Shown: positions 1 to 42,783 of the stretch, in pieces | How the letters are laid out: each line of letters starts with the position of its first letter | Numbering within the stretch: position 1 is the first letter of the stretch | Virus record (IMG/VR): IMGVR_UViG_3300032223_003164 | Coordinates: 1-42,783 of that record | Length of the DNA stretch: 42,783 nucleotides | From: a virus | Direction: 5' to 3' (one strand) | Program-made: the position numbers and the translations under genes | Notes under the pieces: model-generated | Databases searched by the model: none | Told to the model about the DNA's origin: nothing | The model's input: only the letters and a program-made list of their open reading frames with translations

Positions 1-1665
1 CTCTGATGCAATCTTTGCAAAGTGATCCATTTGATTTCTGCTCCCCGCCACGAAAGGCGTATTTGTTTTTATATTTTTGCTTCTTTCATTAGCAATTCTA
101 ATGACATTATCAATACTTTTTTGCACTTGAACATTATTATTTAAATTTTCTTTCAAATTTAATATACTTTGTGTTAAGTTCAAAATTTTATTGGAAGATG
201 AACCTTTTTGAGTACTAGCAAAAACTTCTCTTTTGCCATCTCTAGAGGCCCAAACCAAATTGTGAACGCTAGAGGCTAAAGCAACACCGCCTCCAACTTG
301 ACTATTTTGAACTCCAGGTAGAGTAAAATCCATCACTTTACCTACAGATTCAGTTGGTGCATAATTAGCCAAACCAACATTGGCGTTCATTGGAGAAGCT
401 TGTGGTGCTTGTCCTTGTTGCATATTTTGAGGTTGATTTATTTGCTGAGGTCTTTGACCAGAACCAACATCAATTCCATCATCAATCATGTCTTGCATAG
501 TTGATTGAAGTTCTGCCATTGATTTGGTTACTTTGCCTACGTGTCCCAAATCAACATTATCTTTTCTTGCAAACATATTCATCACTGCAACTTCTAAGAA
601 GTTCAATGATAAATTGATCAAGTCAAGTATATTTAATCCAGAAGCAGGATCAATTCCAAGAGCTTGTAAAACTGCAGCAACAGTTGAATTTTGATTAGCA
701 CCTTGGCCAGCTAATAAAGGGCCACCAACAAGTGTTCCAGCTTGTTGAGCAAGTCTTACTGCTGTTTTTGCAGTAGAATTTGCTGTTCTCAAACAATTTT
801 CGTACTCAGATCTAGAAGAAGATTCTTGTGGAGAACCTTGCAATGCTAAAACAATATTTGCAGAAAGTTCATTTGCTTTCTTTTCCAAATTCATTGCAGC
901 ATCGAGCACATCATCTACATCATAAATTTCTTGAATTTCGCAAGCTTCAAAAGCACCATCACCAACACAGCTTAATTCAATAAATTTTACGCCATAGTTC
1001 TTTTCATATGCTTTCTTGCCAGATTCGGGATAAATTTTGCCTTTATATTTCTTGAGGTGTTCACAATAATCTCTTTCAGTGTATGCTTTATTACCGCAAA
1101 TTGAACATACACCCCATTCAACACTAGCGCCCATTGAAACATCATGAATAACACCAGTGCGAATATTTCTAGCAATATCAGGATAAGCTTCTTCATCTAC
1201 AAAGAAAGTACAATAAACACAATCTTCTTCTTCATCCCATTCAGCATAAACAACCATTCCTTTGGCTTGTTCAATATCATCATTCTTGTGGTTAGTGTAA
1301 ATTGGCACACCTTCGAATGTTTTGTACGACGGGATTTTTTTACCTTTGATTTCTTGTTCTTTGAGTAATTCTTCTCTTGAAAACAGGTCGCCATTAGCAT
1401 TAACAACATCTGCATCAATTGCTCTGGCTCTAACCCATAAAAGTTTAGCACCCTTACGAGCTTGCATTTCCTTAACAATGTCGAAATCTTTGTATTTTTC
1501 TAGGACTTCTTTTGGATCAGCATAGAGAGATTGAAGACCGATCTTTGCAGCTTCTCTCATATTAGATGAAGCAGTCTTAATAATATAATCTCTAGCTATA
1601 TTTCGGTCATTTTCGTTGAGAAAACTATTGATAGTAATAGCTCCTCCTTTTGCAACCTTGTACAT
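1..1665 (-). CDS. Prohead (head maturation) protease, C-terminus beyond window
   Basis: Likely serine protease that cleaves head proteins during capsid maturation. The open frame runs from ATG at 1665 to the left edge (555 codons, no stop). An AAGGA ribosome site lies about 9 nt upstream of the ATG. Residues about 76-180 resemble phage prohead proteases: ANGDLFSREEL near 90, then a candidate catalytic His126 (YTNHKN) and Ser177 (DVSMGA). Cys187, Cys190, Cys201 and His203 directly after look like an inserted zinc site. Residues 250-555 are helical, then Gln/Asn/Pro-rich, and may be a fused scaffold-like region. It lies directly downstream of the portal gene, the usual order in tailed phages. 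The family is assigned by motif and context, not by a search. Confidence 0.75.
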   Translation of the reverse strand, partial: MYKVAKGGAITINSFLNENDRNIARDYIIKTASSNMREAAKIGLQSLYADPKEVLEKYKDFDIVKEMQARKGAKLLWVRARAIDADVVNANGDLFSREELLKEQEIKGKKIPSYKTFEGVPIYTNHKNDDIEQAKGMVVYAEWDEEEDCVYCTFFVDEEAYPDIARNIRTGVIHDVSMGASVEWGVCSICGNKAYTERDYCEHLKKYKGKIYPESGKKAYEKNYGVKFIELSCVGDGAFEACEIQEIYDVDDVLDAAMNLEKKANELSANIVLALQGSPQESSSRSEYENCLRTANSTAKTAVRLAQQAGTLVGGPLLAGQGANQNSTVAAVLQALGIDPASGLNILDLINLSLNFLEVAVMNMFARKDNVDLGHVGKVTKSMAELQSTMQDMIDDGIDVGSGQRPQQINQPQNMQQGQAPQASPMNANVGLANYAPTESVGKVMDFTLPGVQNSQVGGGVALASSVHNLVWASRDGKREVFASTQKGSSSNKILNLTQSILNLKENLNNNVQVQKSIDNVIRIANERSKNIKTNTPFVAGSRNQMDHFAKIASE

Positions 1666-1739
1666 ATATTCAATCCTTAAAAAATAAAGTTATCAATAGG
1701 ATTTGTTCTATTTTTAACATATTAAAACCTGTAAAATTT

Positions 1740-1763
1740 AAACCCGCCGAAATCGACGGGTTT
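1740..1763 (-). terminator. Hairpin terminator after portal gene
   Basis: Near-perfect inverted repeat AAACCCG...CGGGTTT, extended inward by a further 3-4 pairs with one G-U. On the minus strand it lies 27 nt past the portal stop codon and is followed by AAATTTTA. It probably ends or attenuates the portal transcript before the protease gene. The U-tail is modest, so readthrough into the protease gene is likely. Confidence 0.6.
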
Positions 1764-1790
1764 ATTGTACAGCGACAAATGATTTAGTAA

Positions 1791-4151
1791 TTATAAATAT
1801 TCCGAATCACCCTCACCCATACCTGTTCTCTTTTTGATGACTTTGATTAGAACATTCAAACAATCTTGTGGGTGATCATTAATTTCCTTATCAGTAAATC
1901 TAATTATAATCCAGCCATTAGCAGCTAATTCAGAATCTCTACGTTTATCTTTTGCAATTTTATCTGGATTGTTATGCCAAATCTCACCATCTGCTTCTAT
2001 TCCAATTTTAAGATTAGGAATAGCTGCATCTAATTGATAATCCATTGTAGGACCAGCAGAATATTGTGCATATAGTGGATATGGCATATTCAAAGACATC
2101 ATTAAACCATAAAGTTTTTTTTCTAAGTTAGTAAACATTTTGGGTTGTTGTGAAACGTCTACTTTCTTTTTTGCATACTTCATAATTGATTCATTTTCAT
2201 TTGCAGAAAATTTATATAATTCTTCAAGAGCATAATTGTTCAAAGGATGAGAATTATTTCCACCTAAGAATGGAGTGTTAATAGGTCCGAATAAACCATC
2301 ATATTCATCAGGTAAAGGTCCAAGAGATCCTCTTCCAGTTACAGGAGTTAAGGACTTTAAGAAACCTTCATGGGCAGCAGATTTTATTTTTTTGCTTGCT
2401 GTTCTGATTCCAGAATTATTTGCTTCGAGTCTCTCATTGTAAATTTCATTAATTGTCGAGCTTGCAAATTTATAAAATTTATTCATTACAGATGCAGTAG
2501 GGGCTGGAGAAGGAGCACCACCAGGTGCTGGAGGAGGAGCAGGTGCTGCGCCACCAACAGCTAAATCTGCAGGAGGAGGTGCGCCCATACCACCAGACAT
2601 GTCAGGAGGCGCAGCACCAAAACCTTGTCCTGTAACATTTCCACTTTGGAAGCTCAAAGAAACATTCGGAGTACCAAAGCTTTGATCATTTACAAAGTTT
2701 GCCCCTTGCTCAAATCTCAATCTTTCAATTTCTTGATCTGAATCTAAACCAAAAGCTTCAATAAGAGAAACGTTGGAAATAACACCATTTTGATTAGCTG
2801 TAACAAGCATTTGAAGCTTACCAGTATCATCACGTAGTTGAAGGTCATCAAACTTAATTTTAGGATAAACTAGTTCATCCTGTCCTCTTTCACCCTCAAT
2901 TACAAATCCATTCCATTTAGCAACTGGCATAAAAACATTTTGTTCAATCCAGTGTGCAACTTCTCTTCTAAATGTCTCTAATCTTTGAGCCATAGCAAGA
3001 AGACCAACTTGTGCATTACCATAAGTTGGACCCTCACCATTTAAGAGAGCTTTGTTGAGCATAACGCCGTCTAAAATTTCTTGCTCAATTAATTCAAATT
3101 CACCAGTGAGAGGGTGAATTTTGCCAGTAGCTCCATACCACTCGAGATCAAAGTTATGGTGAGTTACAAGAGTTAAGTTTGGATCATTGGCGATAGATGC
3201 CAATTCATCTTGAACATTATCAATATCTTCTTGTGATGCTGGTCTTGTATCACTACCAATCTTAACAACTTTAATTGGTAAGATAAGACGTTCAGCAATC
3301 ATATATTGTGCCTGACGTAATTTATCTTTATATGTCAGAATTGGGAATAATGGACGAATCATAGAAATTCCATAATCTTCCCAAGGGTTTGATCCATATT
3401 TAAAATGATGAATAGAAATAGGATTAAGTTTGATAGGGTTACCCTGAATAATCATTTTCTTGATATTGTCAGGTATAGCATCATAAATCTCTTTAGGATT
3501 TCTTTCGTTTACAATTCTAGTTTCTTCAGCAGATGGACGGTAAGCATAACTACCAGCTTGATCAATCATTCCTGGAGTTTTTATTACAGAATCTGGATTA
3601 AGAATTGAAATTGATTTCCAAGTAGCACCATCATGTTGGCATTCTTGATTTTTGTCGTCATCCCAGTTAGAACCGTGGCAATGCGGACAATCAAGAGAAA
3701 GCAAAACAAATGAATCACCCAATAAGTGATATGTTTTAGAAATTTCTGGTAACCATTTTTGGAAATTTAGTGATTCAACTAACTTTTCAAAATAATCCTT
3801 GACATAAGAAGAAGAACATTCTAACTTCCATCCAGAGAAAGGATAGTTGGTATAGAAATTTATGGCTGCAGCAATTTTTGGTTCGTTGTTTCTCCACCAG
3901 TTTGCCCAAAGATAAACTTCACGACGAGCATTTGGAATTTGAAAAGATGATGGAGTTAAGAAAGGCGAATAGAAATTAGGAGCTGTTGTAACTGTATTTA
4001 TGCTAGCAGTTCTTGTTACACTTGGACCTAAACCTAGACCAATTCTACTACTTGCATAATTTTTGTCTACACTTGTTGTGCTAGTTGGTGCTCCTGATAC
4101 TTGTGTTGCTGCTGTTCTGATAGCAGAAGCCAATGATGTTCTATTTGCCAT
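1791..4151 (-). CDS. Portal protein with C-terminal DUF559/Vsr-like nuclease domain
   Basis: Dodecameric portal vertex protein through which DNA is packaged. The 786 residues split into a portal body (about 60-480), a Pro/Gly/Ala-rich linker (about 510-553), a helical stretch and a C-terminal domain at about 671-776. The body has portal-like features (WANWWRNNEPKIAAAINFY near 82; helical EQEILDGVMLNKALLNGEG near 356). It also holds a possible zinc cluster, C155-P-H-C158 ... C171-x-H173. The C-terminal domain matches the PD-(D/E)XK fold of DUF559/Vsr proteins: MDYQLD at 703-708, IEADGEIWH at 718-726, D735-KRRD, then GW and RF at 746-752. Portals normally end before such a domain. The frame is continuous, so this is a true fusion. 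It lies between a run of unknown genes and the protease. Confidence 0.8.
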   Translation of the reverse strand: MANRTSLASAIRTAATQVSGAPTSTTSVDKNYASSRIGLGLGPSVTRTASINTVTTAPNFYSPFLTPSSFQIPNARREVYLWANWWRNNEPKIAAAINFYTNYPFSGWKLECSSSYVKDYFEKLVESLNFQKWLPEISKTYHLLGDSFVLLSLDCPHCHGSNWDDDKNQECQHDGATWKSISILNPDSVIKTPGMIDQAGSYAYRPSAEETRIVNERNPKEIYDAIPDNIKKMIIQGNPIKLNPISIHHFKYGSNPWEDYGISMIRPLFPILTYKDKLRQAQYMIAERLILPIKVVKIGSDTRPASQEDIDNVQDELASIANDPNLTLVTHHNFDLEWYGATGKIHPLTGEFELIEQEILDGVMLNKALLNGEGPTYGNAQVGLLAMAQRLETFRREVAHWIEQNVFMPVAKWNGFVIEGERGQDELVYPKIKFDDLQLRDDTGKLQMLVTANQNGVISNVSLIEAFGLDSDQEIERLRFEQGANFVNDQSFGTPNVSLSFQSGNVTGQGFGAAPPDMSGGMGAPPPADLAVGGAAPAPPPAPGGAPSPAPTASVMNKFYKFASSTINEIYNERLEANNSGIRTASKKIKSAAHEGFLKSLTPVTGRGSLGPLPDEYDGLFGPINTPFLGGNNSHPLNNYALEELYKFSANENESIMKYAKKKVDVSQQPKMFTNLEKKLYGLMMSLNMPYPLYAQYSAGPTMDYQLDAAIPNLKIGIEADGEIWHNNPDKIAKDKRRDSELAANGWIIIRFTDKEINDHPQDCLNVLIKVIKKRTGMGEGDSEYL

Positions 4152-4158
4152 AACATAT

Positions 4159-4164
4159 ATTATA
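4159..4164 (-). promoter_or_regulatory. Candidate -10 (TATAAT) 7 nt before portal ATG
   Basis: A perfect TATAAT on the minus strand ends 7 nt before the portal ATG, and no Shine-Dalgarno is visible. A start point at the usual distance would fall on or next to the ATG, giving a leaderless message. No convincing -35 was found, and TATAAT can arise by chance in AT-rich DNA. Confidence 0.35.
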
Positions 4165-4184
4165 CCGTTCTAAAAATAAAGAAC

Positions 4185-4727
4185 TTAATACCAAGTTTGA
4201 TTAGAAGGTTTGTTTCCAAAGAGGATAGGATCTTGTTTGCCTTTCGAAGCTTGATAATATCCTTCACCACTCTTAAAATGTTGAAAACCATTACCTTTTT
4301 CTTTTGAAGCCATGCTTTGTGGGTCTCTATTGTTGTTTTGCTGTCTAGACCCTTCTAATTGATCTTCAATAGTTGTGTTTTCAGGTGCTTCGTGATAAGG
4401 TGAATGTCTACGAGCCTCATTAGCTGCTGATTGAGGTGAAGTTATAAAATTACCTGTATCGTCCATATTCATTCTATGTGGACGATCAACTAATAAATCC
4501 CAAATTTCCTTTTGTTGTTCTTGATTCATTTGGTAATAATCATCAAGATTTTTACCCATTTTTTCAAGAATGCCTGAAAGTTCATCATATAATCCAGCAG
4601 GTTTGTTATCCACAATTTTAGCTTGATCAATTTCAGATTGAGTGGTACCAGGAGCAAAAGTTTCATCCTGCTCTGTTTGTTGAACAGCACCGCCACCAAA
4701 TTGGGCTAAAACTTGCTTATACCACAT
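4185..4727 (-). CDS. Unknown protein with MWY N-terminal tag, head module
   Basis: Function not recognised. I place the start at ATG 4727 (MWYKQVLAQFGGG), which has an AGAGAAGAA stretch upstream and overlaps the end of the preceding gene by 11 nt. A start at 4760 would add 11 residues and overlap by 44 nt, with a poorer ribosome site. The 180-residue product is hydrophilic and rich in Gln, Asn and Asp, with no membrane segment or cysteine. Two features stand out: the MWY opening shared with three other genes in this window, and an AQFGGG stretch shared with the gene at 10795-11787. Its place between unknown head-module genes and the portal suggests a virion or assembly role (inference). Confidence 0.7.
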   Translation of the reverse strand: MWYKQVLAQFGGGAVQQTEQDETFAPGTTQSEIDQAKIVDNKPAGLYDELSGILEKMGKNLDDYYQMNQEQQKEIWDLLVDRPHRMNMDDTGNFITSPQSAANEARRHSPYHEAPENTTIEDQLEGSRQQNNNRDPQSMASKEKGNGFQHFKSGEGYYQASKGKQDPILFGNKPSNQTWY

Positions 4728-6381
4728 CGTCGTATTCTTCTCTTTTTGATTCCAAGACATAATCTAAACCAAGTTCTTCAGCAAATCTTTTTAGATCTTC
4801 TTCAGAAAATTGATGACCTAATTTGTCATCATCTTCATCATCTAAAAGAGCTTCAATATTTTTGGTGATTTTTGTATGGTGTCTTCTATCTTTTAATGCT
4901 TCTTCTCTGGAAACAGTAAAATCATTTTTTCTTCTAATATCATCAAGAATTTGTTCTTGATTCATTTCCTTTTTAGAAGCGGTGATATTTTTATCCAATT
5001 GATGAATAATTGAATCTTTTGGCTCATCAAAATTTTTATTTAATTCATCTCTATAATTGATTGGATCTTTGCCATCTTTATTCAATTGATGAGCATAAGA
5101 ATCTTCCATTTCACCACGATGATTGTAAAGTTCTTTAGAGTCAAGCTGATTTTCTCTAACTTCGTCTGTTTCAGAAGCTTTATTATTCAACTTTCTTAAA
5201 AGCATTTCAAGATAATCTACACCCTTTTGATCTTTTCTAGGTAATTGAGAATCAATTGTTTTATTAGAATCAGTTTGTGCTTGTTTTGGCCTCATTACTG
5301 GCTTATCGCCTTGTTGATGACCATATGCAGATTGTTTTGCATCAGATAATTGCTTTTCTCTAGAATCTTCGTGGTTTTGCTTGCCTCTGATTTTGTTAGC
5401 ACCTCTATCTGAATGATCAAATCTTGCCTCGTATCCAATTTCACCTTCTGTAAGTTTCTTGGATCTTTCGCCTTCTTTAAGTTCAAGAGCGTTAGCTTCA
5501 TTATCAGGATGTCTGTGTACATCCAGTCTTGCCATAACTTCTTCGTGTGATTGAAATGCTACTTTCAACCAATCTTGATAAGCACAAGAAACATGACCGT
5601 CTCTATCTACTCTAGAATCAATACAATTTTCACGGCATTTTGAAATTTCCATAGGAACTGGACCGTGATGATTACTGCCATTAAATTTACCCTTAGGACA
5701 GAGTAAATAAGGCTCATTATTTTGAGTAAAAAGGGTTGTATATGCTACTCTTCTGTTTTCTTTAGGTGTAATTTCTGAATACCAATTATGAACATAATTA
5801 GCTACTTTGATAGTTTGATTTTTATTTCCTGACAAAACAACATTTCTAGCACTTTCAAGTTTAGAAATTCTCAAAGATGTTGATGCAAATTTTTTGAGTT
5901 TATCTAATGTATTGATGGCTTCGATTTGCCAATACCCAGCAGATTTATCTGTTGTTTTATAAGCTACTCTTTCTAATCTTGCTGCTTCATTGTTCTTGTT
6001 TAAAAAGTTTTGCAAAGCCATATAAGCATATCTAAGAGTATTTCTTTCTTCAGCAATTTTGATATTATTTAATTTGCTATAAGCATGGTGTAAATGATGA
6101 TGCGCTTCTTGTGTAGGAAGAGCAACAATTTTGACAATATGTTCTGGACCACCCATATTTTTGAAAGCAGAAACTACAGGATCATCACCAAAGTCATCCA
6201 TATTAAGAACATGAAAAGGAGAAGACATCGGCATAGCATCATTTCCAAGACCAGAAAGTGTATCTTGAAGCATGCTTAACAATCCTGTGCCGCCAATTTG
6301 AGGTTTATTGGCTAAAATGCTATCAATTTTCTTAGGATCGTGTGTCTCGTAGGTTGCTTTGATTTTATATCCCTTATCCAT
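4717..6381 (-). CDS. Unknown 554-residue protein with Cys cluster and QL repeats
   Basis: No family recognised. Residues 1-200 look globular, with a His-rich patch (HHHLHH, 94-99). Residues 228-266 carry four cysteines (C228, C249, C253, C266) that could bind zinc. From about 300 onward the chain is very charged and probably disordered or coiled. It repeats a short motif of the form xQL(x)K at Gln344, 379, 412, 432 and 461. The C-terminus is acidic (LLDDEDDDK near 512). The start codon is 2 nt from the stop of the preceding gene, so the two are translationally linked. Context suggests a head, neck or DNA-packaging accessory protein (inference). Confidence 0.7.
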   Translation of the reverse strand: MDKGYKIKATYETHDPKKIDSILANKPQIGGTGLLSMLQDTLSGLGNDAMPMSSPFHVLNMDDFGDDPVVSAFKNMGGPEHIVKIVALPTQEAHHHLHHAYSKLNNIKIAEERNTLRYAYMALQNFLNKNNEAARLERVAYKTTDKSAGYWQIEAINTLDKLKKFASTSLRISKLESARNVVLSGNKNQTIKVANYVHNWYSEITPKENRRVAYTTLFTQNNEPYLLCPKGKFNGSNHHGPVPMEISKCRENCIDSRVDRDGHVSCAYQDWLKVAFQSHEEVMARLDVHRHPDNEANALELKEGERSKKLTEGEIGYEARFDHSDRGANKIRGKQNHEDSREKQLSDAKQSAYGHQQGDKPVMRPKQAQTDSNKTIDSQLPRKDQKGVDYLEMLLRKLNNKASETDEVRENQLDSKELYNHRGEMEDSYAHQLNKDGKDPINYRDELNKNFDEPKDSIIHQLDKNITASKKEMNQEQILDDIRRKNDFTVSREEALKDRRHHTKITKNIEALLDDEDDDKLGHQFSEEDLKRFAEELGLDYVLESKREEYDDVV

Positions 6382-6383
6382 AA

Positions 6384-7358
6384 TTATTTACCCAATCCTA
6401 AATTTGATAATTCTTCTTTATCAAAACCTCTGTCTGTAAGTGCTGCTCTAATTTGCTTAAGTTCTTCAGCAACGCCTTTTTTATCAGCAGCATCTTTGAA
6501 ATCACCTTGTTTTGTGGTTTTGGTATAGTCTTGAAGGTCCATAAGGAAACAAGCTCTCATAATCAATTCAGGGGTTGATCTCTTTTCAAATTTTGGTTTT
6601 GCATCATAATCTAAAGCTGCAATTTTGACGGAAGCTTTTTTGTTTTTGTCAGTGTCGTTTATTTTGTCAACGGTTTTTCTAAGATCTTCTTTTTCATCTT
6701 TGACTTCTTGATCTTTTTCTACCAATTTATCAAGATCAACAACATTTGCTTGTTTTTCTTGCTTATCGTCTTTATCTTTATCTTGCTCTAGTTTTTTATT
6801 ATATTCTTTAACAATATCGATAGCACGTTCAATAGTTTCTTTATTCCAGTATTTGAGTTTAGAAATGTATCTTACAATATCGTTCTTCTCGACACCGTGA
6901 TCTAGCAATTTACCCACTTTACCCATTAAAACACGGAATGGATTGCCTCTAGTTTTCTTTTTCTTTTTGATCTGTGCTGTTTTGGAATTGTTGTACACGT
7001 TCTTATCCTCGGATAAATAAGTTTGAATAATCTTATTTGCTATATCTGAATAGCTAGGATCCAATTCTTTAGTAATTGGATCTTTTGTTCTAGTTCTATT
7101 ATTATTTGACATTATAAGTGCTTTAGATAATTTATATAGTTGATGTCTCAAACTACTATCTTGCACTTTGTCAGCAATTAAGGTAACTTCATCAGAAAGT
7201 TCACCATAATTGTCATTTCTAGCTAAAACTTTATTCATCAACTGTCTCATTTCATCTTTAGTCACACCTTCTACACCATCACCACTTAATGGAATATTAT
7301 TAATTCCATTAGCAGGATTGGAAGCTAAAGGAGGAGCAGTTTGAGACAGTTTATTCAT
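6384..7358 (-). CDS. Unknown charged protein, head module
   Basis: No family recognised. The 324-residue chain has a Lys/Asp/Glu-rich, probably coiled-coil stretch at about 185-245 between two more globular parts. The N-terminus (MNKLSQTAPPLAS) is low in complexity. A KKKKK basic run occurs near 130. The start overlaps the preceding stop as TAATG at 7358, so the two genes are coupled, and the next gene follows after 2 nt. The coupling and position put it in the same morphogenesis operon as the portal. Confidence 0.7.
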   Translation of the reverse strand: MNKLSQTAPPLASNPANGINNIPLSGDGVEGVTKDEMRQLMNKVLARNDNYGELSDEVTLIADKVQDSSLRHQLYKLSKALIMSNNNRTRTKDPITKELDPSYSDIANKIIQTYLSEDKNVYNNSKTAQIKKKKKTRGNPFRVLMGKVGKLLDHGVEKNDIVRYISKLKYWNKETIERAIDIVKEYNKKLEQDKDKDDKQEKQANVVDLDKLVEKDQEVKDEKEDLRKTVDKINDTDKNKKASVKIAALDYDAKPKFEKRSTPELIMRACFLMDLQDYTKTTKQGDFKDAADKKGVAEELKQIRAALTDRGFDKEELSNLGLGK

Positions 7359-8173
7359 TAGTCGATATCATCAAAATTCAAATCAATACTATTATAAATT
7401 TCATTGACAGTTTTGGCTCTTGATTGAGCTTTGTTGTTCATATCACTTTGAATATTTTTCTTGATAGCCATTCTTTCGTTTCTAATCTTCTCTTGATTAG
7501 CAATTCTCATTGATTCACGATTGTCCAGAGCAGATGGATCAATCATTCCAAATTGTGAATTGAATTCATTGTCTGAAGATGTTCTCAAGATGCTGTGTGC
7601 TCTTGACGAAACTACAGAAGCTTGTCTTAAATTATTGATTTGGCTTTCTTCCCAAGCTTTATGACGAGATGCCTTAGCTTCTCTTGCTCTTTGATTTTCA
7701 ATAATTGACTGTTCACTTGAAGAAGCTTGTGAATTTAAGAATTCTTCTGAAATTGAAATCATGTCTGGGTTGAAAATAGATGCTGATCTAGAAAGCATAG
7801 CGTTCATATATTCGTCAGCGGAAAATGCTTTTAATCCACTAGTTGTAGTTCTTGCATTTTCACCTTGATCAAATTGTGAACCAGCTCTTCTGATAGATCC
7901 GAAATCTTGTGAAAGAATTCTATCTTCAAGGGTGGTATCTCTTAAATCTTGATAGGTTGATGCCCCTTGGATCTTTTCCCAAGATTTATTAATTGTGTTT
8001 GCTTCTTTTGTGAAACCAATATTTTGTTTAGAAATTGATTGTCTGTTTGCAGTTGAATTTCTCTTTAACTCAGCGTAAGGATCTTCTTCAACTTCAACTT
8101 GAGCGCCAATAAATCTCTTTTCCAAAAATGATGGAATATTTTCGATTTCTGATACTTTTCTAAATCTGCTCAT
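7358..8173 (-). CDS. Unknown hydrophilic helical protein, head module
   Basis: No family recognised. The 271 residues are rich in Ser, Arg, Gln, Asn and Glu, lack cysteine, and are probably mainly helical (for example 150-250). An AGGA ribosome site lies about 9 nt before the ATG. A strong hairpin (8207-8229) separates it from the upstream gene, and its stop overlaps the next start (TAATG). A scaffold or internal head protein would fit its composition, but nothing in the sequence proves that. Confidence 0.65.
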   Translation of the reverse strand: MSRFRKVSEIENIPSFLEKRFIGAQVEVEEDPYAELKRNSTANRQSISKQNIGFTKEANTINKSWEKIQGASTYQDLRDTTLEDRILSQDFGSIRRAGSQFDQGENARTTTSGLKAFSADEYMNAMLSRSASIFNPDMISISEEFLNSQASSSEQSIIENQRAREAKASRHKAWEESQINNLRQASVVSSRAHSILRTSSDNEFNSQFGMIDPSALDNRESMRIANQEKIRNERMAIKKNIQSDMNNKAQSRAKTVNEIYNSIDLNFDDID

Positions 8174-8206
8174 GTTTATATTTTCCTGCTCTTACTTTTC
8201 AAGAAT

Positions 8207-8229
8207 GTCCCAGGGCAAAGCCCTGGGAC
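8207..8229 (-). other. Strong GC-rich intercistronic hairpin
   Basis: A perfect 10-bp inverted repeat, GTCCCAGGGC / GCCCTGGGAC, with a 3-nt loop, unusually GC-rich for this genome. It lies 21 nt past the stop at 8251 and 33 nt before the next start. In the direction of the flanking genes (minus) it is not followed by a U-run; the T-run (CATTTTTC) is on the plus-strand side. On the coding strand it therefore looks more like an RNA-stability or processing hairpin than a simple terminator. It could terminate antisense transcription. Confidence 0.6.
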
Positions 8230-8250
8230 CATTTTTCTTGAGGAATGTAA

Positions 8251-9339
8251 TTATTTCTTGTCGTATTTCTTGGTGAAGAGTGCATCAATCCACTCTTGAT
8301 CACCATAACCGAGTTCATTCTTCCAGTAATCAATAATTCTGGAATAGTCTGCATCTGAAAGTGTTGCAACCTTGATCATTGAAGATGCTGCAGCAACCTT
8401 TACATTAGTTTCAAGACCAGAAGCAAGAACATTTTTGATATCAGCCAATTTGTCAATTGAAGGAGCTGATGTTTCACCTAATCTTGCATTGATGTATTCC
8501 ATAGGGAAACCTTCAGCAAGAGCCTTGGCTGCAAATGCTTTTCTAGCAGCAGATGAGAATGCTTTAGCTTCTTTCATTTCTGATTTTTTGGATGCATAGC
8601 CACAAGCTTCACACTCTTTACCAGCGTATGTCCCACCACAAGCTTCACAGGTTTTGCCTTTAGATGCTTCTTTCTCTTCTTCCATCTTTTCAGCAACTCT
8701 TTGAACCAATGACTCTCTGTAAGCTCTTCTTTGTGCAAGCTTCAAATTGGTTTCTTGTTGTGCTCTTACTTGGTGCTCGATCTTGCCAGCTAATCTTACT
8801 CTTCTCTCATGACGAGCAGCAAGAATTGCATCTTTAAGATCTTCATCGCCAGCAGCAACAGCAGCTTCTACAGCTTCTGCTGATAATTGAGATGCATGAT
8901 TAAAGTGATAAGCTTTCTTATCAGACTTGGATTTAGGGCCTTTTCTCTTCATTGGGCCTTTTTCATCATCACATTCACAAGGATCGCAATCGCAATCTGG
9001 GCACTTGTCTGAATCTTCATCATCAGAGTCTGCTTTCTTGCCTTTGCCATTCTCTTCCATCCACTTCTTCAAGCCTTCTGGAAGACCTTTCTTAGCTTCT
9101 TTGCTCCAGCCAGCTTTGTGGTCCATTGCAGCTTCGTGATCTTCATGATCTTCGCCTTGCAATCTGTCTACTTCTTCATCGCCAATAGCATCAATAAGAG
9201 CTTTGAGACCTTTGTTCTCTTTAGGCTCTTTTGCTTCAGCTAATCTTTGGTTAAAGTTGTCCCAATCAATTCCTTGGAAAACCAAGTCAGAATCAAGAGG
9301 GTCTTCTTGAAATCTGTTTGGGAAAATTCTATCTGCCAT
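8251..9339 (-). CDS. Acidic/helical protein with two Cys-rich zinc-type motifs
   Basis: No family recognised. The 362-residue product has an acidic N-terminal half, a compact Cys cluster at 113-123 (pattern C-x2-C-x-C-x2-C-x-C within Asp-rich sequence), and a long Ala/Glu/Arg-rich helical part (about 150-225). A zinc-ribbon-like CxxC...CxxC follows at C231, C234, C243 and C246, then a globular C-terminus. The ribosome site is strong (GAGGAG). The codon choice (many AAG, GCT, GCA and CTT codons) looks biased toward high expression, and a stable hairpin follows. An abundant virion or scaffold-type protein is a reasonable inference. Confidence 0.7.
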   Translation of the reverse strand: MADRIFPNRFQEDPLDSDLVFQGIDWDNFNQRLAEAKEPKENKGLKALIDAIGDEEVDRLQGEDHEDHEAAMDHKAGWSKEAKKGLPEGLKKWMEENGKGKKADSDDEDSDKCPDCDCDPCECDDEKGPMKRKGPKSKSDKKAYHFNHASQLSAEAVEAAVAAGDEDLKDAILAARHERRVRLAGKIEHQVRAQQETNLKLAQRRAYRESLVQRVAEKMEEEKEASKGKTCEACGGTYAGKECEACGYASKKSEMKEAKAFSSAARKAFAAKALAEGFPMEYINARLGETSAPSIDKLADIKNVLASGLETNVKVAAASSMIKVATLSDADYSRIIDYWKNELGYGDQEWIDALFTKKYDKK

Positions 9340-9417
9340 AATTAATTTTTCTCCTCAAGAAAAAATACATTAAGAAAATTTCTAAATTTAATGCTCAAAT
9401 TCCTTTAATGCATCCAT

Positions 9418-9720
9418 TTATGTTTTTTTACTTAAAATCACTTTCTTGCCCTTCAAGAGCAATCTGTCTCCAACACCAATACCTAATTTTTTGAACAATC
9501 CTTTCTTTGCTTCTACAACAAATACAACATTGTTCGAATCTGGAGATACAGATTTTGGATCATCTGCTTCCATATCTTTTATATCCACAATCTTATAATT
9601 TTTATCTAAAAAAGCTAAAGAAAGTGCAAAAGAAACATTTTTATTCCAAAATGAATAACAATCTGGATAATCAAAAGTAAAAAACGCTACTTCATAATCA
9701 TCTAAAGGTTCAGCATTCAT
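9418..9720 (-). CDS. DUF192-family domain, apparent N-terminal truncation
   Basis: From its first ATG (9720) this gives 100 residues that match most of a DUF192 domain: FWNKNVSFALSLAFLD, then IVDIKDME, then VVFVVEAKKG and GIGVGDRLLL. The role of DUF192 proteins is poorly known. The first beta strand of the family (VRFVADTDKLRTKGLM) is encoded in the same frame upstream of this ATG, where there is no ATG, GTG, TTG or CTG codon. Further upstream the frame meets a single TGA, the stop of the 163-residue gene at 9799-10290. Either the domain is made by readthrough of that UGA (product about 290 residues), or a truncated form starts at 9720. An AAAGG lies only about 4 nt before that ATG. Confidence 0.65.
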   Translation of the reverse strand: MNAEPLDDYEVAFFTFDYPDCYSFWNKNVSFALSLAFLDKNYKIVDIKDMEADDPKSVSPDSNNVVFVVEAKKGLFKKLGIGVGDRLLLKGKKVILSKKT

Positions 9721-9798
9721 TAAGCCTTTAGTACGTAATTTGTCTGTATCAGCTACAAACCTAACATCGAATTCATCACGGAATTCTTTATTAGTGAG

Positions 9799-9801
9799 TC
9801 A
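9799..9801 (-). other. In-frame UGA, candidate stop-codon readthrough site
   Basis: The TGA that ends the 163-residue gene is followed in the same frame by 26 sense codons and then the DUF192 ORF, with no usable start codon between. The stop is followed by C (UGA-C), the weakest bacterial termination context known. UGA is a real stop elsewhere in this window (ATGA overlaps at 20944, 22596, 24855 and 25184), so general recoding is not the explanation. Confidence 0.5.
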
Positions 9802-10290
9802 AGAACCAACTTTCTTAAATTTGTTTGAAGATGCTTTAACGCTTCTTGCTTCTTCAAGATCAAATCTATCCTTTGTTCTTTGCTTTCTAAATTCGTTCAC
9901 ATTGTCAGTACTCAAATAATGATCACGTAAAGCTAATTTTGCTTTCTCTGTTAATTCTACAGATCTACCATAGCCTGTTAATAATCCAGCAGTTTTAAGA
10001 GCTAAAAGATCATTATCAGAAATTTCTGTTGGAACGCCACAGACTTTACTGTCTTTGTGCAATGCAACATAGCTAGCTGCAGTAACTAAAGCATCTGTAT
10101 TTGCATCAATTGACTTGAGCATATCCAAATATTTTTCATTTAATTTAGCTGCTTCAATTTTCTTAGGAGCTTGTGAAACACCAAGAAGTTGAATTTGAAT
10201 ATCAGAAAGTCCAAGACCTTCCATTGATGGTCCGTCAAATAATTCTGCATGTAAATCTAAAGAATGAACTGGTTTGATTGGTATTGGCAT
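9799..10290 (-). CDS. Unknown 163-residue protein, possible winged-helix region
   Basis: No family recognised. Residues about 88-128 (ISDNDLLALKTAGLLTG...VELTEKAKLALRDHYL) look like a winged helix-turn-helix, with the typical Leu-Thr-x-Lys-x wing edge. This is a structural impression only. The start is supported by an AAGGA site about 10 nt upstream. The gene ends at a TGA in the same frame as the DUF192 ORF, so a longer readthrough product is possible. It lies between two unknown genes of the head module. Confidence 0.7.
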   Translation of the reverse strand: MPIPIKPVHSLDLHAELFDGPSMEGLGLSDIQIQLLGVSQAPKKIEAAKLNEKYLDMLKSIDANTDALVTAASYVALHKDSKVCGVPTEISDNDLLALKTAGLLTGYGRSVELTEKAKLALRDHYLSTDNVNEFRKQRTKDRFDLEEARSVKASSNKFKKVGS

Positions 10291-10301
10291 AATTTTATTC
10301 C

Positions 10302-10760
10302 TTATCTGTTTGGTAATCTATTTTTCCAAGCATTTCCTTCATCAACATTTTTCTCATAGGTTTCTTCCCAGGAAAATTTATCATTTAAATCTTCACCATT
10401 AGAAATAGCCATAGAGGGACTAGAAGCTGGGTTTCCTGGGTCTACATAAGCTGGGCCTGGAACATTATCTGGTCCATGTAATTGTCCCTCAATATTTTGA
10501 CCATCAGCTTCTCCACCTAAATCACGATATTCTGGAACTCTTTTTCTTGGATTGATTTTTTGTCGCCAGAAATCATTTTGTTTGGTTTCTTCCTCAATCT
10601 CATCATATGGAACTAAAGAAACATTAGGAGATTGGGTTACTGATTGTTGAGGATAATATTGAGCAATTTTTTCAAATAAAAGATCAGCTTTAGAATAATG
10701 TCCAGTTTTATCTAATCTTGAACAAAGCTTGATTAATGTTTGAATTGTATTTGCTTGCAT
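10302..10760 (-). CDS. Unknown protein with N-terminal LDxxG-AD helical hairpin
   Basis: Function unknown. Residues 12-35 (KLCSRLDKTGHYSKADLLFEKIAQ) form a probable helix-turn-helix hairpin of the pattern LD-x2-G-x4-AD-x5-IA. Related openings occur in the genes at 21976-22599 and 35124-36251. The rest (about 40-152) is Pro/Asn/Glu/Asp-rich and probably extended. The start is preceded by TAAGAACAAATT, also seen before the neighbouring gene at 11787, which may act as a weak ribosome site. Likely a minor virion or assembly protein by context. Confidence 0.65.
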   Translation of the reverse strand: MQANTIQTLIKLCSRLDKTGHYSKADLLFEKIAQYYPQQSVTQSPNVSLVPYDEIEEETKQNDFWRQKINPRKRVPEYRDLGGEADGQNIEGQLHGPDNVPGPAYVDPGNPASSPSMAISNGEDLNDKFSWEETYEKNVDEGNAWKNRLPNR

Positions 10761-10794
10761 AATTTGTTCTTATAAAATATCCCTAGATATACCT

Positions 10795-11787
10795 TTAAAA
10801 ACTATGTCCACTAATTCCATAAAAGGCTGAACCATCGTAAACTTCTTCTGTGCCTTTGTCTTCTTTGTTTGTAGGATCAATATAGTCTAAATATGATGTG
10901 TCTTTTTGTTTAGGATGCAATTGCTGTTCTGTAGATATATTTGGATCTATTTCTTTAGTTGTCTGTGATTGGGGCGCTATATCTTTTGGCGCATGAACAT
11001 TTGCTTTACCATCTGGATCAGGATAGGAAAGAAGAGTATCTTTCAATTCGTATTCTTGAAAACCATCGTGATCTGGAGTATTTACAGTCATCAAACTTGT
11101 CAAATAGTTATCAAAATCTTCTCCATGCGTAAGTACTGGAGTCTTTCCTAATGATGGGTGGGTGTATTGTGCTTTATCAAATTCATTACGATCTTCAGGA
11201 TATTCTTTTGTCATCCTATTTCTTCTTGCAACTTCATAATCTTCAGCTATACGAATAATTTCACGGTCACTAATAGCGAAATGTAATCTAGAAGGTTTGT
11301 CAGGATCTTTATATTCTGTTCTGTCATATTTATAATCTTTGTTATATTTATGACGATCTTCTAAAGCTTTTTCCATCGTCATCATGTGTTCAGCTTTAGG
11401 GTGATAATGTTCTTTTATATATGCTGGACTATTTTGCATTAAGCTTTTAGCAGCATTCTCTAAAGATTGTTTGTAATTGTGAAGTTGAGCTCTAAATTTT
11501 GCTCTCATTCTTTCTTCAGGAGTTAATTCATAAGGAATTAATTCTTCATAATGTTTGTGTTGAGGGGTAAGTCTGGACTCAATATTTACATCACGAGTAT
11601 CAGGTTCAATATGGGTTCTTCTTAATAATTTATCAAATCCAGCATCTTCATCAACATACAAATTGATTTCGTTACCGCCCCTATTAGACCCACCACGACC
11701 TATGGGACTACCGCCAGGTTGGAAAGGAGCACCATTTCCCCCGCCGCCTACACCACCAAATTGAGCTGTTCTGATATTGTTAGACAT
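10795..11787 (-). CDS. Unknown charged protein with Gly-rich N-terminus
   Basis: No family recognised. The N-terminus (MSNNIRTAQFGGVGGGG) is Gly-rich and shares AQFGG with the gene at 4185-4727. The remaining 300 residues are rich in Tyr, His, Asp, Glu and Lys, without cysteine or membrane segments, and look largely extended or helical. The gene starts 35 nt after TerL, with the same TAAGAACAAAT stretch upstream as the following gene. Position directly after terL suggests a packaging or head-completion role (inference). Confidence 0.65.
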   Translation of the reverse strand: MSNNIRTAQFGGVGGGGNGAPFQPGGSPIGRGGSNRGGNEINLYVDEDAGFDKLLRRTHIEPDTRDVNIESRLTPQHKHYEELIPYELTPEERMRAKFRAQLHNYKQSLENAAKSLMQNSPAYIKEHYHPKAEHMMTMEKALEDRHKYNKDYKYDRTEYKDPDKPSRLHFAISDREIIRIAEDYEVARRNRMTKEYPEDRNEFDKAQYTHPSLGKTPVLTHGEDFDNYLTSLMTVNTPDHDGFQEYELKDTLLSYPDPDGKANVHAPKDIAPQSQTTKEIDPNISTEQQLHPKQKDTSYLDYIDPTNKEDKGTEEVYDGSAFYGISGHSF

Positions 11788-11821
11788 AATGATTTGTTCT
11801 TAGTATTTAAAAAAATAACCT

Positions 11822-13933
11822 TTATCGCCTATTCAAATTAACCATTTTTGATCTTGGTAATCTGACCATAATTTTTGAAGTAAGACATTCGTAAGCCACA
11901 GCAGCTACAGCATCACAAATATCATCTTTATATCCAGATAATGCTTCTATGTAATATCTTTTTCCCTTCCATTTTTTTTGCAAGAATAAAAATTGAATTT
12001 TTGCTTCTTGAATTTCATTTAATGAAATCAATCTATTGTCTGAATCTCGATATTCTCCACCAGATAAATCATAGATATCAATGCGATCATCTCTTACTAA
12101 TTGAGAAAGTTCTGTGTAAATTTTTTCTTTATATTCTTTATTGAATTGACGCTCTACAATTGGGATTCTTCTTGATTGCAAAGTTATAATTGAAGATTGT
12201 GAATTCCATTGATCAATACTAACTTGTTTAAATTTAAATTTTCTATGTAAATCAATTACATAATCTTCAACATCTTTTTCTTTCACTGGTTGATTTTTAG
12301 TTCTAGGGTTCCAGAAATGAATATGGTCAATTACAACTCTTTTCAAAGGTTGAAAATCTGGTCCAATTTGACCATACATATTTTCTGTATGAGCAACGAC
12401 AAGAGCATAATAGTCAGAAGTACGAGCTGGGTCTAAGTGGCAAAAATATTCAAAATGTCCTTCTGCTTGTTCTTTTCTTCTAACCATGGACATCGAGGAG
12501 AACATTCTGTCAACATCTTCTGAGTTAAACATTGGGTCAGATGAAGAAGCTCCAAATTCTGCCCCATATTGCATTTGAAATTCTTGAGGATCTTTTTTCT
12601 TTTGACTATCTAGCCATTCTTTGTCAATGTTTGGATTTGTAAGCCATGTTGGAAGTCTCATCACAAGAGTGGTAGGATCTTCTTGTCTATTTTCATGCAA
12701 ATCATAAAGCAAACCAAGAGGGCCTTTTGGGTTTGAAAGAAGCATCATTTTTCCATCTTTGCCAAATGTAGCAAGAGATGGTTTTAGATCATCATAAAGA
12801 GCGTAGTCAACACCAGATTCAGGATTATCTCCAGCCATAGCAGCAACTTCGTCCATAATGATCGACCAACAAGTTAAACCGACAAGACCTGAAGCATTAC
12901 TAGAACCACATCTAAGCACCAAAGAACCCGCAAAAAGATTGATATTTTGCTCTTTTCTTCTTACATTCTCTTCTCGGTCATGTTCAGTATAGAATCTCAT
13001 TTCTAGCTCAGTATCTTTGCCAATATAAGGAGCAAAGAAAGGAGATGCTAAAACAGTTTGCTTGATTTTTGAGAAGATTGCTTTTTTAGCTTGTTCTTCA
13101 TTACGAGCAACATTGAGAAGAACAATTTCATCGAATTCCATCAACCCATATCTTGCTTGAGGATGACCCATAGAAATTAATCTATAAAGCTCATAAAGAG
13201 CCATGGCAGATACAAGGAACGATTTTCCAGAACGTCTGCCAAGAACTAAAACTAATTCTTCAAATTTATATCTTTTAGTGCATTTTTCTTTAACTTGCAA
13301 TCTAAGTTTTGGGTCAAATTCTTCTGAATAAAGTAAATCTGATTCACTTTGAAATGCATCAATAATTGGTCTTGCTTCTAGTAGCTCCACTTGTCTTTCA
13401 GCATCAGGGTTCGTAGCTTCATCTTTTGCTAATTTATATCTCTCTTCTCTGACATTATTATCAAGACGTTTGCATTGGAGACAAGGAGAATTGACTACAT
13501 TAAAAATAGTTTTAAATTGCCTACCTTCTGATCTAGCTTTTAAAAACTCATTTTCATTTTTCTGAATATAATGCCAGACACAACCTTTGCAGTCTTCTTG
13601 ATTGTCAGATTCATCTATAACAAGATTTGTATTGCCTTCTTGCCCCATATAAAAACATTTCAAGATAAGTTTTTGCCAGGGATAAGGCTTTAAATTACAA
13701 AAATATGGATGTTCAATAAATGTAATGATATCTACGATTTGATCAGGGTTAAATCTATCTTTTGAAGGTTTAATAGGAGGAGCAACTTCTGATCTTGTGG
13801 CAGGAGCAATCTCATCAACAAAATCATCTGCATATTCAGTATCTTTGAATAATGCAGTAACAGAATTTGCTTGTTGAAGTAATTGATTTCTTAATTCTGT
13901 TGGAGACTTAGGAACTTGTGTTGGTTTTCTCAT
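11822..13933 (-). CDS. terL: Terminase large subunit (packaging ATPase-nuclease)
   Basis: Motor that pumps DNA through the portal and cuts the concatemer. The 703 residues carry the ATPase motifs GRRSGKS (Walker A, 232-238), WSIIMDE (Walker B with catalytic Glu, 356-362) and the coupling motif LLSNPKG (398-404). The RNase H-like nuclease has Asp501 (CHLDPARTSDYY), Asp574 (VSIDQWN) and Asp670/671/674 (YKDDICDA). An N-terminal insertion has paired cysteines C115/C118 and C151/C154, a possible zinc knuckle not typical of TerL. The start overlaps the preceding stop (TAATG at 13933), coupling it to the candidate small subunit. The portal gene is not adjacent as is usual, but about 7.7 kb further along. 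Confidence 0.95.
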   Translation of the reverse strand: MRKPTQVPKSPTELRNQLLQQANSVTALFKDTEYADDFVDEIAPATRSEVAPPIKPSKDRFNPDQIVDIITFIEHPYFCNLKPYPWQKLILKCFYMGQEGNTNLVIDESDNQEDCKGCVWHYIQKNENEFLKARSEGRQFKTIFNVVNSPCLQCKRLDNNVREERYKLAKDEATNPDAERQVELLEARPIIDAFQSESDLLYSEEFDPKLRLQVKEKCTKRYKFEELVLVLGRRSGKSFLVSAMALYELYRLISMGHPQARYGLMEFDEIVLLNVARNEEQAKKAIFSKIKQTVLASPFFAPYIGKDTELEMRFYTEHDREENVRRKEQNINLFAGSLVLRCGSSNASGLVGLTCWSIIMDEVAAMAGDNPESGVDYALYDDLKPSLATFGKDGKMMLLSNPKGPLGLLYDLHENRQEDPTTLVMRLPTWLTNPNIDKEWLDSQKKKDPQEFQMQYGAEFGASSSDPMFNSEDVDRMFSSMSMVRRKEQAEGHFEYFCHLDPARTSDYYALVVAHTENMYGQIGPDFQPLKRVVIDHIHFWNPRTKNQPVKEKDVEDYVIDLHRKFKFKQVSIDQWNSQSSIITLQSRRIPIVERQFNKEYKEKIYTELSQLVRDDRIDIYDLSGGEYRDSDNRLISLNEIQEAKIQFLFLQKKWKGKRYYIEALSGYKDDICDAVAAVAYECLTSKIMVRLPRSKMVNLNRR

Positions 13934-14613
13934 TAATTATCTTGTTGAATCTTTTCTCTCAAGGCAACAATTTCTTCTCTAATAATTCTCTTATCATTTT
14001 CAGAATCCATCTTTTCATGCAATTTAGCCAAGATTTCGAAAATGTTTATATTGTAAATTCCTTGATTGTCTCTTACTTCTTTGAGATGTAAAATTTTGGA
14101 AATTAACTTTTCTACCATTGCTGCTCTTTTGAGTTTCATATCATTGTTTTTAGAGCAGTCAATACCTCTAACATCATCAAGTTCTACAAGTAATGCAGTG
14201 AGAGCAAGATGATGTTCACGGAAAATCCAAGGAGCAATTAATTCTTCACGCTGTTCGTAATTCTTAAGACCTGAAGTTGAGATTTTTTTGAAATCACAAT
14301 GTTGTTCCATGTGAGTATTAATCTGCATCCAGTTCATTTGTGCATCAAAATACTGTTGGAAGAATCTGATAACTGATTGATTTTTACGACCAGAATCAAG
14401 ATATACGTGTTCTACCAAATCTCTAAAAGGTGAAGTACAAATTGCGCATCGTGGTTCCAAAAATTGAGGATAAGATATATCACTCATATTGTCAGGAGGA
14501 AGAGGCATTAAAGGTTTGTCGCCTTCTTTCAAATCCCTGAACATTTTAGATGGTTTTTTTGGCCCTTCATCGGGAACAATTAGTGCATCTACAGTTTCTT
14601 TTTTTGATTCCAT
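13933..14613 (-). CDS. Candidate terminase small subunit with zinc motif
   Basis: 226 residues from ATG 14613. An upstream TTG at 14634 would put the start inside a terminator stem and is rejected. Residues 56-106 have C56-x2-C59 and H101/H105/C106, a likely zinc site around a helical core. Residues 120-226 are helical and probably coiled-coil. The gene is directly upstream of terL and coupled to it by a TAATG overlap, the normal place for TerS, which recognises viral DNA and recruits TerL. I cannot recognise a specific TerS family, so the assignment rests mainly on position and on the DNA-binding-like zinc/helical layout. Confidence 0.55.
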   Translation of the reverse strand: MESKKETVDALIVPDEGPKKPSKMFRDLKEGDKPLMPLPPDNMSDISYPQFLEPRCAICTSPFRDLVEHVYLDSGRKNQSVIRFFQQYFDAQMNWMQINTHMEQHCDFKKISTSGLKNYEQREELIAPWIFREHHLALTALLVELDDVRGIDCSKNNDMKLKRAAMVEKLISKILHLKEVRDNQGIYNINIFEILAKLHEKMDSENDKRIIREEIVALREKIQQDN

Positions 14614-14620
14614 TTCTTTA

Positions 14621-14626
14621 GTTATA
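14621..14626 (-). promoter_or_regulatory. Candidate -10 (TATAAC) 7 nt before TerS-candidate ATG
   Basis: TATAAC on the minus strand lies 7 nt before the ATG at 14613 and directly after the terminator that closes the upstream gene. It would restart transcription for the packaging operon with almost no leader. The -35 region is not convincing. Confidence 0.35.
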
Positions 14627-14633
14627 CAAAACA

Positions 14634-14659
14634 AACAAGCCGCATAAAAGCGGCTTGTT
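14634..14659 (-). terminator. Rho-independent terminator upstream of packaging operon
   Basis: Stem AACAAGCCGC / GCGGCTTGTT with a 6-nt loop, followed on the minus strand by TGTTTTG. It lies about 20 nt past the stop of the gene at 14679 and shortly before the TerS candidate. It separates that gene from the packaging operon. Confidence 0.75.
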
Positions 14660-14678
14660 CAATAGTTTTGAGGGTAAA

Positions 14679-15392
14679 TTAGTCTTTGAGGGCTCTTTTC
14701 AATCTTTGATATGGAGAAACTGTATCAGCAGCTTTTACCATATATTCATCAGCAAGTCCAAAATCAACGTAATTTCCGCCAATAAATTTGTCGCTTGATG
14801 AAGTTGCATTTGATAAATCAACTTCAGCAGATCCCTTCTTCATAGATACAACAAATTTAGTTTTTGAAGCAGTTTTGATTTGTGCTTCTTGAGATTGTGC
14901 TAAAAGAACATTATTCAAAAGAGTTTCTTCAATATATGGCTTTAAAGATGCATGAAGATTTCCTCTACCAGTTCTACTTTCTTTAGCAGCCTCTGTAAGT
15001 CTTAACCAGTAGCCCATGCCCTTTTCATCTGTTTTAACAATAGAATGAGGACCAGTGCAAAGTCTTTTTACAAATTCTTTAGCAGATAATTTTGTTAAAG
15101 ATCTTTCAATTACAGGAGCGCAATCAGAATATCTTGTTGGAACGACAGCAACTTCAATAGCAGTGTTTTGTTCAACTTCTTCAGCAGAATCAAACAACTT
15201 AGAAGCAACTCTATTGGCAACGTCTAAATCAAAATTATCAGCTGCGAGTAATTCTACAACTTCGGATTTATCGAAACCTTGATTTTTATATTTTTGAGCT
15301 TGACTATTTGCGACAACAATTACACCATCATTATGTGAACGTAATTCATTGCGCCAGTTGTAAATCATGTCATTTGGATTATTTTCAGACAC
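14679..15392 (-). CDS. Unknown 237-residue protein
   Basis: No family recognised. I choose the GTG at 15392 (MSENNPNDMIYNW) because AAGGGAG lies at 15402-15408 with a 9-nt spacer. Longer versions starting at TTG 15431 lack a ribosome site. The protein is mixed alpha/beta with an Ala/Asp-rich helical middle (about 35-75) and no membrane segment. It is first on the minus strand after the divergent region and is closed by its own terminator, so it is probably a single-gene unit next to the packaging genes. Confidence 0.65.
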   Translation of the reverse strand: MSENNPNDMIYNWRNELRSHNDGVIVVANSQAQKYKNQGFDKSEVVELLAADNFDLDVANRVASKLFDSAEEVEQNTAIEVAVVPTRYSDCAPVIERSLTKLSAKEFVKRLCTGPHSIVKTDEKGMGYWLRLTEAAKESRTGRGNLHASLKPYIEETLLNNVLLAQSQEAQIKTASKTKFVVSMKKGSAEVDLSNATSSSDKFIGGNYVDFGLADEYMVKAADTVSPYQRLKRALKD

Positions 15393-15446
15393 TTCTCTAA
15401 TCTCCCTTAGATTTTTGATCCCCACCAACAAAAGGACTTAAATAAG

Positions 15447-15484
15447 AAAACCTCTAGACGCACTTGTAATGTCTTAGAGGTTTT
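15447..15484. terminator. Hairpin with T-runs on both sides in divergent region
   Basis: Inverted repeat AAAACCTCTA / TAGAGGTTTT, extended by GAC/GTC with one bulged T and an 11-nt loop. T-runs follow on both strands. The region 15432-15566 separates a minus gene from a plus gene, so no gene ends here. The hairpin could be a leader attenuator for the minus gene at 15392 or a barrier between the divergent units. Confidence 0.45.
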
Positions 15485-15499
15485 TGTGGAACATATTAG

Positions 15500-15505
15500 T
15501 ATAAT
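15500..15505 (+). promoter_or_regulatory. Candidate -10 (TATAAT) for the zincin gene
   Basis: A perfect TATAAT on the plus strand, 61 nt before the ATG at 15567. No good -35 hexamer is present at 16-18 nt. The leader between them has no clear ribosome site close to the ATG; an AAAGG lies about 31 nt upstream, too far to act directly. Confidence 0.3.
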
Positions 15506-15566
15506 ACGAGAATTTCAAAAATATATTCCAAAGGTTAAATTATTGCAATTGTAAAATAAACTAAAT

Positions 15567-18305
15567 ATGTGGTACTCAAGAATTATCGAATCTGCAACTG
15601 CCTGGGATGTCCTTTCAACTAAAGAAGTTGTTTGGAGTGGCTCTTTTTCTAGAACATTTAAAGATTTTTCATTTTATAGCTCAACTCAGATGCCTACTAT
15701 GACTGCTATGTTAAAGTTCTTAGCTGAAATAGAAAAAGGCAAAAATAACGATTCTATACTTGATAAATATTTTGAAAAAGCTAAAGATGATCATGTTGTA
15801 ATGGCTGACATAATTAATTTTGCTAATGGATTATCAAAATTTATTGATACTGAAATGAAAAAGCAAGGAAGTTCTGCCAACACAGATATGATGAAAGTTC
15901 TTGATTTTTTGGGGAAATTAAATAGTTTCGCAAAATCTCAAGGTCAAAAAGGCAACAAATTAGGAAACGAAATTCCTGATGCTGAAAAAGCAAAATCTTA
16001 TGTCAATTCTACTTTAGGCATAGGATTTACGACACTTAATTTATTAGTTAGAAAAGGCACCGAAATAAGTGATTCTCTAGCCCTTTTTATGATGCGTGGT
16101 GATGACAAAGCATTATTGGGAATACCTGATTCTGAACAAAGAGATATGTTGATAGATCAATTAAAACAACAGAAACCTGAATTAGAAAAGTTTGAAAGCT
16201 ACGAAGCTGCTATAGAAACAATTTGGAGTGGTGAAATAAAGAATTATCTGCCCCTATTGAAAAGTTTTCTTTTTTCAGGAATTGATCCACCTCAAATTTT
16301 ACATATGATCATTCAGATATTAAATCAATCTGATATAGAACAAAAAGATGTTGTTAACATGGTTATGGGCTTACCTACAGAGTCTTTAATTGACACACTT
16401 ACTAATTTAGAACAATATTCCCAGTATGATGAATTCACATCTCCTTTGGCTAAAAGATTATATAACGTAATTGGTGAATATGAACTTAACTCAAATCCTC
16501 TACTTGTTGGAAAACTTAAGAGAAGCAAAACATTTACTGATTATGTAGATTCATTAGGTGATAATTGTCAACCTATGTACATCATAAAAGGAATTGCAAA
16601 ACCTGAAGTGATTATCAGGTATTTGGAAAAAAACCCAGAAGATTTTGAAAAATTTGATATCAATCTTTTAAATAGTTTGGGAGATGAGATTAAAAAACAA
16701 ATTATTGCTCGTGGAACTGCAGCAAAAGCAAGAATTCAATCTGATGGCTTAGCTTTGTTAGAAAAAGCTGCTCAAAAAGGTGTAATTTCAATCACCAAAG
16801 CATCAGATACTTCTTACAATTTTGCATATGGAAAAGGTCCCAAAAATCAACCAATTCAAGAAGGTTTGTCTGAAAGTGAATTGAGACAAAAAAACAAATC
16901 TGACGAAATTTTTGGAAAAGTTTATCAATCTTATGAAGATCGTATGAAGCAAGAAGCTCCTTTTGCTGGTGTCAGTGAAGAAGATATTGAAACATATGCC
17001 AATCAGATGGTCATCATAGAATTTAGTACTTACAGCTTAAAAAGTTTTTTAGCAGAAAACAATGCCCCAAAAATGAAAATTGGTCCTGTAGATTTGCTTG
17101 ATGAAAAATGGGGCGGATTATTTGTCCCAAGGTTTCCAACAAAAGATAGAGGCCCAGTACCGGCAATTTTGATTAAAACTGATATATGGAATCAACTTGC
17201 TTATCATCAAGCATTAGCAGAAAATATCGGTATGAATGATCAAAATTATGTTGAAGCTACTAGAAGACACGAAGTTGCTCACGCATTACAATATTTACAA
17301 TCTGGTGATATCACAATGCAAGATTCTATTGCATTAAATCCTGAACTAACACCAGAAGAAGCATATATTTCAAATCCATCAGAGCTATATGCAAGAATTC
17401 ACGGAGACATTCCTTATCTTTCTAAAATATTTGATGCTCATATTGGCAACTTAATGTCTGATAGAAAAATCTATGAAGCTGCGAAAGAACAATGGATTTT
17501 AGATATTCAAGATGAAATGGTTCACTTAATGTCAGGTGGAACTAATGCTACAAGATTGCTTGCAGATATGGAAGCTGGAAGATTTGGAACTTTCACTACT
17601 GATTCTGGTCAAACCATAAAATTATCAGACCCACTTGAAGCAATTAATAAAAAATTACAGCGCCAAAGAAACAAACTTGAGATGATTTTTCACGAAACAT
17701 TTCAAATTCAAGGCAGGAGAGATTTCAGAAGAGGCTTGATTAGTAAGAAAAATCAATTAGCCCAACAAATACAATCTACCCCTATTTATTCCCCAGAAAG
17801 AACACATCTTGAACAAGAACTAAAAGATGTAGAAACTCAATTGGTAGAATCTGGAAGAATGTTAATATTTGATGTCAAGGATGTATCTGAAGCTGTAGTT
17901 GAAGGCTATATGTCTGATTATTATTCAAAGATTGCAGAAGCTGTAGCCAATGGATTACTCACTACAGATATTGTTAATCCAGAAGGCGAAGATAGAAGAA
18001 AAGAAAACGAGCAATTAAGAGAACAAGCTAAAAAGACACAAGATCCTCCAACAGCTCAAGATATTAGACAACATTCTAGATTTCAAATTCAACAAACAGA
18101 ACCAATTCCAAGTGGTAGAAAAATTGATGTTGTTATTCCTAGATATAAAGGTCCAGGAAGACCACCAGGCAATTTCCCAGGATTTGATGATGCTGAACAA
18201 GATGAACAACAAGTTGATCTTTCAATTGAGAACGATGAAGACAAGACCGCAAGTGTATTCAATCATCGAGTATCAATCAAACAAAAAATCTTCTCCAAGA
18301 ATTAA
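15567..18305 (+). CDS. Large zincin-like metalloprotease-domain protein with MWY tag
   Basis: 912 residues. The recognisable part is a zincin active site: H568-E569-V-A-H572 in RRHEVAHAL, with a likely third ligand Glu606 in NPSELYARIHGD, the spacing of gluzincins. Residues 1-500 are helical and unrecognised. After the active site come helical/coiled parts (about 690-790) and a Pro/Gln/Asp-rich tail (about 815-912). It opens with MWYSRII, like three other genes here. Its size, its tag and its isolation on the plus strand suggest a virion-associated or injected protein, perhaps a protease acting in the host or during assembly (inference). Its 3' end overlaps the convergent sigma gene by 33 nt. 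Confidence 0.75.
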   Translation: MWYSRIIESATAWDVLSTKEVVWSGSFSRTFKDFSFYSSTQMPTMTAMLKFLAEIEKGKNNDSILDKYFEKAKDDHVVMADIINFANGLSKFIDTEMKKQGSSANTDMMKVLDFLGKLNSFAKSQGQKGNKLGNEIPDAEKAKSYVNSTLGIGFTTLNLLVRKGTEISDSLALFMMRGDDKALLGIPDSEQRDMLIDQLKQQKPELEKFESYEAAIETIWSGEIKNYLPLLKSFLFSGIDPPQILHMIIQILNQSDIEQKDVVNMVMGLPTESLIDTLTNLEQYSQYDEFTSPLAKRLYNVIGEYELNSNPLLVGKLKRSKTFTDYVDSLGDNCQPMYIIKGIAKPEVIIRYLEKNPEDFEKFDINLLNSLGDEIKKQIIARGTAAKARIQSDGLALLEKAAQKGVISITKASDTSYNFAYGKGPKNQPIQEGLSESELRQKNKSDEIFGKVYQSYEDRMKQEAPFAGVSEEDIETYANQMVIIEFSTYSLKSFLAENNAPKMKIGPVDLLDEKWGGLFVPRFPTKDRGPVPAILIKTDIWNQLAYHQALAENIGMNDQNYVEATRRHEVAHALQYLQSGDITMQDSIALNPELTPEEAYISNPSELYARIHGDIPYLSKIFDAHIGNLMSDRKIYEAAKEQWILDIQDEMVHLMSGGTNATRLLADMEAGRFGTFTTDSGQTIKLSDPLEAINKKLQRQRNKLEMIFHETFQIQGRRDFRRGLISKKNQLAQQIQSTPIYSPERTHLEQELKDVETQLVESGRMLIFDVKDVSEAVVEGYMSDYYSKIAEAVANGLLTTDIVNPEGEDRRKENEQLREQAKKTQDPPTAQDIRQHSRFQIQQTEPIPSGRKIDVVIPRYKGPGRPPGNFPGFDDAEQDEQQVDLSIENDEDKTASVFNHRVSIKQKIFSKN

Positions 18306-18839
18306 TTTCATTTGTTCAAGGGCTTTTGATAATCTTTTTGAAAAAGCCCCTTGAGTAATTCCTAAAGTTTCTGCACATTCTTTTTGATCTAATCCATCAA
18401 AGAAATAAACTTGGATTACTTCTCTGCTTTTTTCATTCAATTGATCCATGGCTTGATGGATACAAATAACATTGTCAATCTTGTTGAATGGATCATCAAA
18501 CTCTTCAGGAAAATAATCATCATCTGAAATTTCTTCTTTTGGAAAATATTTATCAGTGGTGTATCTAAATAAATTTATATCAACTCTTGTGGATAGAAAA
18601 TAAGAAAAATAAGATAATTTTGGGTCGTATTGTTCTATTAATTTTTTAAGAACAAAAATACAGTCGCTTAAGATATCTTCTCTATGTGATGACAGTCGAG
18701 ATTCTTTTTGAATAATTCTTTTAACAGATGAAATGAAAAGGGGTTTATAAAATTCATATAAATCAAAAAGCGCAGTATCATCTCCAGCTTTGTATTTATA
18801 TAAAAGCTTATTTATTTCATCATAATTATTCTCGGCCAT
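18273..18839 (-). CDS. Sigma-70 family RNA polymerase sigma factor (ECF-like)
   Basis: Redirects RNA polymerase to phage promoters. The 188 residues contain a region-2-like segment (about 8-95: RREDIL-type SHREDILSDCIFVLKKL and the FSYFLSTRVDINLFR helix). Region 4 is clear (127-178), with a helix-turn-helix at LDQKECAETLGITQGAFSKRLSKAL. Regions 1 and 3 are absent, as in ECF-type factors. It is the last gene of the run purA-like, dnaN, holA. A TATAAT sits 6 nt before its ATG, so it may also be expressed on its own. The stop (TGA) lies inside the antisense of the zincin gene. Confidence 0.85.
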   Translation of the reverse strand: MAENNYDEINKLLYKYKAGDDTALFDLYEFYKPLFISSVKRIIQKESRLSSHREDILSDCIFVLKKLIEQYDPKLSYFSYFLSTRVDINLFRYTTDKYFPKEEISDDDYFPEEFDDPFNKIDNVICIHQAMDQLNEKSREVIQVYFFDGLDQKECAETLGITQGAFSKRLSKALEQMKLILGEDFLFD

Positions 18840-18845
18840 ATAAAA

Positions 18846-18851
18846 ATTATA
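18846..18851 (-). promoter_or_regulatory. Candidate -10 (TATAAT) 6 nt before sigma gene ATG
   Basis: TATAAT on the minus strand overlaps the stop codon of holA and lies 6 nt before the sigma ATG. There is no Shine-Dalgarno. A weak CTGATT sits 16 nt upstream as a possible -35. Confidence 0.35.
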
Positions 18852-19848
18852 CAGTTGCCAGTTTTGAAATCAGTATAGGAACTGAATGATTCACAGAACC
18901 ATTTGTACGTAAATCAATTATAGAATCAACCACCATTGTAATCATTTTAGAAAATTGGGCTGGACTATATAAATTCTCTTTACTTAATTGGATACGAATT
19001 CTTATTGGATTTTGAGTTTTAATAGTATATGTAGTCTCTTTGTATTCATCATCTAAATACTTGCCTAAAAGATCCCGTAATTCAACTATTTCTTGCACTT
19101 CTGTCAATGGATGATATGTCTTGCTAGTCTCTGAAATGACAAGCATAAAGTTTAATTGACTTAACAGAACTAATAAAAATCCTTGCTCACCCATAGAATC
19201 AATAAGAAGATCTATCTTTGTCAAACAATAATCAAGATCTTTATTCATCAGTTTGTCGATAAATTCGAATATGTCGCATTCTTCATTAAAAGAAGCATTA
19301 GATATATCACGCAAAAAGATTTTATCTGTGTATGATATGATCTTTTCTAATTCTTTAAATAGGATATCAATGTCGTAGCATAAGATTTCTTTTTTGCTAC
19401 CAGATTGTTTTGATTTGATGCGTAAAATAGGACAGATCTCAACAAGATGATTCAAAGTCTCGCCATTTATATTCGCATTATTTTTCATAACAAAATTATT
19501 GATATGACGCTTTAAAGAATTGGAATCACCAGCCAAAGGATAACTACAATCAAAAATCAAATTATTCTTTTTAGCTTTAGCAATAAGAGACAATCTGCCA
19601 TCAAAACTATCATCCTCATACAAGGCGATATGTTTAATTCCTAGTTTTTCACTCTTTTCTTGAATCAGCTTTATGTCTTCATTAGAAATATTTGTATGAA
19701 TATAAATGTTATTATTATCAAAGAATTTAGAATAACCATTGATAATCTTTTCAACATTATTGTCGATACAAAGAATAAGACCAGGGAATTCTTCCTTGAT
19801 CTTGTTCAATGCTAATGTTGTTGATCCGTAATAAATTCTTGGAAACAT
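18847..19848 (-). CDS. holA: DNA polymerase III delta subunit-like clamp-loader protein
   Basis: Delta opens the sliding clamp within the clamp loader. The 333 residues follow the delta layout: a divergent N-terminal RecA-like domain without a Walker A motif (delta is not an ATPase), a lid-type helical part (SLKRHINNFV...NGETLNHLVEICP, 111-140; DILFKELEKIISYTD, 161-175), and a collar helix bundle beginning IFEFIDKLMNKDLD (193-206). Sequence identity to known delta is low, so the call rests on these features and on its place 1 nt after the clamp gene dnaN. No separate delta-prime gene is seen in the window. Confidence 0.65.
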   Translation of the reverse strand: MFPRIYYGSTTLALNKIKEEFPGLILCIDNNVEKIINGYSKFFDNNNIYIHTNISNEDIKLIQEKSEKLGIKHIALYEDDSFDGRLSLIAKAKKNNLIFDCSYPLAGDSNSLKRHINNFVMKNNANINGETLNHLVEICPILRIKSKQSGSKKEILCYDIDILFKELEKIISYTDKIFLRDISNASFNEECDIFEFIDKLMNKDLDYCLTKIDLLIDSMGEQGFLLVLLSQLNFMLVISETSKTYHPLTEVQEIVELRDLLGKYLDDEYKETTYTIKTQNPIRIRIQLSKENLYSPAQFSKMITMVVDSIIDLRTNGSVNHSVPILISKLATV

Positions 19849-19849
19849 A

Positions 19850-20947
19850 TTAATCCATAGGGAACAGTAAATGCTTAAAGTTTTCAGCTTCTAACATCAA
19901 TAAAATAAAATCGTTATGCCTGATAAAGTTTAGCTTTATTTTTCTATTGTCAAGCAAATCCAAAGCTCTGATCAAATGAGCAGATACATATGACACTGAA
20001 AATAGTTCATAATTTTCTATGTCAATCGAATCTACTACTGCATTTTTTTCATTGCTATTTCCTGAAATGACAAGCTTATTGATATCTAGATTCAAGCTTA
20101 TCATATGGGAATTTGCAATGCTAGAAACAAACTTTACTGACTTGACTAATGCATCTTTTTCTAACTCAAGAGACAAGAAGAAACTATCACTGAAGAATTG
20201 ATTGAAGTTTGAGAATATTTTTTCAAAAGTATTCTTCTCAAGGTTGCAAAACAATTCTCCATCATTCCAAGTGAGATAAAGCTTACTATTATGTAATGAA
20301 AATACTACTCCTGATATTTTTTCAACATAATATAAAACAATATCAGAAATGTTCTTTGAAATTAAATAAGATGGTTGTAATTCATACTTCTTGCCAAATA
20401 CACTAATCCTATGTTTGTCTGATGATTGAGTATTAATTTTTCCATCTTCAATAAACCAAAGAATAGAAGTGTAAGGATGTTCGTCAAAATCAGGAGCACA
20501 AGAAAACGAAGTCATCTTAATACTGTGGACAAAATCATCAACAGTTATATCTAGTGGATCTAAATTGCTAGAAAAATCTACTGTGAAATTATCTACAGGA
20601 GCAGTAGCCAAAGACACTCTGGTTTTTTTATTACCAAAGATGAGCAAATTATCTTCCACATTATAAATAAATTGAATCTCTTCTGTTGGAAAATTATTTA
20701 CAGCATTATAGAAAGAAGAAATGTCTAATCCAAAAGTGCCATCTTCAGTGGGTTCAACATTCTTAAGTAAAAATTTAGAGCAGCAAAAATTGTTCTCTGA
20801 TTGCACATATAGTTTGCCATCAGATGAATGAAAAATAAGACTACTCGATGATGTTTTGTTTTCACGCATCGACAGTTTAGATTTCTCAATTTTATTAAGT
20901 AAGGCAAAACATACGAGATGTTCTGCCTTATTCAACTTAAATTTCAA
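19850..20947 (-). CDS. dnaN: DNA polymerase III beta sliding clamp
   Basis: Ring-shaped processivity clamp for the phage DnaE polymerase. The 365-residue length is that of bacterial beta clamps. Recognisable features are SSDKHRISVFG (175-185, equivalent to the TDGHRLA loop between domains 1 and 2) and the C-terminal HLLFPMD, matching the typical beta-clamp end that forms the partner-binding pocket. The start overlaps the preceding stop as ATGA at 20944-20947, coupling it to the purA-like gene. holA follows 1 nt later. Confidence 0.85.
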   Translation of the reverse strand: MKFKLNKAEHLVCFALLNKIEKSKLSMRENKTSSSSLIFHSSDGKLYVQSENNFCCSKFLLKNVEPTEDGTFGLDISSFYNAVNNFPTEEIQFIYNVEDNLLIFGNKKTRVSLATAPVDNFTVDFSSNLDPLDITVDDFVHSIKMTSFSCAPDFDEHPYTSILWFIEDGKINTQSSDKHRISVFGKKYELQPSYLISKNISDIVLYYVEKISGVVFSLHNSKLYLTWNDGELFCNLEKNTFEKIFSNFNQFFSDSFFLSLELEKDALVKSVKFVSSIANSHMISLNLDINKLVISGNSNEKNAVVDSIDIENYELFSVSYVSAHLIRALDLLDNRKIKLNFIRHNDFILLMLEAENFKHLLFPMD

Positions 20948-21939
20948 TGTAGTTGTCCCTGAAATTCTACTTTAGTGTTAGGAAGATAGATCTTTATTTC
21001 TTTCAAAATGTTAGAAACAAATGTATCCTCATCAGCACAAGAAATCAACATTCCATTCTCATAATAATTCCAAGCACTAACAACTTGTCGCAGAACATCC
21101 ATTTTGTTAATGATTAGTTTAGTGACACCATTCATTTGACAAGCAATGATTACTTCTTGGATGTTTAGCCAGTCGATTTGTCTTGGTCTTCCTGTTGTGG
21201 CTCCATACTCTTGACCAATTTCTCTGAGTTGCTCAAATCGATCATCATCTTTTTGGTATCCTTTAGCTCCAACATAGGTAGAATAACATTTGATAACCCC
21301 GACAACATCCCGTACTTGCTTAAAATTGAAACCATTATTTAATACTGCTCCTACTCCAGTGTTTGATGAAGTGACATAAGGATAATCACCAAAGTCAACA
21401 TCAAGCCAATATCCTTGAGCTCCTTCAGCTAAAAACTTCTTCGGTTCTGAATGAATTAGATCGTGCATATTGACAAGATAAGGTGCTAATTCAGGTACAT
21501 CTTTGGCACGAATTCCTGTACGGGCCACTTTGTCTCTATAACAAGGACCGTTACCAGTGCGAGTTGTTCCAATAGTTGTATCTTTGGAATCTTCTTCAAT
21601 ATGCTCTTGGGTAATTATATGGGCGTTTTCTGCAATCTTTAGAAGCGATGTGTCAAATCCAAATCCTTCAAGATACTTAAGTTCGTCAAATAATTTTTGC
21701 GTATTGATAACACAGCCATTACCGATGATACTAGGCACACCATGCAGAATGCCGCAAGGAACAAGATGTGTAACAATTTTCTCTCCATTGAGGTAAATTG
21801 TATGACCAGCATTTCCGCCACCATTAAAGCGTAATACATAATCATAATCACTAAACTGAGCCATTTGATTGGCTATTTTTCCCTTGCCTTCATCGCCATA
21901 TTGCATGCCGATAACTACATCAACAATTGAAGTTTCCAT
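20944..21939 (-). CDS. purA: Short adenylosuccinate synthetase-like enzyme (PurA/PurZ family)
   Basis: Family enzymes join aspartate to IMP (PurA) or, in some phages, to dGMP (PurZ, the diaminopurine pathway). Motifs present: GDEGKGK (15-21, keeping Asp16), NAGHT (43-47), IGTTRTGNGP (123-132), AEGAQG (171-176), YVTSSNTGVGA (188-198), TGRPRQ (249-254) and the NKMD base motif (278-281). At 331 residues it is about 100 shorter than cellular PurA and lacks the C-terminal Ser-x-Gly-Pro region. Short length is typical of phage versions. Asp16 speaks for a PurA-type mechanism, since well-studied PurZ enzymes often replace it. Substrate is undecided. It is first in the run with dnaN, holA and sigma, under a good promoter. 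Confidence 0.85.
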   Translation of the reverse strand: METSIVDVVIGMQYGDEGKGKIANQMAQFSDYDYVLRFNGGGNAGHTIYLNGEKIVTHLVPCGILHGVPSIIGNGCVINTQKLFDELKYLEGFGFDTSLLKIAENAHIITQEHIEEDSKDTTIGTTRTGNGPCYRDKVARTGIRAKDVPELAPYLVNMHDLIHSEPKKFLAEGAQGYWLDVDFGDYPYVTSSNTGVGAVLNNGFNFKQVRDVVGVIKCYSTYVGAKGYQKDDDRFEQLREIGQEYGATTGRPRQIDWLNIQEVIIACQMNGVTKLIINKMDVLRQVVSAWNYYENGMLISCADEDTFVSNILKEIKIYLPNTKVEFQGQLH

Positions 21940-21945
21940 GTGCTC

Positions 21946-21974
21946 ATTCTACTTCAATGATGAAATGTTGGCAA
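21946..21974 (-). promoter_or_regulatory. Sigma-70-type promoter for purA-dnaN-holA unit
   Basis: On the minus strand TTGCCA (21969-21974) and TAGAAT (21946-21951) are separated by exactly 17 nt. The -10 ends 6 nt before the ATG, so the message would have no leader. This is the best-formed promoter of the set of -10 elements that abut start codons. Confidence 0.55.
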
Positions 21975-21975
21975 G

Positions 21976-22599
21976 TTATAATTCTATATCTTTTTCTTCA
22001 TCAAAAAATTCTCTATCATCCACACCATTCATTTGAAAATCAATGTGGGCATCAGGGAATTTTTGTCTTATTCTACTAATAGCTTCGTCTTTGCTGTAAT
22101 CTTCTAATGGTAAATTAGTGGTGAAAACAACCTCGTGATGAATTTCTTCTGCATCTTCTTCATCACTATATAATTCTTCTAAACCAGGAATAGACAGTTG
22201 ATCTGTAATTAGTTTACCCTCTTTATCAGATCCTGCTGATAATGCCTTAAATGACAAAGGATCCATAAAGAAAAATTTCCAAACACCATTTTCAGGAAAT
22301 AATAAAATTTGTGGATAAAGCTCAAAATGTTTTCTTGTGCCTTTATGTTTGTCAGCAATTTGTTCGACAGGATCTTTTGATGGATCGAAAACAAATTTAT
22401 CATCACCTAAAACTTCGATAGGATCTTTGCCTTCTTTTCTTGCTCTAGTTAAGGCAAAATCAGAAAATGTTTCAGGATTTTTATATACCTGATCAAAATC
22501 TAAATCAGAAGCGTCAATTGCTATTTTGGTAAATTTATCAGCAAGTTTGAAGCAACCTAAATTGTCCAAAATAGATGCTGTTCGAAGAAAGTTTATCAT
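21976..22599 (-). CDS. Unknown protein with N-terminal LDxxG-AD helical hairpin
   Basis: Function unknown. Residues 7-30 (TASILDNLGCFKLADKFTKIAIDA) repeat the LD-x2-G-x4-AD-x5-IA pattern found in the gene at 10302-10760. The remainder of the 207 residues is acidic mixed alpha/beta with an Asp/Glu-rich tail (DDREFFDEEKDIEL). The start overlaps the stop of the sigma gene as ATGA at 22596-22599, so the two are coupled. A regulatory partner of that sigma factor is one possibility. A virion protein is another, given the shared N-terminal motif. Confidence 0.65.
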   Translation of the reverse strand: MINFLRTASILDNLGCFKLADKFTKIAIDASDLDFDQVYKNPETFSDFALTRARKEGKDPIEVLGDDKFVFDPSKDPVEQIADKHKGTRKHFELYPQILLFPENGVWKFFFMDPLSFKALSAGSDKEGKLITDQLSIPGLEELYSDEEDAEEIHHEVVFTTNLPLEDYSKDEAISRIRQKFPDAHIDFQMNGVDDREFFDEEKDIEL

Positions 22600-23285
22600 A
22601 ACTTACTTTTTGGCACTTTATGAGTTGCATCCTTTTTCTCATCATCTTTGAATTGGACATAAACTTCAGATGCTTTTTTTCTAATTCTTGTAAGTGCATT
22701 ATCAACACATTTTGCTGGAACATTTAAGGTTTGTGAAATTTCTTTATATGATGAATTATGACCATACTCTACAAATATATCTGCTTCTAATGGTGTGAGT
22801 TTATCCATCAACATTTCAGAGTTCAACTCTAGTTCTTCTCTGACAATAAGATCTTCTACCAAATTTACTTCTGGAGATTCATCATAAGGATTTTTCTTAT
22901 CAGGAATGTAGTCTCCTAAAGAATGAAAATTGCCATCATCATTTAAAATAAAAGGAGCATCTAACGAAATAGAATCATTCAACGCTGAATTCTTCATTCT
23001 TTTCGCAGATGCTATGGCTGTGGCAAGATGTCTTTTACAAACTAAATTTACGCAAAAGTTCTTGAATGTTGTGTCTTTGGTGCAATCATAGGAATTTACT
23101 GCTTTAAATACACCTAATCTCAATTCTTGCATTACATCTTCTTTATCTCCGCCGACTATAAAGAAGTGAGGTGCAATTTTCTTGAGATCCGGTTCTACCA
23201 TCTTAAGCAACTTTTTAAAGGCTGCTTCATTTCCTGCTTTTGCTCTATTTACTAATCTTACTATTCTAAAATCTTCGGTTGCCAT
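22596..23285 (-). CDS. Sigma-70 family factor, SigH-like
   Basis: 229 residues from ATG 23285, which has GGGAG at 23291-23295 and a 5-nt spacer. A GTG at 23303 is less likely. Region 2 (about 8-105) resembles SigH-type factors: AKAGNEAAFKKLLKMVEP, GGDKEDVMQELRLGVFKAVNSYD, FCVNLVCKRHLATAI. Region 4 (157-205) has the HTH SYKEISQTLNVPAKCVDNALTRIRKK. The tail is Lys-rich. It follows dnaX after a 39-nt gap and is coupled to the next gene. It would give the phage a second promoter specificity. Confidence 0.85.
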   Translation of the reverse strand: MATEDFRIVRLVNRAKAGNEAAFKKLLKMVEPDLKKIAPHFFIVGGDKEDVMQELRLGVFKAVNSYDCTKDTTFKNFCVNLVCKRHLATAIASAKRMKNSALNDSISLDAPFILNDDGNFHSLGDYIPDKKNPYDESPEVNLVEDLIVREELELNSEMLMDKLTPLEADIFVEYGHNSSYKEISQTLNVPAKCVDNALTRIRKKASEVYVQFKDDEKKDATHKVPKSKL

Positions 23286-23324
23286 CAAAACTCCCGAAGG
23301 CACAATTCATTACAAAACTTCTTT

Positions 23325-24386
23325 TTACGCTTTATCCCTATTTGCGTACCTTTCTATAATTTTGAGAACACCAGTAGTTGCAACAATGTCCTCGGAAACA
23401 GTTTGCCTTATGTCTTTTGAAATGTTATACAATTGTTCTGCGATATCTATAAGCAACAAAGTATCAACAGACTTGGCTATATTTTCTATATCTTCATCTC
23501 TTTCAACCTTTTTTGTTTTAATAACAACATATCTGAAGGCTGTAATGAAAATATTTGAAGTTTCTGCTAATAAATTACCTAAATTTCTTCCCTCTGCGTT
23601 GGCTGATTGAATTAATCTAAACGCATTAGCAAAATCTTCATTAATAATTGTATATGAAAGATCAATTGCAAGCTGTTTTGGCGATCTATCAAGCAATTCT
23701 CTGATGTTTTCTTCAGATATATCCTTGTATGAAGCTTGCTCAAGAATAGATAAAGCAGTTCTAGCACTACCTTCAGCATCAGTAGCAATAAGCTCTAATG
23801 CCTCATCTTCATATGTAAGATTTTCTTTTTCGCAAACATCAGCAAGCAGTTCAACTAAATTTTGTTTAGTTAGCTTCTTCATCATAAATGTCTGGCAACG
23901 AGTATGGATAGCACGAAGAATTTTATGAGGATCTGTAGTGCAAAAGAAAAACTTTACATATGCTGGTGGTTCTTCTGTGAGCTTAATAAGAGATGTTTGC
24001 GCTTGAGTGGTAAGCATTTGGGCTTCATCAAGAATGAAAATCTTGTATTTGCCTAATGTTGGAGCAAGACGAGACAATTGAACAACATTTTCTCGAATAT
24101 GATCAACACCATTGTTTACAGCACAATTAATTTCATAAACATCTGGATGCTCATCATTCAAGACCATATCTTTCAAGTCTTCTTGTTCATCATTACAAAG
24201 AAGATGAGCAGAAGCAACACGAGCAAGAGTTGTCTTACCAGTGCCAGGAGGTCCAGCAAAAATATAGGCATGAGTAGTCCTATTATTCTTAATTTGAATT
24301 TCAAGAATTTCTGCTGATTTACTGCCCTTGATATCTTTGAATGTTTTAGGGCGATATTTATTGTAATAGCTTTGACTAATCATCAT
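23325..24386 (-). CDS. dnaX: DNA polymerase III gamma/tau clamp-loader ATPase
   Basis: ATPase of the clamp loader. From ATG 24386 (MMISQSYYNKYRP) it is 353 residues, and the NKYRPKTF opening is typical of DnaX. Motifs: GPPGTGKT (45-52, Walker A), ILDEAQML (118-125, Walker B with DEAQ), FFFCTTDPHKIL (147-158, sensor 1). The four-cysteine zinc module usual in bacterial gamma/tau is missing, and so is the long tau C-terminus, so this is a gamma-length protein. The first codons overlap the end of the preceding gene by 11 nt. A longer start at 24425 would precede the normal N-terminus by 13 residues. Confidence 0.9.
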   Translation of the reverse strand: MMISQSYYNKYRPKTFKDIKGSKSAEILEIQIKNNRTTHAYIFAGPPGTGKTTLARVASAHLLCNDEQEDLKDMVLNDEHPDVYEINCAVNNGVDHIRENVVQLSRLAPTLGKYKIFILDEAQMLTTQAQTSLIKLTEEPPAYVKFFFCTTDPHKILRAIHTRCQTFMMKKLTKQNLVELLADVCEKENLTYEDEALELIATDAEGSARTALSILEQASYKDISEENIRELLDRSPKQLAIDLSYTIINEDFANAFRLIQSANAEGRNLGNLLAETSNIFITAFRYVVIKTKKVERDEDIENIAKSVDTLLLIDIAEQLYNISKDIRQTVSEDIVATTGVLKIIERYANRDKA

Positions 24387-24858
24387 CTTCCATCGGCAAT
24401 ATGAGAGGTAAGGCATGAGTACCATCTAATAAAGAAGGCAATCCATCTTTCAATATCCAGTAAGGTCCATATCCGGCTCTAACAAAATATTCTGTAATAA
24501 AGCCAAAATCCTGAACATCGAATGAACGAATTTTACCATCTTGTGAAGGACTTATTGAATAAAGACATCTGAAAATTATCCATTCCTTTTTAGATTGTTC
24601 TAATTCTTCCCACAAGTCTGACCACACACCAAGACAATAAACTTTTCCATTACCAAGGGATTGTAAAATTCCCCTAGCCCAAGACTGAGTAAGCCCAGAC
24701 ATAATGTATGGCTGGGCATTCTTTCCTTTATATCCATCCATCTCTACAAAATGAACTAGATCTAAATTTACATATCCAATAAATGGATAATATTTAGAAA
24801 CAAGTTTTTCTGCAATTTCTTTGCATTCAATGGATTCTATAAATTCTGGATCACTCAT
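24376..24858 (-). CDS. Putative phage metallopeptidase-fold protein, catalytic His lost
   Basis: The 160 residues resemble the small 'putative phage metallopeptidase' family in order and spacing: an N-terminal IAEKLVSKY helix, KVYCLGVWSDLWEELEQSKKEWII, then the place of HExxH and of the HDVxxF motif. Here the HExxH position reads F-R-C-L-Y (96-100) and the third His position is FDVQDF (113-118). All three metal-binding His would thus be aromatic, making it a pseudoenzyme if the alignment is right. The gene is ATGA-coupled to the one before and overlaps dnaX. It is a recognition by eye and needs a profile search. Confidence 0.45.
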   Translation of the reverse strand: MSDPEFIESIECKEIAEKLVSKYYPFIGYVNLDLVHFVEMDGYKGKNAQPYIMSGLTQSWARGILQSLGNGKVYCLGVWSDLWEELEQSKKEWIIFRCLYSISPSQDGKIRSFDVQDFGFITEYFVRAGYGPYWILKDGLPSLLDGTHALPLILPMEDDD

Positions 24859-25187
24859 AATGATAATTGTGTTACTGCTACAACTTGACCATTCTCTCTA
24901 ATGGCAGAAGGACCTGTATCAACGCAGAAAACATCCTCACGGTCAAATGGGATAAACTCCATAGACACTCTGCTAACAATGTAATAAACACCATCTTCAG
25001 GATCAGGTAAATTTACAATCTTTTCAAAATGCGTTTCTGCAATTGGAATACCAGCAACTTTACCAATGATTCTTTGCTTGGTTTCTACAAAGCAAGGGTT
25101 TTCAGCTTTTGGTAAAGTTCCATATCCTGAAATTGTAATATCATGACCAATTAGATTTACAAATTTCTTAAATTCTGAATAAATCAC
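24855..25187 (-). CDS. Small conserved protein of unknown function
   Basis: 110 residues matching a conserved pattern I recall from small phage and actinobacterial proteins: an N-terminal NL..H.I.I strand, LPDPEDGVYYIVSRVSMEF (65-83), REDVFCVDTGPSAIRE (88-103), then G-x-V-V-x-V-x-x-L at the end. No function is known to me for this family. It is coupled on both sides by ATGA overlaps to dUTPase and to the pseudo-metallopeptidase, so the three are produced together. Confidence 0.6.
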   Translation of the reverse strand: MIYSEFKKFVNLIGHDITISGYGTLPKAENPCFVETKQRIIGKVAGIPIAETHFEKIVNLPDPEDGVYYIVSRVSMEFIPFDREDVFCVDTGPSAIRENGQVVAVTQLSL

Positions 25188-25696
25188 TTGCCTGTACTAC
25201 CCAAACCGCCCTTACGAGAGGTTTTATCAGTATTACCAAATTCTTCAACTTCAACAAGTTCATGCTCAGCCAACTTTGCTACAACCATTTGAGCAATTCG
25301 ATCACCATGCTTGATAGAAAATGGGATCTTATTGTGATTGATAAGTATTACCTTGAGTTCAAAATCTTCGCCATCACCACAATAATCACTATCAATAGTG
25401 CCTGGAGTGTTGAGGACAGTTACACCAAACTTAGCAGCCAAACCAGAACGAGGACGAATTTGAATTTCGTAACCATTTGGAATATTTACATTAAGACCAG
25501 TGGGAACAATTAAAGTTGAATGTGGTGCAATCAAAGTTTGTTCATCATAAGAATCTTTTAGCCAAGCACAAAGATCATATCCTGCTGCACTTTCTGTAGC
25601 CTTCTTTGGAATAATTGCATCCTCACGAAAAGCTTTAATCTCAACTGTTGCTTTTGGACCAGATACTGAAACCTGACCACTTCCTGATGCTGCCAT
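25184..25696 (-). CDS. dut: dUTP diphosphatase (trimeric dUTPase)
   Basis: Hydrolyses dUTP to dUMP, keeping uracil out of phage DNA and feeding dTMP synthesis. From ATG 25696, with AGGAAGG 8 nt upstream, it is 170 residues. All five motifs are visible: AGYDL (38-42), RPRSGLA (81-87), GVTVLNTPGTIDSDYCG (91-107), GDRIAQ (131-136) and RKGGLGSTG (161-169). Motif V has Leu where Phe usually stacks on the uracil. A start at 25714 would overlap the preceding gene and add six residues. Confidence 0.93.
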   Translation of the reverse strand: MAASGSGQVSVSGPKATVEIKAFREDAIIPKKATESAAGYDLCAWLKDSYDEQTLIAPHSTLIVPTGLNVNIPNGYEIQIRPRSGLAAKFGVTVLNTPGTIDSDYCGDGEDFELKVILINHNKIPFSIKHGDRIAQMVVAKLAEHELVEVEEFGNTDKTSRKGGLGSTGK

Positions 25697-25697
25697 A

Positions 25698-26015
25698 TTA
25701 AATACCTTCCTCATTCTTAATCATATCTGCAGTAATTTCTTCGGCATCTGGATTAAATATAAGAGACAATGGATGCTCACGATTCTTGAGAGCAATAGTG
25801 AAATTAACTAATTCTCTACCTTCTAAAAATCGATCCATTTTTGTCAATTCTCTGATATCTTCCAATGATAACACAGCAGTATATACTCTTTCAGACTTAA
25901 CATCTTGAAGTTGAAGCCAAATAAATTGAACAATTGTAGGCTCATCTTCAGTGCCTTCATCTTCTTTCAATACTGCATCTAAAATTTTTACTTCTCTAAC
26001 TACTGATTTTGCCAT
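25698..26015 (-). CDS. Unknown small protein
   Basis: 105 residues, mixed alpha/beta and acidic, with no family recognised (DEPTIVQFIWLQLQD...VYTAVLSLEDIRELT...LVNFTIALKNREHPLSL). It is the first gene of the run that continues with dUTPase, the small conserved gene, the pseudo-metallopeptidase and dnaX. It has no ribosome site, but a promoter-like element abuts its ATG. Confidence 0.6.
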   Translation of the reverse strand: MAKSVVREVKILDAVLKEDEGTEDEPTIVQFIWLQLQDVKSERVYTAVLSLEDIRELTKMDRFLEGRELVNFTIALKNREHPLSLIFNPDAEEITADMIKNEEGI

Positions 26016-26021
26016 ACAAGG

Positions 26022-26050
26022 ATTTTACCCGATTTTTAAGTAAAAGTAAA
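26022..26050 (-). promoter_or_regulatory. Promoter abutting ATG of the dut-dnaX run
   Basis: On the minus strand TTTACT (26045-26050) and TAAAAT (26022-26027) are 17 nt apart, and the -10 ends 6 nt before the ATG at 26015. The whole divergent gap is only 38 nt, so this promoter occupies nearly all of it and its -35 touches the plus-strand gene start. Confidence 0.5.
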
Positions 26051-26053
26051 GAT

Positions 26054-26758
26054 ATGTGGTACAGAAAAGCATTAGATCTCAAAGAGTTAAATGAGCAATT
26101 TCCTGAAGAACGTGATCAAGCAATTGAAACTCACGAAGATGCCCTTACAGAAGAACAAGTGCAAAATATTTTAGATAAGATGAACTCTGGAGAATCTTGG
26201 CAATCTGATTCTGGAACAATCAAAGTTGAAGGTGATGAAAGAATTGAACCACCATTTACTGATGAGGAAGTTGATGGACGATTTGATAATGAAACCACCG
26301 ATGCTTATGAAGTGTTTGAAAGCATAAAAGAATTCCCTGCTACTATTTCTATTATAAAAAACACTGCTAATACTTTATCTACATTTATTGACAGTGGGAT
26401 ATTGCAAGAATTTCATAGAAAAATAGACTCCCTATCACCTTTGCTCGAAAAAATAATCCAATCTGCTTGGGACAAAGTTCAACTGATGGAAAAATCTTTC
26501 AACGATCCAATTTTATCCAGTAAGTTTGCAAAAGAAGGATACCCAAGAGTTTCTGAAGCTGAAGCAATATTGGCAAATAGGATAACACTTGAAATTACCA
26601 AAGCAATAAATGATCTTTACAGTTCCATAAGAAACGAAGATGCAAAACAAGAATGGCTTAATACAATGGCAAAAAGAGGTGTGGCTGCTAATTTCTTAAG
26701 TCCAAAAGATAAAACAAGATACAAAGAAACTATGAATCGAATTTGGGGATTATCATAG
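26054..26758 (+). CDS. Unknown protein with MWY N-terminal tag
   Basis: I choose ATG 26054 (MWYRKALDLKELNEQ) because it lies outside the divergent minus gene and opens with the MWY tag seen in three other genes. The longer frame from 26009 would begin inside that gene. The 234 residues are mostly helical and acidic in the first third (EDALTEEQVQNILDKMNSGE), and no family is recognised. The stop overlaps the next start (TAGTG), so it is coupled to the GNAT gene. Plus-strand placement and the tag link it to the zincin gene at 15567. Confidence 0.65.
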   Translation: MWYRKALDLKELNEQFPEERDQAIETHEDALTEEQVQNILDKMNSGESWQSDSGTIKVEGDERIEPPFTDEEVDGRFDNETTDAYEVFESIKEFPATISIIKNTANTLSTFIDSGILQEFHRKIDSLSPLLEKIIQSAWDKVQLMEKSFNDPILSSKFAKEGYPRVSEAEAILANRITLEITKAINDLYSSIRNEDAKQEWLNTMAKRGVAANFLSPKDKTRYKETMNRIWGLS

Positions 26759-27120
26759 TGTGGTACAGACTAGCACAAGAACAAGACTTTATTCAAAACT
26801 TCATCAGTTTTTACGAGAATAAGTACCCTGGAATTACTTTGAGAATTACAGAATTTGATAATAAAATCAAATTGGACAAAATTGAAGTTCCTAAAGATTT
26901 GAGAAACCAGGGTATTGGAACAGAAATTATTACTGCTCTCAAGGAATATAGCCAAAGAGTAAATAAACCTATTGTTCTTAATCCTGAACCTGAAAAAGGT
27001 AAAAAGGGTGCGCTACAAAGATTTTATGAGCGAAATGAATTTGTAGATAATGCTGGAAGAAGAAAAGATTATGATTTGACAGATACATTTTCCAGAACTA
27101 TGTATTATAAACCGAAATAA
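26758..27120 (+). CDS. GNAT-fold acetyltransferase with MWY-type start
   Basis: 120 residues from GTG 26758 (read as MWYRLAQEQDF). The GTG shares its first base with the stop of the preceding gene. The acetyl-CoA loop is clear: KIEVPKDLRNQGIGTEIITALKEY (41-64), with the V-P-x4-R-x2-G-x-G pattern, followed by a FYERNEF (89-95) C-terminal motif. Substrate unknown. It ends 1 nt before a bidirectional terminator facing nrdA. In phages such enzymes can modify host or virion proteins or a modified base. Nothing here decides between these. Confidence 0.75.
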   Translation: MWYRLAQEQDFIQNFISFYENKYPGITLRITEFDNKIKLDKIEVPKDLRNQGIGTEIITALKEYSQRVNKPIVLNPEPEKGKKGALQRFYERNEFVDNAGRRKDYDLTDTFSRTMYYKPK

Positions 27121-27148
27121 AAAAAGAGGGGATTTCTCCCCTCTTTTT
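27121..27148. terminator. Bidirectional terminator between GNAT gene and nrdA
   Basis: Perfect 12-bp stem AAAAAGAGGGGA / TCCCCTCTTTTT with loop TTTC. T-runs lie on both strands. It ends the plus-strand unit and the nrdB-nrdA unit, whose genes converge here. Confidence 0.9.
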
Positions 27149-27151
27149 AGC

Positions 27152-29596
27152 TTAAGCGCCACAACTCTCGCAGTCCGGATCGCTCAACGAACAAACCTTT
27201 GCAGCAAATTCTTCAGAATTAAATTCTCTCATTTGCTCCACTTCTTTAGGTTTTTCTACCTCTTGGATTGATGCAGTAGAAAGATCAATTCCAAGACCCT
27301 TTAGTGCTTGTGCTTTAGGCTTGACACGTAAATAATACATACCTGTCTTTAAACCTAATTTCCAACCATACATATGAGCAGAAGATAATTTGCTTGCAGT
27401 AGGTTCAGCCATAAACATATTCAATGATTGTGATTGATCGATAAAATATGAACGATCACGAGCCATTTCAAGAATAGACTTACCTTTCATCTCCCAAACT
27501 GTCTTGTAAACTTCTTTGATATCAGTAGGAATTTCAGGAATGTTTTGAACTGAACCATTCTCATTAAACAATTTCAGTCTAACATTGTCGTTCCAGATAC
27601 CAAGATTAACAAGATCTTCTACTAAATGCTTGTTAATAACAGCATATTCACCACTCAAAGTATTACGCTTATAGAGATTGGTAGTAAAAGGCTCAAAACA
27701 CTCATTATTTCCAAGAATCTGTGCAGTTGAAGCAGTTGGCATTGGAGCAACAAGAAGTGAATTTCTCAAACCAAATTGCTTGATTTCTTCTTTGAGTGCT
27801 GCAAAATCCCACATACCGGAAAGATCATTCTCAGTAAGTCCCCATAAGTCATATTGTAGTGAGCCTTGAGATGCTGGAGATCCTTCAAAAGACGCATAGG
27901 AGCCATATTTCTTTGCCAAATCCTTAGATGCAGTAAGAGCAGCAAAGTAAATTGTTTCAAAGATATCCTTGTTTAATCTACGTGCTTCATCTGATTCAAA
28001 CGGAAGACCCATCATAACAAAAGTATCCGCTAGTCCTTGAACACCTAAACCGATAGGGCGATGCTTAAGGTTTGATGCTTGTGTTTCAGGTGTTGGATAG
28101 TAATTTACATCAATAACTTGATTCAAATTGACTGTTGCTTGATAAACAACTTCATATAAGAATTTAAAGTCATATTTACGTAATTTCTTATCTTTCTCAC
28201 GAACTTTACCAGATGGAATAAGAACATATTTAGGTAATGCGATAGATGCAAGATTACATACAGCAGTCTCATTCTTATCTGTATATTCAATAATTTCAGT
28301 GCAGAGGTTTGAAGACTTGATGGTTCCAAGATTCTTTTGATTGCTCTTATAATTACAAGCATCTTTGTAAAGCATGTAAGGAGTGCCAGTTTCAACTTGT
28401 GAATCAAGAACTTTCTCCCATAACTCTCGAGCTTTGATAGTCTTAAGTGCTTTGCCTTCTGCTTCATACTTCTCAAAAAGTTCTGTAAAGGCTTTTTTGT
28501 CTGGAGAATCATAGGCATCAATCAATCCTGGAACTTGATCAGGAGAGAATAATGACCAATTGCCATCAGCTTCGACACGTTGCATAAATAAGTCAGGAAT
28601 CCAAAGAGCCAAGAATAAATCTCTGGCACGTAATTCTTCTTTGCCTTGATTCTTGCGGAGTTCAAGAAATTCAAAGATATCACCATGCCAAGGCTCAAGA
28701 TAAACAGCAATAGAGCCCTTACGCTTACCACCACCTTGATCAACGTATCTGGCAGTTTCATTAAAAACCTTAAGCATTGGGATAATTCCATTAGAATATC
28801 CGTTAGTGCCCTTGATATAACTTCCTTTTGCACGAATCTTGTGAATGTTGATGCCAATTCCACCAGCAGATTGAGAAATCAATGCACAATCTGAAAGTGT
28901 CTTGTAAATGCCTGGAATACTGTCATCGTCAATATCAAGCAAGAAACAAGATGATAATTGTGGGCGATTTGTTGATGCATTGAAAAGAGTTGGAGTAGCG
29001 TGGGTAAAAAGACCTTGAGAAAGCATATCGTAAGTCTTTTGAACCATTTCCAAATTATCACGCCAGATTCCAACAGCAACACGCATATAAAGATGCTGAG
29101 GTGTTTCTGCTGCTTCATTGTCAATCTTCAGAAGATATGACTTGCGCAATGTCATAAAACCGAAATAATCAAAATTGAAATCTCGATCGTGGACAATCAT
29201 AGCGTCAAGTTCATTGGAATACTTCTGGATGACAGCATAAACTTCATCAGAGATCATTCCAGCTTTACCACCAGTTTTTGGATTGATATATTCGTAAAGC
29301 TTTTTGGCTACTACTGAAAAATCTTTTTCAACATTTTTGTATAGAGCTGTAATTGCAATACGAGCAGCAAGTTTTCCGAAGTCAGGATGCACTGTGACCA
29401 TTGACGCAGCAGTTTCAGCACTTAATTGATCCAATTCAGTACTAGAAACCCCATCATAAAGACCAGAAACAACTTTAGTGCTTACAATGTCTGGGTCTAC
29501 ACGTTCGTTCAAGCCATATGTAAGCTTCTTGATACGTGAGGAAATCTTTTCTAACTTTAATGGCTCTGCATTACCATTTCTCTTAATAATATCCAT
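27152..29596 (-). CDS. nrdA: Class Ia ribonucleotide reductase, large subunit
   Basis: Reduces ribonucleoside diphosphates to deoxy forms together with NrdB. The 814 residues start with an ATP-cone (about 1-90), so activity control by ATP/dATP is likely. Active-site residues: Cys217 (QLSSCFLL), the NLCTEI loop (430-435: Asn430, Cys432, Glu434) and the redox partner Cys447 (AVCNLASIAL). MPTASTAQ follows downstream. The tail ends C-E-S-C-G-A (Cys809, Cys812), the shuttle pair reduced by thioredoxin or glutaredoxin. A GAGGAC ribosome site lies in the end of nrdB, 2 nt away, so the two are coupled. Confidence 0.96.
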   Translation of the reverse strand: MDIIKRNGNAEPLKLEKISSRIKKLTYGLNERVDPDIVSTKVVSGLYDGVSSTELDQLSAETAASMVTVHPDFGKLAARIAITALYKNVEKDFSVVAKKLYEYINPKTGGKAGMISDEVYAVIQKYSNELDAMIVHDRDFNFDYFGFMTLRKSYLLKIDNEAAETPQHLYMRVAVGIWRDNLEMVQKTYDMLSQGLFTHATPTLFNASTNRPQLSSCFLLDIDDDSIPGIYKTLSDCALISQSAGGIGINIHKIRAKGSYIKGTNGYSNGIIPMLKVFNETARYVDQGGGKRKGSIAVYLEPWHGDIFEFLELRKNQGKEELRARDLFLALWIPDLFMQRVEADGNWSLFSPDQVPGLIDAYDSPDKKAFTELFEKYEAEGKALKTIKARELWEKVLDSQVETGTPYMLYKDACNYKSNQKNLGTIKSSNLCTEIIEYTDKNETAVCNLASIALPKYVLIPSGKVREKDKKLRKYDFKFLYEVVYQATVNLNQVIDVNYYPTPETQASNLKHRPIGLGVQGLADTFVMMGLPFESDEARRLNKDIFETIYFAALTASKDLAKKYGSYASFEGSPASQGSLQYDLWGLTENDLSGMWDFAALKEEIKQFGLRNSLLVAPMPTASTAQILGNNECFEPFTTNLYKRNTLSGEYAVINKHLVEDLVNLGIWNDNVRLKLFNENGSVQNIPEIPTDIKEVYKTVWEMKGKSILEMARDRSYFIDQSQSLNMFMAEPTASKLSSAHMYGWKLGLKTGMYYLRVKPKAQALKGLGIDLSTASIQEVEKPKEVEQMREFNSEEFAAKVCSLSDPDCESCGA

Positions 29597-29598
29597 AA

Positions 29599-30555
29599 CT
29601 AAAAGTCCTCATCGAATGAAATTTGTTCTTGAACTTCACCAACACCACTCTTTACATAGTCAGCAACACGCTTTTCAAAGAAGTTGGTCTTGTTCTGTAA
29701 AGCAATATTAGCCATAAAGTCAAAAGGGTTCTCTGTATTATAGACTTTTCCTACGCCCAAATCCATCAATAGGCGGTCAGAAACATACTCTAAATATTGC
29801 TTCATTAATTCAGAATTCATACCAATCAATGAAACAGGTAATGCCTCAGTGATAAATTCTTTTTCGATAGTTAGAGCTGAATCAATAATTTCAAGAATAC
29901 GCTCACGAGAAAGTTTGTTCTCAATGTGGTTTTTATAGAGATGAACTGCAAAGTCTGTATGCAATCCTTCATCACGAGAAATTAATTCATTCGAGAAGGA
30001 AAGACCTGGCATCAATCCACGCTTCTTGAGCCAGAAGATACTACAGAAAGAGCCAGAGAAGAAAATTCCCTCAACAGCAGCAAAAGCAATAAGACGCTCT
30101 ACAAATGATTCAGAACCGATCCACTTAAGTGCCCATTCTGCTTTCTTTTGAACGGCTGGAACTGTGTCGATTGCGTTGAAAAGATGGTTCTGTTCTTCTT
30201 TGTCTTTGATGTATGTGTCAATAAGAAGGGAGTATGTCTCGGAGTGGATATTCTCCATCATAATCTGGAAACCATAGAAAAATTTAGCTTCTGTATACTG
30301 TACTTCAGCAACAAAATTTTCTGCTAAATTTTCATTTACAATCCCATCAGATGCAGCAAAGAAAGCCAAAACATGCTTTACAAAATGCTGTTCTCCTTCA
30401 TTTAATTTTGCCCAGTCAGTGAGATCCTGCGCTAAATCAATTTCTTCCGCAGTCCAGAAAACCTGCTGTGCTTTCTTGTAATAATCCCAAATGTCATGAT
30501 GTTCAATTGGGAATAAAACGAAACGATTTTTATTCTCTTGAAGTATTTTTTCCAT
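29599..30555 (-). CDS. nrdB: Class Ia ribonucleotide reductase, small (radical) subunit
   Basis: Holds the di-iron/tyrosyl-radical centre. From ATG 30555 (318 residues) the ligands are Asp70, Glu101, His104, Glu162, Glu196 and His199, with radical Tyr108 (ENIHSETY). All are present with near-normal spacing. The C-terminus ISFDEDF is the NrdA-binding tail of the eukaryote-like R2 type. A TTG at 30567 would add four residues and has an AGG 9 nt upstream; that AGG lies inside the terminator stem at 30569-30604, which may limit initiation. The ATG itself has no ribosome site, so the true start is uncertain. Confidence 0.94.
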
Positions 30556-30568
30556 ATTTTTTGACAAT

Positions 30569-30604
30569 AAAAAATACCTGAAAGAAATCTATCAGATATT
30601 TTTT
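30569..30604 (-). terminator. Terminator/attenuator just upstream of nrdB
   Basis: Stem AAAAAATATCTGA / TCAGGTATTTTTT on the minus strand, 13 pairs with one G-U, loop of 10 nt, ending in a U-run. It ends the unit read from 32442. It sits 1 nt from the alternative TTG start of nrdB, and its 3' arm contains the only AGG ribosome-site candidate, so it may also control nrdB translation. Confidence 0.75.
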
Positions 30605-30631
30605 ATCCCTTCCTTTAATTAGTATGAGGTA

Positions 30632-31075
30632 TTAATTGTAATTCTGCAACTCAAACGGGTCCAAATTCTTAAGCTTTTTGATTAATTCTTCTAGCCTCTT
30701 TTTATATAATCTGTTTGCAATAATATAATCTAACAATCTTTCTTGAACTAAAGATTTATCTAAATCCTTCTCATCCAATGCTTCAAAAATTTCATCCACT
30801 TTTTTCTCAAAAGCAGTGTCAAGAAGCAATTGTGCCTGTTTATCATCGGTCCTAAAACCTGACGGATGAACGTCTAAGGATGACAACACAAAACTTGGAT
30901 TTAAGTTTTTAGACTCATCAATTAGATTTGTCCAAGAATGATATTTGCTGAATATATTATTCTCTTTCGGTTTAGAAAATTCCTCAAAAGAAATGTTAAT
31001 AATTCCGTTATTTTTCTTAGCAAAATAGTCCGATAGAAATTGTCTTTTTTGATCCAGCCAGCTAGTTTTTCTCAT
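30632..31075 (-). CDS. Unknown 147-residue helical protein
   Basis: No family recognised. Lys/Leu/Asp-rich, with a strongly helical C-terminal half (about 85-142: EKKVDEIFEALDEKDLDKSLVQERLL...LEELIKKLKNLD), perhaps a coiled coil. No cysteine or membrane segment. It starts 3 nt after the SpoVS-like gene and is the last gene before a terminator. Confidence 0.6.
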   Translation of the reverse strand: MRKTSWLDQKRQFLSDYFAKKNNGIINISFEEFSKPKENNIFSKYHSWTNLIDESKNLNPSFVLSSLDVHPSGFRTDDKQAQLLLDTAFEKKVDEIFEALDEKDLDKSLVQERLLDYIIANRLYKKRLEELIKKLKNLDPFELQNYN

Positions 31076-31078
31076 CTC

Positions 31079-31465
31079 TTACAATGCAAACTTAATATCA
31101 ATAGCAAAAATGCGTGTTGAAATTCCCTTTGTTTTCTTGCCAGCCACTTCAGCATTGTATTCCGATTGACGACAAACTAAAACTGATCCATTAGTCAAAC
31201 TTTCAACTTCTCTGGATGCTAATCTAAATGCAGTCATAATAGAGCTTAAAGCAGTAGGGCCAACAGATAAAATTCTAACATATTCGTGGTCTTTAAGCAC
31301 ATGTAAAATACTACGACTTAAACCAACAGGATCAGTTGGGCGCTTATTAGGATCTTCTGCATTTGGGTCTCCTCCTCGTGCTTTCAAAATCCTAGGATCA
31401 TTCATACTATTCTTTGGTTTATCATTTGTGGCAATAATGCTCACAGGTTCATCTAATTTATCCAT
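31079..31465 (-). CDS. SpoVS/Alba-like protein
   Basis: Residues about 48-126 resemble stage V sporulation protein S and its Alba-like relatives: GLSRSILHVLKDHEYVRILSVGPTALSSIMTAFRLASREV, then a strand and ISTRIFAIDIKF. SpoVS folds as a small alpha/beta unit related to the nucleic-acid-binding Alba family; its biochemical role is unclear. The first 45 residues are a disordered, Pro/Asp/Asn-rich extension. A GAGG ribosome site lies about 10 nt before the ATG. The gene lies 2 nt after the zinc-finger sigma-like gene, suggesting a shared role in transcription or nucleoid control (inference). Confidence 0.55.
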   Translation of the reverse strand: MDKLDEPVSIIATNDKPKNSMNDPRILKARGGDPNAEDPNKRPTDPVGLSRSILHVLKDHEYVRILSVGPTALSSIMTAFRLASREVESLTNGSVLVCRQSEYNAEVAGKKTKGISTRIFAIDIKFAL

Positions 31466-31467
31466 TT

Positions 31468-32442
31468 TTAATTTTCCTCAATTCCAATAAGAGACATTTT
31501 CGTCTTAATATTTTCTACAGCTTTATTAAACTCTGAAGCAGTGCAACCATAGAGTTTTGAATCATATTTTAGCTTTGAAGAGCCATTTAAAATTGTTGCA
31601 ATAATTTTGTTTTCAACTTCGTCTAAATCTAAATTCATTAAATTATTAATTTTATTATCATCTCTTAAACTATCATAATAACAAATATCTTCATTGTCAT
31701 CTTCTTCAGACATATAAACACTTAGGGCTCTGGGTGAAACAGTTTGATAATCGGGGTAAAGTTCATTGAATTTTTGAAAAAGCATAGATGAATGTTTGGA
31801 TAAAATATGCTTCTTGATGATTGCTGTTCTTTGAATTATCATACACTTTTCGCACGATCCATCTTCTTTATCTTCACAATCTTCTAAGCATTCATAAGAT
31901 CTGGGCATTTTATGAGACTTGCAGAAATTGCATCTTTCAAGTTCTTCTAAAATAATTCCAGAATTTTTTAAATGATCCCAAAGAATATGATGATGATGAT
32001 TTAAGATATGAGTGGAAAGAGGATTGACCCATTTCTCACAAATTGGACATTTTTGTGAGGGATTTCTTTTACCAGCATTATCAGCCTTAACTAAATTAAT
32101 ATAATTGTGTTGTAATGCACCGATAAAATAATTTTTGAATTCCCCACTTCCTCCATAACGAGATATCTTTCTCGTATTGCGGGGCTTCCAATTAGATAAG
32201 ACATTGCAAAAAATTTTTATATAGTCTGATGCAAAATCTTCTTGTGAATCATACAAGTAGTGATATTGATTCCACCATTCTTGCATGTGTAAATAAGGCG
32301 GATAAAGTTTGCATACTTCTTTGTATTGCCTATCTATCCGCCATTTATTTCCTGACAGTAAAGCTTCTTGATATTTTAGAATTGACTTTTCTAAATTTTC
32401 TTGAGTCCTTATTTTTGCTTGCTTTGTAATATCCTCGTTCAC
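31468..32442 (-). CDS. Sigma-like protein with inserted zinc fingers
   Basis: 324 residues from GTG 32442, with GAGGG about 9 nt upstream. Residues about 55-128 look like sigma region 2: DSQEDFASDYIKIFCNVLSNWKP, then FKNYFIGALQHNYINLVKADNAGKR, in the order of the core-binding and -10-binding helices. After this comes a metal-binding insert: C132-x2-C135 with His144 to His151, then C171-x2-C174, C185, C189, C197-x2-C200, His212 and His217. The C-terminal 50 residues (VENKIIATILNG...TASEFNKAVENIKTKM) could be a degenerate region 4 or an HTH. A late sigma factor in the manner of T4 gp55 is a hypothesis, not established. It is first in its unit, with a TATAAT upstream. Confidence 0.5.
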   Translation of the reverse strand: MNEDITKQAKIRTQENLEKSILKYQEALLSGNKWRIDRQYKEVCKLYPPYLHMQEWWNQYHYLYDSQEDFASDYIKIFCNVLSNWKPRNTRKISRYGGSGEFKNYFIGALQHNYINLVKADNAGKRNPSQKCPICEKWVNPLSTHILNHHHHILWDHLKNSGIILEELERCNFCKSHKMPRSYECLEDCEDKEDGSCEKCMIIQRTAIIKKHILSKHSSMLFQKFNELYPDYQTVSPRALSVYMSEEDDNEDICYYDSLRDDNKINNLMNLDLDEVENKIIATILNGSSKLKYDSKLYGCTASEFNKAVENIKTKMSLIGIEEN

Positions 32443-32467
32443 TTAAGATTCCCTCGTTGATATTACA

Positions 32468-32473
32468 ATTATA
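32468..32473 (-). promoter_or_regulatory. Candidate -10 (TATAAT) for the sigma-like/SpoVS-like unit
   Basis: TATAAT on the minus strand, 25 nt before the GTG at 32442. Unlike the leaderless set, it leaves room for a leader with a GAGGG ribosome site. Possible -35 hexamers are poor. Confidence 0.35.
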
Positions 32474-32496
32474 TGAATGGTTTTTAAAATTAGAAA

Positions 32497-34290
32497 CTAA
32501 ATTGCAAGTTTTATATCCTCTAGTATCATAACTAAATTATTATTTCCTGACCAATTGTCTAACTCTACAGTGTAAACAACATCAACTTTATCACCAGGTT
32601 GAAATTCATTACAAATATAACCTCGTCTCCAAGCATTAGCAGGAACCCAAGTTTTCTCACCATTGGAAAGTTTTAATTTAGCGTGTTTACCTTGGGTTAG
32701 TGGCTTAGCTTCAACAAGTGTCATATTCTTGGTAATGAAAATTGGATTATGATTACCACTACCAAAAGGAGAGATTTTTGAAAGATGAGCATATGTCTTA
32801 ATATTCAAATCACCAAAAGGCATACGAGCATCAATATCAATAATTTTCTCTGAAGATGGTTCTCCTAATTTATCTTGAGCATAATTATTTAATGCTTCTC
32901 TCATTGCTGGAATATTATCTATAGCAAGTTCAAAACCAGCAGCAAAAGCATGACCCCCACAAACAGTAGAACCATCTGCTCTTTTCTTGAATAACTTCCA
33001 AGCTTCTTCTGACTTGAGAGCATCCAAAATATTAAAATCACGAGTGGAACGACAAGAACCTTTAGCATATCCATCTTTCTTGAACGAACAAACCAATGTA
33101 GGCTTGTTGTACATTTCAGCAATTTTTCCAGCAATTAAACCTATCAATCCAGGGTGCCAATCTTCAGCACCAATGATTAATATATGTTCTTTTTCTAAAT
33201 CAAAATTTTTCTCAACATAATCAATTGCCTGTTGAGTGGCTTTTTCTTGCTGCTCTTGGCGACGAGTGTTTGCATTGTTCATCTGTTTGGCAAGATTAGC
33301 TGCTGTAATGTCATCTTTAGACAACATTAATGATAAAGCAGTACCAGCATCAGCAAGTCTTCCTATAGCATTAATTCTTGGACCAATTTGAAATCCAATA
33401 GTAGTGGGAGTTACATCTTTTACACCAGCAATACGAAGAAGTTCTTTAATGCCAGGTTTACTACTATTAGAAAGAATTGAACATCCATAATTGACAATCA
33501 CCCTGTTCTCATCAATCATTGGAGCGACGTCAGCTACTGTCCCTAATGCTGCAAATTCAATCAATTCATCTACAAAGTCAAAAACATTTAACTTACGATA
33601 TCTAGCCAACCCAAGCATTAATTTAAAAGCAATTCCACATCCAGCCAAATAATCAAAAGGATAACGCTGAAAATCATCTGTCTTGTGTGATTTGAAATGC
33701 TCGCCCGGATAAAAAGGATCGTCTCTATTTGGATTCACCACTGCCATAGCTTCAGGTAATGATCCATCTTCACTAGGATGATGGTGGTCAGTGATAATCA
33801 AATCAAGATTTTTTTCTTTTGCATATGCTCCAGTTTCAAATGCAACAATTCCACAGTCAACACTCATAAGTAGAGTTGCACCAGAAGCCAAAGCCTGATC
33901 TACAGAATGGATTTTGATGTCATATCCATCTTCCATTCTGTGAGGCACTTTGTATTCTATATTTGCACCCATTTTTTCTAAGGCAGTGACAACAATTGCA
34001 GTGGAGGTAATACCATCCACATCATAGTCGCCCCATACAAATATCTTCTCACCTATATCTATTGCTTTGCTGATTCTTTTAATAGCAACTTCAGCATCAG
34101 GTAGAGTCATTGGATTGTGGAGTTTATTTATTTTAAGGTCAAGAAATTGTTCAGCTTTATCCACTGAATCAATTCCACGAGTAAGCATAACTTGGGCTAC
34201 AGGAATAGGTATCTCAAGTTCATATGCAAGTTCTTTAACATCTTGCATACTACATTCTCTCATTTTCCAAACAGTTTCAATTCTATCCAT
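32497..34290 (-). CDS. recJ: RecJ single-stranded-DNA 5'-3' exonuclease
   Basis: DHH/DHHA1 nuclease acting in recombination and repair. The 597 residues carry GDYDVDG (87-93), SVDCG (143-147), ITDHHHP (166-172), VNPNRDDP (185-192) and a DHHA1 part with CGGHAFAAG near 440, followed by an OB-like C-terminal domain (GSGNHNPIF, then KLSNGEKTWVPANAW). The start lies within the last codons of dnaG (8-nt overlap). Together with RecA, the SSB-like protein and DnaE this suggests a phage recombination-replication system. Confidence 0.93.
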   Translation of the reverse strand: MDRIETVWKMRECSMQDVKELAYELEIPIPVAQVMLTRGIDSVDKAEQFLDLKINKLHNPMTLPDAEVAIKRISKAIDIGEKIFVWGDYDVDGITSTAIVVTALEKMGANIEYKVPHRMEDGYDIKIHSVDQALASGATLLMSVDCGIVAFETGAYAKEKNLDLIITDHHHPSEDGSLPEAMAVVNPNRDDPFYPGEHFKSHKTDDFQRYPFDYLAGCGIAFKLMLGLARYRKLNVFDFVDELIEFAALGTVADVAPMIDENRVIVNYGCSILSNSSKPGIKELLRIAGVKDVTPTTIGFQIGPRINAIGRLADAGTALSLMLSKDDITAANLAKQMNNANTRRQEQQEKATQQAIDYVEKNFDLEKEHILIIGAEDWHPGLIGLIAGKIAEMYNKPTLVCSFKKDGYAKGSCRSTRDFNILDALKSEEAWKLFKKRADGSTVCGGHAFAAGFELAIDNIPAMREALNNYAQDKLGEPSSEKIIDIDARMPFGDLNIKTYAHLSKISPFGSGNHNPIFITKNMTLVEAKPLTQGKHAKLKLSNGEKTWVPANAWRRGYICNEFQPGDKVDVVYTVELDNWSGNNNLVMILEDIKLAI

Positions 34291-35047
34291 TTTCAGCCCT
34301 TATATTCAAAGTTTTCTTACCAGAGTCGATCATTTTCAAAATAGTTTCATCAAGAAAAGATACATCAAATTTCTGTGCAAAATCATCAGGATCCATACCT
34401 TTAGGCAAGAATAATCTTACAGCATTAAGTCCTAATTCTTCTATCTTTTTAACTACTTTTTCAGAGGCAATTTTTCCAGCATCATCAGCATCCATAACAA
34501 CAACAAGATTATCACAAAATCGGGATGCTAAAGCCACTTGATGGTCAGAGATGGCAGTTCCGCAAAGGGCCACTACATTTTCTAAACCATTATCATAAAA
34601 AGAGTAAACGTCAAAATATCCTTCAGTTAATATGAGATAATTCTTTTGACGTGCCATTGTTTTTGCCACATCTAAGAAAAATAAATTTTTATTCTTTTGA
34701 TAAGGTTCATTTATCCATTTACCCTTATTCCATTTGTTTATCTTGTCAGCACATTTAGCAGGTTCATGCCCATAAAGATCCCAGAATGCTTGCACTGTTT
34801 GATCTTTTAAATCTGGAATTTGACGACCAGCAAGAGCTATAAAATTTCCATGAACGTCTTTTATAGGAACAATTAATCTGCCTTTAAGGAGCGGAAATTC
34901 ATATCTGGAATAAGAAGGGCAAAAAGCAACAAGATTATTTTCTATTATCTTTTCTGAAAGATTTCTAGTTTCAAAATATTCTTGAACAACTTTATTTTCA
35001 TTATAGTTGCGTAGAAATTGATTGTAGTTCAATTCAAAGCTGTTCAT
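34283..35047 (-). CDS. dnaG: DnaG-type primase, minimal catalytic core
   Basis: Makes RNA primers for DNA synthesis. The 254 residues contain only the primase core: an RNAP-like basic part with GRLIVPIKDVHGNFIALAGR (56-75) and the TOPRIM domain with ILTEGYFDV (139-147, catalytic Glu142), ALCGTAIS (160-167), VVMDADDAG (183-191) and LPKGMDPDDF (214-223). The N-terminal CHC2 zinc domain and the C-terminal helicase-binding domain of bacterial DnaG are both absent. They may be supplied by other proteins or replaced by host contacts. The gene heads the dnaG-recJ pair under a promoter that abuts its ATG. Confidence 0.9.
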   Translation of the reverse strand: MNSFELNYNQFLRNYNENKVVQEYFETRNLSEKIIENNLVAFCPSYSRYEFPLLKGRLIVPIKDVHGNFIALAGRQIPDLKDQTVQAFWDLYGHEPAKCADKINKWNKGKWINEPYQKNKNLFFLDVAKTMARQKNYLILTEGYFDVYSFYDNGLENVVALCGTAISDHQVALASRFCDNLVVVMDADDAGKIASEKVVKKIEELGLNAVRLFLPKGMDPDDFAQKFDVSFLDETILKMIDSGKKTLNIRAENG

Positions 35048-35053
35048 CAGTTA

Positions 35054-35059
35054 ATTGTA
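35054..35059 (-). promoter_or_regulatory. Candidate -10 (TACAAT) 6 nt before dnaG ATG
   Basis: TACAAT on the minus strand ends 6 nt before the dnaG ATG, with no ribosome site. The -35 region is weak (GTGATT at 17 nt). Confidence 0.35.
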
Positions 35060-35082
35060 TCATCAAAGGGAAGAATAATCAC

Positions 35083-35110
35083 TTACAGAGAATTATTATG
35101 TATCTATTAT
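35083..35110 (+). promoter_or_regulatory. Promoter for the P/Q/N-rich gene
   Basis: Plus strand TTACAG (35083-35088) and TATTAT (35105-35110) with a 16-nt spacer, followed by an AAGG ribosome site 7 nt before the ATG at 35124. It is back to back with the dnaG promoter in a 76-nt divergent gap. Confidence 0.45.
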
Positions 35111-35123
35111 TTAAGGCGAAATA

Positions 35124-36251
35124 ATGAATAAATTCCAGAAATTATCTCAAATATCCAAAGACATCGAATTGCTTGAAGCTGCTGGAAAAATCAAAGCAGC
35201 AGAAATTCTACACAATAAGTTTATCAAAGAATCTCAACAAGTTAAGAATGTTCAAAAATATCAAGCAAGACCAGGCAATGTAAATCAAAGAATTGAGTAC
35301 CCAGGTGTAGGAAATGCTTTTGAAAGAGGCGATAATTTTGCTAGAAGTGAAAGAGGTGGTGTAGGTACTTTATATAATTTCAAAGGATTGGAGCCAGAAA
35401 TGGAACTTGCTACAGTACCTGATGGACCTGGTAGAACTAAACAAGTGCTCATCCCTAAAGGCTCGGATCCTAGAATGGCAAATCCAGCATTTGCAAACGC
35501 ACAAAGAATTAGAGAGCAAGAGAATAGTATTCCTGGATATAATGAATTTTTAAGATTAAGACCTCAACCTTACCAAATAAGAGATTTTATGGAAGCTAGA
35601 GGAACAAGTACTGACGCAGGAACGGCAATTTATAATGATTTGTTGTCTAAAACCCAAGGTGGAAATAAATCATTAAGTGCTCCAGCCACTACAGCTCCAG
35701 CGGTTAGACCTCAAGTACAACCTGCAACAGAAATTAATCCAAATGCAGCACCTGCTTCTCCTCCAGTAATAAATTATACGCCACGGCCAATTGCTAATAA
35801 TATTCAGCCAACTCAAGCACCAATGCCTCAAACAGCGCCAAGAGCTCAAAGTCAAGTTCCAAGCAATACTCTTCAAACTGTATTTCAGGGCTTAGGCAAT
35901 GCTATGCAACAACAAAATCAACAACCTGTAGCTCAAGGTAATTTTCAAAATTATTACACAGAACAAAGTGATACAGCGAATTTCTATCAACAACAAAATG
36001 CAATGCCAAATGCTCAAGCTCAACAAGAATCCAATGAGCAAAGATTATATATGAATGCTTTGAATGATATAATCAATGGTTTTGCATCTCAAGACCCTAC
36101 TGCAATTTCTCAAGCAGAACAATTGTATAAAGGTACTTTAAATAGTTTCAAGAACCCAAGAAGACAACAAGCATTCATGGATCAAATACAAAGACAAAGA
36201 GTAAAATATTTAAAACCTATGAATTATAATCAAGGGCCATTAAATCAATAA
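35124..36251 (+). CDS. Unknown protein with P/Q/N-rich middle
   Basis: 375 residues, no family recognised. The N-terminus (residues 10-36: ISKDIELLEAAGKIKAAEILHNKFIKE) is a helical hairpin of the LxxxG-AA/AD kind also found in the genes at 10302 and 21976. Residues 45-185 look globular or extended. Residues 186-305 are a low-complexity Pro/Gln/Asn/Ala stretch, and 305-375 form a helical C-terminus. An AAGG ribosome site supports the start. Composition and lone plus-strand placement suggest a virion protein (inference). Confidence 0.65.
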   Translation: MNKFQKLSQISKDIELLEAAGKIKAAEILHNKFIKESQQVKNVQKYQARPGNVNQRIEYPGVGNAFERGDNFARSERGGVGTLYNFKGLEPEMELATVPDGPGRTKQVLIPKGSDPRMANPAFANAQRIREQENSIPGYNEFLRLRPQPYQIRDFMEARGTSTDAGTAIYNDLLSKTQGGNKSLSAPATTAPAVRPQVQPATEINPNAAPASPPVINYTPRPIANNIQPTQAPMPQTAPRAQSQVPSNTLQTVFQGLGNAMQQQNQQPVAQGNFQNYYTEQSDTANFYQQQNAMPNAQAQQESNEQRLYMNALNDIINGFASQDPTAISQAEQLYKGTLNSFKNPRRQQAFMDQIQRQRVKYLKPMNYNQGPLNQ

Positions 36252-36252
36252 T

Positions 36253-36280
36253 AAAAAACCCCTCTTTCGAGGGGTTTTTT
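36253..36280. terminator. Bidirectional terminator between P/Q/N-rich gene and recA
   Basis: Perfect 12-bp stem AAAAAACCCCTC / GAGGGGTTTTTT with loop TTTC and T-runs on both strands, placed between two converging genes. Confidence 0.92.
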
Positions 36281-36282
36281 AT

Positions 36283-37494
36283 TTAGTCAAGCATTTGTTT
36301 TGCAGCAACGTCAAAATCAATGCCACCATCATCATCGTCATCATCGAGATCTTCAGAAGATGGACCTTTACTAATTGCTTCAGTAAGATCAGCAAGAGGT
36401 TTTCCAATTACTTTCAAGCGTCCACAGATATATTCAAAAGCAGTGGTGGAGTTGTCACCACGAGTACGCTTTTCTGGTGCTGGTTGGTCCATAAGCATTT
36501 TGCAGAATTCATATGCATCTTTTGACTCAACAACTTCACCAGTGTCAGTGTTCGTGTAAATAAATTTCTTACGAACTTCCTTGATATATTCAAATCCCTT
36601 AGCCTTAGCTTTGTATAGGAATTCATCTACAGGATTGGTGGTTTCATCATCAGTGAACATGATCTTAAATTCACCAGTAACACCAGGTTGACCATATCGT
36701 GTCTTCATGACAAAAACTTTGCTCTTGCCACCAATTATGACATCCTTACCTTCAGCATCTTTCTTGGTAACTTGTCCAGCAGCACCATTGATCTTGTTAA
36801 TCCACAAACGCATATGAGTAAAGTAGTTCATAGCATTACCACCAGAAGCAGTTTTAACCATTGAACCAGGCATTGCACCACTACCCATGTAAAGCTGATT
36901 GATAAGAACAACAATAGTTCCAGATGCAGCAGTCTTAGCAGTCAAGTCTTTTGTGAGACGCTTTACAAATCGAGCATGAAGGCCAATAGTTTGAACTTGC
37001 TCAAGAGATTTTTCAAGTTCATCATTAGGAATCATTGCTGAAATTGAGTCAACAACAATTACACCATAGTCTCCAGTCTCAACCATAAACTTAAGAAGTT
37101 CACCATACTTTTCAGCAGAGCCAACATTTTCAATAAGCAAAAGTTGAGCAGTATTTACACCACAAGACAAAGCACGTTGAGGATAGTATGAATTCTCAAT
37201 ATTAAAGAATGCACACTTCTTCCCAAGCTTTTGGGCTTCGGCCATCAACTTATAGCCAAGCCAAGTCTTACCAGATTGAGATTCACCACAAAACTCAATC
37301 AAAGTACCAGATGGAATACCCATACCAGCACCTAAAATTGAATCAACCTCAAACACACCTGTAGGAACAAATTCAATGTTCTCTACATCACCAGACTTAA
37401 TACACTTTTCGTCAATTCCAAGTGCTTTGAGTTTTGCTTTTAATAAACGCTCTTGATCTTTATCAATAGCTTCGTTTAGTTCTTTTCTAGCCAT
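36283..37494 (-). CDS. recA: RecA recombinase
   Basis: ATP-dependent strand-exchange protein. Of 403 residues the core has GESQSGKT (70-77, Walker A), FFNIEN with catalytic Glu100, VIVVDSISAM (Walker B, near 144) and the DNA-binding loop 2 region GSMVKTASGGNAMNYFTHMRLWI. The last 25 residues end in a very acidic tail with six consecutive Asp, matching the acidic tail of the neighbouring SSB-like protein. It is about 50 residues longer than bacterial RecA, mostly at the C-terminus. A GAGGA site 7 nt before the ATG lies directly after the hairpin at 37507-37534. Confidence 0.95.
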   Translation of the reverse strand: MARKELNEAIDKDQERLLKAKLKALGIDEKCIKSGDVENIEFVPTGVFEVDSILGAGMGIPSGTLIEFCGESQSGKTWLGYKLMAEAQKLGKKCAFFNIENSYYPQRALSCGVNTAQLLLIENVGSAEKYGELLKFMVETGDYGVIVVDSISAMIPNDELEKSLEQVQTIGLHARFVKRLTKDLTAKTAASGTIVVLINQLYMGSGAMPGSMVKTASGGNAMNYFTHMRLWINKINGAAGQVTKKDAEGKDVIIGGKSKVFVMKTRYGQPGVTGEFKIMFTDDETTNPVDEFLYKAKAKGFEYIKEVRKKFIYTNTDTGEVVESKDAYEFCKMLMDQPAPEKRTRGDNSTTAFEYICGRLKVIGKPLADLTEAISKGPSSEDLDDDDDDGGIDFDVAAKQMLD

Positions 37495-37506
37495 AATTTA
37501 TCCTCA

Positions 37507-37534
37507 AAAAGGGATGGATTACTCCATCCCTTTT
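37507..37534 (-). terminator. Hairpin between SSB-like gene and recA
   Basis: Perfect 12-bp stem AAAAGGGATGGA / TCCATCCCTTTT, loop GTAA on the minus strand, followed by only TGAGG. The U-run lies within the stem, so termination is probably partial, with some transcript continuing into recA, whose ribosome site follows at once. Confidence 0.7.
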
Positions 37535-37539
37535 ATCAA

Positions 37540-38550
37540 TTACTTCTTACCCATCCAACCAAGAGAAGGAGCATCATCATCATCATCCTCATCTTCGTCT
37601 TCTTCGATAATTACAGTCTTCTTAGCAGAACGAGCTGGCTTCGGAGCAGGAACGAATTCTTCCTCATCATCATCTTCATCTTCAACAACAGGTACTGGCT
37701 TGGCTACAGGCTTAGGCGCTTCAACTGGTGCTGAAACAGTGTAAGAATTAGAAGATACAGGAGCTTCATCACCCTTTGGAGCAGTGAATTTGAAGATTCT
37801 AGTCAATGGATAACCATAGGCAAAGAAATCTTCCCACTCAGGCATATTAGGGTCATCAGAACGATCTGTCTCATAATTGCTACGCTCACGAGTCAAATCC
37901 TCAACAGATGGTTCCCCAGCCTTGCGAAGAAGTTCAACCATATCATCAGAAATAAATGTTGGTTTACCTTCAAAATAAAGGGTGTAATCAACTGACTTTG
38001 GTGCTGGCATGCCAGTGGCAGAAGCAGTAATCTTGATACATGGAGAATTACGAGTTCCGTAATGACGACCATCGCCATCTTCATTCTCTGGATCTTCATA
38101 ATTCTGAATTGTCTGCTCTGCAATACGACCAAAGATGCTCTTACCCTTCTTGAGGATCTTTACTTCCCAAGAACCATCTTCTTGCTTCTCAAGAACATTT
38201 TGAGCATACTGAACAGTTCCAATATAACCCATCTTCTTCCAAGGACATTGCTTTGGATCATCATGACCAATTCGAACAAACGACTTGTTCAAATCTGCAT
38301 CTGGGAATGGAACACGTTGGGTCTTACCACGAAGGGCAGGATCATTGTTTGGGTTTGGAACATAAACCTTATCGGTGTACTCAATAAAGGAAATTGGATC
38401 ACCAACAAGCTTCAGACGGCGCACAACCTTTGGTGCATCCTTGACTGAAAGGTTTACGAGAATATCCTGCAAGCGAGGAAAAGAATTACGAGGAGTGGTT
38501 GTCGCAGTTGATTGAGCAACCATCTTTGTAGCAGAAACACGTCGAGTCAT
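37540..38550 (-). CDS. Single-stranded-DNA-binding protein, gp32-like
   Basis: 336 residues. The region about 60-140 has the cadence of phage gp32-type proteins (FVRIGHDDPKQCPWKKMGYIGTVQYAQNVLE, then KSIFGRIAEQTIQNYED). A Pro/Ala linker and two strongly acidic blocks follow (EDEDDDEEEF near 287; IIEEDEDEDDDDD near 315). Such acidic tails are typical of SSB and gp32, where they recruit partners. It ends SLGWMGKK. No classical OB-fold signature can be named, so the call combines composition, size and position beside recA and DnaE. It has its own promoter and a GGAG ribosome site, and codon use looks highly expressed. Confidence 0.6.
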   Translation of the reverse strand: MTRRVSATKMVAQSTATTTPRNSFPRLQDILVNLSVKDAPKVVRRLKLVGDPISFIEYTDKVYVPNPNNDPALRGKTQRVPFPDADLNKSFVRIGHDDPKQCPWKKMGYIGTVQYAQNVLEKQEDGSWEVKILKKGKSIFGRIAEQTIQNYEDPENEDGDGRHYGTRNSPCIKITASATGMPAPKSVDYTLYFEGKPTFISDDMVELLRKAGEPSVEDLTRERSNYETDRSDDPNMPEWEDFFAYGYPLTRIFKFTAPKGDEAPVSSNSYTVSAPVEAPKPVAKPVPVVEDEDDDEEEFVPAPKPARSAKKTVIIEEDEDEDDDDDAPSLGWMGKK

Positions 38551-38592
38551 TTTATATTTTCTCCAATTGGGCTCTTCCGTCCCACATTTTTT

Positions 38593-38621
38593 AGTTTACT
38601 GTATGTTTTGTGCTGAAGCAA
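38593..38621 (-). promoter_or_regulatory. Promoter for the SSB-like gene
   Basis: Minus strand TTGCTT (38616-38621) and TAAACT (38593-38598) with a 17-nt spacer. The -10 lies 42 nt before the ATG at 38550, leaving a leader of about 35 nt with a GGAG ribosome site. Confidence 0.4.
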
Positions 38622-38641
38622 TAGGAAATCAAAAACTTTTA

Positions 38642-39388
38642 TCAAATTCTTGAATTTCTTGTTCTTACTATAGCATTTCCCTTATTCATGGGAGTTTTAT
38701 CTTTCGAGTAAAGATTAGACATTCCCTCTGTATTAAAGGATTGGTTGATTCTGGATAAAGCTTGATGCTCTCGCAAAATTCTATCCATTTGGGTTGCTGC
38801 AAATTCAATATTTTTTAAATAATGCTCCAAATATGTTAGCAGCCTTTTGGAGTTTGTCATTGGAATGACAAATGGGTGAACAGTGAAAGCAGCACTAGCC
38901 TCTTTGTCTTTGGCTGTTCCTGTTGATAATTTAATAGCCATTTCTCTCAAGTTTTTATGCGCTTGAGAAATCATTTCATAGTGAGCATAAACAACAGACA
39001 TAATTTCTGTTAGTCTATTTCTATACTGTACCTGCAAAGCATATGACGCTGAAAATGATTCAAATTCATATTCATCTTTAGAAGGAATTGCAATATCCCA
39101 CTGACGAATTTCATTACGAATTTCAATTTCATCATAAAAAGGTAAAACACTAATCGCATCTTGCCAATTCTGCACTTCCTTGGCAAATGATTCTTCAGTA
39201 ACACCCTTGAGACGACTTACTAAATCTTTTGAAAAATTAGGATCTTGCCAAGAAACTGTTTCAGGCATAGGAGCCCATTCTAAAGTGGCAAGCAACAAAG
39301 AATTTTCTTCTTCAAAATCTTCATCTTCTTCAGTTTTGATTTGAAATTCAGGATCGTCGTAGTCTTCGTATTCGTCAAAAATTCCCAT
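38642..39388 (-). CDS. Unknown acidic protein between DnaE and SSB-like genes
   Basis: 248 residues, no family recognised. The first 35 residues are very acidic (EYEDYDDPEF, EEDEDFEEEN). The rest is mainly helical, including QYRNRLTEIMSVVYAHYEMISQAHKNLREMAIKL (about 122-155) and a Lys/Arg-rich tail. AGGA lies about 7 nt before the ATG, and DnaE ends 8 nt before it. It is probably part of the replication machinery by context; a polymerase accessory protein is possible but unproven. Confidence 0.65.
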   Translation of the reverse strand: MGIFDEYEDYDDPEFQIKTEEDEDFEEENSLLLATLEWAPMPETVSWQDPNFSKDLVSRLKGVTEESFAKEVQNWQDAISVLPFYDEIEIRNEIRQWDIAIPSKDEYEFESFSASYALQVQYRNRLTEIMSVVYAHYEMISQAHKNLREMAIKLSTGTAKDKEASAAFTVHPFVIPMTNSKRLLTYLEHYLKNIEFAATQMDRILREHQALSRINQSFNTEGMSNLYSKDKTPMNKGNAIVRTRNSRI

Positions 39389-39396
39389 AATAGTTC

Positions 39397-42300
39397 CTAA
39401 TCAAATAAACCATCACTCAACAAAGTCTTTACAGAAGATGATGTTAATCTTGTCTTTCTCTCTTTGTTGTTAACAATATCATCATACGATAAAGAATTTT
39501 TTTCTGCAAGCTTTTGCATTCTTAAAGAATTTTTCTCTTCTTTATTTCTTTCCGCAACAATATTATCCCAATATTCTAAGAAATCTTCAACAACTTCAAA
39601 TTCCAAAGTATCAGGCAAACAACTTAAAGCATCGTGTTCAGCAAGGAAAGCTACCATACCACGATTTGGTCTAGCTCTATACGCTAAATCTTTACAATCC
39701 TCATAAGGTTGATGTTGCACGATATCAATTGCCCTAGCTCCTACACCTTTGATAGCAGAAAGGGGAAGAAGAATTTCACCCTTTTTGTTTACAGTGGTTT
39801 CGACTCCAGATTCATTTACATTAGCTGGCTTTACTGTAATTCTGTCCATACTGCATTCTTTAAGTAATACAGCAAGTTTATCTTCATCCAGTCTATCAAT
39901 CTGAATACAAGCAGCAAGCCATTCAGAAGGATAGTAATTACGCAAATAAGCAGTGTAATAAGAAAGCAAAGCATATGAACAGGCGTGAGATCTATTGAAG
40001 GCATATCCTCCAAATTTAGCCATCAATGCAAGTACTTCATCAATAACTTCTTCAGGAATTCCACGCTCTTTACTCTTGGTGGCAAAAAGATTACAAACAT
40101 CATCAAAATCTTTACCAGACTTCTTTGAAATTGCTTTACGTAATTTATCCACTTGTTGCCAGGTAAATCCAGCCATATCACGAGCCAAGAACATAGCTTG
40201 CTCCTGATAAACCATAATTCCATATGTCACTGAAAGATGTTTCTCAATAATAGGGTGAGCATATCTAATTGATTCTGGATGTCTTTTACCCTCTGCATAT
40301 TGAGGAATATAATCCATAGGCCCAGGACGATACAAAGCAGCCACAGCAATCAAGTCTTCAACATTAGAAGCATTGACATCTCTTAAAGCCTGTTGCATTC
40401 CTTTTGAAGCAAATTGAAACACGCTTGCAGTTTTACCCTTAGCATAGATGTTTTTAAAAATTTTGGGGTCTTCAAGATTGATCTTTTTAAAATCAATATC
40501 TTTGTTGTGAAGTCTTTTGATATGTTCAAGACAAAGAGCAACTTGATGAAAAGCAGCAAGTCCAAGAAAATCGTACTTGACCAATCCAACACGCTCAACA
40601 TTTTTCATATCGTAAGCAGAACACAAGTTTCCCTTACTATTTTCAATTGGTGCATTCAGGTAAATTGGTTCAGAAGATACAAGAACACCAGAAGCGTGAA
40701 CACCAAAGTTAGAATAAGTGCCAACCAATTGAATAGCACTATCTAATTCTTCACGCCATTTATCATAGTAGAACTTGAACTCTTCATTTTCCTGAATCGT
40801 TTCTTCAATTGTTGTTCCGGGCTTTTTAGAAATCAAAGCAGAAATCTTTAATGCCTGATTGTGAAAATCATTTGGGTATGTATCTTGAAACCTTGTAGAA
40901 GCTTTCAAACATCCTACAACAGAGTTTTTTGCAGCATATTTACCCCAAGTTCCAATCTGTGCTACGTGATCTTCTCCAAATCTTTCTTTAGTCCAATCAA
41001 TAACTTCAGAACGACGAGAATCATCAATATCTGTATCAACGTCAGGAAGGGCAGCAACTTTTGAAATTACAAGACCATCTGTTGGCATTTCTTCAGTGAT
41101 GTCAAGAATATGAGCAGTCCAAAGCTGAGAATCATTATGCTTTGCTTTGATTCCCATTTTTGCAAGATTATATATGTAAGATGACAAACCTTGATTCTCT
41201 AAAACCCACAATTCTTTCTCAATCTCAGGCTCGTATTTCTTATTTTCTGGGAATACTTCTAGCCATTGTTTGGTAATCTTCCTTAACTTTTTAGTGTAAG
41301 GAATTTGATCCATATCACCATACTCATTAATAAATTGAGAAGCTGGAAATTCAGGTATATCTATTTTGTATTGAGTTCCACGACCAGGATTCAAGAAGCG
41401 TTCAAACATTAAGTTCCAACGCACTGGGTCTACATTGCAAACCTCAAGGCAGAAGTTTACTAAAGATCCAACACCAGAACCACGAATGCCAAAGTGGATA
41501 TCTTTGTGCTTCATAAACTCAACTAATTCTCTTTGAATTAAGAAGTAGTCAGTTACACCCATATACCAAATCTGACGTAATTCACTATCTAAACGGGCTA
41601 GATAATTGTTGGTAAATAAATTAGCTTGACGTAAACCTGAAATGCAAAGATAGGCTAAATATGCTTCATTTGCTTTGTGATGTGGTAGCTTTGTTTTCCA
41701 GAAGTTGTTAAACTCTGGGTTATCTTTTGGAATACGAGCAGCTGGAAGTAAGTGAGGAACATCAAGCTTAAAGAAATCTTCTACCATTTCTGAAATAAGA
41801 ACAGAATTCTTTAAGGCATCAGGAACACTTGACCCAAAAATCTTATGCATATCATCATAAGGCTTCAGATAAAACTGATGACTACCATAAGCTTCTTTCT
41901 TACCATTCTTCTTATCTGTTCTGCTGTCTCTTTGGTCACGCATCTGAATCAAGACATCGTGAATCTTCCAATCTAATTTGTCAAGATAGTGAACGTCATT
42001 AGATGCAACAACAGGTAGATCATACTTATTAGCAAGATCCAAAAGAAAAGGCATATTGTGGGCTTGTTCATCAATTCCGTGATGCTGTAATTCAATAAAA
42101 TATCGGTCTTGAAAAACATTCTTAAATCGATTTACAACACGATTGGCTAGGTCAACATCTTCACGCATCAAAGATTGATTTAACTCAGAAGCAAGACAGC
42201 CAGAAAGAGCAATTACACCTTCAGAATGTTTTTCTATACATCCCCAATCAACACGAGGAGAATAGTGGAAAGCATCTGGATCATTGCCAAGAGCTGAAAG

Positions 42301-42642
42301 AGAAAGAAGATTCTTGTAGCCTGTTTCGTTTTGAGCAAGAAGAGTAAGGTGATTTAATTTCTTACGTCTACCATCTTCTGTTTTACTCTTATCAAAACGA
42401 TCTTCACAGGTATAAACTTCAATACCAATAATAGGTTTGATAGGTTCAAAGTTGCTGTAAGAACGGCAAGCTTCAACAAATTCAACAGCACCACCCATCT
42501 TTCCGTGATCTGTAATTGCTGTGGCTCGGAAACCCATCTCACGAGCTTTTAATGCATATTTTGCTGGGGTAGGTAATGCATCTTGAATTGAAAAATGCGT
42601 ATGAGCATGTAAATGGACAAAATCTTTATTAGAACTACACAT
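39397..42642 (-). CDS. dnaE: DNA polymerase III alpha subunit (C-family, DnaE type)
   Basis: Replicative DNA polymerase, 1081 residues from ATG 42642, supported by AGAGG at 42649-42653; a TTG at 42660 would add six residues without better support. The N-terminal PHP domain looks intact: HLHAHTHFS (10-18) and ITDHGKMGG (43-51). The palm has PDVDTD (533-538, catalytic Asp). Later motifs are RPGPMDYIPQYAEG, YQEQAMFLARDM and FNRSHACSYALLSYYTAYL. With an intact PHP site it could proofread by itself. The C-terminus LLSDGLFD might be a clamp-binding peptide. It is the first gene of the replication run, followed by the acidic unknown gene, the SSB-like gene and recA. Confidence 0.95.
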   Translation of the reverse strand: MCSSNKDFVHLHAHTHFSIQDALPTPAKYALKAREMGFRATAITDHGKMGGAVEFVEACRSYSNFEPIKPIIGIEVYTCEDRFDKSKTEDGRRKKLNHLTLLAQNETGYKNLLSLSALGNDPDAFHYSPRVDWGCIEKHSEGVIALSGCLASELNQSLMREDVDLANRVVNRFKNVFQDRYFIELQHHGIDEQAHNMPFLLDLANKYDLPVVASNDVHYLDKLDWKIHDVLIQMRDQRDSRTDKKNGKKEAYGSHQFYLKPYDDMHKIFGSSVPDALKNSVLISEMVEDFFKLDVPHLLPAARIPKDNPEFNNFWKTKLPHHKANEAYLAYLCISGLRQANLFTNNYLARLDSELRQIWYMGVTDYFLIQRELVEFMKHKDIHFGIRGSGVGSLVNFCLEVCNVDPVRWNLMFERFLNPGRGTQYKIDIPEFPASQFINEYGDMDQIPYTKKLRKITKQWLEVFPENKKYEPEIEKELWVLENQGLSSYIYNLAKMGIKAKHNDSQLWTAHILDITEEMPTDGLVISKVAALPDVDTDIDDSRRSEVIDWTKERFGEDHVAQIGTWGKYAAKNSVVGCLKASTRFQDTYPNDFHNQALKISALISKKPGTTIEETIQENEEFKFYYDKWREELDSAIQLVGTYSNFGVHASGVLVSSEPIYLNAPIENSKGNLCSAYDMKNVERVGLVKYDFLGLAAFHQVALCLEHIKRLHNKDIDFKKINLEDPKIFKNIYAKGKTASVFQFASKGMQQALRDVNASNVEDLIAVAALYRPGPMDYIPQYAEGKRHPESIRYAHPIIEKHLSVTYGIMVYQEQAMFLARDMAGFTWQQVDKLRKAISKKSGKDFDDVCNLFATKSKERGIPEEVIDEVLALMAKFGGYAFNRSHACSYALLSYYTAYLRNYYPSEWLAACIQIDRLDEDKLAVLLKECSMDRITVKPANVNESGVETTVNKKGEILLPLSAIKGVGARAIDIVQHQPYEDCKDLAYRARPNRGMVAFLAEHDALSCLPDTLEFEVVEDFLEYWDNIVAERNKEEKNSLRMQKLAEKNSLSYDDIVNNKERKTRLTSSSVKTLLSDGLFD

Positions 42643-42676
42643 AAACTGCCTCTTTCGCAAGCGCCATCAAAGATAG

Positions 42677-42742
42677 TCATTCACTTGCAGATTTAGAGAA
42701 TTGCTTTATTGCTATTCGAATAGAGTTTACCATTTTTTTCAT
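42677..42742 (-). CDS. Possible 21-codon leader peptide before dnaE
   Basis: ATG 42742 to TGA 42677, encoding a basic 21-residue peptide (MKKMVNSIRIAIKQFSKSAS-E). An AAGG lies about 8 nt upstream of the ATG, inside the 3' arm of the hairpin at 42752-42773. It could be a translated leader that affects dnaE, or chance. No homology can be judged at this length. Confidence 0.25.
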   Translation of the reverse strand: MKKMVNSIRIAIKQFSKSASE

Positions 42743-42751
42743 GATAATGCC

Positions 42752-42773
42752 TTGGTTCGAGATTAAGAACCAA
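42752..42773 (-). other. 7-bp hairpin in the dnaE leader region
   Basis: Perfect inverted repeat TTGGTTC / GAACCAA with an 8-nt loop near the right edge. On the minus strand its 3' arm abuts the AAGG of the small leader ORF, so it could mask that ribosome site. It is also near the window edge, so its full context is unknown. Confidence 0.35.
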
Positions 42774-42783
42774 CTTCTTATCA

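Follow-up and report, generated by a model that had tools for sequence, protein, structure and literature searches.

Does the portal gene at this locus really end in a DNA nuclease, and what would a nuclease do at that position? Portals are usually viewed as passive rings or valves, and the terminase, or a separate helper such as T4 endonuclease VII, is credited with the nuclease activity of packaging. The window, that is, the whole stretch of DNA analyzed here, is a virus record of 42,783 bases (classed as virus by IMG/VR) from a group of uncultured giant bacteriophages. We regard it as part of a giant phage because contigs carrying its clade relatives reach 378,848 bases. Genes for a ribonucleotide reductase, a RecJ-like protein, a primase, a UvsX-like protein, and a DNA polymerase are found elsewhere in the window. 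On the minus strand, positions 1791-4151 form a complete ORF with an ATG start and with matches in Pfam and PHROGs. The frame is uninterrupted over 786 codons, as an earlier note made from the letters had stated. The same note had divided the protein into a portal body, a Pro/Gly/Ala linker, and a nuclease block, and this architecture is confirmed with the addition of a helical spacer at approximately residues 553-672. Judged from identity and conservation together, the ORF almost certainly encodes a portal protein that continues through a linker and a helical spacer into a C-terminal PD-(D/E)XK domain.

The portal core (residues 56-490; 2682-3986, minus strand) is recognized by both profile and fold. 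Portal_Mu (PF06074) matches residues 234-467 with 33 bits against the Pfam cut-off of 23.9, and portal PHROG 16240 matches residues 58-419 (E 2.2e-32). In a Foldseek search with the full-length AF2 model, which is of low confidence (pLDDT 56.9), the best 50 of 153 PDB matches (E <= 10) are all portal, neck, or connector entries. Since this model is poor, no claim is built on the relative placement of the domains. The gene also lies in the packaging neighborhood expected of a portal. The terminase large subunit (TerL) gene (11822-13933, minus strand) is located approximately 7.7 kb upstream, and a head maturation protease-like gene (1-1665, minus strand; phrog_18299, E 5.3e-22), which is cut by the window end, is the next gene downstream. 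By analogy with the stoichiometry of portals, each ring would carry approximately 12 copies of the nuclease.

The nuclease domain occupies approximately residues 673-776 (1824-2135, minus strand); positions 1824-2141 correspond to residues 671-776 of the fusion protein. DUF559 (PF04480) matches residues 701-772 with 29.5 bits against the Pfam cut-off of 20.6 (E 7e-7), and MTES_1575 (PF18741) matches residues 703-771 with 36.6 bits, slightly under its cut-off of 38.2 (E 5e-9). In NCBIfam, the domain scores 27.2 against a cut-off of 218 for the DUF559 equivalog and 20.9 bits against 97.85 for the Vsr subfamily (TIGR00632). Both scores are far under their cut-offs, and the latter indicates that the domain is Vsr-like but not Vsr proper. 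By sequence, a profile built from the domain retrieves 3hrl (E 1.7e-6) and 3r3p (E 1.3e-5).

The AF2 model of residues 545-786, built with 45 sequences (pLDDT 77.8, pTM 0.77), contains the alpha-beta3-alpha-beta core of the PD-(D/E)XK fold. Among the families listed in the VIA-align run, the best match is NGO0050 (3hrl; Z 9.1, rmsd 1.9, 93 of 94 residues aligned), followed by I-Bth0305I (3r3p; Z 8.6, rmsd 2.9, 96 aligned). Vsr (1cw0) ranks third (Z 7.1, rmsd 3.7, 103 aligned), two mitoribosome chains (Z 6.7 and 6.5) outrank the second Vsr entry 1vsr (Z 6.4), and TnsA reaches Z 4.5, though a Z below 8 by itself may reflect merely a common arrangement. A Foldseek search with the C-terminal model by itself is weak (best E 8.7e-3), with 3r3p and 3hrl as the top matches. 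A PD-(D/E)XK match is thus obtained in both the profile and the structure comparison of the C-terminal block, and the DUF559/Vsr-like identity proposed earlier stands, with DUF559 above its cut-off and a fold matching NGO0050, I-Bth0305I, and, less well, Vsr.

The positions of the invariant residues should be noted. In all 45 aligned fusions (the window and 44 more distinct ones), E677, L680, Y681, D708, E719, A720, D721, G722, H726, K731, D735, R738, D739, G746, W747, R751, and F752 are identical. They include the conserved acidic and histidine residues of a PD-(D/E)XK nuclease (E677, D708, E719, D721, H726, and D735), to which we assign a catalytic role by analogy. All the residues quoted in the earlier note are present, and D708, E719-A720-D721-G722, H726, D735, G746-W747, and R751-F752 are among the invariant ones. 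Contrarily, D704, which was quoted with them, is variable (D in 39, E in 5, and N in 1 of the 45 fusions).

The core and the nuclease are separated by two less conserved parts. The Pro/Gly/Ala linker (residues 512-552; 2496-2618, minus strand), delimited by composition in the 45 sequences and by dN/dS, ranges from 20 to 61 aa in length with a median P+G+A content of 73%. The helical spacer module (residues 553-672; 2136-2495, minus strand) is delimited by dN/dS and the AF2 model, and is less conserved than the nuclease (median dN/dS 0.12-0.16). Expression of the nuclease as a separate protein from an internal start was considered and rejected as a conserved feature, since codon 672 is ATG in 31/45, TTG in 3/45, and another codon (TTA, GGT, CGC, etc.) in 11/45 sequences. 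The ATG or TTG at this codon has no visible ribosome site, which is a weak argument because the real portal starts displayed likewise have no clear Shine-Dalgarno sequence. Immediately 5' of the portal ATG, GAACGGTATAATATATGTT (4152-4170, minus strand), itself without a clear Shine-Dalgarno sequence, is identical across the 11 relatives displayed; its core is present once in the window, which is roughly chance level.

The fusion is found throughout the clade. A whole-protein scan gave 55 loci, and further scans added more divergent ones. Among the 113 loci examined (L002-L117 minus three named phages, many of them one contig fetched twice), 98 have the fusion in a frame that stays open from an upstream stop through to the end of the fusion, a contig end truncates 13, and 2 have a stop in the linker. 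The 98 open fusions reduce to 44 distinct C-terminal sequences, so that the architecture, which the earlier note had described from a single frame, is now found in 44 further distinct fusions. The two loci with a linker stop (L054 and L057) are one contig, which is also L227. It has a single in-frame TGA at L054:9681-9683 with the same frame open on either side, and this TGA may be a sequencing error, a nonsense change, or a site of readthrough. A scan with the nuclease only used clade-derived patterns, which reach close relatives and would miss distant free-standing copies, and 40 of its 105 pattern matches are unconfirmed. It gave 65 viral contigs; the core is joined to the nuclease in one open frame in 64 of them, and the 65th is the contig with the TGA. 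A frameshift or an assembly chimera is therefore unlikely to lie behind the fusion.

Outside the clade, the portal lacks this domain in the relatives compared. DUF559 matches exactly once in each of the 14 long clade records, each time in what position and frame length identify as the portal ORF. No DUF559 match is found in the genomes of phage G, LR745208, or Tunturi_5, whose portals match the core at 28.5%, 23.5%, and 29.3%, respectively, and end without a nuclease domain. Since these three outside portals are without the domain and the fusion is clade-wide, the fusion appears from sequence comparison to be a derived trait of a clade whose portal cores differ by up to 48% (approximately 50% identity at the widest). 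The portal has matches in 204 records of named phages, none of them across more than 80% of its length. The nuclease by itself matches 62 records of named phages at E 0.01, and none is labelled portal among the best 40 of the 62 (one is unannotated). In a portal-alignment scan of genome contigs, none of 384 pattern matches was confirmed, and no prophage relative was seen.

The nuclease evolves about as slowly as the portal core. In pairwise Nei-Gojobori comparisons (94-127 non-independent pairs per region, picked by a synonymous difference of 0.05-0.6 in the core), the median dN/dS is 0.027 in the core, 0.194 in the linker region (residues 491-552), 0.120 in residues 553-640, 0.160 in residues 641-672, and 0.031 in the nuclease (residues 673-776), absolute values being rough because dS is high (medians 0.9-1.3). 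The distances in the core and in the nuclease are correlated with r = 0.93 and a slope of 1.16 (44 sequences, the N-terminally short L018 being dropped), and none of 999 permutations gives a correlation as high. By these measures the predicted active site is under strong purifying selection and is conserved as strictly as the ring. The pattern is that of housekeeping-like evolution, as of a working part traveling with the portal, and an arms-race pattern does not fit it. This strict conservation, matching that of the ring, suggests that the domain probably has a genuine function on DNA at the portal.

The possibility that the portal domain replaces the nuclease of TerL is rejected. The TerL nuclease motif residues D501, D574, D670, D671, and D674 are present in the window and in all 14 clade records checked (these residues fall outside L146, which is a fragment of one TerL), and their retention suggests that the portal domain is an additional nuclease. 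As a separate observation, the TerL genes of four relatives (L139-L142 and L146; records G003, G005, G009, and G011) hold an in-frame, intein-like interruption of approximately 1 kb near the Walker A motif.

Where would this additional nuclease act? The C-terminus of the portal presumably belongs to the crown. The C-termini would then leave the crown inside the capsid, and the Pro/Gly/Ala linker would tether the nuclease to the side of the channel that faces the head, with approximately a dozen nucleases displayed around the DNA path. From there, the predicted nuclease, distinct from that of the terminase, could nick or cut phage DNA passing or resting at the portal. Its task might be to remove branches, flaps, and irregular DNA during packaging, or to trim DNA at head completion. 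A head-side, portal-tethered nuclease acting on DNA in packaging or head completion is the reading that we tentatively adopt, from the conservation pattern and by analogy with known phages. A further-reaching form of it, in which the portal ring itself is the enzyme, a dozen active Vsr-like nucleases on its head side forming an essential second DNA-processing center besides the terminase and editing or trimming the entering or resting genome, is conceivable though doubtful.

Several points stand against the packaging reading. Should the C-terminus be inside the capsid, the nuclease may fail to reach a branch stalled at the terminase, which lies outside. An active nuclease beside packaged DNA has to be specific or under control. 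With 14 K+R against 17 D+E in residues 673-786, the domain is not basic. In addition, published fusions of portals with enzymes are read as injected effectors in the available parts of PMC5512222.

The last point leads to the strongest alternative, in which the portal carries approximately 12 nucleases in the head. They may be released by the head protease, and after passing into the cell together with the DNA they would cut that of the host or of a rival. The fusion has an enzyme domain joined to a portal, as in the injected portal-effector (polyvalent) class. In 37/45 members, residue 595 is the last of a [SAG]-x-E tripeptide, presumably the type of site cleaved by the phiKZ protease, and a head protease-like gene adjoins the portal gene; together with the head-side position, these observations favor delivery. 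The tripeptide occurs easily by chance, however, lies in the spacer and not in the linker, and is missing there in 8/45 members. Conflict effectors are generally expected to be mosaic and fast-evolving, whereas this nuclease is about as slow-evolving as the core and no domain swap is seen, which favors packaging or head completion over delivery. As for location, excerpts of PMC9958956 place the clip of the T4 portal outside the capsid and its stem, wing, and crown inside, where an effector could be carried. As for precedent, portal or MuF fusions to a PBECR RNase, 2H, and InPase are read as injected, as far as the available parts of PMC5512222 show. We consider injection rather unlikely on balance.

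It is improbable that the domain only binds DNA, or some terminal structure, at the portal, with cutting incidental or absent. Nuclease folds can be reused for binding, but a predicted active site whose residues are invariant in 45/45 fusions is beyond the demand of binding alone, and the non-basic composition of the domain does not suit such a role either.

The earlier note had also offered a captured selfish nuclease. This option, taken here as a selfish or homing nuclease that joined the portal recently and is of no use to the phage, fares badly. The homing nuclease I-Bth0305I is among the closest solved structures, and the PADLOC homing-nuclease model gives a match (E 1e-6). Contrarily, the domain is present in every complete portal gene of the clade that was found (one being split by the stop) and always at the same site, and the mobile context and patchy distribution of a homing endonuclease are not seen among them. 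Each long record has a single DUF559 match, and close relatives of the domain are seen only with the portal. The strong purifying selection and the distances tracking those of the core likewise make a captured nuclease very improbable.

The DNA-processing genes differ between the clade and phage G. RusA-like matches are found in 8 of the 14 fusion-clade records (G001-G014), 3 of them above the cut-off, and not in phage G (NC_023719.1), which has a RuvC match (E 7.7e-23). RuvC is below the cut-off in LR745208 and is without a match in the 14 clade records, an absence that, like the others in this set, is weak since the records may be incomplete. Endonuclease VII (PF02945) matches none of the 14 clade records, an absence that is also weak since none of 14 control genomes is positive either; one match below the cut-off occurs in LR745208, and the fusion protein itself has no Endonuclease_7 match (Pfam, E 0.1). 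The Pox_A22 search matched nowhere, controls included, and carries no information. Three of the RusA-like ORFs, inspected by eye, show the acidic pattern expected of RusA, suggesting that RusA is probably what the clade uses for junction resolution and that the portal domain is not required as the only resolvase. Although the absent RuvC and endonuclease VII matches would suit a portal domain that is the sole Holliday-junction resolvase of these phages, relocated to the portal, the RusA-like genes make this the least credible alternative, a point that also counts against the packaging reading. A TnpB/OrfB-like gene, recognized by eye, lies at L150:40-1209 near the RusA-like gene of record G005.

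Self/non-self discrimination by DNA modification was also considered. A PurA-like adenylosuccinate synthetase gene at 20944-21939 (minus strand) keeps GDEGKGK, and its PHROG label suggests a PurZ-like protein. Among solved proteins, however, PurA (E 1e-61) is a far closer match to it than PurZ (E 6e-15). Matches to N6_N4 methyltransferases are present in 4 of the 14 clade records. Other genes are recorded here in their own right. The head protease-like gene at L054:10637-15970, in which an intein-like insert is seen by eye, has 1,777 codons against approximately 1,400 in L058 and L065, and that of L099 has 1,780. In the window, an ORF of 912 aa (15567-18305, plus strand) lies among mostly minus-strand genes and has no PHROGs, Pfam, or PADLOC match at E 0.01, and two different sigma-factor-like genes are found at 18273-18839 and 22596-23303 (both minus strand).

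If a portal permanently carries a conserved DNA nuclease, it can be asked whether DNA processing takes place on the head side of the channel, how the packaged genome escapes destruction, and why only some giant phages need such a nuclease. If the domain is injected instead, it would be an effector of unusual stability, with the portal itself as its delivery vehicle.

Comparison with known systems places the domain and its carrier separately. The domain shares its fold with the DUF559/MTES_1575/Vsr-like endonucleases NGO0050, I-Bth0305I, and Vsr, but here it forms the C-terminus of a portal. The closest named portal is gp14 of Bacillus phage G, with 28.5% identity over query residues 1-486. This protein of 648 aa ends in a Pro/Gly-rich tail without a nuclease, whereas the portal of the fusion clade carries one. 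In T4, according to excerpts of PMC9958956 and PMC10893049, endonuclease VII (gp49) is bound to the portal gp20 and frees stalled branched DNA. It is a nuclease located at the portal as here, but a separate protein, and the fusion protein has no match to its family. T4 gp4 is a head-completion nuclease of restriction-endonuclease fold whose activity is required for packaging, as described in parts of PMC7824862. This TnsA-like protein is also separate and is likened to the fusion through its description, while the model of the fusion domain aligns only weakly to TnsA. The likeness to gp49 or gp4 would thus be one of comparable role, not of descent. In the open-access literature available, we found no report of a portal joined to DUF559, Vsr, a REase-like domain, or another DNA nuclease, and the main text of PMC5512222 has no occurrence of REase, Vsr, or DUF559. 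Fusions of portals with enzymes are already published; the version with a DNA nuclease is new as far as that literature shows. The PBECR RNase, 2H, and InPase fusions described in the available parts of PMC5512222 have an enzyme on the portal in common with the present one, which differs in that the enzyme is a PD-(D/E)XK DNA nuclease, clade-wide and slow-evolving.
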